From Antedon mediterranea (Eukaryota > Echinodermata > Crinoidea > Comatulida > Antedonidae): a stretch of 64,000 nucleotides of DNA. The notes under the pieces were generated by a model, which had not been told where the DNA came from, made no database searches, and was given only the letters and a program-made list of their open reading frames with translations. The DNA lies in the NCBI RefSeq assembly GCF_964355755.1, contig NC_092676.1:5066288-5130287 (forward strand). The letters are read 5' to 3'. This document shows, in pieces, positions 1 to 64,000 of this stretch (the first letter of the stretch is position 1; each line of letters starts with the position of its first letter). The translations under genes and the position numbers were made by a program.

Positions 1-588
1 AGGCTCTAGATATAATTATTTAGTCAAACTGCTTAAACCCGTTTCCCACTAGGTGAATTTAAAAGCATCTTTTTCTACTTTTTGCAACCAATCGGAGCTC
101 AGGAATGTTTCATTCACCAAGTGGAAAACTTGTGATGAAAACACTGGTGTAATACATTTTATTTTTGTAAAATTCCATGATTTTCAATGAGCGGTACATA
201 GGGGCAGATCTAGGAGTGCGTCGCTTTGACAGCTAAAATGACATTATGAACTACTGTTGGATTATTTTAGACAGACTGTTTATCTACCCTGTTTGAAAAA
301 TATGGATCTAACCCTGATATAGTTAGAATTTACCACACTAAAAGCTGAATGAATACCACTACAAAATGGTATGCTTAACATTACTACTTCAATACGGTTT
401 GGTCTCAACTGGGTTATTAATAATATTGCATTTATTGCACAATTATGACAAATACTGGATAACACTAGTAACTAACAACAGTTTATAATTAAGATTACAT
501 CTCAACTTTGTGTCCTTTATATATTTGTTGAATATTTCCATGTAACTATAATTTGAATTTGAATATTATTATGCTTTTAATGAGATAT
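1..588. other. Left-edge non-coding stretch
   Basis: No gene seen. The short open frames here lack codon bias and recognisable motifs. The first 80 bases contain a phrase (CCCACTAGGTGAATTTA) related to dispersed inverted-repeat elements further right, such as 36445-37085. The stretch lies 3' of the zinc-finger gene on the minus strand and may hold its 3' flank. Confidence 0.4.
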
Positions 589-594
589 TTTATT
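589..594 (-). terminator. Candidate poly(A) signal of the zinc-finger gene
   Basis: TTTATT on the plus strand reads AATAAA on the minus strand, 123 bases past the zinc-finger stop codon. It is a plausible polyadenylation signal, but AT-rich sequence yields this hexamer by chance. Confidence 0.4.
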
Positions 595-628
595 GGGTTC
601 AGCTATTGTATATTATGTTAGTACCAAA

Positions 629-708
629 TTTACGAATATGAAATTGGGATCAGCTCAAAAGTTTCACAATTATGTGACGTTATCGTATTCGTAAGGTTGC
701 GAAACCTG
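629..708 (-). mobile_element. Fragment of a TA-flanked inverted-repeat element
   Basis: This matches the reverse complement of the left end of the 0.5-kb elements at 10020 and 26801. Shared words include GATCAGCTCAAAAGTTTCAC and TTATCGTATTCGTAAGGTTG. It lies immediately 3' of the zinc-finger stop codon, so it would fall within that gene's 3' UTR. Confidence 0.6.
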
Positions 709-716
709 CCTATTAT

Positions 717-3165
717 TCACTGTAAATGTTGGTATGTCGTTAGATTAGTATAATAATTGGTTGTTGGTGCAGCCACGACTAGATTAGCTGTCAACCCAGG
801 AGAAACAACACTTTCAGTAAACATAGAATTCATCGTGCACGGAATGTTCGTGCTAGGAATGATGGGAAGATTAGAAGAACCGAGAGACAGCGTCGTACCA
901 GGACTCATCGGTAAGAGAGAAGAGAGGAAGTTTTGAGGTAGCATTTGAACTTGTGACGATCTAACAGGTGGGGGAGAACACGCCATCGGCACAATGTTAT
1001 CGTACACGTCTGACTGAGCAATACGGGCTTCAGCCAGGGCTTGGGAAATAACGTTACTAGTGTATTTATTCTCCTTGTCTGGTGTGTTATTCATGTTCAT
1101 CACTTCTTTAATTGTACTAAGTTGTATGATAGCCTCAGTGTTGTCCATTACTTGAGTTTGGTCACTTAATTCGATCACCACCGTTGCACATTGGTCATTG
1201 CTCAGCTTAGATAATGGTCGAATACTGTTTATGCCGTGTGTACGTTTACGATGCTTGTAAAGGTTGCTACTGGTCGAGGTCACGTAATCGCAGAGGTCAC
1301 ATGATTTGGTCTTCTCACCTAGGAAATAAATAAATGATTATATAGTAAATAAAGTGCAAACGATCTATTGCTTTAGGGTTGCGCAATCATAATAAACAAA
1401 AATAAAAAATCGCAACAATCTGTATACCTGTATGCTTTTTAATATGGTCCTTCAACGCTGCTTTGGTACGCGTTTCAAAATCACAATACGAACATTTATT
1501 TGGTTTATAATTTGGATGGGTCTTCAAGTGAGCACGCATATTGTACTCAAATTTAAACGGTTCCTGACAGAGGGGGCAAACGAATGGCATAGGGCGGGGA
1601 AGGTGCTTTCGTTTCAGATGCTGGTTGCGTTCTTGATCGCTAAAAAATCCCTTCCCGCAATGATCACATAAATGTCTTTTTTCTCTGAGATGTTTCCGTT
1701 TCATATGTAGACCGAGCGAATCTCTCCTCCGACACTTGTAGTCACATAAAGAACATTCGTGCGGTTTGTTTTTCAGGTGGATCCGTTTATGCATTCTTAA
1801 ATTAATTGCACGTTTAAACGCTTTTCCGCAATCTTCACAAAGGTAATCGTTAGCATCACTGTGAGTCAGTTTATGTTGGTTTAAACTCGCTTTTTCCGTG
1901 TAACATTTCCCGCATTCGTCACAAGAAAACGGCTTTTCGCCGGTGTGCGTACACAAGTGTCGTAGATAATGATTGTTACTTCCTATGATGTACTCTTTAC
2001 AGTACTCGCAATGTTTTCCGGGAACTGAACCTCGTTTACCAATCTTCGGTCCTTTCGTTTTCTTATGCTCCTCTTGGTTATGCTTCTGTAATAATTTTTT
2101 AAACTTGCAAACAAACCCGCAAGTTGAGCAATGATAGCGGTCTTCTTTACCCTCAATCGGCTCAATTTTGACCTTCCTACATGGTTTAGGTTTCGGCGCA
2201 GACAGCCGATGCTTTTTCTTTTTGTGATTCGTTAATATGTAGAGAAATTTACAGGAAAAATCGCAAGAATTATACGAGCATTTGTAACGGTCTGGAAGAA
2301 TTTTACATTTGCTTGGGGTGATTAGGTAATTATAAGCTTGCGGGACAGGTTTATTATGAATCTCAAATTCGTGAAGAACGAGATCTTTCTTCACTTTAAA
2401 ATCCACTTCGCATTCCTCGCATGTTATACGATCTACCGGCACTTTTGCGTGTTGATGAATTCTCTGATGTCGTTTTAGGAGTGGACTTGAACTCGCTGAA
2501 AATGTACATTCTGTACACTTGAATAAATCAGCATTTTCGCTTTGTTTATCGCCCTCTATAGAACTATCATCAATCATATCCGAATAATAAGAAAACTCTG
2601 TATCGTTATTTTCTTTAGGAATTCTTTGTCTGCTACTGGTTCGGGTTTTGTACTGCTTCACATGTTCACCCTCGTACTTTATATTTTCTGTGACATTATT
2701 ATCTTCGTTAGACTTAGGACTTTCTATGAGACTCTCATCATCATCATGAAAAAAACCAGGAGGAGAATCCTGAAGATAATTTTCATAAATTTCTGGATCT
2801 ATGTTAGATTCAAGAAAATGAACATTAATTTCTTCGGAAATCTGGTAAGTCTCCTTTTTATTTGAATCATCAATATTAATGTTTTTGTAATTTGTTGATC
2901 TTTCAATTTCATCAAAATTGTTGTGCTTTTCTTTATTTGTAGGCCTACCCTGGTTTTCTTTCTTAATTTCTGCTTTTTTCTTAGTTATTTTTGATTTTCC
3001 GTTGTTTAATTCAAGTTTAACCTTGCCTTTAGCCAAACTTTTGTTTTTTTTCTTGTGTTCACGTGTGTGCTTTTTAATTTCGTGTAGATCTTTCGTTACA
3101 AATGGGCACTTATCGCAAGTAAAGCTAAATTCGCCGCAGTCTGAATCGCTACTCTCACTATCCAT
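717..3165 (-). CDS. C2H2 zinc-finger protein, 13 fingers
   Basis: Two coding exons on the minus strand: 3165-1428 (ATG at 3165) and 1318-717 (TGA at 719-717). The donor is CAG/GTATAC and the acceptor CCTAG; the phase-1 join gives HTG/EKTKSC, a canonical inter-finger linker, so the intron splits finger 13. The product is 779 residues. One finger sits at residues 15-37 (CDKC...H...H). An acidic/basic low-complexity spacer runs to about 210. Several spaced fingers follow, then a near-contiguous block to about 605 including CDECGKCYTEKASLNQH and CEDCGKAFKRAINLRMH. The C-terminal 170 residues have no fingers and are Ser/Thr/Asn/Pro-rich, as in many regulatory tails. Family knowledge says nuclear, sequence-specific DNA binding, probably a transcription regulator. 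The finger layout loosely recalls REST-like proteins, but I cannot assign orthology. Reading past the donor gives a false 592-aa frame. Confidence 0.88.
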
Positions 3166-4079
3166 ATTTTTCTAAGTACAAGAAAAAGGGGGAAAAAACA
3201 AAATAAGGTTAGAATTTAACAAGGTTAATGTCATTAGAGAATACATTGATTATTGCTTAATTAATGATTGTCCATTGATGATTGGTCATTAATTCTTTGA
3301 CATTTAAAAAAAAATTACATCACCTTTTGAAATACTGTATAATGTATATAGGCCAAGTCATAACATGGAGTTACTACATAAGTCATAAGTTAGTGAGTAA
3401 ATACGCACTAAACACAATACAAATCCAGGTACTTGCTAGGCCTAGTATGTTTTACATAATTGTTTCTCATATACAGTCCCACCCTCGATAAACAATGGTT
3501 TCATCCGGTAATTTGACAGAAAATTATATGCATATACCGTGCAGTGTGATGATATGTACGCATTTTGTATGTATAAAATATAAATTACTACAGGAACATA
3601 ATTTCTTACTTTTAAAGCAGACAAATTAAAACACAATTTGTCGATAATTTTATGGAAACAAAACCGAAATTAAAATACGAACAAAGCACATTTGACGAAT
3701 ATTTTACCTGTTATTTTGTCTAGTCTTTGTTTGTGAGAGCAGATGGATGGGTCGACGACGAGAGAGAGAAACACAATAAATTTTTAGAAGATCCTCGAAC
3801 ATAGGTGGCGCTAAACATGTTTTTAAAAATAATGTTTCATTAAAAAAACAAGAAGCGCATGTCGTTTTCCAACTTGTGAGTGTGGTGGTGGTATAAAAAG
3901 TGGTGTGCACCTTTTTTTAAAAAAACGGGCTAATAAATGTAACGACAAGAAAATTTAATAATAGGCTTAGTATTAACAAGATCAAGAAATATATTTGAAA
4001 GGTAATTTTGGCTTTATGATATTTGTGGTTGTGTTATTTGATGTGCTCTCATAAAACCTAGACTTTACCTCCTCTTAAA
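3166..4079. other. 5' flank of the zinc-finger gene
   Basis: Non-coding. It should contain the 5' UTR and promoter of the minus-strand zinc-finger gene. No clear TATA box or splice acceptor could be fixed, and I saw no second gene. Confidence 0.4.
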
Positions 4080-4215
4080 TTCTCTCTAGGCCTAGTAGTA
4101 GTAGGCTAGCTAGGCTAGGAAGGTAGGCCGGCTATTATTATAGGCCTACTAGGCCTAGCCTTGGCTACTAGGCCTAGGCATAGGGCCTAGTAATAGTATG
4201 CCTAGCTAGCTTAGC
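4080..4215. repeat. AGGCCTAG-rich low-complexity patch
   Basis: Dense overlapping copies of the palindromic words TAGGCCTA, CTAGGC and GCCTAG. The same word is scattered across the whole window, for example at 6030, 7190, 49705-49760 and 61340. It is a texture of this genome rather than a discrete element. Confidence 0.7.
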
Positions 4216-4333
4216 TTGGATCAAGAGGGAAGCCCCTAGGAGGTATCTAACCAGCCAGGTGAAACCCACTATAGTATAGGCCTTATCTAATAGTTCTCCT
4301 CTCTATAAATGGCATATAAATATACTAGCTATA

Positions 4334-5957
4334 GGGGGAGTATGGTCGAAGCGGCCGCCAACCAAAGCGGCCGCCAGTTTAATATCGTCATTTGTATGGA
4401 ACGCCATGTGCGCTTTAATCTTTGATTGTCGTTGTCAACGCCATGGCCTATGGCGAGTTGAGTTACAGTAATTGTATGTATGGTCAAACCAATAAATATA
4501 AGCCAAATCATGTACTATCGAATCTTTATATTTCTATAATAATTAAGTTTGCCTGCCGATAAATCAATGTATATTTTATTTGTATTTTAATATTAACTAA
4601 CTAAATATATTTACATATACTATCGAATCATTAATAATTTACGTTGACCCGACGTTTCTTGAGCACTCTCCTATCGAATTTTTATACAGTATTGCATTAA
4701 TAATCTACGCACGGTATTGCCGAATATTTATATCTCATTTACATACTATCGAATCCTTATACAGTATTGCAATAATAATTTACGTACGGTATTGCTGAAT
4801 CCTTATATCTCATAGAATCTTTTTACAGTATTGCAATAATAATTTACGTACTAAGGTATTGCCGAATCTTTATATCTCATTTACATACTATCGAGTCTTT
4901 ATACAGTATTGCATTAATAATTTACGTACGGTATTGCCGAATCTTTATATCTCATTTACATCGAATATTTATACAGTATTGCAATAATAATTTACGTACG
5001 GTATTGCCGAATATTTATATCTCATTTAAATCGAATCTTTATACAGTATTGCATTAATAATTTACGTACGGTATTGCCGAATCTTTATATCTCATTTACA
5101 TCGAATCTTTATACAGTATTGCAATAATAAGTTACGTACGGTATTGCCAAATTTTTATATCTCGTTTACACTGTACTATCGAACTTGTTTTTATTGAATA
5201 GTAATAGGGTGTGTTATACATTTAACTGTTATTCCATTGTAATACATTGTTTGTGTTTTCAATAAAGCAACGTGAAGACGAAAACGTGACCTTCTACAGC
5301 ACTATTCCCGGCCGGCCGCCAGTCGAGTTATTAGCCGCAATTCGCGTAATTAATTACCGTACCGTACAGACACTTGCATCTTATTTTATTATTTAAAACT
5401 CATTTTAAATTGATCAATATTTATATATCTGAAGGTATAAAACAATTTAGGATATTAAATAAATAAATTGATGTCATCATGTTATTGTCATTAAATTATG
5501 TTTGCGAACACGTACTACTTACAGTAGTTACTTTACTAATATATTAATATACAATAACAAATATATATATTTTGATATACTTTATTGAAAAAATATATAT
5601 ATTATTCTTAATAATTGGCTTATTATATATTATTATACAATAAAAACACCAGAATGTTTTTTATTGACTTTATTAAACATATATATCATTTAGAACAGTT
5701 AAAGTAAGTAATCATCGATTCGCCATTTCGTTTAAAAGAACGTATCACATTCAATCTGTAAAAAAAGAGAATATATTACATAATATTAATAATGTAGGTT
5801 GTTATTTACGTCCGAGGAAAAGAAAACCTGTGGATCGAAACAATGACAATCAAAAATTACAAAACAACGACAATCAAAGCGCACACGGCGTTCCATACAA
5901 ATTACCGTTATTGAACTAGCGGCCGCTTTGGTTGGCGGCCGCTTCGACCGTAATCCC
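4334..5957. mobile_element. Non-autonomous DNA transposon, NotI-rich terminal inverted repeats
   Basis: The two ends are inverted copies over about 110 bases. The left end reads GGGGGAGTATGGTCGAAGCG; the right end in reverse complement reads GGGATTACGGTCGAAGCG. Both then continue through two GCGGCCGC boxes and a block near GGAACGCCATGTGCGCTTT. TATA flanks both ends (4330-4333 and 5958-5961), consistent with a TA or TATA target duplication. There is no coding frame; the interior is filled by a tandem array (4506-5185). The superfamily is not assignable by eye. Confidence 0.75.
4506..5185. repeat. Tandem array inside the 4334-5957 transposon
   Basis: About seven copies of a unit of roughly 70-85 bases built from TATCGAATCTTTATACAGTA, TTGCAATAATAATTTACGTA and CGGTATTGCCGAATCTTTAT. 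Copies differ by small indels, and the first ones (4506-4660) are partial. The array is confined to one side of the element. Confidence 0.85.
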
Positions 5958-6231
5958 TATAGGGGCCTATATGATAGCTAGCTAGGCCTAATTAATATAA
6001 TTATGGTCGGTTGTCTCAACTTTGCCTAGAGGCCTAGGCCTAATCCTACTATCCTACTCTACTAGACTGGGCAAGCCTTCCTCTAGTCTAGCTAGGCCCT
6101 AGCTAGCTAACTAAACTGAACACTATTATGATGTATATACGGGGGAACAGACGATCGGGACCACGGACGATTTGGTTGGTCCTGACCGTCTTAGCGTTGG
6201 GCCCGATAATCTTTTGTGTTATATAAAATAA

Positions 6232-7437
6232 CGCCGTGGCTAAAGATACGGTACCGTATCCTAACTTCCGTTTACTAAAGGTACGGTAAAATTACATTAC
6301 GTCATAATCAGCCAATGGGGTGCTGGTACGTGTGTGACGTCATCGTATCAGGACTACTTTGGACTTTTATTCACATCGCGTCTGTAGAGAATGCCTAATC
6401 GGCGGCGCCAGGCTGCATGGATATATGTGTGCGCTGATGATTCTGTGACTCAGCCTCGGGGCTAGACCTAGTAATGTTGAATCCAGAATCATCGATGCTG
6501 TAGTAATAGAGCAAGATCATGTGGTTGGTGGACGTAAAGCGTTTAAATCTTGCACTCAATCTCAAATATTATTTCATTATACAACATTAAATACTACACT
6601 ACAGTAGAAATATGTTGATAGCCAAATTAGAAGTAAAGGAATTATAATTCAATGTTGGAAATTGTGTTGCCTCTAGTTCATTTGTCCAGGGTTTTATTTT
6701 TATTCCAAATGGCCTATTTAGGCCTATATTTTTTAATAAACTTTGTTTACAGATGGTAACCATAAACAAAAAGCAAATGCGGACAATAAAGGGGCCCTCA
6801 AATACTATGATTAAGACAATAGGCCTAGCCCCAGGTCTTAGTTACAGAAATCAGCGCACACATGCAGCTGCCCCAGCCTGGCAAACTCATATACCGAGGC
6901 TATAGGTTATAGCATGGATATACCATGGAGTAAAGAATAAGAATTCTTTACTCCATGGTTATAGTTTAGTTTAGTTTAGTTATAATGGGAAAGTTTAGGC
7001 GATGCCTTTTTAACCCCATATCAACTACATTGTGTCGATGCGATTCTTGAAGGTGTTAGTGGTATCAGAATTGACAACGTACTAATACTGTAACTACTGT
7101 ATAGTACGTAGTAGGCCTCTTTTGAAACGGTAAATTTCTGTATTCTAGAAATAAAATCAACATGTTTTGGCCTGTCAATAATAACAGACGTAGGCCTAGG
7201 CTACATTTAGTTTTGTCACACGACGGGGATAATAGCGATAAATGAAGCATAATAAAGAAAATGTTAAGCCGCCGGTTGATCATTGTTTTCGCGATATGAA
7301 AAAAAAAATCCCAAGTCCTTATACGATGACGTGACACAGGTACCAGCACCCCATTGGCTGACTATGACGTAATGCAATTTTACCGTACCTTTAGCAAACG
7401 GAAGTTAGGATACGGTACCGTATCTTTAGCCACGGCG
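6232..7437. mobile_element. Nested DNA transposon, long TIRs, 9-bp target duplication (Mutator-like)
   Basis: Flanked by a perfect 9-base direct repeat ATAAAATAA (6223-6231 and 7438-7446). The inverted repeats are about 125 bases, begin CGCCGTGGCTAAAGATACGG, and stay nearly identical through the GTACCAGCACCCCATTGGCT region. Long TIRs plus a 9-base duplication are typical of Mutator-like elements. No transposase frame is present, so it is non-autonomous. It inserted inside the 6142-7863 element. The TIR similarity suggests fairly recent activity. Confidence 0.8.
6917..6957. repeat. Short perfect hairpin inside the nested transposon
   Basis: Arms of 17 bases (ACCATGGAGTAAAGAAT and its complement) are separated by a 4-base loop. 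The hairpin lies close to the midpoint of the 6232-7437 element. Confidence 0.75.
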
Positions 7438-7704
7438 ATAAAATAATGTGCCACATTTCATCATTTTTCATTCCTTGTGCTCAGTGTCAACATGCTTTTC
7501 TTGCGTACTTAACATTTTAATTTAAAAGTTATAAATTATATTTTTTCTGATTTTATCATAATTTTCCCCTATTTTCCCACAACTGGTTTTAAGAATTTCT
7601 TACCAATACTCTCGATTTATGAATAAATGTGATTGATTTTGATTGTTATTATTGTGTTGTTTGTATTCGCGTATTAATTTTTTTTTTATTTTCCCGAGAA
7701 TGTT

Positions 7705-7857
7705 TTGGGCCCGATCGTCTTGTTTGTTGGGCCCGATCGTCTCTGGGCCCGATCGTCTTTCACCCTCGATGGGCCCGATAGTCTCACGATTTGGGCCCGA
7801 TCGTCTTGAAGTGGGCCCGATCGTCTGGGCCCGATCGTCCGTGGTCCCGATCGTCTG
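7705..7857. repeat. GGGCCCGATCGTCT short tandem array
   Basis: Eight or so irregularly spaced copies of GGGCCCGATCGTC with spacers of 0-12 bases, forming the right part of the outer transposon at 6142-7863. One related copy (GGGCCCGATAATC) remains left of the nested insertion near 6200. The antisense and sense frames opened by it are not genes. Confidence 0.8.
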
Positions 7858-8324
7858 ATAACCTATATACGTATACACAGCAAAAATCAATCATCACTTA
7901 TTCATTATATAAAAAGGAAGAGTTGTTGCTACATAATTAATTAAAATTAAATTCAGTCACTTATTTTTTTAGTAAAAAATACACAAACAGGATAAGCATG
8001 CACAAAATGACTTTTTGACTCGACAGAAGCTGCATATCTTTATGCGTTTGTTTTAGTGGTGAGTGGTGGCTGATAAAATCAAGGGTATTCTGCATGCTAT
8101 TATGATATGGCATTTAATTCTATTATGATATGGCATTTAATTAATTTGAACATAATTAATATTAATGATTATTATATTATCCAAATTTAGGCCGAGTTAT
8201 TATTAGCGTGTTCGTCATGTCAGTACTGTATATCCGTATATTCATCTCCATTTCCATATCTGTAGTACACTGAGTATTAAGATGAAGTAAATCAGTAATG
8301 AGGTTGCAGGCTTCAGATTTCTAA

Positions 8325-8495
8325 AGCTCTGTCTAGCACTATCAAACTTTGACAAAAAAAATGTAATGTGCCCATATAAAGACATGATGATGTTATATCA
8401 CTGCCATACTTGGGGATATCACTACCATATTTGGGGATATCACTACCATATTTGGGTACATCACACTTTTTTTGTCGAACTTTGTTCTATAGTAT
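8325..8495. mobile_element. MITE family A copy, CArG-box-bearing
   Basis: Starts with the family terminus AAAGCTCTGTCTAGCACTATC, continues through the GTGCCCATATA...GACATGATGATGTYATATCACT core, and ends TACATCACACTTTTTTTGTCG. It contains two perfect CCATATTTGG words. It lies just upstream of the first coding exon of the LOTUS/RRM gene. Confidence 0.75.
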
Positions 8496-8574
8496 AAACT
8501 ATTATTCATGATATGTCATCATTTCAAATCTAAAGTTTGAATATTTTATATTTTTTGTAGATTGCTGGAAAAAG

Positions 8575-11500
8575 ATGGCTGAAGCATCTAGCAATTTCAT
8601 TCCAGAAGCTGTTAAGAAATATGTGAGGGCAGTGTTGCTGTCTCAAATAGGCGGAGTATCGCTGAAACGATTCCCGTCAGACTATAATAAATTAATAGGT
8701 GAAAACTTCCCAATGCGAAGTTTGGGTTTCAGCTCACTTCTGACATGTATGCAAGCGATGCCAGATGTTGTAAGGTGAGGTTAATACCTTTTGACCTATT
8801 TTTCAAACCATGTACACATGGGCAATGCAGTGGCTAATAGTAATTACGACTATTTGTTATTTTGTGCATATTTCAGTTTAAAAATTGTCTTGTTTATAAA
8901 AATGAAACTTGGATAATAACCTAATTTAAAAATATTTGACCTATGACCTTTGGGGAAAAAAGCAGACTTTTATGCGACTTTATTCTTGAAGTGTTGTTGT
9001 GCTGTAGATTAAAACTTATATTAAATGCAATTGCTATTGTAGGATAATTGGAGATAATTTAGAAACGTGTACTTTGCTCGGTATTGGGGATGAGACATCA
9101 TTTATGAGTGGACCGGCAATTGCTGCACAGTATCCAGTTGCAGGTAAAAATGTAGGAGTCCTACTTCCATATTTGGGAGTCCAACTTACAAATATGGATG
9201 TCCAATATAAAGTCTACTTCCAAATATGGATGTTCTAATCCGAAATATAATGTCTACTTCCAAATATGGCAGTCCTGCTACCAAATATTGAAGTCCTACT
9301 TCCAAATATGGATGTCCTAATCCCAAATATAAAAGTCCTACTACCATATCTTGTAGTCCTACTCTCAAATATGGAAGTCCTACTACCACATATTGAATAT
9401 AATTCCAAATATGGATGTCCTAATCCCAAATATAAAAGTCCTACTACCACATCTTGTAGTCCTACTCCCAAATATGGAAGTCCTACTACCACATATGGAA
9501 TCTAATTCCAAAATATGAGTCTTGCAGTTTTCCAAAATAGTCATACTTCAAACATTAGTGTCCTACTTCCAAAATATAAGTATTTAGTATATGACAATTT
9601 TTTTCAATTATAAAGTTAACTGTATACATAATATTATTTTAAGAGGGAGATATATGCATTTTAATCTTTTATGAAACTATTAAAAAAAAATGTTTTAAAG
9701 AAATATGCACTGTCCCTTTAAAGTCAATATTATTTCATTATGCTTTTTTAGGTACTGAAGAAAAGAGACACAGAAGTCAACGAAAAATGAATAAATCGCA
9801 CAAAAAAGTGTACAAAGGTATTTTAAATTGTAGAAAGTTTCTTCTTTCTATTTTACCAATTTTGGTTAAAATTGAAATGAACCTGGCAACCAGAATGGTA
9901 AATTATTTATTATAGTCCGAACAAAATAACTTTACAACAAACTTTTGATGATTTTATCATACCGTAAATCTTCTAATAGTAACCCATACTCTATTAGTAA
10001 CCCATATACTCTAATAATAGGGAGGTTTCACAACCTTACGAATACGATAACGAAAACGGATACGTCATACATTTGTGAAACTTTTGAGCTGATCCCCATT
10101 TCATATTCGTAAAGCGTATTCGTGTTGACGAATATCACCAGTCATATTCGTAACTACAAAACGAGTATAGTTTTTGATCTATTTTGCACATTTTGCATTT
10201 GAATTAGGAATGATTCATGATTATAATATAATTATAGATTTATTGAAAGTAATTTACTAAAGTAATTTACTAAAATGCCAAGTCAATTTTGATAAATAGC
10301 AGTTTTTAAAGTCCTCACTCGCTTTGATGTTACGCTAGGCCTAGGCAACCAAGCAACACGTACCTGCACTTCGCTCAAATTTACCGCAGTCATATTTTGG
10401 GCGCGCCTCAATATTTCGTTGCCATGCGAAACAGATTTTTTTATGGCTTACGAAAACGAATACGTGTACGTGACGTATCCGTTTTCGTTATCGTATTCGT
10501 AAGATTGCGAAACCTCTCTATTAACCCCCTTTCTAATAGTAACCCCCTTTCTAATAGTAACCCCCCTTCTAATAGTAACCCACCTTCTACTAGTAACCCA
10601 CCTTATAAGTCAATCTATAATATTAACCCATAGGGGTTACTATAAGAGTCACAAAAACTATTGACAAAATGACTGGTCGTTTATGATGCAGCCGTATTTT
10701 GAATAATAAGGAGATAATGCATGTTGATCTCAACCAAATTTGTTTATTCGTACTGTTTTATTATTTTGCTATGAGTTGGGAAAAGTTGGGGGTGGGTAAC
10801 TATTTTCAGGTGCCTAATTTAAAATTAGTAATAGTAACCCACTACTCTAATAGTAACCCCCTTTCTAATAGTAACCCACTCTAATGGTTATGATTTATGG
10901 TATTTCAGAAGAAAGACAGATACCGTAAAAAGAGTAGTACTACTTCAAATACGTACCTACGGTTACGAAAAAAGGTTTTATTGTTTTTGTTTTGTTTTTT
11001 TCAGATGATAAAAATGTAAACAAAAATGTGTCAACTAGAAGTAATTTTGTTTCATCCGATTCAAAGAAATTTCCGAATTTAGTTGCAAATCAGAAAGGAT
11101 TGTATGCTATTGTTGTAAAGGGTATTAAAGATTTAAACACAGCACATGTAAGTAACATAACCTTTGACCCAAAATACCCCTCCCATCGGTGACATGTCCA
11201 AATTAAAGAATCCTGTGTCTGGTATATGAAAACTTATAATAAGAAAAGAATAGACACCAGATGGATGTCTGTTTGTTGTTATTTATTTATACTGGGCGAC
11301 CTCTTCAGTCAAGTACTGGTCTCCCAGAGGGCACAGTACTGATTGATCAGTGGCTGTGATGTACAAGTACACCGGGGCGATCCCCTACTCATCTCAAAAG
11401 ATGTACTAGTTTCTTCAAAGTGCACATGAGCTATATAGTCCTTATCCGAGAAGACTCGTTCTAACACCAGAACCATGGAGCGAGTGAGCCTCAAATCCTT

Positions 11501-14500
11501 GCTGATGTTATGGCTACGGTTTCACTTTCTTAACCGCTCGGCCACTAACCCAGTTATGATTGATCAGTGGCTGAGATGTACAAGTACACCGGTGCAATCC
11601 CCTAATCGTCTCAAAAGATGTACTACTAGGTTCTTTAAAGTGCACATGAGCCAGATGTGTACACTGGACCTACGGTTTATAGAGTCCTTATAGAAGAAGA
11701 CTTGTTCTACCACCAGAACCATGGAGCGAGTGAGCTTCGAATCCTTGCTGATGTTATGGCTACGTTATTACGGTTCCACTGCCCTAACGCTCGGCCACTA
11801 ACTCAGTATGTAGCAGTAGTAACCTCACACTGTAGGCTAAGTGACTACAGTATGTGTTCAGTGAAGTGAATGCTAACCAGTGAGGTAAAGCCGAAGGCTA
11901 GAGGGCGTACTCCAGACTGAAAAGTGATTCCAACAGGAGGGGAACCAACAAGATGCCGTAAATGTGTTCAAAAACAATATAAAAAATAATAATCTAATAT
12001 AATACATTAAGACCACATAAATTACAACACATATTCTTGTTAAAGCACAGTGAAGTTGTTATAAAATGAAATATAATTATTGTTAATCATATTAGAATGA
12101 ATAATTTCTTGGTAATCTAGCATTTTTTGTATACGAGGATCATATAGAATGCGTTCACGTTTATACGCTTATCGTTCTCACGCAGATAGGCTCAACACAG
12201 GCGTAGTAATGCGTACTTCGTAGGGCAAATCTGATTGGTCGATTTCAGCCCCCATTTTGTTGGGTCCCTCTCCATGGAGAATCACTTTTTTAACTGCGAT
12301 AACACTGTAGAATGCCATCCACCCTTCGGCTATTACAAATCACTGATGCTAACAAACTAATACAAAAAATCCAGTAATTGTTGTGTTTTTTTTAAGGAGG
12401 TTTACAGGTTATTTTCGACTGAAGCTCTAATTGTTAGTCAAAGTGCATGCAGCAGGTAATAGTTTTGTTTGTATTATATTTTGTTTACCATTGCAAATTG
12501 CAAGTTTGCCAAGAAACTGCAAATAATCAAATAACTGGAAGTTTAAAACTCCAATTGTATATGATCAAAATAATGTGATGCGTGCCCATATATGGACATG
12601 ATAATGTCATATCACTACCATATTTAAGCATATCACTACCATATCACTACAATTTATGATTTTCTATTTAAATGTTAAAAATGTTAAATGTATTATTTCT
12701 GGTCCTCAAGTTTAACTGGAAACTGAGGAAATTAGGATTAGGCCCTCCACGGACCCACAGCAGTCAGCAGTGCAGCGCCTACCAGATCAGCACACCGGGA
12801 GACGATCCCTATTTTCACAAAATCTCATCTAAAAAAAATTTGTCCCACAAGGTCAAATCCTAGGTCAAATGGAATAGAATAAGTTTTACATCTTTTAAAT
12901 AGTTCTATCTCAAAAGTAAATAGAAGATTTGGATAGCTTTAACAATTAGCTTTCCAAAGATACCTGTCACAACAAAATCGGTCCACACGTTACGGAGATA
13001 CGGTCATTTAAGTATAGCTCGCCGCGCCGATTATGCGCAAAATTACGAAGAAACGACGACGCGTAGCGCGCGAACCGTTGGTCGTATGGCGCTCAAATTA
13101 AAAATTTCAGGTTTTTTGGCTAAAAATAACCCAAAAACCAAATTTGAGCAAATTTGAAGAAAGTAGGGTTTAAAATGTCATTTTTTTTTGGTGATTTGGT
13201 ATGGAATGACCCTGCACTGTTAAGTACACAGGACCAACGGCTTTACATCCCATCCGAAGGACGAGGCAATGAGAGTAAAGCAACTTGCCTAAAGGATGCA
13301 ATCAGTATTTTACAGATAACCTCAAACCCATGCCTATCACATGCTAGTGTGATAGATATTATCATTACACCATCACTCTCTGGTGTATATACTGCACCCG
13401 CCGCTATTTCTAGACGGTCTCCCATCCAGAACGCAACCGGGCCCAGCGTTGCTTAACTTCGGTAATCTGACTAGAACCGGTGTTTCAACGCAGTATGGCT
13501 ATGTATATAAAATAAATAAATATATTTAATAAATATTGATATTAAAAATGTTTATTGCTTTTATCAAACTTTAATAATTACACATAAAAAAAAAAAAAAG
13601 GAACTGTGTAACTTCCCAATTGTTGGAAAAAATGTGTTAAAATAATTGATTGTCAGTAAAATTGTGTTATTAAAATTTATTTAAAAAAAATCCCTTTTTA
13701 TTAATTGGTTATCTTTAATGTCTTTGTACTCTATCAAACTAGTCTGACAAAAAAAGTGTGATGTGCCCAAATATGGTAGTCATATTCCCAAATATGGTAG
13801 TGATATATTCCCAAATATGGTAGTGATATGACATCATCATGTCCATAAATGGGCACATCACATAGAGTTTTGGTATTCTCTATTTCAGGCTCTATTTTTA
13901 TCGATTTGCATCCATTGTGGAAGCTGAAAAAATTATAACTAAATATGACGGAAGTTCTGTGATTGGAACAACAATAAGAGTAAGCCCAGCAGAAGAAAAG
14001 TGTAAGACTGTAACCTCAATAGTTATATTAAAAAATGTTTTATTATTATTATTATTACATTTCTTTACCCAGGGTAGCCCAAACAGTTTTAAACTGACTT
14101 TCATTGGGGCCCTGTATATAACATTATACATTGTAACAAACTCAGCAGAGACTAAGTTATTAATAAATACATCAAATAATAATGTGAAAACGCTTAAGGC
14201 TAACTCAGACAGTGTCGTACGACGAGTCGCTTTGTCGGGAGAAAATTAAACATGTTTAAAGTTCTTGTGTCGAGCTAAAAACTATGCTCGACGCTATCTC
14301 AAGCTGACTCGTCTCGTCGGGATTCAACTCGGACAGTACCGACGAGTCAAGACGTTTCGTCGGGCCTCGTCGTACGACGCTATCATAGTTGGCCTTTACA
14401 TGTATAAATGTGTTGGTATTTTCAATTGTTATAATATAATAAATTCAATCAATTTAATGTATAGTAATAGTGTATTTAAAAAGTTTCAATTTGTATTTAT

Positions 14501-17500
14501 AATTTGTGGTTGAAAGATATTTTTTGGTAATATTTAGTTAGAACGAAAAATATCACTACGAATGCTTCAAAACCTGATTCACAGAGCATTGATGAAAATT
14601 TACAAAATGGCGAGAATGAAAAGAAGCCAGGTAAGAAAATTTGACATTATTATAACACACACGGTATAAATTTGGAATCTATGTTCTGGGTTGACCAACT
14701 AGCATAGGTGTTTAGCACCTGTTTGGTCTTTCCGTGCCTCCTTTTATAATTGTTTTGTCTTCTGTTTATGGCAGAAATTGAATAAATAAAAATAAAAAAA
14801 ATAAAAAATGTATTCCTTATCATCATTTATACACAATGCAGAACGGACGGGAGGTTTCCGCTCAGAATAGATACAAATGTATACATGGGACAAGCTAAGC
14901 GGTTTTCCCATCACCGTTACCGCTCGTAAATTGGCCTTCTTTACATTTAAAGTTTATCTTTTTGTAAATCTGTTGAAACTTTTTGCCGAGGCTTTTAACG
15001 CGGCTTTTAACGCATGTAGTGCAAACTGCCTTTTTAATATTTTTAACGATTCAAGACAATAACTGAATAAAAGTTTAGTTAGTAACCGTAGGTGTATTGT
15101 AATGAATTTTTTGTATTTGTTAAATGGTAACAATATGTCTTGTTAAATAGAGCTTTCAATTTTTGAACTCGTGAAATATTCTCACCATCCACTCATAAAC
15201 ATTATCATTATTTGTACACTATTCAACCAATTCCTCTAATCACATCACAATTAATTTGTGACTGAAAGATATTTTTTTGAATATTTTAGACAAAACAAAA
15301 AATATAACTGCGAGTTCTTCAAGTTCTTTAAGACCTAGTTCACAGAGTCTTGATGAAAAGTTTCAAAATGGCGGAAAAGAAAAGAGGCCAGGTAAGGAAA
15401 GTGAAGTTTATATTACATTACTATTTCACAGCTGCTTATTAAGTTCATTAAGGGATAGCTGTGTATTCCTATTACTACAGTATATTACATAGCCTATGTA
15501 AATACGCGAACGTGATTGGTTGAAACTGCATCACATGACTACCGCTGCGAGGATCGTAAATCGTATATATCCTCGAGAACGATGATATTGACTGTGTAAT
15601 TTTCGCGTAATAATCGTGTCCCCTGTCATTAATCATATAAATTCTCGAGTACGATGATATTGACTGTGTAATTTTCGTGTGCAACACTCGAGTTTGCCGA
15701 TAAATAAACAAAAGTCATCTACTCGATCTTGAACTCGGGTGGAATTGTCACTCCATCGCAAGACGACGTTTCATCCGCTGGGCCACGGAATTTGCTTGAA
15801 GAAATTAATCTTCTAAACTATTTAAGCTATGCATACATAGCGCCCTCATTTGTTATAAGTCCACCCTAAATGTGATGAAACACCGTTTATGATTGGTCAA
15901 AACTCACGGTAGTAACCTAGTAACTAGTACGCGCTGAACATCCGGTGATTCGGCTCCTCGAAGATCGAGAAGACGACGAATTGTTTATTCGGCCTACCTG
16001 ATTATAATATTATTATTAATAGGCTTATTGATGGAAATTCTTCTGTTAATTTAAACGACCTAGGCCTAAGTGAATATTTTATTGCCAAGGAATCATTAAT
16101 TAGTAATTATCTGTATATTATTCTTCGCAAGGTAAGGTGTCTAGGCAGGCTTGTTTTAAATACAATACAAATACTATAAGGAGGCCTAGCTAGCCTAGCT
16201 TCACCCAACCCAGCAGACTTGTTCTTGGCTATATAATATAACAGATATTGCCTTTTATATCGGTTAAATATAAGATTTGACATCCCCTCGGGAATGATAT
16301 TAAGTTCTCGGAGAATATATATTTCCCTCAGCTGGCGCTTTGGGAAATATATATTCCCTCGAACTTAATATCATTCCCTCGGGGATGTCAAATCTTATAT
16401 TTAACCTCTAAGCAGTCAATATCTGTATAATATTGCATTCTGAGATGACATCATGATGTTGTACTATAAGCCACTTTTGTTTCGCGTTAGCGACCGGACA
16501 GGACAACAAACACAGATAAACCATCCTTGGTTGGAAATGTCATTTATTATAATGACGAATATTTAAACGTGTATATTGGTAAAACATAGATGACATTATA
16601 TTAACACAAATCACTTATAGTCTAAAACTTAATTATATTACATAATATAAAATGGGTTACGCCCTATACGTTATGTCATCTGAAACCATAAATAAAATAC
16701 TGCATAACGGTTATCAGTAATCAAACTATTTTAAAACAAAGTATAAATCAAAGTATAAACTCTACTTACTAAACAATACTTAATATTAGGTTAACAAATT
16801 TGACTTAAGCATCAAATATATACATCTATAAATCTACTTGAGTCTGATTAAAATACAATCAAATATGAAATTGGCTGTAGATAAGACATGAGTCTGGGTG
16901 TCAGCGCCAAAAACCCAGCCTTGGATGGGTTCCCACCCAGACCAAACAAAAACCATGAACCTGACCCTTATGAACTGAACGATGAAATACGAAAACATGA
17001 GATTTCCATCTCCCAAATTGTTGAATGATGCTATCTGACATGCCTAATCATATCATATCGACTGCAGTCGACCATCAATCAGACATCAGCATAGCTAGAT
17101 TTCCAAGTTTTGCGGTCCTCCATGACACAAGCAAGTTCAGATGTATTTCCTAAGCTGGTATCCTCAAGAAGGACCTTGATGTATGTTTTGTTTCGTGCAC
17201 CTGATGATCCATGTTTGGGTTCCCAGAGCAGAAATCTGCTTGCTGCTTCTTCTGTGTGACGATAAAAATGGCCGGCAGCACTCAATCTGCGGTGTCTTAT
17301 TTTAAAGGTGACTTTTGGAATGTCGCCATACAGCTCCGTGTTTGGTATTTTGTCCATCCAACTGATATTTAGTGCTGCTCTGAGTAATCTGGTGTAGCAT
17401 CCGTCCAAACTTTTTTCCAATTGTTTGTCAATGTCCATGTTTCTGAACCATAAAGAAGTACTGGTTCGACCAGTGTATGGAAGATGTGTAGGTAAGTCAG

Positions 17501-20500
17501 ATTTCCAGATATTTTGCCGTTTATTGATGGATTTCCAATCAAGTCCCTTTCTGACATGAATATCCTGGCTTGTCGATGCAATCCATGCACCAAGATATTT
17601 AAAGTCATGGACTAGTTGAAGTTTACTGCCATTCAGGGTGGATTCTGGTACATCAGATGACTGGTTGAAACTCATATACTGGGTTTTTTTTGGCGTTAAT
17701 ATGAAGCCCAATCCTTGCTGCTTGTCTTTCCAAGGCTAACAGAAGTTCCTGAGCTTGATCCATTTTATCAGATAGTTGTGCTAAGTCATCTGCAAATCCA
17801 AGGTCTGTTATAGTTTGTTTGTTAATTCTCCTAGACTTTATTGGTGTGATGGTAAATCCAAGATCTTGAGCCTTGTCCTCTGGTATGGCTTGGCGGAGAC
17901 AGTGGTCTAGAACAGTGATGAACAGGAAAGGAGCAAGTGTGTCACCCTGTAGCACACCTGCCTGGATATCAAATACTTCTGTTTGAATCTGGAGAGATGA
18001 CCTTGGCCCTAGTGGTGTTATACATGTTGCTGATGGTTGAGACAATCTTCTCTGGGATACCATAAGATGCCAGTATTTTACACATTTTAAATCTGTGAAT
18101 GCTGTCAAAGGCCTTACGAAAGTCGACAAAGGTCACAACTGCAGGTATAGTTTCCGGGCTTGAACCCCTTCTAGAAGGTGACGAAGAGCCAGAATTTGAC
18201 CAGCCGTTCCTCTTCCTGTCTGAAGCTATTTTGGTTGGAAGAGAATCTATATGGTCTCTAATACGATTTAATATCATTCAGTTGAAGGTCTTGCTGATGA
18301 TGGATGTTAAGCTGCTTCCTCTATAGTTTTCTGGATTACTTCGGTTGCCAGACTTTGGTATTGGGGTTATGTTGGTAATATTCCAGAGCTCTTGTCTCAT
18401 GCCTAATGACGCAGCATGTGTTGCTACCCCAATACGAAAACTGTGGCCCTTGTAATGGTTCGGATTCAACCCAATAAACGACACTGCCGCTCTGAGCAGG
18501 CACGCTACAAATTGTTGTGTAACCGCCTTGCAATCAAGGTGCTGAAAGGGACCTGTGGACTGTTAGCAATGTGCAAGGTAGTTGTTTAGTGCGCCCTGTG
18601 GGCAGTACTTTTCCTTAAAGACCCCTTCCCTGCAATTTTGGACGTTTTTTGGAAAATAATACATATATATCACTTTAAAAACATTAAACCATGTCATTCC
18701 TTGTCTTAAATGTACGTTTTATGGTAAATTATGATAAAAAGTGAGAAACAATGCACTACCTAAGTAGCTCGCGGCGATCGACCTCTCGTGGATGGTCTTA
18801 GGCCTAGCCTGGCTAGGCTTAGTTTTTTAGGCCTAGCTGGTAAACATCGGTAACGTACGAACATCGTACGCTAGCTATATACCTAGCCTGACGTTGTATA
18901 GTTGCTGCATTAATTGTCTTTCTATTTTTGCCAGACTCCGTTGATACAAATTGGGGAAAACCCGATATTTTCGCTGAAAAGTTAGGAGTCTTCCATTTGT
19001 TTTGGCCTCACGATCGATCGAAAAGTGGGCGAATTACAGGTGAAAAACAAAAATATCAATCCGCGCGCAATGCATTTTGGGATTTATAGCGGGCCGCTAT
19101 AATTATTAAAATCGACTTATTTTTCACATTTTTAACCGTTTAAAGACGAAAAAAGTTATCGCAATAGGACCATATAGTATTATTTTTACATTAAATATAG
19201 TTTGTGATCTTAAATTAGATCTAAAAAACGTAGGGAATGGGGCTTTAACCCATGGTGCAAATGATACCGAAACGGGTGTTTTCCAACTCCAGTTTTGTGG
19301 TGCCGTATTATAATTAGGCCCCTGTTTCGTTCAGAGTTAAACCGTTGCGCTGTACTACGTGCGAATCTTTGGCTTTTGATGCAAATTCTCCGAGCCGAAA
19401 AAAAAAAAAACCTGAAACGCTGTAAGAAATAATTTTTCAAGTAACAACGATGGGTTAGTAATGGTTCTATAAACTGCAATGCATCGAGTAGCCTAATCAA
19501 GATCCCTTTTGTTATGGGAAGCCAAGAGTCCACTTTGGCCGCCCTACAATGAATTCCGCAGGTAATTTTTTGAACGAGGAAAAACCCACTAAGATCCGGT
19601 AGGCCCACTAACTTGTGTACGAACGAGATTGCCGACATATCTGAGGAAATGGTTCCTTGTGCCAGACCTTTGTCACATAAATGAGACAGGAAATTACAAA
19701 TTGTACCTACATCAAGTGATAAGGGCACTCGTTTTCCTGACCAGGATGCCAACAGTTGCAGACTACCTCTGTAAGCCTTTCTGGTGGATGGTGCGAGGGA
19801 CGATTCGATTAAGGTTTCAGAGCGGGATTGGCTGCTCCTTGCTGTAGGTCTATGGAGAAGCCTGTAAAATAAACTATACAAAATTTGTACACTATTCAAC
19901 CAATTCCTATAATCACATCACAATTAATTTGTGACTGAATAATATTTTTTTTAAATTATTTTAGACAGAACAAAAAATACCACTGAGAGTTCTTCAAGAC
20001 CTAGTTCACAGAGTGTTGATGAAAAGTTTCAAAATGGCGAGAAAGAAAAGAGGCCAGGTAAGAAAATTTAAGTTTATATTACATTACTATTTCTGCTGCT
20101 TATCATTCATTAAAAAGGATAGCTGTGTATTCCTATTACTACAGTATATTGTATTCTGAGACGACATCATATGATCTTGTACTAAGCCACCTTTAATTCG
20201 TTAATTTATACGAATTTATTTTTTATTGACTCATCCGAAGCAAAATAATGAATTGAATAACTGATTGATGTTTATCTAGTGAAGACACTAGATCTGCAAT
20301 TTGTTGAAAGTTCTCTCAGTCATAGGAAGACCTGATATTTTTGCTGAAAAGTTACCGTTCTTTTATTTGTTTAGCCTTTCACGCAATCGGTCGAAGTGGG
20401 TGCATTACATCACAATATGAAAATATCAATCCGCGCGCAATGCATCTGGGGATTTATAGCGGGCCGCTAAAATTATTAGAATTGATTTATTTGCTATTTT

Positions 20501-23034
20501 GGATTGTGCCTAAATAATAACAAACACTACCTTAACACTTTTTTTACAGAAATTATACCAAACTTATTTTTAGAATCCCACGTTTCTGAAAATGTTAGTA
20601 GTGAAAATATATCTGAAAATTCATTTAACGGTACTCAAAATGCCCAAGAATATGAAGGTAGAAAAAATACAGACAAAAGAGGGGATAAAAGGAAAACAAA
20701 GGACACAGAAAATTACAGAAACAATAGTAGAACGAAGGACACCAAAGGCAGGTTTAATAATATGAAGCAGTTGTCTGCGCAGTTAGAGGTAATTCAACGC
20801 AAGCCACTACTACCTAAGCTACCTAAATACGGAATTCATCTCGATAACATAAACAAATCAACGACAGAGGTAAATTTTAGATTTTCATGTCGACTGCTAC
20901 CCTATTACGTCATTTTTATGATATATTGCGACTGACAAATTTTCAGTTCATTAACATGTTGCTGTTTGCTCTCTGACATGAGTGCCAGTTCCAGACGTCA
21001 TAACACTGCAAGCACATTCTGAATACCAGACTTTCCAGAAAACAAGACATATTAGGCCAGCCCAAGGGTGACTGGCATTAAAAGAGTTGACTGTACTATC
21101 CCACTAGCTAAAATCTTTCCCCTCTCCGTTTCTGTGTTGTACAGTAATTTTCACATAATATTGATATTGCCATAAATATGTTTTGTATTTTATAAATGTA
21201 TTTGTATGTGCACGGCCCCATAGAAAAACAACCATGTGTTAATCTGGGCCTTCATAAATAATAGGGTTGATTACTTTGTATATTTTTATATTTACTTTGT
21301 TTACATTTCAGGTGGAATTGATGAATGCCTTTTTAGCATTTCATCCACTATCATGTAAATTGGGTAAAAAAAGAAGGTAAGAAATAAATTAATACACAGT
21401 AAAACCCTCAATTACGAAACCTGAGATTACAAAACCTCAATTTTACGAACGTAGTACAATAACATACTCGCATACATGAAACAGGGATCAAAGACAGCTT
21501 GGATGCCGATGTAGAAATGGGAAAGAGACGATCACCTGTAAATGCCACTTGCAATTTTCACTTTAAATTATCACCAGCTGTAATTACTACATGTGATTAC
21601 CACCTGTAATTACAAACTGCACTAACCACCTGTAATTACCACCTGTTATTAGCACCTGTGATTACCCGCTGCACTCACCACCTGTGATTACCACCTGCAC
21701 TTACCACTTGCACTTACCACCTGCGATTACCACCTGTAATTACCACCTGTTATTAGCACCTGTGATTACCCCCTGCACTCACCACCTGTGATTACAACCT
21801 GTAATTACCATCTGTGATTACCACCTGTGATTAGCACCTTTAATACCACCTGTGATTGCCACCTGCAATTACCAAGCAGTTACCACTTTTTCTACTATGT
21901 TATGTATAACTTTTTCAGAAATTATGCTGACATGATCTTTAAGAATATAGACAGTATTATACGTGTATCAGAATACTTGCAACATAACACAGTAATGGGA
22001 GAATATGTGACTGCACATCTAGCATACTCCACGATAAAGCAACTGGGTTTGGACCATGAAGAAATGGGATTAAATATCCCAACAAGTAAGCTATTCATTA
22101 ACTATGTATTTGTTTGTTTGTGTATGTTTCTCCACTACAGTGTTTGACCAAGAGATGGCAGCAAATTTAGATTAGTATAGTAGTTCATTTTTCTTCACTA
22201 CATTGTTTGTCTGAAAAAGTTTTTCCAGCAATGTGGCAGTGGTATTTTTACTATGTATTATATTTATATGGCCGACTTCTGTCGTAAACGGCAATTTCAA
22301 TTAGTCTTACATTCATCTGAATGATGACTAAGCCAGGACTGTTTAAAGCACCTTTGGTTGGTCCCAACATTGACCAAGGGCTTCTCTCGTCCAGTGCCCA
22401 CCTTAACCAGAGGAGATGCATAAGCCAATACGTCTGAGGCAGATACTAGATGTAGGGGCTGCCATAAGAGTCAGCAGTCCTGATTTCAAATGCCTAATGG
22501 GACCCCAACCATATACAGCACCCGGTATTTCCAGATGGTGTCCCATCCAAGCTTTAACCGGGCCCAACGTTGCTTAACTTCGGTGATCTGACGTATTTTT
22601 GCTATAATAGGTAATTAAATGTATGCTAAATTTCGGAAATCCTGGTTAAATCCCATGTCAAAATAGTGACAGTTCTTTTTAAATAGAAAAAGGTTGTGTG
22701 AAATTTTTCCTGGAACTTTACTTTTCCAATTGTATCTGGATTTAGGAGTTGCCTGTACATAACATTTTTATCATTTACAGATTTTACCCAAAATGTAGCA
22801 CCTGATAAATTTCCATATAAAGAGGACTTAGAGACAACCGATTATTCAGATTACCCACCTGGAAGTAACAGCTGTCAATCAAATGCCAAGGACACTGATA
22901 CTGGAATTTGTATGGACAGTATGTTGAAGTCACTCCCACAATCAGTCAACCACGAAGCTTCCCCTGTCAGTGACAGTGAACTGTCTACAAGTACGAGGCG
23001 AAGACGACCCTGCATACTAGATATTTTAGAATAA
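8575..23034 (+). CDS. LOTUS (OST-HTH) plus RRM RNA-binding protein, 14 coding exons
   Basis: Exons: 8575-8774, 9043-9143, 9752-9817, 11005-11147, 12397-12455, 13889-14001, 14538-14630, 15290-15391, 19965-20057, 20550-20869, 21312-21376, 21919-22085, 22781-23034. The count is 13 listed coding exons plus an inferred 5' non-coding exon (acceptor TTTTTGTAG at 8560). All phases match, giving 591 residues with TAA at 23032. Residues 10-70 are a LOTUS domain (VKKYVRAVLLSQIGGVSL ... LGFSSLLTCM). Residues about 155-229, split over three exons, form an RRM (AIVVKGI strand, then LYFYRFASIVEAEKII, IRVSPAEE). Residues 228-323 come from three duplicated Ser-rich exons, then a Lys/Asn-rich stretch and an unrecognised C-terminus ending RRRRPCILDILE. 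LOTUS proteins (Oskar, TDRD5/7, MARF1) act in germline RNA regulation and bind Vasa helicase or G-quadruplex RNA. A cytoplasmic germ-granule role is inference. No Tudor or NYN domain is seen. Confidence 0.85.
9150..9505. repeat. Minisatellite after the second LOTUS/RRM coding exon
   Basis: About a dozen diverged copies of a 24-28 base unit such as CCAAATATGGATGTCCTA and TATAAAAGTCCTACTACCA. It begins within ten bases of the donor at 9144. Six copies contain a perfect CArG word (CCAAATATGG or CCATATTTGG). The open frames on both strands here are repeat artefacts. Confidence 0.85.
9967..10885. repeat. TAATAGTAACCC minisatellite, split by a transposon
   Basis: Repeats of (T/A)CTAATAGTAACCCMCYTT occur at 9967-10018, 10519-10640 and 10829-10885. 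The 10020-10518 element inserted inside the first block, so the array predates it. The array is intronic in the LOTUS/RRM gene. Confidence 0.8.
10020..10518. mobile_element. TA-flanked 0.5-kb inverted-repeat element, copy 1
   Basis: TIRs of about 45 bases: GGGAGGTTTCACAACCTTAC at the left, and GAGAGGTTTCGCAATCTTAC as the reverse complement of the right, both continuing GAATACGATAACGAAAACGG. TA flanks both ends. There is no transposase frame. A TA duplication fits Tc1/mariner-type mobilisation. It is very close in sequence to the copy at 26801-27305. Confidence 0.82.
11282..11555 (-). mobile_element. tRNA-derived SINE, minus strand, copy 1
   Basis: In reverse complement the head reads GTGGCCGAGCGGTTAAG, a Leu/Ser-tRNA A-box-like start, followed by TTTGAGGCTCACTCGCTCC in the B-box position. 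The body includes ACTTTGAAGAAACTAGTACA. It is tandem to a second copy (11556-11815) and related to a plus-strand copy at 41016-41280. Intronic. Confidence 0.65.
11556..11815 (-). mobile_element. tRNA-derived SINE, minus strand, copy 2
   Basis: Shares head, body and orientation with 11282-11555 (TGATCAGTGGCTG, CATGGAGCGAGTGAGC, GCTCGGCCACTAAC). The side-by-side arrangement suggests insertion of one SINE into the edge of another or a local duplication. Confidence 0.65.
12563..12655. mobile_element. MITE family A fragment
   Basis: Internal part only: AATGTGATGCGTGCCCATAT, GGACATGATAATGTCATATC, CACTACCATATTTAAGC. Contains one CCATATATGG word. The termini are lost. Confidence 0.6.
13205..13504 (-). 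mobile_element. 5S-rRNA-derived SINE, copy with a different body
   Basis: In reverse complement, 13504-13387 reads as a 5S rRNA relative: GTTGAAACACCGGTTCTAGT, TTACCGAAGTTAAGCAACGC, TGGGCCCGGTTGCGTTCTGG, then AGACCGTC and GGTGCAGTATA. The following body (13386-13205) differs from that of the other two 5S SINEs. Class III (5S-headed) SINEs are an established type. Intronic. Confidence 0.75.
13728..13873. mobile_element. MITE family A copy
   Basis: CTCTATCAAACTAGTCTGAC terminus, GTGTGATGTGCCCAAATATG, and three CCAAATATGG words plus one CCATAAATGG, in inverted orientation relative to other copies. Confidence 0.75.
14190..14396. mobile_element. MITE family D copy (GGCCAACTCAGACAG ends)
   Basis: Ends AAGGCTAACTCAGACAGTG and, inverted, AAAGGCCAACTATGATAGCG, with inner inverted repeats around GTCGTACGACGAGTC. 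Related copies are at 59107-59272 and a remnant at about 51510-51556. Intronic in the LOTUS/RRM gene. Confidence 0.65.
16241..16426. repeat. Near-perfect 186-bp foldback element
   Basis: The outer ends ACAGATATTG and its complement enclose long arms (AAATATAAGATTTGACATCC, CTCGGGAATGATATTAAGTT) paired with their complements around a short loop near CAGCTGGCGC. Similar ATAATAT sequences flank both sides. It is a small foldback MITE, able to form a long hairpin if transcribed with the intron. Confidence 0.8.
17079..18390 (-). mobile_element. Truncated, frameshifted non-LTR retrotransposon (LINE)
   Basis: Reverse-transcriptase blocks are visible in order on the minus strand across three frames: ITPIPKSGNRSNPENYRG, VTFVDFRKAFDSIHR, GVLQGDTLAPFLF, FADDLAQLSDKMDQAQ (catalytic YADD-type box as FADD), FKYLGAWI, then EPVLLYGSETWTL and HRRLSAAGHFYRH. 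There are frameshifts near 17700 and 18130-18280, and no endonuclease part, so it is dead and 5' truncated. At 18390 it abuts a tyrosine-recombinase remnant. It sits in the 4.6-kb LOTUS/RRM intron. Confidence 0.85.
18391..19899 (-). mobile_element. Broken tyrosine-recombinase retroelement remnant (DIRS/Ngaro-like)
   Basis: 19899-19210 encodes an N-terminal SAM-like and partial core region (LAPSTRKAYRGSLQLLASWS, NFLSHLCDKGLAQGTISS). A later piece at 18484-18391 has NPNHYKGHSFRIGVATHAAS, matching the catalytic HxxR segment. Between them lies about 0.7 kb of unrelated sequence including a dispersed repeat (18950-19125). The frame then runs straight into LINE RT sequence. DIRS/Ngaro-type elements are common in echinoderms. 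A Crypton relative is not excluded. Confidence 0.7.
18950..19125. repeat. Dispersed repeat, copy 1 (inside the recombinase remnant)
   Basis: Shares GATATTTTCGCTGAAAAGTT, ATATCAATCCGCGCGCAATG and GGATTTATAGCGGGCCGCT with 20322-20500 in the same intron and orientation. No coding potential seen. Confidence 0.75.
20322..20500. repeat. Dispersed repeat, copy 2
   Basis: Second copy of the 18950-19125 repeat (GATATTTTTGCTGAAAAGTT, ATATCAATCCGCGCGCAATG). It lies in the intron after the third duplicated exon. Confidence 0.75.
20990..21100. mobile_element. Fragment of a pogo-like inverted-repeat element
   Basis: GAATACCAGACTTTCC, TTAGGCCAGCCCAAGGGTGA and AGAGTTGACTGTACT match the right half of the element at 63180-63433. 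The left half is missing. Confidence 0.55.
21537..21870. repeat. 15-bp minisatellite next to a 3' splice site
   Basis: About 20 diverged copies of CACCTGTGATTAC/CACCTGTAATTAC (12-15 bases). It ends about 50 bases before the acceptor at 21917-21918 of a LOTUS/RRM exon. Confidence 0.85.
22265..22591 (-). mobile_element. 5S-rRNA-derived SINE, minus strand
   Basis: The reverse complement of 22591-22512 reads GATCACCGAAGTTAAGCAAC, GTTGGGCCCGGTTAAAGCTT and GGATGGGACACCATCTGGAA, i.e. most of a 5S rRNA lacking its first 35 or so bases. The body (ACTCTTATGGCAGCCCCT, AAGGTGCTTTAAACAGTCCT) is shared with the plus-strand copy at 46204-46566. Intronic. Confidence 0.82.
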
Positions 23035-23218
23035 TAGACAAGAAGAAGAAAATCAGTTAAATGATTGCTGTTTAATTAATGGTAGATTCCAAATAGGAAT
23101 CAGCTCAACAGATCATAAGATATTAACATTTTGATGTTTTGAGAAGATCCATATTTTACATAATGCTACAAAATACATAACAAATATAAAATGCTTCGTT
23201 ACACTATTCATTTTTTTA

Positions 23219-23224
23219 AATAAA
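23219..23224 (+). terminator. Candidate poly(A) signal of the LOTUS/RRM gene
   Basis: AATAAA 185 bases after the stop at 23034, followed by T-rich sequence. Confidence 0.55.
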
Positions 23225-23330
23225 GTACAATTCAGTAAATTTTTACTTATTTTTATATATTTTAGTTTGTTGTATTTTTTTATCCATCAAAAATTGTATC
23301 TTAATATTTTATTCTCAATGTGTTAAATAG

Positions 23331-23390
23331 GTCATCATATACCATATATAGGTCATCATATACCATATATAGGTCATCATATACCACCCT
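23331..23390. repeat. Three 22-bp tandem repeats
   Basis: Three copies of GGTCATCATATACCATATATA just past the LOTUS/RRM 3' end. The first two are identical and the third decays at its end. Confidence 0.8.
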
Positions 23391-23587
23391 TAGTTGATTG
23401 AAAACTCTTAATCTGACCATAGTCCAAATGACCATTATAGTGACCTGGCTGAATCCCTCAGTTAGTTTGACTGAATATTTCCTGGTGTGAATAAGAATGA
23501 ATAAAAAATAATGTTTTTATTAAAATATTACAACTATTTAAAAAAAAATGTACAGTATTTGACAATTGTATTATGAATTAGGCCTAA

Positions 23588-23712
23588 AGCTATGTCTACA
23601 CTCTGTGACACAAAAATGTGATATGGACATGATGATGTCATATTATCGCTACCATATTTGGGCACATCAAACACGTCAAACTAGTTTGATAGTGTAGACA
23701 GAGCTTTAGTGT
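23588..23712. mobile_element. MITE family A copy
   Basis: AAAGCTATGTCTACACTCTG at one end and the inverted GATAGTGTAGACAGAGCTTT at the other, with GATATGGACATGATGATGTC inside. One CCATATTTGG word. Confidence 0.8.
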
Positions 23713-24627
23713 CAAAAAAAAATTAATAAATTAATACAGACATAAAATAATGGTTTTATCATTTAATTAAATTAGTTTTAAAACAATTATTGGAAAATAA
23801 ATGTCTTCAATTTTTAAAATTAATTGTGTACCTGAAAATTGAGGTCAAAGTTGACTTGATAACGATTATGTTGTAATCATCATGTTGTTTTCATTAAATG
23901 CAGTACTTTGTAAACAAATGCAGTTATATGTTGCTGTGATATTTAAAAATATCACAAATTTTATTAATTAATTTGTTTTTAATAAATATAAAAGTGAAAT
24001 GGTCTTTGTTTTTTTAGAGTGACATTTTCAAACAGACGAGAGAAATTGCTGGAGTTCTCCTTTAAGTTTTTGAGCAACCGTCTGGGTTTGTCGTACATGT
24101 TGAGGGCGTGCTTTAAATAATAATTATTTTACACTCGATTGAAAAACATAAACAATCAGATGTCGGTGTCTTTTTGTTACACGTTTGTTTAGGAATTCGT
24201 CCGCGAAAAAATATATCCGTGAGTAGAATTTGTTGTAATACTGTATTTATATTTAATTAATTGAGTAGTATACCGTGAGATTCACAAATATGCAGTTATA
24301 GTATTTAACAAAATAATTGGCGACACTTTGTAAGCCTAGGCAAGGCGTAATAATAGCTGGCAGTTGGTTAAGCTTGGACCGGATAGTGGTCTTAGTAAGT
24401 GCAACTCAAGCAATGTGTCTAACCACAGCAGGCGATGTATTATCCTAACTTTTGCTTGTGATTGGTCAACTTACTTTCGTTGCGCTTACGTCCTTGTGTT
24501 GCGTTACGTCCTTGCGTCCTTGTGGACTGTTGCGCTTACGTCCTTGTGTTGCGCTTACGTCCTTGTGTTGCGCTTGCGTTGTGTTGACTCCTATGGAACG
24601 CCTCCTCTGCCTTCAGTTCACATTTAT

Positions 24628-24930
24628 CATGCAGTACACACCAATCGTCATGCAGTACACACCAATCGTCATGCAGTACACACCAATCGTCATGCAGTAC
24701 ACACCAATCGTCATGCAGTACACACCAAACGTCATGCAGTACACACCAAACGTCATGCAGTACACACCAATCGTCATGCAGTACACACCAATCGTCATGC
24801 AGTACACACCAATGGTCATGCAGTACACACCAATGGTCATGCAGTACACACCAATCGTCATGCAGTACACACCAATGGTCATGCAGTACACACCAATCGT
24901 CATGCAGTACACACCAATCGTCATGCAGTC
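24628..24930. repeat. 21-bp minisatellite, left palindrome arm
   Basis: About 14 copies of CATGCAGTACACACCAAT plus a 3-base variable end (CGT, GGT or ACGT-type). The unit length is a multiple of three and free of stops, which opens long false frames on both strands. Confidence 0.92.
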
Positions 24931-25266
24931 CAATATTGCGTAATTTATACCGCCACCTATCGACAAAATCGAATATCGCATGACTTTTATTAGACGGCTG
25001 TAAAACTAAGGCTATATACAAACTTTATACTACAGCAACTCACGCTGTCTACTACTACACCGCACGTGCTTTACGTCCTATAGATTCCAAGATTTATTTA
25101 ATAGTTTTTCCAGCCATTTTAGTCATAAAGCACGTGCGGTGTAGTAGTAGACAGCGTGAGTTGCTGTAGTATAATGTTTGAATAGCCTAGTTTTACAGCC
25201 GTCTAATAAACGTCACGTGATATTCAATTTTGTCGATAGGTGGCGGTATAAATTACGCAATATTTG

Positions 25267-25450
25267 ACTGCATGACGATTGGTGTGTACTGCATGACCAT
25301 TGGTGTGTACTGCATGACCTGACGATTGGTGTGTACTGCATGACGTTTGGTGTGTACTGCATGATGTTTGGTGTGTACTGCATGACCATTGGTGTGTACT
25401 GCATGACCATTGGTGTGTACTGCATGACGATTGGTGTGTACTGCATGACA
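25267..25450. repeat. 21-bp minisatellite, right palindrome arm
   Basis: About nine inverted copies of the same unit (GGTGTGTACTGCATGAC). A small insertion (CATGACCTGACGATTGG) disturbs the register near 25315. Confidence 0.92.
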
Positions 25451-25831
25451 AATGTGAACTGAAGGCAGAAGAGGCGTTCCATAGACTCCTAGTTCCATGG
25501 ATGGTTTGAAATTGCAAATTGTTTAAGCGTTCAACTCATTGCCACTTTACTTACATTTTTAAATAAACTTTTTTCATTTTTCTAAGACTTTTTAACTAAA
25601 ATGTTTGGTTATAAAAGAGGTCAAGTCGGTAGAGTAGATATAATATTTAGGATGGATAAGCTTTAGCAATAGTCTTGACAATAGATAAGATGTAATTCAA
25701 GCTGAAATTATTAACTATAAATAAACAATTTTTATAATCTAACATAATGATTGATATCTGAAATTAGAACTTTTTACAGCAGAGGGGATCCTATTCCACT
25801 ATTAAAAATCTGTTTGTGTTTCAGAGAGAAA

Positions 25832-28800
25832 ATGACAAAACCAAAGAAAAGGAAAATCGTTTCAAAGAGTGAATCTCAAAAAAAGAAAAGCGAGTTGCAG
25901 GCAAATATACCAAATGGAAAGACCATCAACAAACCAGACGACACCACAAGTCGAAGTACTTATATTTACCTTGTCTGCATTACATTCGTTTTAATCTTCA
26001 CTGCTTTGTATTTCAATGTATCTTCTCAAAGTATAAATTTTGATGTTTTTAAAACCAAAAACACCACAAGTGGAAATGAGAAGAATGCGCCTTTGTTTGA
26101 GCAAATCCAAAAAATGGAAACCATTCATAGACGAGCTAACTTGAGCTTAGCCGAATTCCAAGCTGTTTACGATGGAAAATGGTAAAGTTCTTTTATGTGT
26201 ATTTTACAGAGTTGAAAAATTGATTGCTCTGTTTTTAACAAGGAGACGAGTGGACAATAGAGCAGTTAATTTTTTCTCTCAAAACATTCATTATTTGTTT
26301 TAACACACCTACTGTAAAGTAAACTTTTAAAGATGTTCCTCACGACATGAAAAATGAAGATTAATTAAATCAGACTTTAGATGCGTTATTTTGTAGTTTT
26401 AATAAGGTTAATCACTTAAGTAGAAAAAAAAATGTTTTCACTTTTAAAATGACAAAATAATTGGTTATATTCAACCAAAAATTCACTGGCTGGCAACCAA
26501 TTGCTTTAAATTGCAGTTTTTCAGGTAAATACATTTTTTGTTAAAATTTTTAGTCAAAACGGAGAACTATTATGTGACATTATAGCATATTCAACAACAA
26601 AAATAATTAAGAATTGTTTTTTCAGGGGGACAATGCATCTTTAACAAAGAGCTAAGTTGAAAATACAGCCGTCAATTTGTTATCAATGAAATATTCTCTC
26701 AATTCAATGAATACCAACATTTTTTTTGTTTTATAATGCACCATGTAAAGTAAATTTTTAATTCTGCTGCTTCCAGGTAGATCAAAATTGAATGTCATTA
26801 GGGAGGTTTCGTAACCTTACGAATACGATAACGAAAACGGATACGTCACACATTTGTGAAACTTTTGAGCTGATCCCCATTTCATATTCGTAAAGTGTAT
26901 TCGTGTTGACGAATATCACCAGTCATATTCGTAACTACAAAACGAGTATAGTTTTTGATCTATTTTGCACATTTTGCATTGAATCAGGAATGATTCATGA
27001 TTATAATATAATTATAGATTTATTGAAAGTAATTTACTAAAGTAATTTACTAAAATGCCAAGTCAATTTTGATAAATATCAGTTTTTAAAGTCCTAACTC
27101 GCTTTGATGTTAGGCTAGGCCTAGGCAGCCAAGCACCAAGCAACACGTACCTGCGCTTCACTCAAATTTACCGCAGTCATATTTTGGACGCGCCTCGATA
27201 TTTCGTTGCCATGCGAAACAGATTTTTTTATGGCTTACGAAAACGAATACGTGTGCGCGACGTATCCGTTTTCATTATCGTATTCGTAAGATTGCGAAAC
27301 CTCTCTATTCTAGTAAAATGTTTTATAATGTTGTTATATAATGGAAAAAAAATGTTGGATTTGATTATAAAAACCAGATGTTACAGTATTTCAATCGATT
27401 GTTAATGTTATTTCTTGTCTATGTGAAAGTCAAAATGAATTTTATTATTTGTCATATTTAGAATCATATGTGTTAACGAGTTGTTCAAATATTGATTTTA
27501 ATTGTTCTATTTCACAATTGGTATGAGAAAAATCAATATTCTTTACCAGAATTAGTTTTATTACTATTATTGTAAATATTAATTTACGTAAGGGCTATTG
27601 GAATGGTAGAAATTCTGGTGGAAGTCTTGTTTTATGGTTTATGAAATGAGTACATTCTGAGGTCTTTGGTTCATGTCCTGTTTTTATTCAAATTTGGATA
27701 AACTACACTTAACATTTTAATTCTGAATTTTTTCATTATACTGTATTATTTTTAAATTTCATTTTTTAATACCATCCCGCTTATTATGATGCACAAAGCG
27801 CCATGAGCTCCACATGGGTGGGGGATACCGGTGATATAGGTTTTCATTTATTATTATTATTATAATTACATAATCATAAATATTGAAAATGACCTCTCAA
27901 AAGCTCTCTACACTATCAAGCTTTATGTGACAAAAAAAAATGTGATATATATATGGACATGATAATGTCATATCACATACCATATTTTAACCATATCACT
28001 ACCACATTTGGGTACATTACACTTTTTTTGTCAAACTAGTTTGATAGTGTAATCAGAGCTTAATATATTTTATTCGTCATATTATTTCAGGCCAGTACTT
28101 ATCACAGATGTGATGCAGCGATGGCCAGCCATCAATTGGACGACAGATTTCTTTTTGAATTCGTATGGGGAGGACAGAATAACAATGAAGGCTGTCCGAG
28201 TATGTTGATTACTTTTACCTTCCCGTTTCACGGTTAAGCTCTGTTTACACTATCAAACTTTATGTGATGTGCCCATATATGGACATGATAATGTTGTATC
28301 ACTACCATATTTGGGAATATCACTACCATATTTGGGCACATCACACTTTTTTTAGTTTGATAGTTTAGACAGAATTTATTATCTCTATGGTCTACACTAT
28401 CAAACGTTATGTGATGTGCCCATATATGGACATGATAATGTTGTATCACTACCATATTTGGGAATATCACTACCATATTTGGGCACATCACACTTTTTTT
28501 AGTTTGATAGTTTAGACAGAATTTATTATCTACACTATCAAACGTTATGTGATGTGCCCATATATAGACATGGTGATGTCATATCACTACCATATTTGGG
28601 AACATGACAAACTAGTTTAATAGTGTATACAGAGCTTTACTCTACATCAATTTCTAAAATCATGCTTTTAGTTTTATATCTTTACAACTGCTCATGAGAA
28701 TTCAAAATATGTATATGCAATTTTTTACAATAGAACACATTTCAGACCATTTGCACAATTAATAAATGGCTTGGATAACTAATCATTTATACTAATTGTT

Positions 28801-31800
28801 TTTGACAGGACAGCTGTAAAATAGAGAACTAAACTTGAAACACATGGTTCATTAAATATTTCTTTAAAGTAATTTTTAACAATTACTGTAATCGTAAATT
28901 TTCTTTCTTTTTTGTTTGTTACAGGGCTCTTTGAATAAGGGCGAGTCATTCGCACTACCATTAAAACTTTATCTCAGCCATATTAATGAAGGCACACCGG
29001 ACACCTGGACCTATTTAGAGGATGAGATCTTTCTAGAACAGAGACCAAAGCTGAAGGAAGACATCATCACACCTGTGAGTTATCAACAAATCCACTAGAG
29101 CATGTACCAGTCATAATATTAATAGTTCACCATTTTTCTGTGTTCTCGGTTGATGTTACTACCACCATAAAGAGTTAGCCAATTATTAATTAATACCATG
29201 TTTTAATATACCCAAAACAGACTATTTTCTGGTGTATTTTTGTAACAATAGGGACTTTACAAAACACGACGGAAAGCCACAGGATGGCGCTCATGAATAA
29301 TTTATGCATAAGCTTTAACAAATTGGGTGGAGCTTAGCGTGAAAGTTGCCATTTTCTTGTTTATGGAAAACATTGGCTTAAAAGCAATACGTTTTGCGCG
29401 CCGTTTGAATGCAGGGTCCCTAGCTAGGAAGCTAGGCCTGCTGTACCAGCAGAGCCAAACGATTCAGAAGAGCCTCGCCGCAAGACAAGGGAGGGATAGA
29501 GATACTGTTGGTCGTCGTCTTTGTGCAAGGGTGCATAACTAATAAAACGGCTATGTTGACTGTATATGATTTTACACTCTAGCGAACACAGGATATCCGT
29601 CGTCCTCTTCTAACCGTTGTGTTTCGTAACGTCCCTGATACTTTATGAAGTAACGCTTAAAAGTACTTTTATTTTTAGGTATATTTGCAGGAGGATTATT
29701 TTCAGATGTTTCCGCCCGAGATTCAACCGTGGAATGCAATGCTTCTCTGGGGTACTCGATTTTCACGATCATCTTTACACATTGGTGAGTACCCCACACT
29801 ATGACAATATTTGTCCAGTATCATGGCAAGTCCCTTAATACAGCATCTCATGTGTGTCATATTGGCGAGTTACTTTGTATGTGTATGAAATAAATATGTT
29901 AGTTACAATTTTATGAGTTTTTTTAACAGATCCATATAATTGGACTGGAACAAATGCAGTTTTCATGGGACTCAAAAAGTGGAAACTCTATGAACCAGGC
30001 CAGGATCATTATTTGTACGTTTACCCAGATCGAAAATCAGAATTCCCTCTCAACTGCAATAAGTACAATAGGTAATTATATTGTATTACAATAATAATCA
30101 TTTGCATATCATCGTTTTTTTATTCTTTACCATGGTTTTTGAAGAACATTTAGAAATATTCCCTTTTTAAGAAAGTTTATTTAAATTTATAGGCCTACCT
30201 AGAATTTGCCTTAATTTAGTAGTAGGCATATTAGGTTGGTAGTACACTTCAGTAATCTAATTGAACTTTGACCTTCCATTGCACATCGTATACTTTTTGT
30301 GTATTCCGAATTCCCCTTTTAGTTTTCAATTTGTGATGACCGAAGCCCTAACTAGAAATCACTTTTCAAATCATGGAGTAATAATCATTATGATAGTATA
30401 AAATGTGATGTGCCCAAATATGGTGGTGATATGCCCAAATATGGTATTGATATGACATCATCATGTCCATATATATGATGCGCATCACATTTTTTGTCAC
30501 ATAAAGTTTAATAGTGTAGACAGAGCTTAATTAACCTGGTTAAAATTAACCCTACCATCTGCTGTCTACTTATTTTCTCAGAATTCTATACAAGAACTAA
30601 CCACAACAGACCGTCTCTGATTATCTTTCTTTTCAATTTAAGCTGCTATTATGTGAAAAAGATACACTGTACTATACCATAGGTCTACAGTATTTCCTGT
30701 TTAGTTAATCCAGAACATTGTAAACCATTAGTCTGTTATACATTTATTATATGCAGTGTTTCCTTATTTTGGAATTGTTTTTTAGTTTTTAAACCCATAT
30801 TGTACAGTGATTCGAGGCCTGTAGCTAGAATTTTTACAGGGGTACATTTTTCTACAAGAAGAGGGGCAAAAATTATGTACTTCTGTGGGCCTTTTTTTCT
30901 ATTTTGTATATAAAAATGTCCAAAAATTAAAATAATGTTCGGTCATGGGTGAATGAATAGCACCAAGAATGTTCAATTTTTTGTTTTGGATTTGTTTTGA
31001 ATTTTAATCTGAATTTAATTGTTTTAGCAGCATTTTAACATTGGCCATATTACCCGTATTTATCATTGGCCTATAGCGTTTGTTCAATTTTTTGTATTTT
31101 TCTTGTAGTTTTATTGTCTTTTACTGTCTCTTAATTATGCCAAGCAAAGTAATTTTTCATTTTATGTGGATCAATAAAATTTCTTATGATTCACATGTTT
31201 TTATATTTGGTCTTTAGTAAAGGTGTGTTTTTATTTCTTGTAGTCCTATAGACACATTTAATCCAGATTACAAAAAGTATCCATTGTTTAAAAAAGCGAG
31301 GGCGATAGAGTTTGATCAGCATCCGGGAGAAATGCTTATTATTCCGACGGGATGGTTCCATCAAGCTTACAACGATGACGTGACGATGGCGGTTAGTAGT
31401 CAGGTCATGAACTCTGGGAACTATGAGTAAGTGCATATGATTATGGGTAAATGTGCATAGGATTATGGGTAAATGTGCATAGGATTATGGGTAAAGGTGC
31501 AGTGTAAATGTGTATAGGATTATGGGTAAATGTGCATACGATTATGGGTAAATGTGCATAGGATTATGGGTAAATCGGCATAGGATTATGGGTAAATGTG
31601 CATAGGATTACGGGTAAAGGTGCAGTGTAAATGTGCATAAGATTATTGGTAAATGTGTATAGGATTATGGGTAAATGTGCATAGGATTATGGTTAAATGT
31701 GCATAGGACTATGGGTAAAGGTGCGTAGGATTATGGGTAAATGTGCATAGGGTTATGGGTAAATGTGCATAGGACTATGGGTAAATTCCCCCTCCCAAAC

Positions 31801-34317
31801 AATTTGTAATGTAATATCCTCCAGTTGATACCACACAATACAACACTAAGCACCGTGTCACCAATGGTAGAAGGATGTTTAAGCCCAGGGACTTTGCAAC
31901 CCAGAGGCGATTTGAGTCCAAATAAATAACGTTAGAGGAGAGTATGTTTGCGAACAATTTATTGTTTGTTTTATCGGGGGGGGGGGGGGGGGTTCAAACT
32001 TAAAGCCATTATGACTTATTGCCTCCACTCAATCAAATGTTTTATGATTATTTATAAGTACAAATGTATATATAGTGTAATATGTTGTGTTGATATTACG
32101 ATACGTCCCTAGGGTGAAACGTATCTGAAAATAACTATAATTTATATATTGTATGATTTTCTTTTCAGAATAGTAATTGAAGAAATTTTAAAAGTGAACA
32201 AAAAGTTAAAACGCAGATTACCTGATAATTTTCAAGATTTGGGACCAGTTGAAAAGGTTAAAAAATTTGTTTTAATTTTGGTTTAATACTTTAAGTAAGA
32301 GCACACTTTTTTTTTTTTTTTTTTTTAATTCTCATTTTAGGCAATTGCCAAGGATTACCACAAGTGAATTCATTCACTATCCTTCTCAAAGGTGGCAATC
32401 CCATTCAGAAGACAAACATATACACAAGATGCTCTACATAAACAAAGACTTATTATTAAGTCTTTGGGAGTGGAGTTGTAATTGTAAACACTTTACCTTA
32501 ATACTACTGAGAAATTGTGTTTTCAATATATTTCCATCTCTCAAAAGCTCTGTCTACACTGTCAAACTAGTTTGACAAAAAAAGTGTGATGTGCCCAAAG
32601 GACATGATAATGTCATATCACTACCATGTTGGGCACATCACACTTTTTCTCTAAAGCCTTCTACATTAAAATAAACTAAAATTATACATTATTAAAGTAA
32701 AGTTTTTACCAATACAATGATTAAAGATGTATTGTCTCCTAAAAACATGAATAATGAAGGTTAATAAAAAAAACTTTTAATAGATCATTTTGCAGTTTAA
32801 TAAAGGTAATCACTTTTGCAAAAAAAAAATGTCACTTATAAAAAACAAATAAACAGTTAAATTCAACCATAAACCCATTGACTTCCAGTCAATTTAACTA
32901 TTTTTTGCTTTAAATTACAGTTTCTTCAGGTAAATAATTTTTGTTTTGTATCCAATTGAATAACTATTATGTTCCCACCATATTGATCGAAACGTCTAGA
33001 AACACAACAATTCTTTTCAGAACTAATATGCGTGGTGTACTGCAAACATTGACATTAAAATGGCGTATTCAACCAAAAAAATTTTAAAAATTAATTTTTC
33101 AGGGGTGACAATATATCTTTAAATCCAACTTATTGGCAGAGGCCCACAGTACCTGTATATAATATAAATACATATTTATATTTTCACAACTTGAGACAAC
33201 CAAGGCTGTTGATTTAAACCTTGGTTTTTATTATGTAATAGGATAAGTAATACCATGAAATAATTCTATTATTAGTATTAATAAAACAAAGCAATGTCAG
33301 ATACTGTACATGACCCTGAAGTGTATTACAATAACAGAAAATAATTTGGGGTGTGTTACATAAACAAATTTATTTATTTGAGTTTATGTTAAAAAACATT
33401 TCTATTGCTTGTTTGCTTGCATAAAAATTGGTTTATCCACATCAAAATTCTTTTAAAATGAATTTTAGGGCTTGTGATTATTTTTTTTTTTTTTTTTTTA
33501 TTACTATTTGCTGTAACAAAGTATAAGTCTATAAATTCAATCAATTTTGTTGTATTATTTTATATTTAATACAATGGATAGCTGTCTCATTTGAGTTACA
33601 TCAGTGTTCTTTGCACGGTTGGGACGTATGCGCAACTTAATAATTAATGTAACCAATCACAAGCAACAGTTCAGGTAGTTCTTTGTTTCTGATTGGTCAG
33701 ATTGCATTTGTTGCATCTACGTCCTTGCGTTGTGTTCTAGTGTAACCACTCTTTCAGCTACCCCTTCCCAGCCTTTGTTGCATCTACGTCCTTGCGTTGT
33801 GTTCTAGTGTAACCACTCTTTCAGCTACCCCTTCCCAGCCTTTGTTGCATCTACGTCCTTGCGTTGTGTTCTAGTGTAACCACTCTTTCAGCTACCCCTT
33901 CCCAGCCTTTGTTGCATCTACGTCCTTGCGTTGTGTTCTAGTGTAACCACTCTTTCAGCTACCCCTTCCCAGCCTTTGTTGCATCTACGTCCTTGCGTTG
34001 TGTTCTAGTGTAACCACTCTTTCAGCTACCCCTTCCCAGCCTTTGTTGCATCTACGTCCTTGCGTTGTGTTCTAGTGTAACCACTCTTTCAGCTACCCCT
34101 TCCCAGCCTTTTCTATTTATATATCTGTTTTTTATTTTTTTGTAATTATGCTGGTCGAATAAACAAAACAAAAATAATACATGATACATTATTTATTATA
34201 ATTATAATATTTTTGTTGTAGGTTTCCACGTTGATGCGTTTGATGCCAAAAGATATTTTAAAAAGAGGACGTGAAGTGAATGATCAAGCAGTGCATGAGA
34301 TCAATAAAATAACGTAA
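25832..34317 (+). CDS. JmjC-domain 2-oxoglutarate oxygenase, type II membrane protein
   Basis: Eight coding exons: 25832-26181, 28091-28199, 28925-29074, 29679-29784, 29930-30071, 31244-31426, 32169-32256, 34222-34317. All phases join, giving 407 residues. I start at 25832 (MTKPKKRKIV) because TTTCAG at 25824 is an acceptor, so the longer frame from 25751 reads intron. A Lys-rich cytosolic N-terminus is followed by one hydrophobic helix at residues 44-63, so the rest is probably lumenal or extracellular. The JmjC core shows H237-I-D239 (LHIDPYNWTGTNAV), a likely 2-oxoglutarate lysine at about 257 (GLKKWKLYEPG), and the third iron ligand H325 (GWFHQAYNDD). The Fe(II)/2OG chemistry therefore looks intact. 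The substrate is unknown; the membrane anchor argues against a histone target. The seventh donor (AAAG/GTTAAA) is weak. Introns hold MITEs and several tandem repeats. Confidence 0.88.
26327..26642. mobile_element. MITE family C copy 1
   Basis: Begins TTAAAGATGT and ends GGGGGACAATGCATCTTTAA, the inverted ends of the family. The interior has ATGACAAAATAATTGG and CACTGGCTGGCAACCAA. In JmjC intron 1. Confidence 0.75.
26801..27305. mobile_element. TA-flanked 0.5-kb inverted-repeat element, copy 2
   Basis: Same ends and interior as 10020-10518, flanked by TA at 26799 and 27306. The few differences suggest recent mobility. The 73-aa frame inside matches the analogous frame in copy 1 but is only the inverted repeat read through. 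Confidence 0.85.
27905..28637. mobile_element. Cluster of four MITE family A copies
   Basis: Copies at about 27905-28062, 28236-28377, 28387-28517 and 28527-28637 flank JmjC exon 2 (28091-28199). The second and third are almost identical, pointing to local tandem duplication. Seven perfect CArG words (CCATATATGG or CCATATTTGG) fall in the last three copies. Confidence 0.8.
29250..29350. repeat. Dispersed repeat shared with 52344-52400
   Basis: GGGACTTTACAAAACACGAC, GGAAAGCCACAGGATGG and GAGCTTAGCGTGAAA recur 3' of lectin-receptor gene B (52344-52410). Nature unknown. Confidence 0.5.
30388..30530. mobile_element. MITE family A copy, inverted
   Basis: GATGTGCCCAAATATGG through TTAATAGTGTAGACAGAGCT. 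Two CCAAATATGG words. In JmjC intron 5. Confidence 0.75.
31430..31790. repeat. 22-bp minisatellite grown from a JmjC splice donor
   Basis: About 16 copies of GATTATGGGTAAATGTGCATAG, starting at the exon 6 donor. The junction itself reads CTATGA/GTAAGTGCATA, clearly related to the unit (TTATGG/GTAAATGTGCATA), so most units carry a donor-like GGTAAA. (The unit is written here in two halves: GATTATGGGTAAA and TGTGCATAG.). Confidence 0.9.
31976..31992. repeat. Run of 17 G
   Basis: Uninterrupted G homopolymer on the plus (coding) strand of JmjC intron 6. Such runs form G-quadruplexes and are prone to length errors in sequencing. Confidence 0.9.
32548..32650. mobile_element. MITE family A copy, short
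   Basis: CTCTGTCTACACTGTCAAAC terminus, GGACATGATAATGTCATATC core and GGGCACATCACACTTTTT. No intact CArG word. Confidence 0.75.
32721..33122. mobile_element. MITE family C copy 2
   Basis: TTAAAGATGTATTGTCTCC start and an inverted GGTGACAATATATCTTTAA end, with about 50 extra bases relative to other copies. JmjC intron 7. Confidence 0.75.
33706..34110. repeat. 67-bp tandem array, six near-identical units
   Basis: A 67-base unit containing CATCTACGTCCTTGCGTTGT, TCTAGTGTAACCACTCTTTC and AGCTACCCCTTCCCAGCC is repeated about six times with no visible differences, ending about 110 bases before the last JmjC exon. Part of the unit (CGTCCTTGCGTTGTGTTCTA) resembles the TIR of the element at 45252-45575, so the array may have grown from a transposon end. 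Confidence 0.92.
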
Positions 34318-34528
34318 AATCATGTTGGCTGTCAAAAAACGCCAAGTACCCCATTCACACTGTCTGTATAAAATTCCTTTTTTTTTTTATTTACACAGAG
34401 GGCGCCTTACAAGATGGAACCACCTCATCTTCAAGGCGCCTCAGATTAACAAATACAACATTTTAAAACAAAAAACCAACAGAAACATCAATCAAATCTT
34501 CCTGAATTAACAAGAAATTGTTGTACAT

Positions 34529-34542
34529 AATAAAACAATAAA
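34529..34542 (+). terminator. Candidate poly(A) signals of the JmjC gene
   Basis: Two AATAAA hexamers (34529-34534 and 34537-34542), 212-225 bases past the stop codon. Confidence 0.5.
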
Positions 34543-36444
34543 GCATTTTCACAATTCGAAAGAAGATCGGAACCAAAAATAAAAATTTCACTCAAACATT
34601 TAAAATTATACGTTAAAGAATCCTTGGCTAAGATATCCTCAATAATTGAGCAACATCATAATTACAGAGGCTGCCTGTACAGGTATTTATATCTAGGCTT
34701 TCCAACCTGAAACCACTCCGTGTCGGTTTTCAAATGTAGTTTAAAACATTCCCAGATACATTCCTGGTCATTTTGAAACCCCATTAAACCCAACTGCCCT
34801 TCCAAATATAGTTCCCAGTTGTTCTATTTTGATACCCCAATATCCCCCTGCTCTTCCTCCACTTTTTGCTCTTCACCCGGAGATTTTTTTTAAATGTTTC
34901 CCAGTACAATTCTAGCCATTTTCATGCCATAATTATGGATGCGTGCAATAAAAAAAATGTGTATAACAAGCAAACATCTTCCAACAAGTGGAGAAAAGTA
35001 GAGAAAAATTCAGACCCCATTTTGGCCGCTATATTGCATACAAGATAATGTTCAAATTTTATATAAACATTCCGAGTACAATTGCGGTCATGTTGATACC
35101 CTGTGTGTGTGGATGTGTGCAGTAGGAAAATTAACGAGCAAGTGTACTAATTACTCTCTTATAATAGATAATGACTACAACTAAATTTTACCATCAATTT
35201 AAAATGAAAGTTACAGAAATGCTGAAATAATGTCCTCGCTTTTGGCAATTTTGTAACATGATGACTTGCATTAGAAGGTATTTACACTTTGTCCATCATC
35301 ATTGGTGATACAGCATCATATGTGATCCTGTATGATAGATTCATATGCTAACCATAACCCAACCTTTAATGGTAAAATGATAAAACATGTGATACATATG
35401 TGAAGCTGTATTACCGTATTTGCATATGATACGGAGAACTGTAATACAGTTGTCAAATTTATAAGCATACTTTAAAGACCTTCGGTACCTAACCATGAAT
35501 TCTATTTAATTTATTTTAATTGTACTTGACATTAACTGTTATTTCATTATTTGATGGTACCAGTCTCCACATTCAAGGCAAATCTTTCTTAGCTCTTGCG
35601 AATGTGTTAAGTAGCGAATTACAAATCAGGCAGTATCAAAACAAAACAGTAATTTTGGGAAGCGTTATATCAATGTCAAATATAATTGGGTATCATAAAT
35701 TATAACTTTATAAGTTTTCCATATTTTAATTGCATTATGGGAAGGTAATCGCTATATTAATATCGCATATAAATCGGGTATCATAAATTTATAAGTTTTC
35801 CATATTTTAATTGCATTATGGGAAGGTAAGCGCTATATTAATGTCGCATATAAATCGGGTATCATAAATTATAACTTTATATATTTTAATGGCGTTATAG
35901 TATTTAATACAAACTCCAGACAAGCTAATGGATATACGATACGACATATAGTCATACTTTATATTTATGAACAATTTTGGCGGCAATAGCACCTCATGAA
36001 TGGTTGACGTAAACTACACTAGTCATAGCAAATGCTTTGAAGCAGAAAGTTTTTTAAGAACGGTGCATTATGATATAATATACATTTGTTTAAATATGTG
36101 TCCTTAATTGAAATTAGGATAAAAGCTAAATATTTATGAACAAAATTTCTTTAAATCCAGACCGCTTGCAGGGTCTAAGGTTTCTATTTGAGAGAAGTTA
36201 AATTTACATACAGGTTTGTGTTTATCAGTGTGAATTATATTTTATTTAAATTATATACATTGTATTATTTAGTTGTATTGCAATTTTTAATTCATTACAG
36301 ATTTGTTTGTAAAGGCGTTTTATTATAGCCTACTGTAGTTTAGATTATATGTGTTTACTGGTATTTAATATTATCACTGTAGGCGGTGTACCTTTATCAT
36401 TGTCACAAAAGTAAAGTGTATTCATCAGTAAAGTAAAGCCCGTT

Positions 36445-37085
36445 TTGCATTAGTCGAATTTATTCACGGGAATCGAAAGCGTTTACTAATGCGCATGCGT
36501 ATTATTTTTATCTACGTGTGACGCCGCGAGAACAAAAATGCGCAACCATAAATTAAAACTCAAGAATATTCCATTTGTGCGAATATTTTCGAAAATTGTC
36601 TTAAAGATGTATTGTCCCCATGAAACATTTTTTTTTTACAATTGTTGTTGAATATGCCATTTTAATGTCACATAATAGTTATCCACTTTCAACAAAAATT
36701 AGATCGAATAAAATGTTATTTTTACCTGAAAAAAAGTGTAATTTAAAGCACAAAAAAAAGTCAAATTGGCTGCCTGCCAATGGGTTTTTGGTTGAATTTA
36801 ACCATTTATTTTGTCATTTTATATGACATTATTTTTTCTCTTTTTTTAACGGAAGGGATTAACTTTATCAAAACTACAAAATAACTTATTCAAAGTCTGA
36901 TTTAATTAATCTTCATTTTTCATGTTTTTGGGGGACAATACATCTTTAAAGTTAGGTACACGATGTGTAAAGCCTACTCACTTGCGCTAGGTGAATTTGT
37001 TTATACGCATGCGTAGAGAGGGATTTAGGAGATGGAAACATAAATACACATGCGTATAAGCTGACGCTTTCGATCGATTCGTCTA
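36445..37085. mobile_element. Inverted-repeat element carrying a nested MITE
   Basis: The left end (TTAGTCGAAT...ATCGAAAGCGT...GCATGCG) and right end (GCATGCG...GACGCTTTCGAT...ATTCGTCTAGT) are rough inverted copies. The family C MITE at 36601-36949 sits in the middle. Confidence 0.5.
36601..36949. mobile_element. MITE family C copy 3
   Basis: TTAAAGATGTATTGTCCCC at the left and GGGGGACAATACATCTTTAA at the right: perfect 19-base inverted ends. The orientation is opposite to the other copies. Confidence 0.82.
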
Positions 37086-38792
37086 GTGGAAAATCGGTTT
37101 GAAGGAATAAAGTAACGTTTGGTTTTGATTATTATGTACAACCGTCATCTAGAGTAGCCCGATTGCTAAACAAGTAAAGTTTAGGAATTCCTTGCGTGAC
37201 AGGGTCTTTCACACCTGGTCCGGCTCCGGCAAATAAAATCAAACCTCAATGTTTCGTTTTCACGACACAGACGGTTGTACACAACAACCAAAGTGTCGAC
37301 TTTATGACTTTCTCAAGTTCTAACTTTACTTTATTTCATGTTGTGTAGTACCGCTGAATTTATAAAAATTCTTTTCTTAACATGCCTACGTATAAATTTG
37401 ATTCATTATGTCAATATATAGTTTTTATCCATATTTTATTCTAGCATAAAATGCTTCATATTTCTTTTAATATTTTCAAATCTTTCCAAAATTATTGAAT
37501 TCAATGTTGCTTTATTAAATAGAGAAACAATTGTGTATTAAGAATTACAAATTTAAAAATATACTTTATATCTTAGTATGCAATATATAAGAGTTTATTG
37601 ACACTTTTGCAATTTTTATCAGGTTGTAGGTTTAGATAAGATTATTGTTGAAGTTTTTATAGAAGTTTCAAAATATTTATATAATATCTATATTTGAAAT
37701 ATATTAGAATTTTATCATGTTGTTTCAATGTCACGGAGAGACGAAATGTTTACGCATGCGCATACAAAAGCCAGATATTATCAATGTTTTTCAATGTGTA
37801 CCAGGCGCGTAAAAGTATGTCATTTTGTGATGTTTTTAGACTTAATAAAGCATAAAACATTTACTTATTTTAGGTTTCAACGAAATATCTCTTTCTTGCA
37901 CGAATATTGAAATAAAATCATTTTTAATTGAATTTCTTTTTTTATATATAACCACGATTACTAAATTAGAGCGAGTTGTTTAATACTACAGTACAAGATG
38001 AAAATTACTGTAAACTGTATTGTTCGGTCCGTTTGATGTTTGAAAGCAATTTATCCCTTTTGTGCGCCTAGTAGTATCTTGAAGAAGATACGGTGATGGA
38101 GTATTAATTGTCCTTCAAGCAACCTTCAGTGTTGTTCATACACAAAACTCAAAGTTTTGCAAAATAACAAGATGAGTTTTTGCCAGTGTAAACCAGTTCA
38201 GCAAACTGCAGAAAACCAGTTTTAACTAGATAAAACTAGCAGAAGTTAAGCCATGCACCTTCTTGGCAGACTTGTTTGTTGTGAGGTTTTTGAACTCAGC
38301 AAATTAAATAACCATCTTTGTAGTCATGTTATTCTGCAGATTTGGTAGTGTAGACAGGCACCACCGCAAACTTGTCCAATTACTGTCAAGTTCAAAGTTT
38401 CCAAACAAAAGTTTATAGAAACATGGACGAGTATACACAACGGACTTGAGTTAGATATATCCAACTGTTATTTCTATTCCTTAATATGACGATTATCCGT
38501 TGGTTACTTCGGAGGCTATATATTAATTTGGTATATTTGTGTATGTTAATACTTTGAGTGAGTCTTTTTATCAAACACTGTTAGCCTTGTTTACATAAAA
38601 ACAACACGGTACAATGTTGACGTTTGTTGTCCTTGTATATATTATAATTGATTTGGATTACATTATTTATATAAAAAAATTGTTTACGAGAGAGTTACGT
38701 AATAAAAGTATATTAAATTGATGCACGCTATAAACCAACTGCAAGGTTATACCGGGCGAATTAACATTGTTAGCGCATGCGTAGTTTGATTT

Positions 38793-38800
38793 ATATAATC
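38793..38800 (+). promoter_or_regulatory. Possible TATA box of lectin receptor A
   Basis: TATATAAT about 90 bases upstream of the ATG at 38890. Not conserved in position with genes B and C, so tentative. Confidence 0.35.
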
Positions 38801-38889
38801 CCCACTGCCCGGCTAAATCGAAGGTAGGCCTACATGTCGCGCAAAGTTAAGCTTGCTAGTCCCATTCTCACTCTGAGGTTCGAAGCATC

Positions 38890-41800
38890 ATGAGGTGTCT
38901 GGTAGCCGTATGCCTGGCGCTTTTTACGCTAGAGGTTTCTTCTTTGCGATGTCCAACAAATTGGAAATTGTTTGAAAACAACTGCTACATGTACAGTACT
39001 CGGGAGTTGAAGAAAACCTTTTGGGATGCTTCTGAATATTGTCAAGCGCAACAGTTTACTGCCAGCGACGGGTAAGATTTACATCAAGTTTTGTTGGTTT
39101 TAATTTTAGGGGTTTTCCGTAATAATTCGAGACGCTCCTTGTCATGTTAGTAAGGTAGTAGCCTACTTAAGTCGTCTTTAACGATGAAAATCGCCTTGGT
39201 CTTTATAATTATTGACAGAAAAAAAGCTTTTACAACTGCAATAATGATGGTTATGTTATAGTAATTATTTCTCCCAATTAGAATTGAATCCTCCAGCGAA
39301 TTGACATCAGTTCACAGCTCCTCTGAAAACGCATTCTTGTTTTCGTTGGAGCCTTCAAAGACCTTCTATATTGGAATGTATCGTGAGAGCAAAAATGATG
39401 ACTTCAAATGGCTTGATGGCACAAAGAAGGATTATGTGAGTTGGGCGCCAAACCAACCAGATTCAAATTCACAACACGTGGCAGTTATGTGGGATTATAC
39501 TAAAACACTCTGGGATAATCAAGCAGACACAACTTCACTGTCGTTTGTGTGCAAGACTGGCGCGGACAAATGTCTCCAGTCGGTTGGTGAAGGTATGTAG
39601 GCCTACAAAGATTCTCTTATTGTCAAAATACGTAAATATGTAAAATTCGTACACTTCCCCCGAAACATAGGAACTGAAGCGGATTGGATATCAACACTAC
39701 AATAATGTTCTGTTGTGTTTCCTTTGAAGGTAATGGCTGTAGAAGAGGTTGGCCAATTAAAGATCGTGGCAATCCTGACAGCAGTGGCTGGACAATGGTA
39801 TCTCCAGATCAAATGTTCTCCTGTAGTGGTCAAGTTACGAAGTGGACATATTACTCCAAAAGTACTGCATCGTTCAGAGCTATAGTATTTAGGCAGATAG
39901 ATGGTTCTGAAACCGAATTTGAAATTGTCGGTATCAATGACATCCCGTCCAGTAAATCTGACACAGAGGTCACTTACATAGTACCTGAAAGTGAACGCAT
40001 TACAGTTGAGCCAGGGGATGTGATTGGATGGTCATTTGGAGAAAGCGTTATAACCTACAATATTGCAGGAGATGTAAAGGTCCGTTGGGTTGGAGGCAGT
40101 TTGTATGCAGGCTTGACAACTGGCCAGACAATTGACATTAATACTGGTGTTGACGGTCGAGAGTACTCCATCGAAGCACAAGTCGGTGATGAAAATGGTA
40201 GGAAGTTGTTTTTTTTAAAATAATATAGTATAACATTTTTCCTTTCCAACATCCTCATATCTCTTTATTGTTGCATCAATGTGCTTCTTTCTGATTATTC
40301 AGAGGGAAAATTATTGTGATGATTTGCAATTATGACAAACTCATTCCTGGATATGTTTGGTCAGATCGTGGATGAAGTAGAAGGAACCTCCATGGTCAGA
40401 TGTTTTGCCCAGCTTTGATTTAATTGTACTTGTACTGAGGAAACACTTTTAAAACAAATTCTCGCGAATTATACTTCCAAATTGTTTTACAACTGTGTAC
40501 AGTACAATTCAGAGTAAGGTAGATTAAAGACTCTCTGGCGCCGCGAGCTACTGGATAAGATTCTATCCAGGCTGGCAGTATTTGATATAAAGTTTGCGGT
40601 ACATCACGTGTAGTTCTGAAAAGAACTGTTGACTTTCTCTAACTTGATATTCTTTTTAGTCTTTTTATGCAGAGTCGATGAAGACTGTGTCAAAGGAACG
40701 TGTAACGCCAATGGAAATTGCGTCTGTCCTTCAGACTACTCCTGTGTTGATTGTTCTCTCTATGACGGTGAGTTACTGTTAAGCACTAGTTTTCAACGTA
40801 ACGTTTTCTTATAACTATCTTAAGCTTGGTTCCCACTAGCGACGCAACCTACGCAACATAAGCCCTTCCAATAACTGTGTTTGCCCCCGTCTGCGTGAAA
40901 TCAAACTTTTCAAGAACTGTTGCGTTGTCGGTTCCCACTTGTGATTACGCAATACATCACTTTGCGTCAATACGTCGCTGCGTTGCGTTCTAGTGGAAAC
41001 GGTAACCACGCTTTAGTGGCGAGGAGTGGCAAGGTGGTTAAGGCAGTGAGAACCGTAGTGTTCGAGGCTCACTCGCTCCGTGGTTCTGGTGGTAGAACGA
41101 GTCTTCTCCACGGATACGGACTATAAACCGTAGGTCCAGTGTACACATTACCCCGGTGTACTAGTACACACACAGTCACTGTCAGGCACAGCCACTTATC
41201 TAAAGAGCCGCACGTCCTTCAGGAAACAACAGTGGCTTTCCTGTTATTGCAACTCCTGTGCCAACCAAATGAATACAAATAACATAACAAATATCAAACT
41301 TGATCTGAATCATCATCAGTAAAGATTTCTTTCCCTCTTCCAAACTCATTGATGACGATCGGACTGTCACTCAATACTTTAACAAGTGTCTTGGTATCTG
41401 TTACAGCATGCCAAAGTAATCCTTGTCAGTCAGGAGGTATATGTGTAAATAATGAGGAAGATAGGATGTATTCATGTGACTGCCCTGAGGGATTTTATGG
41501 AAGCAATTGCGAAATAATTACAGGTATGGTGCACTTTTGATTCATGTTAAAAATGCATGATACAAATTCATGTATAATATGCGATTATGTTACAAAGAAA
41601 TAAGAAACATACAGTATGGGTTTAGTTTTTTTATGTGAAGTAAGTAACAAAGAAAAATACTAGTCACCTGATTTGACTGATATTTTGGATCCATTTTATC
41701 TGTCTACACTCAAACTATGTGAATATATGATGTGCCCATGTGACATGATGATGTCATATTACTACCATATTTGGGCATAACACACTTTTTTGTCAAACTA

Positions 41801-44800
41801 GTTTGATAGTGTAGATAGAGCTTAAGAAGTTAATGAGTTTTTATTTTAAATTGAACTATAAGTCAGATCATTTAATTTAATATTATTGTTAGATGGTTGT
41901 AACAGTGCTCCATGCCAAAACACAGGAACTTGTCATCCAACAACTCAAGACCCGTTCTACGCATGCTCTTGCGTATGGCCGTGGACAAACGCAACTTGTG
42001 AAGAGTACGCTGGTAAGTTACGCGCATAAACTCATCATATTAAAAGCGTTTTAAATAATCTTTTGTGTTAGAGAATCAGCGTATAAGTCATTTTGAAATA
42101 TTTTCCCGTTTTCTAGGATGTTCAAGTAACCCTTGTTTAAATGGCGGAAGTTGCTCCAATGGAGATAGTCTGTTTACTTGTGATTGTCAAGACGGATTTT
42201 CTGGAACATTTTGTGAAATAATTGATGGTAATTCTTTATTTAAGTTAAGAAGATTTACTCCTTTTTATTCGAAATAATTGTAAATACATAACTTCTTATA
42301 TTCACTGCTAACTATACTTTTCATTTAGTTTGTCAAAACAGTCCATGTTTATCTGGTGGAACTTGTGTAAGTGAAGATGGTGGAGAATATTCTTGCGATT
42401 GTTCAACTGGTTTTTCCGGATCCAATTGTGAAATTGTTCCAGGTACGTCCAGGCTGTATTTAATATGAAATAATGGAATAATTGCGGTATATCACTAGGC
42501 GGTTTGAAGTTCCTCTATACCTGTAAATGTATAATTATAATAATAATGATAATAATTGACTACTTTATAAATTGTATAGATGAATGCAGTAACACTCCTT
42601 GTCAGAACGGAGGAACGTGTCTATCATCACCCCAGGAACCATTCTACGTATGCGCATGCACGTGGTCATGGACAGACCAAAATTGTGACGTGTACGACGG
42701 TAAGTTACGCGCGTAAACTCAAGAGATCTCTTTAATTTTGTTTTTAAAAAACGAATCCTTTCTTCTTTCATATGTTAAATAATCGGTTTATAAGTAAGTG
42801 TCTTTAATTCGTTTTCTTTTAAAATTTATTTTAAAATATTTTCCATTTTGTAGGATGCTCGAGTAACCCTTGTTTAAATGGTGGAAGTTGTTCCAATGGA
42901 GATAGTCTGTTTACTTGTGATTGTCAAGACGGATTCTCAGGATCATTTTGTGAAATAATTGATGGTAATTGTTTTATTTGTATAAGTTACGAGTGCTCAT
43001 CTTTATTCTAAATTGTAGATCCAACTGTTTGTAATTCTTGGCTATTATTTTCCTACAGTTTGTCAAAACAGTCCATGTTTATCCGGCGGAACTTGTGTAA
43101 GTAAAGATGGTGGAGAATATTCTTGCGATTGTCCAACCGGTTTTTCTGGATCCAGTTGTGAAATTGTCCCAGGTACGCCGTTATATATTATCAAATAATA
43201 ATCATTCTTTTTAAAATTGCAGTAAATTACTGTGCCGAAGTTCTTCTATGCCAGTAAATGTATATGATTATTTAAACATATAATTCATAACATTTGGCTA
43301 TCTCATTAATATAATAGATGAATGCAGTAATACTCCTTGTCAGAATTCAGGAACGTGTATATCGACAACCCAGGAACCATTCTACTTATGCGCATGCGCG
43401 TGGTCATGGACAGACGAAAATTGTGACGTGTACGACGGTAAGTTATGCGCGTAAACTCTAAGTATTTCAAACTCCAAAAGATCTCTTTCATTTTGTTTCT
43501 TAAAAACTAATCGTTTTCTTCTTTCATGTGTTAAATAATCGGTTTATAAGTCAGTTTTCTTTAATTCTTTTTCTTCTTTTTTTAAATAACCTATATTTTG
43601 ACATTTTTGTAGGTTGCTCGAGTAACCCTTGTTTAAATGGCGGAATTTGCTCCAATGGAGATAGTCTGTTTACTTGTGATTGTCAAGACGGATTCTCAGG
43701 AACATTGTGTGAAATAATTGATGGTAATTGTTTTATTTGTATACGTTACGAGTTACTCTTCTTTATTCTAAATTGTAGATCCAACTGTTTCTTCTTGGCT
43801 ATTGTTCTTATTCTTCAGTGTGTCAAAACAGCCCATGCTTGTCCGGTGGAACTTGTGTAAGTCTTGATGGTGGAGAATATTCTTGTGATTGTCCAACTGG
43901 TTTTTCTGGATCAAATTGTGAAATTGTCCCAGGTAAGTTTTTCGCAATTTAAATAGGAATATTTAAGTGTAGCTGATTGAAAAAAAAACGTTTTGGTACG
44001 GTGCCTTTACACACCAATTCATTAATTATCCTCCACACATGCGCCGTCTGCCTTTTGTAAAATGATTCTGTTCCCATGTGAATATTGTCTGTTTTATTCT
44101 TTTAAAAGTATAGAATCGATTTAGTTTTAGAATCTTTATTGAAATTGTTTCTTTAATTTAATAGATGGATGCCGTAACACTCCTTGTCAGAATTCAGGAA
44201 CATGTCATCCAACAGCGCAAGAACCGTTCTACGCATGCGCTTGCGTATGGCCATGGACAGACAAAAATTGTGACGTGTACAACGGTAAGTTACGCACAAA
44301 CATGTTTCTGTTGATATTACAAGTTACCGATGCCGTACAATTATTTGAAATCATGTTTTGACTTTTTACTAGGATGCTTGAGTAACCCTTGTTTAAATGG
44401 CGGAAGTTGTTCCAATGAAGATGGTCTGTTTACTTGTGATTGCCTAGACGGATTTTCGGGAACATTGTGTGAATTCGGAAATGTTGACGGTAAACAAAAA
44501 CCTTTACTTTTACTGCACGATGTTTCATTATTTTATGTCGCTCAAATGATGTTTTACACTCGTGCAATAGGATTGAGAAAAAATGTTCACAGAAAAGACA
44601 AGAAATGTCACTTTGACTGTACTTTGCTTTCTTTTGAGTTCATTTTATTTGTTTATATTCTTTATAATCGTTCAGTCAAAGTCAAATTCTGTTTAATTTC
44701 AGCTCTTGTTTTATCATCGCCAATACAGGAGTCTACAGTTTGGCCTACTAATCGAATTATTCCTGCAAATTTAATTGATAACAGCGGTAAGAAAAGAAAG

Positions 44801-47800
44801 TCAAAATCAGCTGTTTTTTTTTTGTTTCTCTCGTATGGCGCGTTGGTCGATCGGCCGGGCATATTGTTATTATGTGGGTGTTTATCATAGCCTTGTATAA
44901 AAATATGCAGAACAAGATATAATCATTAATAGGGATATAAAAAGTGTGTATAATATTTTTAATAGGTGTCTTTAAATTCTGTAGTGAAATATATGGCACA
45001 CTGTGCTTCGGCTTTATGCGTCTGTGGTTGTGTCAAGTCAATAATATTATTAATTTCATTTACTGCAGTACGGTATCACAATAGTAAACAATAATCAAAT
45101 AATAACAAGGTTTTCGTGGAATGCTTTTCTTAACAAATGATTATAGATTTAGAACATTTCGTGAGCACAATGAGAGCGTTGTTAGAAACGTTGGCTATCA
45201 AAAAAAACAATGTGATGTGCCCATATATGGAGACAATGAGTGTGAATGTAAAGCTTGGTTCCCACTAGCGACGCAACGTAACGCAACCTACGCAACGTAA
45301 GAAAATGCCCTTCCAATAATTGTGTTTGCCCCCGCCTGCGTGAAATCAAACCTGTGTTTGCAGCACTGTTACGTCGTCGGTTCCCACTTGTGATTACGCA
45401 ATACAGCACTTTGCGTTTATACGTCATTGCGTTGCATTACGTTGCGTCCTAATGGGAACCACGCTTTAGTAACTTGACCAATCACAAGCGATGGATTATT
45501 CGAACCATGGATTGGTCAATTCGGTTGCGTTGCGCTTACGTTCTTGCGTTGCGTTCTAGTGGGAAACAAGCTTTACTTTACCGTACCGTAGGCCTAAGTG
45601 TTAACAATTGTGACGATTTTGTTTCAGAGCCTTCTGCTTATTCTTCGGCTTGTTCGGATAACCCGTGCATCAATGGAACTTGTTATACAATCAGCGATCC
45701 ACCGTATCACCTGTGTAAATGCGAAGCACCTTATTATGGAAGTCAGTGCCAAGTCTATGATGGTAAATACACAATAGAATTCGGGCATAAACAACAATAT
45801 TTAATCATCTTCATCGTTGCCTACACGGGGATGATGTTTTTATCATATAATCCTCGCCATCATCATCAACACCACATCGTCTTATGATCATCATAAAAAA
45901 GACGACAGAAAACAACAAACGCCATGCATATCTATTCCATATCAAGACTCAAATGAAGAGCCTAGACCACCCGCCCACCACCAAAATGTTAGTTAAAGTT
46001 GAATCGGGAATAGGCCTACTTCCAAGAAATCTTTCCTATTTTTCAACAATGGTTGCAGAACTGCATCCGCCGTATTGCTGTAGGCCATGTTAGAGTATTC
46101 ATCAAGATGATCAGGGCAGTAGCCAGGATCGGGCAAGGGGTTCGGGTCAGAACATCAACGTAGGCCTAATCATTACTATCCAATTATGCACATACGTTCC
46201 CTCATACGACTTTACCACGTTGAAACACCGGTTCTCGTCAGATCACCGAAGTTAAGCAACGTTGGGCCTGGTTAAAGCTTGGATAAGAGAAAATCTGGGA
46301 ATACCTGGTTCTGTATATGGAGCTTGGGTCCCATTGAAATCAGCACTGCTGACTCTTATGGCAGCCCCTGCATCTAGTATCTGCCTCAGACGTATTGGCT
46401 TATGCTTCTCCTCTGGTTAAGGTTGGCACTGGACGAGAGAAGCCCTTGGTCAATGTTGTGACCAGCCAAAGGTGCTTTAAACAGTCCTGGCTTTAGTCAT
46501 CATTCAGATGAATGTAGGCCTAAGACTATTTGACATTGTCGTTTACGACAGGAGTCGGCCATATATATCCCTCACTTATTACATGTCGTACCGTTTTTAT
46601 CTCGTTCTAGGATGCCTGAGTAACCCTTGTATGAATGGGGCTGAATGTTACAATAACAAACAATATGAGACGTTTGAATGTTTATGTCCAAATGAATTCA
46701 CCGGAACCATTTGTAACCTGGAAAAATGTAAGTAGTTTCCTTACCATAATCCAGAAACAGGCTGCTTTCTATTGACTAAAGTGAGAGTAGTTAAGCAGAT
46801 GACCGAAGCATACAATACCGGACCCGTTGTCTGTTCATAGGTATAGGCGTATAATAATAATATCCTGGATTTATATAGCGCGTAATTTGTTTTACCTCTA
46901 AGCGCTGAACATTATTAACCCGGTCATTTTTTGCATCAAACACGTATGAAAACATACTCCCATAATAATGCAGCTAGTAATCAGCGCAAAGTTGTGTCTT
47001 GATCTACCTAGGTACCCATTTATACACCTGGGTGAAGAGAGGCAAATGTAAGTAAAGTATCTTGCCTAAGCATACATCAATGCGATGAGAGTTGGATTCG
47101 AACTGCGATCCCACGATCAGTAGTTCAACGTCCAACACACTGCGCCACACAGCCTTACGTGTATAAAATTCTTCTCAGATATGAAGTGCAACTGTGCTGA
47201 ACTAAATAAACCTACTCCACAACAATTCATTAGCATCGGACCAACTGACATGAAAAGGACTGAAAATCGAACGGCGCTGTCTTCCGTCTGAATGTAGCTT
47301 TAGCTTTAGCTTATCGTTTCGTGTGAACGTAAACTTTAACCATGTTTATTGTTTTTCCCGCCCACCTAATAAAATTAACTTCATATGTGTATGTGCTATT
47401 TTCACATACACACCACAGGCACACAATAAATTCTAAACCGCCCGGTGATATACTGAAATTGAATTAATTTGAGATAAAGATAAGGAAAAGAATGAGAAAA
47501 AGTAGCCCAACCGAGATTCGAACCCGGAACTTTCTGCTTGATATGCAGATGTCCTAACCATTAGACCACTTGGGATTTGTTCAAACTCGATTGGATAGCG
47601 ACTCTTTAACATTCTCAGCGTGGTACGGCGGAACAGCACTAGTCCCTCAATTGCACGCACGCGCACCAGAGATCAAATTGATACGCCCTCATCTTTCAGT
47701 ATTTTATACTATAGCCATTGTTATAAATTGTTTTTCAGATACGATCGATATTTCTGGCGATGATTCAGATGATTCTGAGAATTCCAACTTAATAGCTGTC

Positions 47801-47929
47801 TACATTTTGGTGCCTTTAATCATATTGATAATAATCGTTGCTGTAGTTTTATTCTTATTGATGTCTCGACGTAAACGGCGAGATCATCAGATGTACCAGA
47901 AACCTAATGGAAATACCAACAACTTATAA
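38890..47929 (+). CDS. Lectin receptor A: C-type lectin, beta-rich module, 14 EGF, TM
   Basis: Twenty coding exons: 38890-39071, 39282-39592, 39730-40197, 40660-40767, 41407-41523, 41893-42012, 42117-42227, 42329-42442, 42580-42699, 42854-42964, 43059-43172, 43318-43437, 43613-43723, 43819-43932, 44165-44284, 44373-44489, 44703-44786, 45628-45762, 46611-46727, 47739-47929. Internal joins are nearly all phase 1, giving 994 residues. Order: signal peptide (1-19); C-type lectin domain to about 164 ([29 protein letters not shown]); an unrecognised beta-rich module 165-320; a short EGF-like exon; 12 EGF modules; a Ser/Pro stalk (820-847); two more EGFs; an acidic linker; TM 948-973; basic tail RRKRR. 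The sugar-site motif is APN rather than EPN, and WDN replaces WND, so calcium-sugar binding may be altered or lost. A cell-surface recognition or adhesion receptor is inferred; the ligand is unknown. Confidence 0.88.
40826..41014. mobile_element. Inverted-repeat element (GCTTGGTTCCCACTAGCGACG ends)
   Basis: Left GCTTGGTTCCCACTAGCG and right inverted TTGCGTTCTAGTGGAAACGG...CACGCTTTA. A fuller copy is at 45252-45575. Intronic in receptor A. Confidence 0.7.
41016..41280 (+). mobile_element. tRNA-derived SINE, plus strand
   Basis: Head GTGGCAAGGTGGTTAAGGCA, then GTTCGAGGCTCACTCGC as B box and ACGAGTCTTCTCCACGGATA body, related to the minus-strand SINEs at 11282-11815. Inserted directly after the 40826-41014 element. 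Confidence 0.6.
41697..41823. mobile_element. MITE family A copy
   Basis: CTGTCTACACTCAAACTATG to GATAGTGTAGATAGAGCTTA. One CCATATTTGG word. In the receptor A intron before the first type-a EGF exon. Confidence 0.8.
41893..44489 (+). repeat. Tandem three-exon EGF block, about 3.7 copies
   Basis: Exon types recur in strict order a-b-c: a (PFY.C.C.W.WT, 120 b), b ([11 protein letters not shown], 111 b), c ([11 protein letters not shown], 114 b). a: 41893, 42580, 43318, 44165. b: 42117, 42854, 43613, 44373. c: 42329, 43059, 43819. Introns are duplicated with them (for example GTAAGTTA(C/T)GCGC after each a exon). The period is about 690-850 bases, so the block expanded as genomic segments, not by single-exon shuffling. 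Confidence 0.93.
45197..45235. mobile_element. MITE family A fragment
   Basis: AAAAACAATGTGATGTGCCC followed by CATATATGGAG; one CArG word. Truncated by the element that follows. Confidence 0.55.
45252..45575. mobile_element. Inverted-repeat element, fuller copy
   Basis: Left GCTTGGTTCCCACTAGCGAC then GCAACGTAACGCAACC; right TTGCGTTGCGTTCTAGTGGG...AAGCTTTA. Internal copies of the same termini (for example CACGCTTTAGTAACTTGACC) suggest a compound or tandem structure. Confidence 0.7.
46204..46566 (+). mobile_element. 5S-rRNA-derived SINE, plus strand, full head
   Basis: 46204-46320 is 5S-like along its whole length: ACCACGTTGAAACACCGGTT, CAGATCACCGAAGTTAAGCA, GGGCCTGGTTAAAGCTTGG, then GGGAATACCTGGTTCTGTAT, keeping internal-control-region blocks. 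The body (ATTGAAATCAGCACTGCTGA, AGCCCTTGGTCAATGTTG) matches 22265-22511. It is too altered mid-molecule (AAGAGAAAATCT) to be a working 5S gene. Intron of receptor A. Confidence 0.85.
46855..47160 (-). mobile_element. tRNA-derived SINE, minus strand
   Basis: The reverse complement of 47160-47085 reads TGTGGCGCAGTGTGTTGGAC as A box and GTTCGAATCCAACTC as B box. The rest (GTATCTTGCCTAAGC; tail AAATTACGCGCTATATAAAT) is a typical SINE body of marine animals. Confidence 0.6.
47502..47574 (-). tRNA. tRNA-like sequence, probably a pseudogene
   Basis: In reverse complement: D-arm GTCTAATGGTTAGGAC, a perfect 5-bp anticodon stem (TCTGC/GCAGA) with loop ATATCAA (anticodon position ATC), and T-arm CCGGGTTCGAATCTCGG. 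The acceptor stem pairs only about 4 of 7, and an ATC anticodon is not normally used, so a tRNA fossil or SINE head is more likely than a working gene. Intron 19 of receptor A. Confidence 0.4.
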
Positions 47930-48092
47930 ACGGCGATGAAAAAAACTATAGAATTCTGTTCTTATTTATGTTTATATTAGCTTGGGCTATTGTTCTTTTT
48001 GTACGTAAATTACAAGCGTTTGAAACGAGAGAAAAGTAGTGATAGTTTGAGTTTGTTGCGGTGTTATCACTCTTCAATTCTTCTTAAACCTA

Positions 48093-48227
48093 AAGCTTTG
48101 TCTACACTATCAAACTTTGTGACAAAAATGTGATTTGCCCATATGTAGACATGAAGATGTCATATCACTACCATATTTGGGCACACCTTTTTTGTCAAAC
48201 TAGTTTGATAGTGTAGACAGAGCTTAA
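48093..48227. mobile_element. MITE family A copy 3' of receptor A
   Basis: AAAGCTTTGTCTACACTATC and inverted GATAGTGTAGACAGAGCTTA ends; one CCATATTTGG word. The rest of 47930-49020 is the receptor A 3' UTR/intergenic DNA with nothing else recognised. Confidence 0.82.
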
Positions 48228-49020
48228 AGCTTTTTTAAGAACCTTGGAGATGTGCGCAATCGACACCTTAAATCTAAACACATATTTGCTAGAAAAAAAA
48301 CTGGGACTGAGCTACAGTAGTATACGCCAAAGTAACAGAATGAAAGAAGTGACGCTAATTCCATATTACTATACGCCGCCTAATTCATTATTACCTCGTT
48401 AAGTTTCTTTGTATATTATAATGTATTGTATTTTATAAATTGTAAAATTTAGAAAACAAAAACATGTCAAAATTTTTAAGATTAAACATAATTTGATTTT
48501 GCTTAAAAAAAAGTGCATATAAATATCACCTTATACCTTATTTGTAGATATGAACCTATCTGTCAGAGATACATTAAAAGTATAATACAGTCAGGTTCTT
48601 TTCTACATGACTTGCGATCGTCAGTTAGACTCTATCTACTGACAGTTGCCGAATCAGGTCATGTTGTTGCAGTACCTGTACCCACTGCATAATTTCACTT
48701 GCTAGGCTAGAGGTCAGGTTAGTATAATAATGGAGGGGGAAAAAATTGCATTTGAGATTTTTTGGCAAAGTTTACTGAAAATACAGTGCATCAGAGTAGG
48801 CAGAAACATCTGACTAAATCATTATTGGTATAAAACCAAAACCGAGTAAAGTGGTGTTAAATTATTGTTTAAATTATTTTGCAACATGGCTTCCTTGATT
48901 ATACAAGGAATAGTTCACCACAAACAAAACTGTCGTATGATGAGAATTAAAGTTTCCTGACAAACAGCCTTTATTGTTTCCGTCGATCGCCAATAACAGG
49001 TACAAGTGCATAAGGTAAAA

Positions 49021-49028
49021 TATAAAAA
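49021..49028 (+). promoter_or_regulatory. TATA box of lectin receptor B
   Basis: TATAAAAA 37 bases before the ATG at 49058. If used at the usual 30-base distance, the 5' UTR would be only a handful of bases, or the ATG context may belong to a longer transcript. Confidence 0.45.
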
Positions 49029-49057
49029 GTGTCTAGGCTAGTCCTACCATTATCAAT

Positions 49058-52000
49058 ATGAGGTGCCTGGAAGTGTGTCTTGTTCTGGCTGTGTCCACTC
49101 TACAAGTTTCGTCGTTGCGATGTCCGACGAATTGGAAATTGTTTGAAAGTAACTGCTACATGTACAGTAGTCAGAATTTTAAAAAACATTTCTGGGATGC
49201 TTCAGCATATTGTCAAGAGCAAAAGTTCACCACAAGTGAAGGGTAAGTGACCGCTTTGAAACAAGATGTGCTTAACATGCGGTATCGTAAAATAATTCTA
49301 AATGGATTCCGTAAAATGTTTTTCAATGTTTTTTCATATGATGCTGATAATTAAGCTAGTCGTTCATTTTGATTGGTTGTATCAAGAATTTGCATATTCA
49401 AAATGGTGGTTATCCAAAAACATATCAGCATCCAGGACTAAGAAGCCTCTTCTAGTTAGCCTATTGGGTTAAGCAGTGCAGGGCTACCTGCTCTTGCTCT
49501 CATTGTTATTACTACCCAAATTATAGGCCTATTTCTTTATTAGAGAGGTTTTGAAAACAGATACGTCATAACTAGATTTTCGTTTTCTTAAAGCCACGTT
49601 AACGTCTAGTTCATATCGCAACGAAATATTGAGGGCGCCACCAAAAATATGACAGTGGTAAATTTGAACTTAGTGCATATACACGTGTCTCATCTGTAGA
49701 CTGTATAGGCCTAGCGTACCCTGTAGGCCTAGCGTACGCTGTGTAGGCCTAGCGTACAATTAGAGCAAGCGAGAACTTTTATTGCTACTATTCTATTTCT
49801 CGTCATTTATGTTAAGTATGACATGAACATTCTTTTTATTTAGAATTGAAACAACTAGTGAATTAGCATCAGTTCACAGTTCCTCAGAAAATGCATTCTT
49901 ATTTTCTTTGGAGCCTTCCAAACCGTTTTTCATTGGGATGTATCGTGAGGACAGAAACGATGATTTCGAATGGGTAGACGGCACGAAAATGGATTATGAG
50001 AATTGGGCGCCCAACCAGCCTGAGTCAAATGGACAGCACGTGGTGGTTAATACTGGATCAGTCTGGGATAATGAAGCTGACAAACCACTAGCGTTTGTTT
50101 GCAAGACTGGTGCAGATAAATGTCTCCAATTAGTTGGTGAGGGTAGGTAGGCCTACACATAATTCTTTCCTTCCATTTTAAATGTATATGGTAGACGTAT
50201 ACCTTACTAACCAAACTGTGAAAGTAGGCTGAATACATCAAGTTAGGCCTATGTCAATGTTATTGATTCATTTATAACTGTATGTCTCATAGCGAGAAGT
50301 TTGCATTTAGATTAGTAGGCCTACGCCTTACGGTGTCTCACTCGGACATTTATAACATTTTACCTTTTTAAGCTATTTACTTTACAGAAGGCGGAAATGG
50401 TTGTAGAAGAGGCTGGCCAATCATAGATCGTACGCATGTTGACAGCAGTGGTTGGACAATGGTTTCTCCTGAACAAAATTTCTCTTGTAGTGGTCAAGTT
50501 ACGAAGTGGACATATTATTCCAGAAAATTGAACTATTTCCGAGCCGTGATATTCAGGCAAATGAAAGGTTCTAACACTCGGTTTAAAGTTGTCGGTTACA
50601 ACGACATCCCACCTAGTACTTACAACGGAAAACTTAGTTATGTAGTGCCTATAGCCGAACGCATAGCCGTAGAGCCTGGTGATATGATCGGATGGTCATT
50701 TGGAGACAGTGTGATAACGTACAACTACGGAGGAGAAAGCTATAATGTTAGATGGGTTGGTGGTCATCTGCATACAGGTTTGGTACCTGGCCAGGTAATC
50801 AACATCAATGATGGCGTGCAAAAACGAGATTACTCTATCGAAGCACAAGTCGGCAATGAAAATGGTATTGTATTTACACAATAAATACTAAGTCAATTAT
50901 TCTTTTTTTTTTTGTAATGCAGTATTATTGCGACATTGCAATAATTGGAAACCTAGGTGGCCCTACTCCTCGGTAGGCCTACACCGACGACAAGCGCTCC
51001 GAATTTAAATTTTTGTTTTCACGACTTATTTAACATTAGTCCTGGACTAAAGATAGACACAGTTCCAGATAGTAATATTGGTTTGGTCCAGGATTAAAGT
51101 TATTCCTCTTTCAAGATTATGGCTATTGATTGAACAGGTTTGTGAGCATAATTCTACTGGAAAGCTGTATTGTCGAGTTGGTATTGGCACGTCGTAAAAA
51201 TGATAAGTTTCTATTTTAATAGAGACTTTTAAAAGCGTTTACAATGCAGGAAAAACGAGCGATTACATACCTCCTTGGCGGAGGTAAAATAATTCGTGGT
51301 CTATAAGTCTTAACAGCAGTTTTTATACTTACTGTATCGTCTTCTTCTCCTCTCTTTAGCTTATATATGCAGGGTTGACGATGACTGCACGAAAGGAGCA
51401 TGCCATGAGAACGGACAATGTTTTTGTCCACCGGATTTTTCTTGTGTAGACTGTTCTCTTTATAATGGTATGTCTTGAGACGAATTCTTTGCAAAAAACA
51501 TAGGTCCGCATACTGAGGCCAACTCGTACGACGCTTTCTTAGTTAGCCTTTGCAAACACCGCATAAACTGATTGAATTTGGGGGTAAATTCTGATTTTTA
51601 CAGTCTCTTCCCAAGTTATGGCAGACAATAGCTGTCTATTTTTCTTTCTTGCGGGCTCAATTATCCGATATTCTTGTCTCAGCTTCCGTTCCTCTCTCGG
51701 TATCACAATCACCTTCCAAGTCTATCGATCAGTTAGCCTACCTATAACTGTATGTATTTATTTTTTTCTGCTATACCTAGCTTGCCAAAGTAATCCTTGT
51801 GGACCAGGTGGTACGTGTGTGAACGACGAAGAGGATGAAATGTATTTTTGTGAATACCCTACGGGATTTCGGAACAATTGTGATGTTGTTAGAGGTACGT
51901 TACCTTAAGTCAAATACTAATGTTTATTATAATTCCAAATAAAAGAACACAAATACAATTAATTTTGAAAATTTTAGTTACAAAAGAAATATATTTGGTT

Positions 52001-52302
52001 TAACTTAAAACATGTTTCTTTACTTGACTAATCCTACATTAACTACCAAGCAATATCGAGCATCTTTTAATCGATTGAGTTGAAAATGATAATAGGCCTA
52101 CTTTTTGTTTTTTTATCATTCTTTTTTACAATCAGAATCTTCATCGGTAATTGGAGGTAAATCGGCGGCGAACTCGGGCCTCCTTGTTGCTATGTTCGTC
52201 GCGGTTACCGTGGTGTTAACAGGTATAATCATATTGCTTGTTGCTTATATTCGATTTGGATCAAGACGTAATATCAACAAAGATTCTCCATTTGTCGGGT
52301 AA
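49058..52302 (+). CDS. Lectin receptor B: C-type lectin, beta-rich module, EGF, TM
   Basis: Six coding exons: 49058-49242, 49844-50142, 50388-50864, 51360-51467, 51781-51894, 52136-52302; 449 residues. Signal peptide 1-20 (MRCLEVCLVLAVSTLQVSS), C-type lectin domain to about 161 ([26 protein letters not shown]), beta-rich module 162-320 ([20 protein letters not shown]), EGF-like exon 321-356, one EGF 357-394, TM about 409-433, tail SRRNINKDSPFVG. Exon order and phases mirror gene A minus its EGF expansion, so it looks like the less expanded paralogue. The EGF has CEY where CxC is expected, losing one cysteine. The stop TAA lies inside a donor-like GG/GTAATT. A short extra exon near 53059 (after TTTAAG, reading LKELEE-stop) with poly(A) at 53269 is a possible alternative end. 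Confidence 0.86.
49540..49800. mobile_element. Decayed TA-flanked element remnant
   Basis: AGAGAGGTTTTGAAAACAGA and TTTTCGTTTTCTTAAAGCCA echo the 10020/26801 family, reordered and diverged. TAGGCCTAGCGTAC triplicates follow at 49705-49760. Confidence 0.4.
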
Positions 52303-52687
52303 TTATGTTGCACACTGAATTTTTATTTCGTTCACAAATAATAGGGACTTCACGAAACATGACGGGAAGCCACAGAACGGTGCTCATGATCTGAATGAGC
52401 TTAGCGTGAAATTCCGTTGTCTTTTTTTCTTTTTTCTTTAACTTTTTGAGGACGATAAAGTTGCCATATTCCCGTTTACGGAGAACGAATAGAAGTAATG
52501 TACATATAACCTTAAATAACAGTTCAAATTACACTTAAACGTGGAAATTTCATAATTGTACAATGTACGACGGATGACCTAACCAGAAAAGAATACGTGA
52601 AAGATAACCGAACTACTTCCTAAATAACTAAACTTAACCCTCTAAATAATATCTCTCACTATTAGGCCTACTACTACTATCTCTTAC

Positions 52688-52775
52688 TTTAAAGTAAAAA
52701 GAAGTTGGGCATGGGATTCAAACCCCATACATCGACATGCAAAGTCCATAGTCTAGTCCATTCGACTACACAGAC
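52688..52775 (-). mobile_element. tRNA-like SINE head
   Basis: The reverse complement carries TGTGTAGTCGAATGGACTAG and GGGGTTTGAATCCCATGCCC (A- and B-box positions). The stem pairing is poor. Downstream of receptor B. Confidence 0.45.
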
Positions 52776-53268
52776 CCTTTTGCCTTGCCTGGGGAGGGCT
52801 GTGGCACCCACTAACTTGAGTTCTTGCCTATTGATTGTGCACTTCACTCACCTACAGTCGTGATGGTTTAAAATAGTAATAATAGATGAAAACTTGTATA
52901 GCGCGCCGGTGTCCCCCTCATGGCGCTTTGTGCGAGTACATTAGCGACCTTCTTTATTTTGTTTTGTATCTTCATTGTTATCCAGCCTCTGATACCCACA
53001 GTATTGTTCAGTAATTTGCCTTTGGATTTATATATATAATAAATATATTTTATTTAAGGTTGAAAGAACTAGAAGAGTAATACAAACAGGAGTGACAAAT
53101 GTAATTGGGAGAAAAGTTTAACGAATCATCTCCCGTTAGAAATGAAAAATCAACTGCTACAAAAGATCGAATGAACGGGAAAATCGAGATCGTTTTGTTT
53201 GCGGCAGCACACTAATTGTCGTTGGTTGCCTCTTGCGCTAGACGACGATTTGAATTATTTGGTAAAAG

Positions 53269-53274
53269 AATAAA
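53269..53274 (+). terminator. Possible poly(A) signal of receptor B
   Basis: AATAAA about 970 bases after the annotated stop. It fits better if an extra 3' exon near 53059 exists. Confidence 0.35.
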
Positions 53275-53374
53275 CAATTTTACATATTTTGCGTTTCATA
53301 CGTATGATTCTTGAATGCCGAGCAATCGAGTGATGAGGTCACCCCATTATGCGCGCAATGAATAATTGGTCACT

Positions 53375-53445
53375 GCATGCGCACAAGGAATTGATTCATT
53401 GCATGCGCACAAGGAATTTATCACTGCATGCGCACAAGGTATTGA
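53375..53445. repeat. Three CATGCGCACAAGGAATT repeats
   Basis: Three copies of TGCATGCGCACAAGGAATT, 27-32 bases apart, between receptors B and C. Confidence 0.75.
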
Positions 53446-53881
53446 GAGCTAGTTTCAACCGTTACCAGAGTAGGAACGCAACTTTAGTATACTAATGACG
53501 TATTTATTAGTTTAAAAAATTGTTTAAAGATTGTGTCACATTTCGATGAATTAAAGATATTCTCTCAAACACATGTGTTTTGTTGTTTTATACTTTTACC
53601 ACTAACGTAAATTAAGAAGAGTTTTGGTGCCAGGTACGACAATTCTGTTCCCTATTGGATCTTTCAAAGGTTATTAAACTTCCAGGGGTTTTAATGTCAC
53701 ATTATTGCATCTGCTAAAGGAAATAATGGTAAACCATTGAACCATCAGTCCACTTCAGCAAACGCGCACTTCCTGAGTACTTATAAACATAATATAATAA
53801 TAAGGATCCTTATTTGTACTATAGTAGATTGTGAAATAAATGTATCAGTCACAAGACAGAGAGTGATTGAGGTATGTACTG

Positions 53882-54207
53882 TAAGTGTCACGACAGTTTT
53901 TACAAAAAGGCACGGCAATTTACAAATAAATTTACGACAACTTACAAAAAAAGGCACGACAATTTTCAAAAAATCCCACGGCAATTTGAAAAAGTCACAG
54001 CAATTGGAAAAAGCCACGGTAATTTGAAAAAGCCACGGCAAATTAAAAATAAAACATCACGGCAATTTAACAAAAATACCACGGCAACTTAAAAATGAAA
54101 CACCACGGCAAATTAAAAATGAACACCACCACAATTTAGAAATGAAATTCCCGTGGCTTTTTTGTAAATTGCCGTAACTTTTAAAAACAAATTGCCGTGA
54201 CACTTAA
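53882..54207. repeat. Inverted-repeat element rich in CCACGGCAATTT
   Basis: Ends AAGTGTCACGACAG and inverted TGCCGTGACACTTA. The interior is a loose array of (CCACGGCAATTTGAAAAAG)-type units in one direction and its complement near 54150-54190. The frames through it are artefacts. Confidence 0.65.
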
Positions 54208-54353
54208 AAGTCATGGTCGTCTGCTTTTTCGTTTTTTTTTCCTGGAATTATTTTCAAATCATATGGTAAAGTTTGTTTTGGAAGATGAGTTTAATTTCTT
54301 CCGCCGGATAATACCAGAGTGAATAAACTCATATAAATACTTGGTGTATCACA

Positions 54354-54360
54354 TATAAAA
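54354..54360 (+). promoter_or_regulatory. Possible TATA box of lectin receptor C
   Basis: TATAAAA 75 bases upstream of the ATG. A second candidate, TATAAAT, is at 54332. Confidence 0.4.
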
Positions 54361-54434
54361 ACATTATCAGTAGAAGCAGTAAGACTAGAGATAATAAATA
54401 TAGGTCTAGCGATAAAGCACGGTAAATTTGCAAA

Positions 54435-57400
54435 ATGAAGTCAGTAATTTTTGTAGTGTTATACTTATCCGTTGCATCGTCACTAAGATGTCCGTCTCAG
54501 TGGAAGAGCTACCGGTCTAATTGTTACAAATCTTTTCCTCAATCAAAACTGTTTTGGGATGCTTCAAACTTTTGCCGACAGCAACAGTTTTACTCTTTGG
54601 ACGCGACTCAAAGGTAAGATATTAGAAACAGTTTTCCTCTTTGGACGCGACTCAAACGTAAGATTGTAGAAACAGTTTTACTCTTCGGGCGCGACTCAAA
54701 CGTAAGATTGTAGAAACAGTTTTACTCTCTTTGGACGCGACTCAGAAGTAAGATAGTAAAACAGTTTTACTCTTTGGACGCAACTCAAACGTAAGATTGT
54801 AGAAACAGTTTTACTCTTCGGCCGTGACTCAAACGTAAGATTGTAGAAACAATTTTACTCTTTGGACGCGACTCAAACGTAAGATTGTAGAAACAGTTTT
54901 ACTCTTTGGACGCAACTCAAACGTAAGATTGTAGAAACAGTTTTACTCTTCGGCCGTGACTTAAACGTAAGATTGTAGAAACAGTTTTACTCTTTGGACG
55001 CGACTCAAACGTAAGATTGTAGAAACATTTTTACTCTTCGGCCGTGACTCAAACGTAAGATTGTAGAAACAATTTTACTCTTTGGCTATGACTCAAAGGT
55101 AGGAAGATAATACTGTAAATACATTCGTTGACCACGACTCAAACGTAGGATAGTAATACTGCAACAGTATTCTTTAGCCGCGACTCAAGTGTTCCCAACT
55201 TGTAGAAAGTATGCCTACTGATGAAGACGTCACTCTGATGGTGACGTCAGTCTGATGGTGACGTCACTCTGATGGTGACAATAGAATAATTCATGACTTT
55301 TAGTAGATAAAAGATTGATTGATTTTTTAGTGTGCTCTAAGCGTAACTGTGATCTGTGATAATGTATCTCATGCTGTATATTATATTTAAAAACAGCCAT
55401 TTTGTTATCAATAAAATATTTTCTTTTACATTTATAAAAAATATAATTTTCAATACTTGTACTTGATATGCAGCGGTGATAACATCCACAGCGAATTAGT
55501 CTCAATACACAGTCTTGCTGAAAACACGTTCGTGTATAGTCTCGTACCACCTCGCCGTACCATCTTCCTGGGATTGTATCACAAAGTAGACGAAGGACAG
55601 AGGACATGGCATTGGACAGATGGAACACCGTTTGACTATAGTAGATGGGCCCCGAATCAACCTGATCCGTCTCACCAAAAATTTGGCACTATGTGGAATG
55701 AACGTTTTCCACAACAATGGGACGATGCTGACTGGGTTCAAACTGGTGGCGTGCCGTTTGTTTGCAAAGTAAAGGCTGCCAATTGTCTTATAGCACCGGG
55801 GGAACGTAAGTGGAATTTGTATTCATAGTTAGAATCCATACGGCATAGCCCGTACTGTGTCCAAGATTATGATCGACAATCATAGCGACAATGTTGTTGC
55901 AGGCAGCGCAGCGTCAGATTGCTCATTAATAAAATCAACCCCTTTCCTGCTGCTTAAAAAAAAGAAGAAGAAAACCCGTCAAAATGTTTAGTAAGTGATA
56001 ATGGAGTGTGAATGTCCATCACTTTATAGAAAATCATTTTGAAAAATGTAATAATGTATTTGGTATTTTCCAGTGATAAGTGATAGTAGAGATTGTCTAA
56101 ATGGCGGTAAACTTGTTGGGACTAGCTGTGAATGTCCGACACCGTATGCATGTATAGACTGTTCCTGGTATAATGGTAATTATTCTATATTATGAAATAT
56201 TAGAAAGTCTTTTAAGGTTGTTCCAATGTGTAAACATTAAGGGTCATTTCAATAATACCATTACAAAAACACACACATAAAAAATAATTATGTTGGCATC
56301 TTAAATTTTATTAATGATACGATTTAGATATTCGTCTGATGTGCACAATGTAGTGTATGGGTTCAATCTGTCGAGTCTTGGTATCCAAATCTTATTAGAA
56401 TTCTCTCAAATCAAATTTTATCATTTAACAGGTTGTTCAAGTAACCCGTGTCAGAATGGAGGAACGTGCGAAAATAAAGACCACAGTTACTCTTGCAAAT
56501 GTGTCGATGGTTTTACAGGAACTAACTGCGAAATATATAAAGGTATATTACATAGCGGGTTCAAGAGTAGCATAATTGTAGCGGTAGGATCGAGTATGAG
56601 CGGGTCAACAGTGGTAGGTGTTGATTGTGGCAGAGTCGAGAGTCGTAGGGCCTTGATTGTGCAGGATGTGAGAATGCTAGAATCAAGACTTGATACGAGA
56701 GTTTAGGTTCGAGAGTGGTATATAAGACCAAGTAGCAGAAACGACAGTGTAGCAGCAGAAAGCATGGGTAGTAGCATAATGAGTAGGCCTAACAGGGCGA
56801 GTGTATTTATTTATTATTCAAGTATTATATATGTTGTTGTTGATTATTAATTTTCAACGTCATTTTCTCTTACAGGTTGTATGCAGTTTCCTTGCTTGAA
56901 TGATGGAGATTGCATGAAACATCCGAACAAGTCAATATTCATATGCACATGCCCAGAAGATTATACTGGAGTAACTTGTCAGACGTATATTGGTATACAA
57001 AGCATATATTAGCCTATACACCAATAATAATACACGTCGACCCAATATAATAATAATACAATAATTGCCATTATTATTCAATATACTTAGTATTTTACTG
57101 TGAAGAACCTGATTTTTTCTTTTCTCTAATGTCGCTCGTTTTGTAGTAGGCCTAATATCCTTTTTACTCCAATTTATGTTTACATAAATGATAAATAAAT
57201 TTGAGTTTATGATGCAGTTACTGTAATCAATTCAATCTAACAACATGATGCTGAGCTTGCCTTGCCAAGATAGGAACTTGTAACAGTTTTGGCTGTGGCT
57301 GCGACAAATTCATATTTGTGGTTACAGTAGTACCCAGTACATCATTCCCCGGTTTCTGTTCAGGGACATGGAACTGATCGTGTCGCAACCACACATGAAA

Positions 57401-59106
57401 TCTTTGATCTAACGGAGCTCAGAATCCTGTTGTTAGATTGCTGCAATGCAATTTGTTGACCCATGATTACGCCAGAAATACTTACTACTGCTAAATATGT
57501 AATGCAGTAACTGCTATGTTGTTGACATATCCCCATTGACATTTCTTTTGTAATACACTATACCAAGATAGACGGTAACATCTGATTTTGAATTGTTAGG
57601 CCATTGTCAAGACGAACCGTGTCAAAATGAAGCCACTTGTCATTCCATCTCAGTGTCACCTTTTTACGTGTGCCAGTGTAAGCCTCCATACGTGGGCATC
57701 AATTGTACAGCAACTAGTTACGGTAAGTAATTCATTCCTCTACCTCTATTTAATTACCTTTATCCGGTACGAACAAAAAAGTAGGCCTACTTAGCCTATA
57801 AGGTGCTATTTTCTTGTTTTGTTTGCTGTTTGAACGATAGGGTCCACTATTTTTAAGATATCGTCTTGAATGTTTGGGTATTGATTTTATGAAATTCGAA
57901 ATATTGATGACATCACAAATGCTTATTAAAATCTCGAGTTTTTTTGTGTTTTCCAATATATCGAAATATTAAATAGCGCGCCCTCTGTCGGTATCTATTT
58001 TGCCAAGTATTTCACTCAGTTTCCGAGTTCAATTTATTCTTTAAAGATGTATTGTCCCCCAAAAACAGGAAAAATAAAGATTAATTTAATCAGACTTTTA
58101 ATATGTTATTTTGTTGTTTTAATAAAGTTAATCACTTCAGTAGAAAAAAAAAACTAAATGAAATATTGTTTTCACTTATAAAATGACAAAATAAATGGTT
58201 AAGTTCAACCAAAAACCCATTGGCTGGCAGCCAATTTGACCATTTTTTTCTTTAAATTACAGTTTTTTTTCAGGTAAATACATTTTTTGTATCCAATATT
58301 TGGTCAAAGTGGATAACTATTATGTTACATTAAAATGGCATATTCAACAAAAATTTTGTTAAGAATTATTTTTTAAGGGGGACAATACATCTTTAATATT
58401 TATCATGGTTTAATTCTAGGCTAATGGTTACTTTTATGTGCATTACACAAATATTTTTAACATTAGTCGTCTCCAAATCCAATTTCTTACTAATATTTCC
58501 TCAATTGGTAATGGATTTTGTTAAAGTGTGTAGGCCAACCGTTCCAATAACGAATCGGGATATGTTAATGAGCGTCAATGTTTTTCCGTTATGCAGATTG
58601 CCTGAGTAATCCATGCCTGAACGGAGGCTCGTGTGTAACTAATGACCGCTTGAATAAAACTAGTTGCCTGTGTCCGTCCACCTACTTCGGAACTAATTGT
58701 GAACTACAGAAACGTACCGGTAGGTTATTATCGTCTGCGCATGCTTACAACCAATTTCAATTCTCTCAAATCTCTTTCTACACAAAATACGTATCGAACT
58801 TCAACCAACTCTCACCACACTACAGCATTCTCTCCAGTTGGGGCGGGGAGATGCCGTTTTCTTACAAAATATTAATATGCGCATGCGCGATTTCATCTAA
58901 TGAATAATTCATTAAATTTACTTTTTACAGAAACGTCAGCAGTAGTTGGTACTGGTGGTAGCCAATCAAACTCCAACAACAATGTACATGCGTCATTCAT
59001 CGGAGTTACCATTGCGTTGATAGCTATAATCGTTATTCTTGTTGCTTATATTATCCGAGTCAGATCAAGACGTTATATAGATAAAGATGCTTCTTTTGTC
59101 AGGTAA
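54435..59106 (+). CDS. Lectin receptor C: C-type lectin, EGF modules, TM; lacks the beta-rich module
   Basis: Eight coding exons: 54435-54613, 55474-55805, 56074-56175, 56432-56542, 56876-56992, 57600-57722, 58597-58719, 58931-59106; 420 residues, phases consistent. Signal peptide about 1-16; C-type lectin domain to 170 (CPSQWKSYRSNCY, GLYHK, WAPNQPD, QWDDADW, FVCK); EGF-like exon 171-204; EGFs at 205-241 ([13 protein letters not shown]), 242-280, 281-321 and 322-362; TM about 382-404; tail RSRRYIDKDASFVR. The beta-rich exon found in A and B is absent between exons 2 and 3. The tail resembles gene B more than gene A. Again the stop comes from a donor-like AG/GTAAAA, and an acceptor-like TTTAAG at 59572-59577 followed by a short frame offers an alternative 3' exon. 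Exon 1 ends in a 44-base minisatellite. Confidence 0.86.
54585..55190. repeat. 44-bp minisatellite made of an exon end plus splice donor
   Basis: About 13 copies of a 44-base unit starting in the coding exon. The unit is the last 29 bases of receptor C exon 1 (CAGTTTTACTCTTTGGACGC, GACTCAAAG) plus 15 intronic bases (GTAAGATTGTAGAAA). Later copies keep AA(C/A)GTAAGA, so each carries a donor-like site. Units decay toward 55190. Confidence 0.93.
58041..58396. mobile_element. MITE family C copy 4
   Basis: TTAAAGATGTATTGTCCCCC to GGGGGACAATACATCTTTAA, perfect inverted ends. Interior CCCATTGGCTGGCAGCCAAT. In a receptor C intron. Confidence 0.85.
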
Positions 59107-59272
59107 AAAGGCCAACTCAGACAGCGTTTGTACGATGAGCCCGACGATTTGTCTCGTCTCTAACAACTGCACCCGGCGCTATCTCAAGACGACTCGTCTC
59201 GTGGCGCTGCCACTCAGAGACAGCAAGAAGACTCGTTGCCCTCATCGTACGACGCAGTCTGAGTTGGCCTTA
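59107..59272. mobile_element. MITE family D copy directly after the receptor C stop
   Basis: AAGGCCAACTCAGACAGCG and inverted CAGTCTGAGTTGGCCTTA ends with GTACGA inner inverted repeats. It begins within a base or two of the TAA, so it forms either 3' UTR or the start of a final intron. Confidence 0.8.
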
Positions 59273-59714
59273 ATTCATCTGTATAATATTAATACTTTAT
59301 TTGAAACTACATTTTTAGCATTATGTAATTGGTTGAGTGAAGGGATTCACACTTCGCTACAGTATCTATCAGTATTGTTATTTTAAATTGAAAAGATTGA
59401 CTAAATTTACAATAAGAAATCAGGTGAAGGGGGGGTGTCCGATCAATTCACTAAGATGGCGCTCGGTTCATTTGGACGGAAAAGTGACATCAGTAAGGAA
59501 TAGTAGTAAAATTGAAGCGTTTAAGAAAACAATTTCTTCAACCATCAATTGAAAGAAACATTTCTTTTTCTTTAAGGTTTAATGCAGAATAGTATAATAA
59601 CTAACTGTGATAAAAGCAAGAAGATGAAATTCGAGAAGAGAAACGTAACAAGAAACAGACAATAATTATAATAATAATGTCTTTTGTAAAGTTCATTAAT
59701 GCTCTTCCGATGAC

Positions 59715-59720
59715 AATAAA
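59715..59720 (+). terminator. Possible poly(A) signal of receptor C
   Basis: AATAAA about 610 bases past the annotated stop and about 140 bases past the possible extra acceptor at 59577. Confidence 0.4.
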
Positions 59721-60263
59721 GTTTTACAACTACATTTTTTAGGGAGCTTGGAGCGATCAAGGAACACATTTTATTCAATTCATTGTGCGCATGCGTATGC
59801 GTGAAATACTGCGTGTCATTTTTGCAAATTTAAAGTTTCAATGTAAATAACCGTAACACACGTAGTTATTATGTTATAGGTAAGCTAAATTTTGTCGTTA
59901 ATACGAATTATTTGAATTTAAAACTATAGAAATTAAGTAATTAAAAATTTAAATTACAATAGGCCTAATGAAGATTAATTCATTAGTTAATTCATTTTAA
60001 ATGAATGTGAAGCAATTGTATATAGTAGGCCTATGCACCTAAAAATAGAAGCACATAACACCTATTGGACAGAATTCTGGTTTGTTTTATTACTAGAGTG
60101 TTTAGCATGGTTATTAAGAATTTGGGCTACCAATCCCAGGGTTTCGTGTACAAATCCCGTGTCAACATGAAACACCATGACTCGACGAGGGCTAGCCGCG
60201 AGGCTAGTTTAGGCTAGGCCTAAAACCCGGTAGTGGTTGTAGTTATTTCGGGAAACTTAGGTT

Positions 60264-60304
60264 AACAAAAAAAAGCTTAAGAAGTTCTTAAGCTTTTTTT
60301 TGTT
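60264..60304. repeat. Perfect 20-bp-arm palindrome in unit 1
   Basis: AACAAAAAAAAGCTTAAGAA, one G, then its exact complement. Only the left arm survives in copy 2 and part of it in copy 3. Confidence 0.9.
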
Positions 60305-60599
60305 AGCCTACTAAGAAGGGTAGTAATATGTTTGCTTATAGTTATCCTTAATTGCACCTCTGTCATCAAATCTAGCGCCGCAGCGCGCCTCTCTCTATCA
60401 TTAAATCAAAATTAAATTGATATGATTGGTTGAATGTTTATAGACATGCGTATATTGCATCTTAGTGATTAAAAAAAGCACAGACATAATATAGAGAGAG
60501 GGCAGTGTATAAAAAAGAAGCAGCAGTCGATCAAAATAAAGTGTGATGTCATGTACTATCTTTGATGTGCAAAAGTGGAAATTCCGACCGTGGTAACTC

Positions 60600-60653
60600 T
60601 ATATAAAGGCTGAATTACTTATCTATATCTGATTCTGTCCTGGACTTTTGAAG
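60600..60653 (+). promoter_or_regulatory. Putative promoter and first exon, copy 1
   Basis: TATATAAA at 60600-60607. A start would fall near 60630 (CTGATTCTGTCC), and the segment ends at a good donor GAAG/GTAAAC (exon end 60653). It may be an upstream non-coding exon of GTF2B or an independent small transcript. No protein frame. Confidence 0.45.
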
Positions 60654-61162
60654 GTAAACTTTATATATTTTCTGATTTGTTTATCATATATTAAATCGAA
60701 TGGAACGAGTGTATTTTTTAGCAGCAGTCCACAACATGTGGACAACAGTAAGCCAGGCAGGCCCAGCCTGCGAACTAGACTCGACGAGGGCTAGCCGCGA
60801 GGCTAGTTTAGGCTAGGCCTAAAACCCGGTAGTGGTGGTAGTTATTTCGGGAAACTTAGGTTAACAAAAAAAAGCTTAAGAAGGGTAGTAATATGTTTGC
60901 TTATAGTTATCCTTAATTGCACCTCTGTCATCAAATCTAGCGCCGCAGCGCGCCTCTCTATCATTAAATCAAAATTAAATTGATATGATTGGTTGAATGT
61001 TTATAGACATGCGTATATTGCATCTTAGTGATTAAAAAAAGCACAGACATAATATAGAGAGAGGGCAGTGTATAAAAAAGAAGCAGCAGTCGATCAAAAT
61101 AAAGTGTGATGTCATGTACTATCTTTGATGTGCAAAAGTGGAAATTCCGACCGTGGTAACTC

Positions 61163-61220
61163 TATATAAAGGCTGAATTACTTATTTATCTATATCTGAT
61201 TCTGTCCTGGACTTTTGAAG
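61163..61220 (+). promoter_or_regulatory. Putative promoter and first exon, copy 2
   Basis: Same arrangement: TATATAAA at 61163-61170, a 4-base insertion (TTAT), donor GAAG/GTAAAC with exon end at 61220. It is about 620 bases upstream of the GTF2B ATG. Confidence 0.45.
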
Positions 61221-61838
61221 GTAAACTTTATATATTTTCTGATTTGTTTAGCATATATTAAATCGAATGGAACGAGTGTATTTTTTAGCAGCAGTCCACA
61301 ACATGTGGACAACAGTAAGCTAGGCAGGCCCAGCCTGCTGCTAACTACTAGGCCTAGGCCTAGAGGCCGCCTAGACTCGACGAGGCTAGTTTAGGCTAGG
61401 CCTAAAACCCGGTAGTGGTGGTAGTTATTTCGGGAAACTTAGGTTAACAAAAAAAAGCTTTATGTTGGCTGGCCAGGCAGGCTTTTTGATTTTTACTAAC
61501 TGAGCAATTACGTACACATTTTGATTCTTGAAACCAAACTTTGAGCCCCAGCCCAGCAGATATTTTTCAATATTAAATTATTAATAATAAAAATATAATA
61601 ATTTAACATTAAATCATGGCCAGGTAGGAAACAACGTCTGGTACTTCTTTCTGGAAATCCATTTCATATTTCACTCAAATTGTTTTAAATCATGCCATAC
61701 TTTTACATACTAACCGAATATTCTTTGTTTTGTTTAACCGAATAAATAGAGCGTAACTTTTTTACTGCTACAGTTTGAGTATTGGTAGCTGTTGCCTAGT
61801 CTAGAAAAAAATTCATCAAAGAACGTCCAAGTTTGAAC

Positions 61839-64000
61839 ATGGCATCGTCAAGTCGGTATGTTTATTTTGAGAATACATTACATTACTTCCTTATCAATAT
61901 GTCGATGTGTATATTTCTTTTATTAAGATTTCTAGGTATGTTTGCGTCACCTGGCCTAGGCATACAGAACATGTTACACATTGTTTTGTATTTAGATACA
62001 GTTCTTACAAAATCAATTTTATTATTACCTAACTAACTTAATTGTCCAGAACTGATTATAAATATTTGGAGAACACCGGTACGGTGCAGACAAACTTTGT
62101 GGCAGTTCACCCTCAACACAACTACTGTATATTATGCTACTGTCACATACTGACCGATATTATTATTATTTTTATCATCTTGGTATATAACTCTTTGCCA
62201 AAAAATGTGATAAAATCTCAAAATTTAAACCAATTTAAAACCGCACTAAAAAACCACTGGTCTAACCACCCGTTAAAATACCCATGTAAGAAGAATATGT
62301 TCTGGTCACGAGGGGCACAGAAGCATTAATGCTTTAAGTCTTAAAATCCTGGTAGGTTGATCATAAACCTAAGTGATAAATAATAACAAAATGACGTCCT
62401 TTATTTTTATCCATAGCAAGCCAACTGTAGTATGCCCTCATCATCCAGACAGCAACTTAATAGAGGACTATCACGCCGGTGATTTGATTTGCCCAGAATG
62501 TGGTCTTGTTGTAGCAGACAGGTAAGCTACTTTCTGGACAGCTACTTTCTGGACAGCTACTTTCTGGACAGCTACTTTCTGGACAGCTACTTTCTGGACA
62601 GCTACTTTCTGGACAGCTACTTTCTGGACAGCTACTTTCTGGACAGCTACTTTCTGGACAGCTACTTTCTGGACAGCTACTTTCTGGACAGCTACTTTCT
62701 GGACAGCTACTTTCTGGACAGCTACTTTCTGGACAGCTACTTTCTGGACAGCTACTTTCTGGACAGCTACTTTTTAGGCAGAGGTTTAGATACTGTAGTA
62801 CATCTAAATTCGTGCATGACAACCCTGCCAACTCGAGTCGCTTTATAAAAAGCATAAAAGAAAAATAATAATAATAATATAAAAAAAAGATAAATAAATA
62901 AATAAAATATAAGAAATAAATACAAACAATCATTATACCAAAATCAGCTGTGAATATTGCCACCATACCAATTAGTTCAGTGATAATCAACATGATGATT
63001 GTGGGGACTCATAACGATGAAGATGAAAGAGATAACTTATTCTGTTTCAGTCTCAGAAAAAATGCTTCATGGCCATGATGTACAGCTCTACAATTTTCAC
63101 ATCGTAGAGCTGTTGGCTAGCGCTCTTGTTGTGCACTGTTCAAGTCTTGTACAGTCTATACAAAAAAAATGCAGCACGCCTTAAATAGTCCATGGCTGCA
63201 AAAATTGTATAGTACAGTCAACTCTCCCAATACCCGGACTCTCTGAACACTGGAAGCTCTCCCAAAAAAAAAACTTTTCTTGAGTTCCAAAATGTCCCAA
63301 TTTTATTTTTACCACTAAACACACTCCGAATACCAGACTTTCCATAAAACCAGACAAATTAGGCCAGCCCAAAGGTGTCTGGTATTGGGAGTTTGACTGT
63401 GTTATACAAGTTTTACAGCCATGGACTATTTAAGGCCTACTGCATTTTGTTTTGTTTTTTTACAGCACAACATTGATATGATTAATTCAAAAACATACTG
63501 TAATAAGAATTAGCCATCAAACATAGCTGTATTATAAGATCTGATACGAAAAATTTAACTTTTTTTTTGTAGAGTTATAGATGTTGGCTCTGAGTGGAGA
63601 ACGTTCAACAATGAGAAATCTGTGAGCGATCCCTCTCGTGTTGGCGCTGCTGAAAACCCCCTGTTGAGCGGCAGTGACTTATCAACCGTGATTGGTGCGC
63701 CCACGGGATCTGCAGGATTCGATGATTCTGGTGGAGCTAAATATTCACAAAAACGTAATGTAAGTATAGTAGTAACTACTAACATATAATTTCTAGTATA
63801 CAGTTCTGTAGGCTACCCAATATTGTTTTTACACCTGGAAAGCTAGTCAGTAATAAGAATCCGGTATAAATGATAAGGGCAAGAAAAATCTATAGCCGAA
63901 TATTAAATTCAGTGTTCTTTTGATCAAATAGTTAATTTTACACTTTAGATGTGGTTACCCCTTTCTCATTTTCAGAGTGTTGGGCCAGAAATGACAATTA
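61839..64000 (+). CDS. GTF2B: Transcription initiation factor IIB (TFIIB), 5' part, runs off the window
   Basis: Coding exons 61839-61855, 62417-62521, 63573-63759 and 63976 to beyond 64000; phases match and about 111 residues are visible. TFIIB bridges TBP-bound promoters and RNA polymerase II in the nucleus. The N-terminal zinc ribbon is intact: C12-P-H-H15 and C31-P-E-C34 ([20 protein letters not shown]), as in the animal family with its C-x2-H...C-x2-C pattern. The B-reader/linker follows ([36 protein letters not shown]). Intron positions fall just after MASSSR, at VADR and after KRN. The two cyclin-fold repeats lie outside the window. Oddities: a 15-base minisatellite starts at +5 of the second donor, and an unusual promoter-bearing tandem duplication lies upstream. 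Confidence 0.95.
62526..62775. repeat. 15-bp minisatellite at the GTF2B exon 2 donor
   Basis: 16-17 nearly perfect copies of GCTACTTTCTGGACA begin four bases after the donor (GACAG/GTAAGCTACTTTC). Only the last copy varies. Very low divergence implies recent expansion and likely length polymorphism. The 119- and 178-aa frames through it are artefacts. Confidence 0.95.
63180..63433. mobile_element. Inverted-repeat element with pogo-like inner ends
   Basis: Outer inverted repeats CTTAAATAGTCCATGGCTG and its complement (63415-63433); inner ends ACAGTCAACTCTCCCAATAC and GGTATTGGGAGTTTGACTGT. A half copy lies at 20990-21100. In GTF2B intron 2. Confidence 0.75.

Follow-up and report, generated by a model that had tools for sequence, protein, structure and literature searches.

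A 44-nt minisatellite spanning the exon 1 splice donor of a crinoid C-type lectin receptor gene

The closest described counterpart of the array reported here is a VNTR in the human CBS gene, whose original paper (Lievers 2001) is said to report alternative splicing as well as the repeat itself. The CBS unit of 31 bp lies across exon 13 and intron 13; designated c.1444_1467+7(16_21), it joins 24 exonic to 7 intronic bases and occurs 16-21 times, the individual units differing by substitutions (PMC2630376). According to a review, higher repeat numbers are associated with reduced CBS activity and raised homocysteine (PMC5188458). New introns are also known to arise by tandem duplication of sequence that spans the border of an exon and an intron, as in potato RdRp (PMC4974935).

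An array on a similar plan covers a splice donor in the DNA examined here, a window of 64,000 nucleotides (the whole stretch analyzed) from Antedon mediterranea. The best explanation, with a probability of about 0.8, is an ordinary minisatellite in which most donor-like copies have been weakened: the authentic donor at 54614 would be used in most cases, and rare use of a copy downstream would produce nonsense mRNA.

The lectin receptor gene and its array

The host gene, lectin receptor C, comes last in a tandem row of three paralogs encoding C-type-lectin/EGF/transmembrane receptors, with A starting at 38890 and B at 49058. Gene C combines the features of a C-type lectin receptor: a lectin domain, a signal peptide (called by eye from the sequence, without a predictor), EGF repeats, and a transmembrane segment. 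When its exons 1 and 2 are joined the frame is open and the product matches Pfam PF00059 (E 7.5e-07). EGF exons follow at 56434-58720 and the transmembrane segment at about 58993, up to which the predicted gene appears intact. The donor at 54614 is regarded as real because exon 1 has domain homology and because paralogs A and B have phase-2 donors at the equivalent place (CGG/GTAAGA at 39072 and AGG/GTAAGT at 49243, respectively; the slash marks the exon end).

Two further features of the paralogs were noted. A domain of about 157 aa at 39729-40199 in A and 50393-50866 in B is 67% identical between the two; it has no Pfam match, and tblastn finds no copy in gene C. The EGF exons of gene A at 42119-43934 are amplified as near-identical blocks, with three copies each of two sequences, indicating recent internal exon duplication.

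Table 1. Features of lectin receptor gene C and of the 44-nt array (window coordinates)
Feature	Position	Strand	Remarks
Lectin receptor C exon 1	54435-54613	+	Signal peptide and first half of C-type lectin domain; ends in phase 2; from tblastn and translation
44-nt array overall	54583 to about 55201	+	14 in-register copies, donor-anchored
Founder unit	54583-54626	+	Last 31 bases of exon 1 and first 13 of the intron; donor AAG/GTAAGA
In-frame TAA stop	54615-54617	+	Met by any transcript using a downstream donor
Main intronic array, 44-nt copies	54627-55085	+	Donor-like sites: nine AAC/GTAAGA, one GAA/GTAAGA
Higher-order stretch, three variant units at period 132	54771-55034 (approximate bounds)	+	From lag-3 identity
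Copy 12 donor AAG/GTAGGA	55096-55104	+	Matrix score 8.3; U1 duplex -9.2 kcal/mol
Degenerate terminal copies 13 (AAC/GTAGGA) and 14 (CAA/GTGTTC)	55114-55201	+	
Exon 2 (rest of lectin domain)	55474-55805	+	Acceptor AG 55472-55473; donor AAC/GTAAGT at 55806

TRF reports the 44-nt unit in 11.4 copies at 54583-55085 (89% matches) and a degenerate 46-nt continuation at 55090-55188, and segmentation anchored on the donor resolves 14 copies of the unit in register. Both bear out the sequence-only reading that the end of exon 1 and the start of the intron form a 44-base unit multiplied about 13-fold. The units run head to tail with high identity and fall within the 10-100 nt of a minisatellite; 10 unit matches were found, against zero expected from shuffled sequence. 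The whole expansion sits inside one pre-existing intron, intron 1 of lectin receptor C. Dividing the unit into 31 exonic and 13 intronic bases fits the left edge given by TRF, and 29 plus 15 is another choice of phase.

The GT of copy 1, at 54614, is authentic; those of copies 2-7 lie at 54658, 54702, 54748, 54791, 54835, and 54879, and those of copies 8-14 at 54923, 54967, 55011, 55055, 55099, 55145, and 55189. The spacing is 44 nt except at three steps, of 46, 43, and 46. GTAAG or GTAGG is kept in 13 of the 14 copies, counting the authentic exon end, and copy 14 is degenerate. Units three apart have an identity of 0.93, compared with 0.87-0.90 at other lags, and the units at 54791 and 54923 are identical to each other; these similarities show that three-unit blocks were duplicated. 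The GTAAGAT core is invariant across copies 1-11. This could be explained by constraint or by homogenization, and it counts as a point against an ordinary minisatellite.

Directly 3' of the array, still in intron 1, is a 17-nt repeat (CTGATGGTGACGTCACT, 3.6 copies, 55218-55279), within which lies a CRE-like palindrome, TGACGTCA.

Origin of the array

The array matches a single place in the 354-Mb genome and has no further copy elsewhere in the 64-kb window, which eliminates a dispersed repeat or transposon as its source. Nothing significant was found in intron 1 of paralogs A and B, so an array inherited from a common ancestor of the paralogs is likewise out. At the exon end, ahead of the donor, A and C have CAACAGTTT and GACG in common; the exon is therefore ancestral, and in C it gave rise to the array. 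Growth from exon to intron, in gene C only, is supported by this comparison because the exonic founder is present in both A and B, neither of which has an array. The minisatellite would have started at the 3' end of exon 1 in gene C and then expanded into intron 1.

An array over a splice site is unsurprising given that the window is rich in minisatellites. Those with a unit of at least 10 nt and at least 3 copies make up 6.2% of its length. With 25 inferred donors, random placement at this coverage puts about 1.5 donors in arrays, and so one is unremarkable. By the same criterion, twelve 10-kb samples elsewhere average 11.7%, a mean dominated by one satellite sample (L059) and including one that is all N (L051), with most of the others at 0-8%. 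A genome-wide count of arrays bearing AGGTAAG three times shows no excess (380+999, versus 1889+472 for a reversed-pattern control).

Other repeats in the window were also noted. A 21-nt satellite unit, TCATGCAGTACACACCAATCG, forms arrays at 24627-24929 and 25267-25449 that lie a few hundred bases apart in opposite orientation, making a large inverted repeat. Two minisatellites have copies that are 100% identical (33707-34111, 67 nt x 6; 62525-62773, 15 nt x 16.6), which suggests that they expanded or were homogenized very recently.

Donor strength and reading frame

Donor strength was scored with a matrix built from the 25 donors inferred in the window, 54614 among them. This local matrix was preferred to one of human donor frequencies, though only 25 inferred donors stand behind it, and both give the same top two sites. 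The authentic donor scores 10.3 (9.5 leave-one-out) within a range of 5.3-13.5 for the inferred donors. Nine copies score 6.2, and 55145, 54748, and 55189 score 4.2, -0.6, and -4.0. The computed pairing with the 5' end of U1 is -9.5 kcal/mol for 54614 and about -4.6 for most copies. The donor of copy 12, at 55099, is the only copy rivaling the authentic donor in U1 pairing (Table 1). The copies are thus barely strong enough to count as usable donors, this one strong exception apart.

The sequence-only reading had called every copy near-authentic, which overstates the case. At position -1, C occupies 10 of the 12 later donor-like copies and A one (54748), leaving G at 55099; among the 25 inferred donors of the window the same position is G in 23, T in 1, and C in 1. 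A single G-to-C change, arising early and then propagated as units were duplicated, suffices to produce such a pattern. Selection against competing donors would predict it too, and the data fit both alike. To dismiss the copies as non-functional owing to C at -1 is nevertheless too strong, as AAC/GTAAGT appears to be the donor of exon 2 in the same gene. This donor, identified by homology, suggests that C at -1 may be tolerable when +6 is T, and it weighs against the ordinary-minisatellite reading in that the array copies cannot be written off as dead. The corresponding exon 2 donor of paralogs A and B has G at -1.

One possible role for the weak copies is to bind U1 snRNP without splicing and thereby suppress premature polyadenylation at an intronic AATAAA (55410-55415). 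Such suppression by U1 is established in vertebrates, and many GTAAG cores do lie upstream of the AATAAA in this one intron. However, most copies pair weakly with U1, AATAAA is common in AT-rich DNA, and the site is itself only a candidate. A landing array for U1 is accordingly rated highly improbable.

The consequence of choosing a downstream donor is set by the reading frame. Since intron 1 is in phase 2 and begins with GTAAG, reading through the donor at 54614 yields AGG TAA. This stop lies ahead of every downstream copy, and therefore neither copy number nor multiples of three matter. For each of the 13 downstream GTs, the transcript constructed runs into a stop at codon 61, and no downstream donor keeps an open frame. 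Paralogs A and B, which have G/GTAA at phase 2 too, share the property.

These results dispose of the suggestion, made from the sequence alone, that every third copy (132 bases) would keep frame and yield lectin N-termini of variable length. It is true that 44 x 3 = 132 is divisible by 3 and that a 132-nt higher-order period is present. But the 46- and 43-nt spacings break the rule (the added lengths divisible by 3 are 177, 309, 441, and 531), stops are present in all three frames of the array, and the in-frame TAA makes the rule moot. Protein isoforms from alternative donors are ruled out by that TAA barring stop-codon readthrough, and the proposal is almost certainly wrong.

The same stop would suit the other option raised by the sequence-only reading, control of output by nonsense decay. 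Downstream copies, chiefly 55099, might act as poison donors that divert splicing to nonsense mRNA, with copy number tuning the amount of lectin C like a rheostat. Every alternative donor would bring an immediate stop, 55099 almost equals 54614 in U1 pairing, and in human CBS, of like architecture, lower activity accompanies a higher copy number (PMC5188458). On the other hand, the -1 G is missing from 11 of the 12 later donor-like copies, and the array is not conserved, the paralogs being without one. Such a rheostat is considered unlikely. The fuller version, in which the amount of this invertebrate receptor expressed varies from one individual to another with repeat number, is slightly less likely again. 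Weak donor competition yielding some nonsense mRNA is possible.

The ordinary-minisatellite reading predicts that splicing occurs mostly at the first and strongest donor, 54614. If a downstream copy, likeliest 55099, were used now and then, the resulting mRNA would stop at codon 61 and be directed to decay; use of a downstream donor would yield no longer protein. The array is probably repeat overgrowth and not a device for varying the protein.

Relation to known boundary-spanning repeats

As it stands, the locus illustrates that a minisatellite can overgrow a splice site without obvious harm to the gene, because the strongest donor comes first and the -1 G is lost in most copies. If copies are used, it would also offer a natural test of splicing choice among many near-identical donors.

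Two known systems share part of this arrangement. In intron gain of the potato RdRp type, boundary-crossing tandem duplication likewise creates extra splice signals (PMC4974935), whereas no new intron or exon is proposed here and the extra copies lie within an existing intron. In CBS 844ins68, at the intron 7/exon 8 junction, a splice boundary is also duplicated and splicing picks one of the competing sites (PMC2630376), but that is a single duplication with a known functional consequence and not an array.

The likeness to the CBS VNTR is closer. In both, the unit consists of an exon end and an intron start, so that each copy re-creates a donor (PMC2630376, PMC5188458, PMC1395315); the founder here holds the real exon end and intron start and spans 54614. 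Copy number is similar, and the units of both arrays differ by single nucleotides. The unit sizes differ, 24+7 = 31 nt in CBS and about 31+13 = 44 here, as do the gene and the animal, CBS being human and the present gene a lectin receptor. Furthermore, the CBS repeat is reported to be polymorphic and to be linked to enzyme activity, whereas the array described here is known from one assembly. The kind of structure is already known, and this array is a fresh example of it in a lectin receptor gene, with CBS as the direct precedent for its architecture. If its copies are used, it would join human CBS as the second clear example of a repeat that spans such a boundary and affects gene output.
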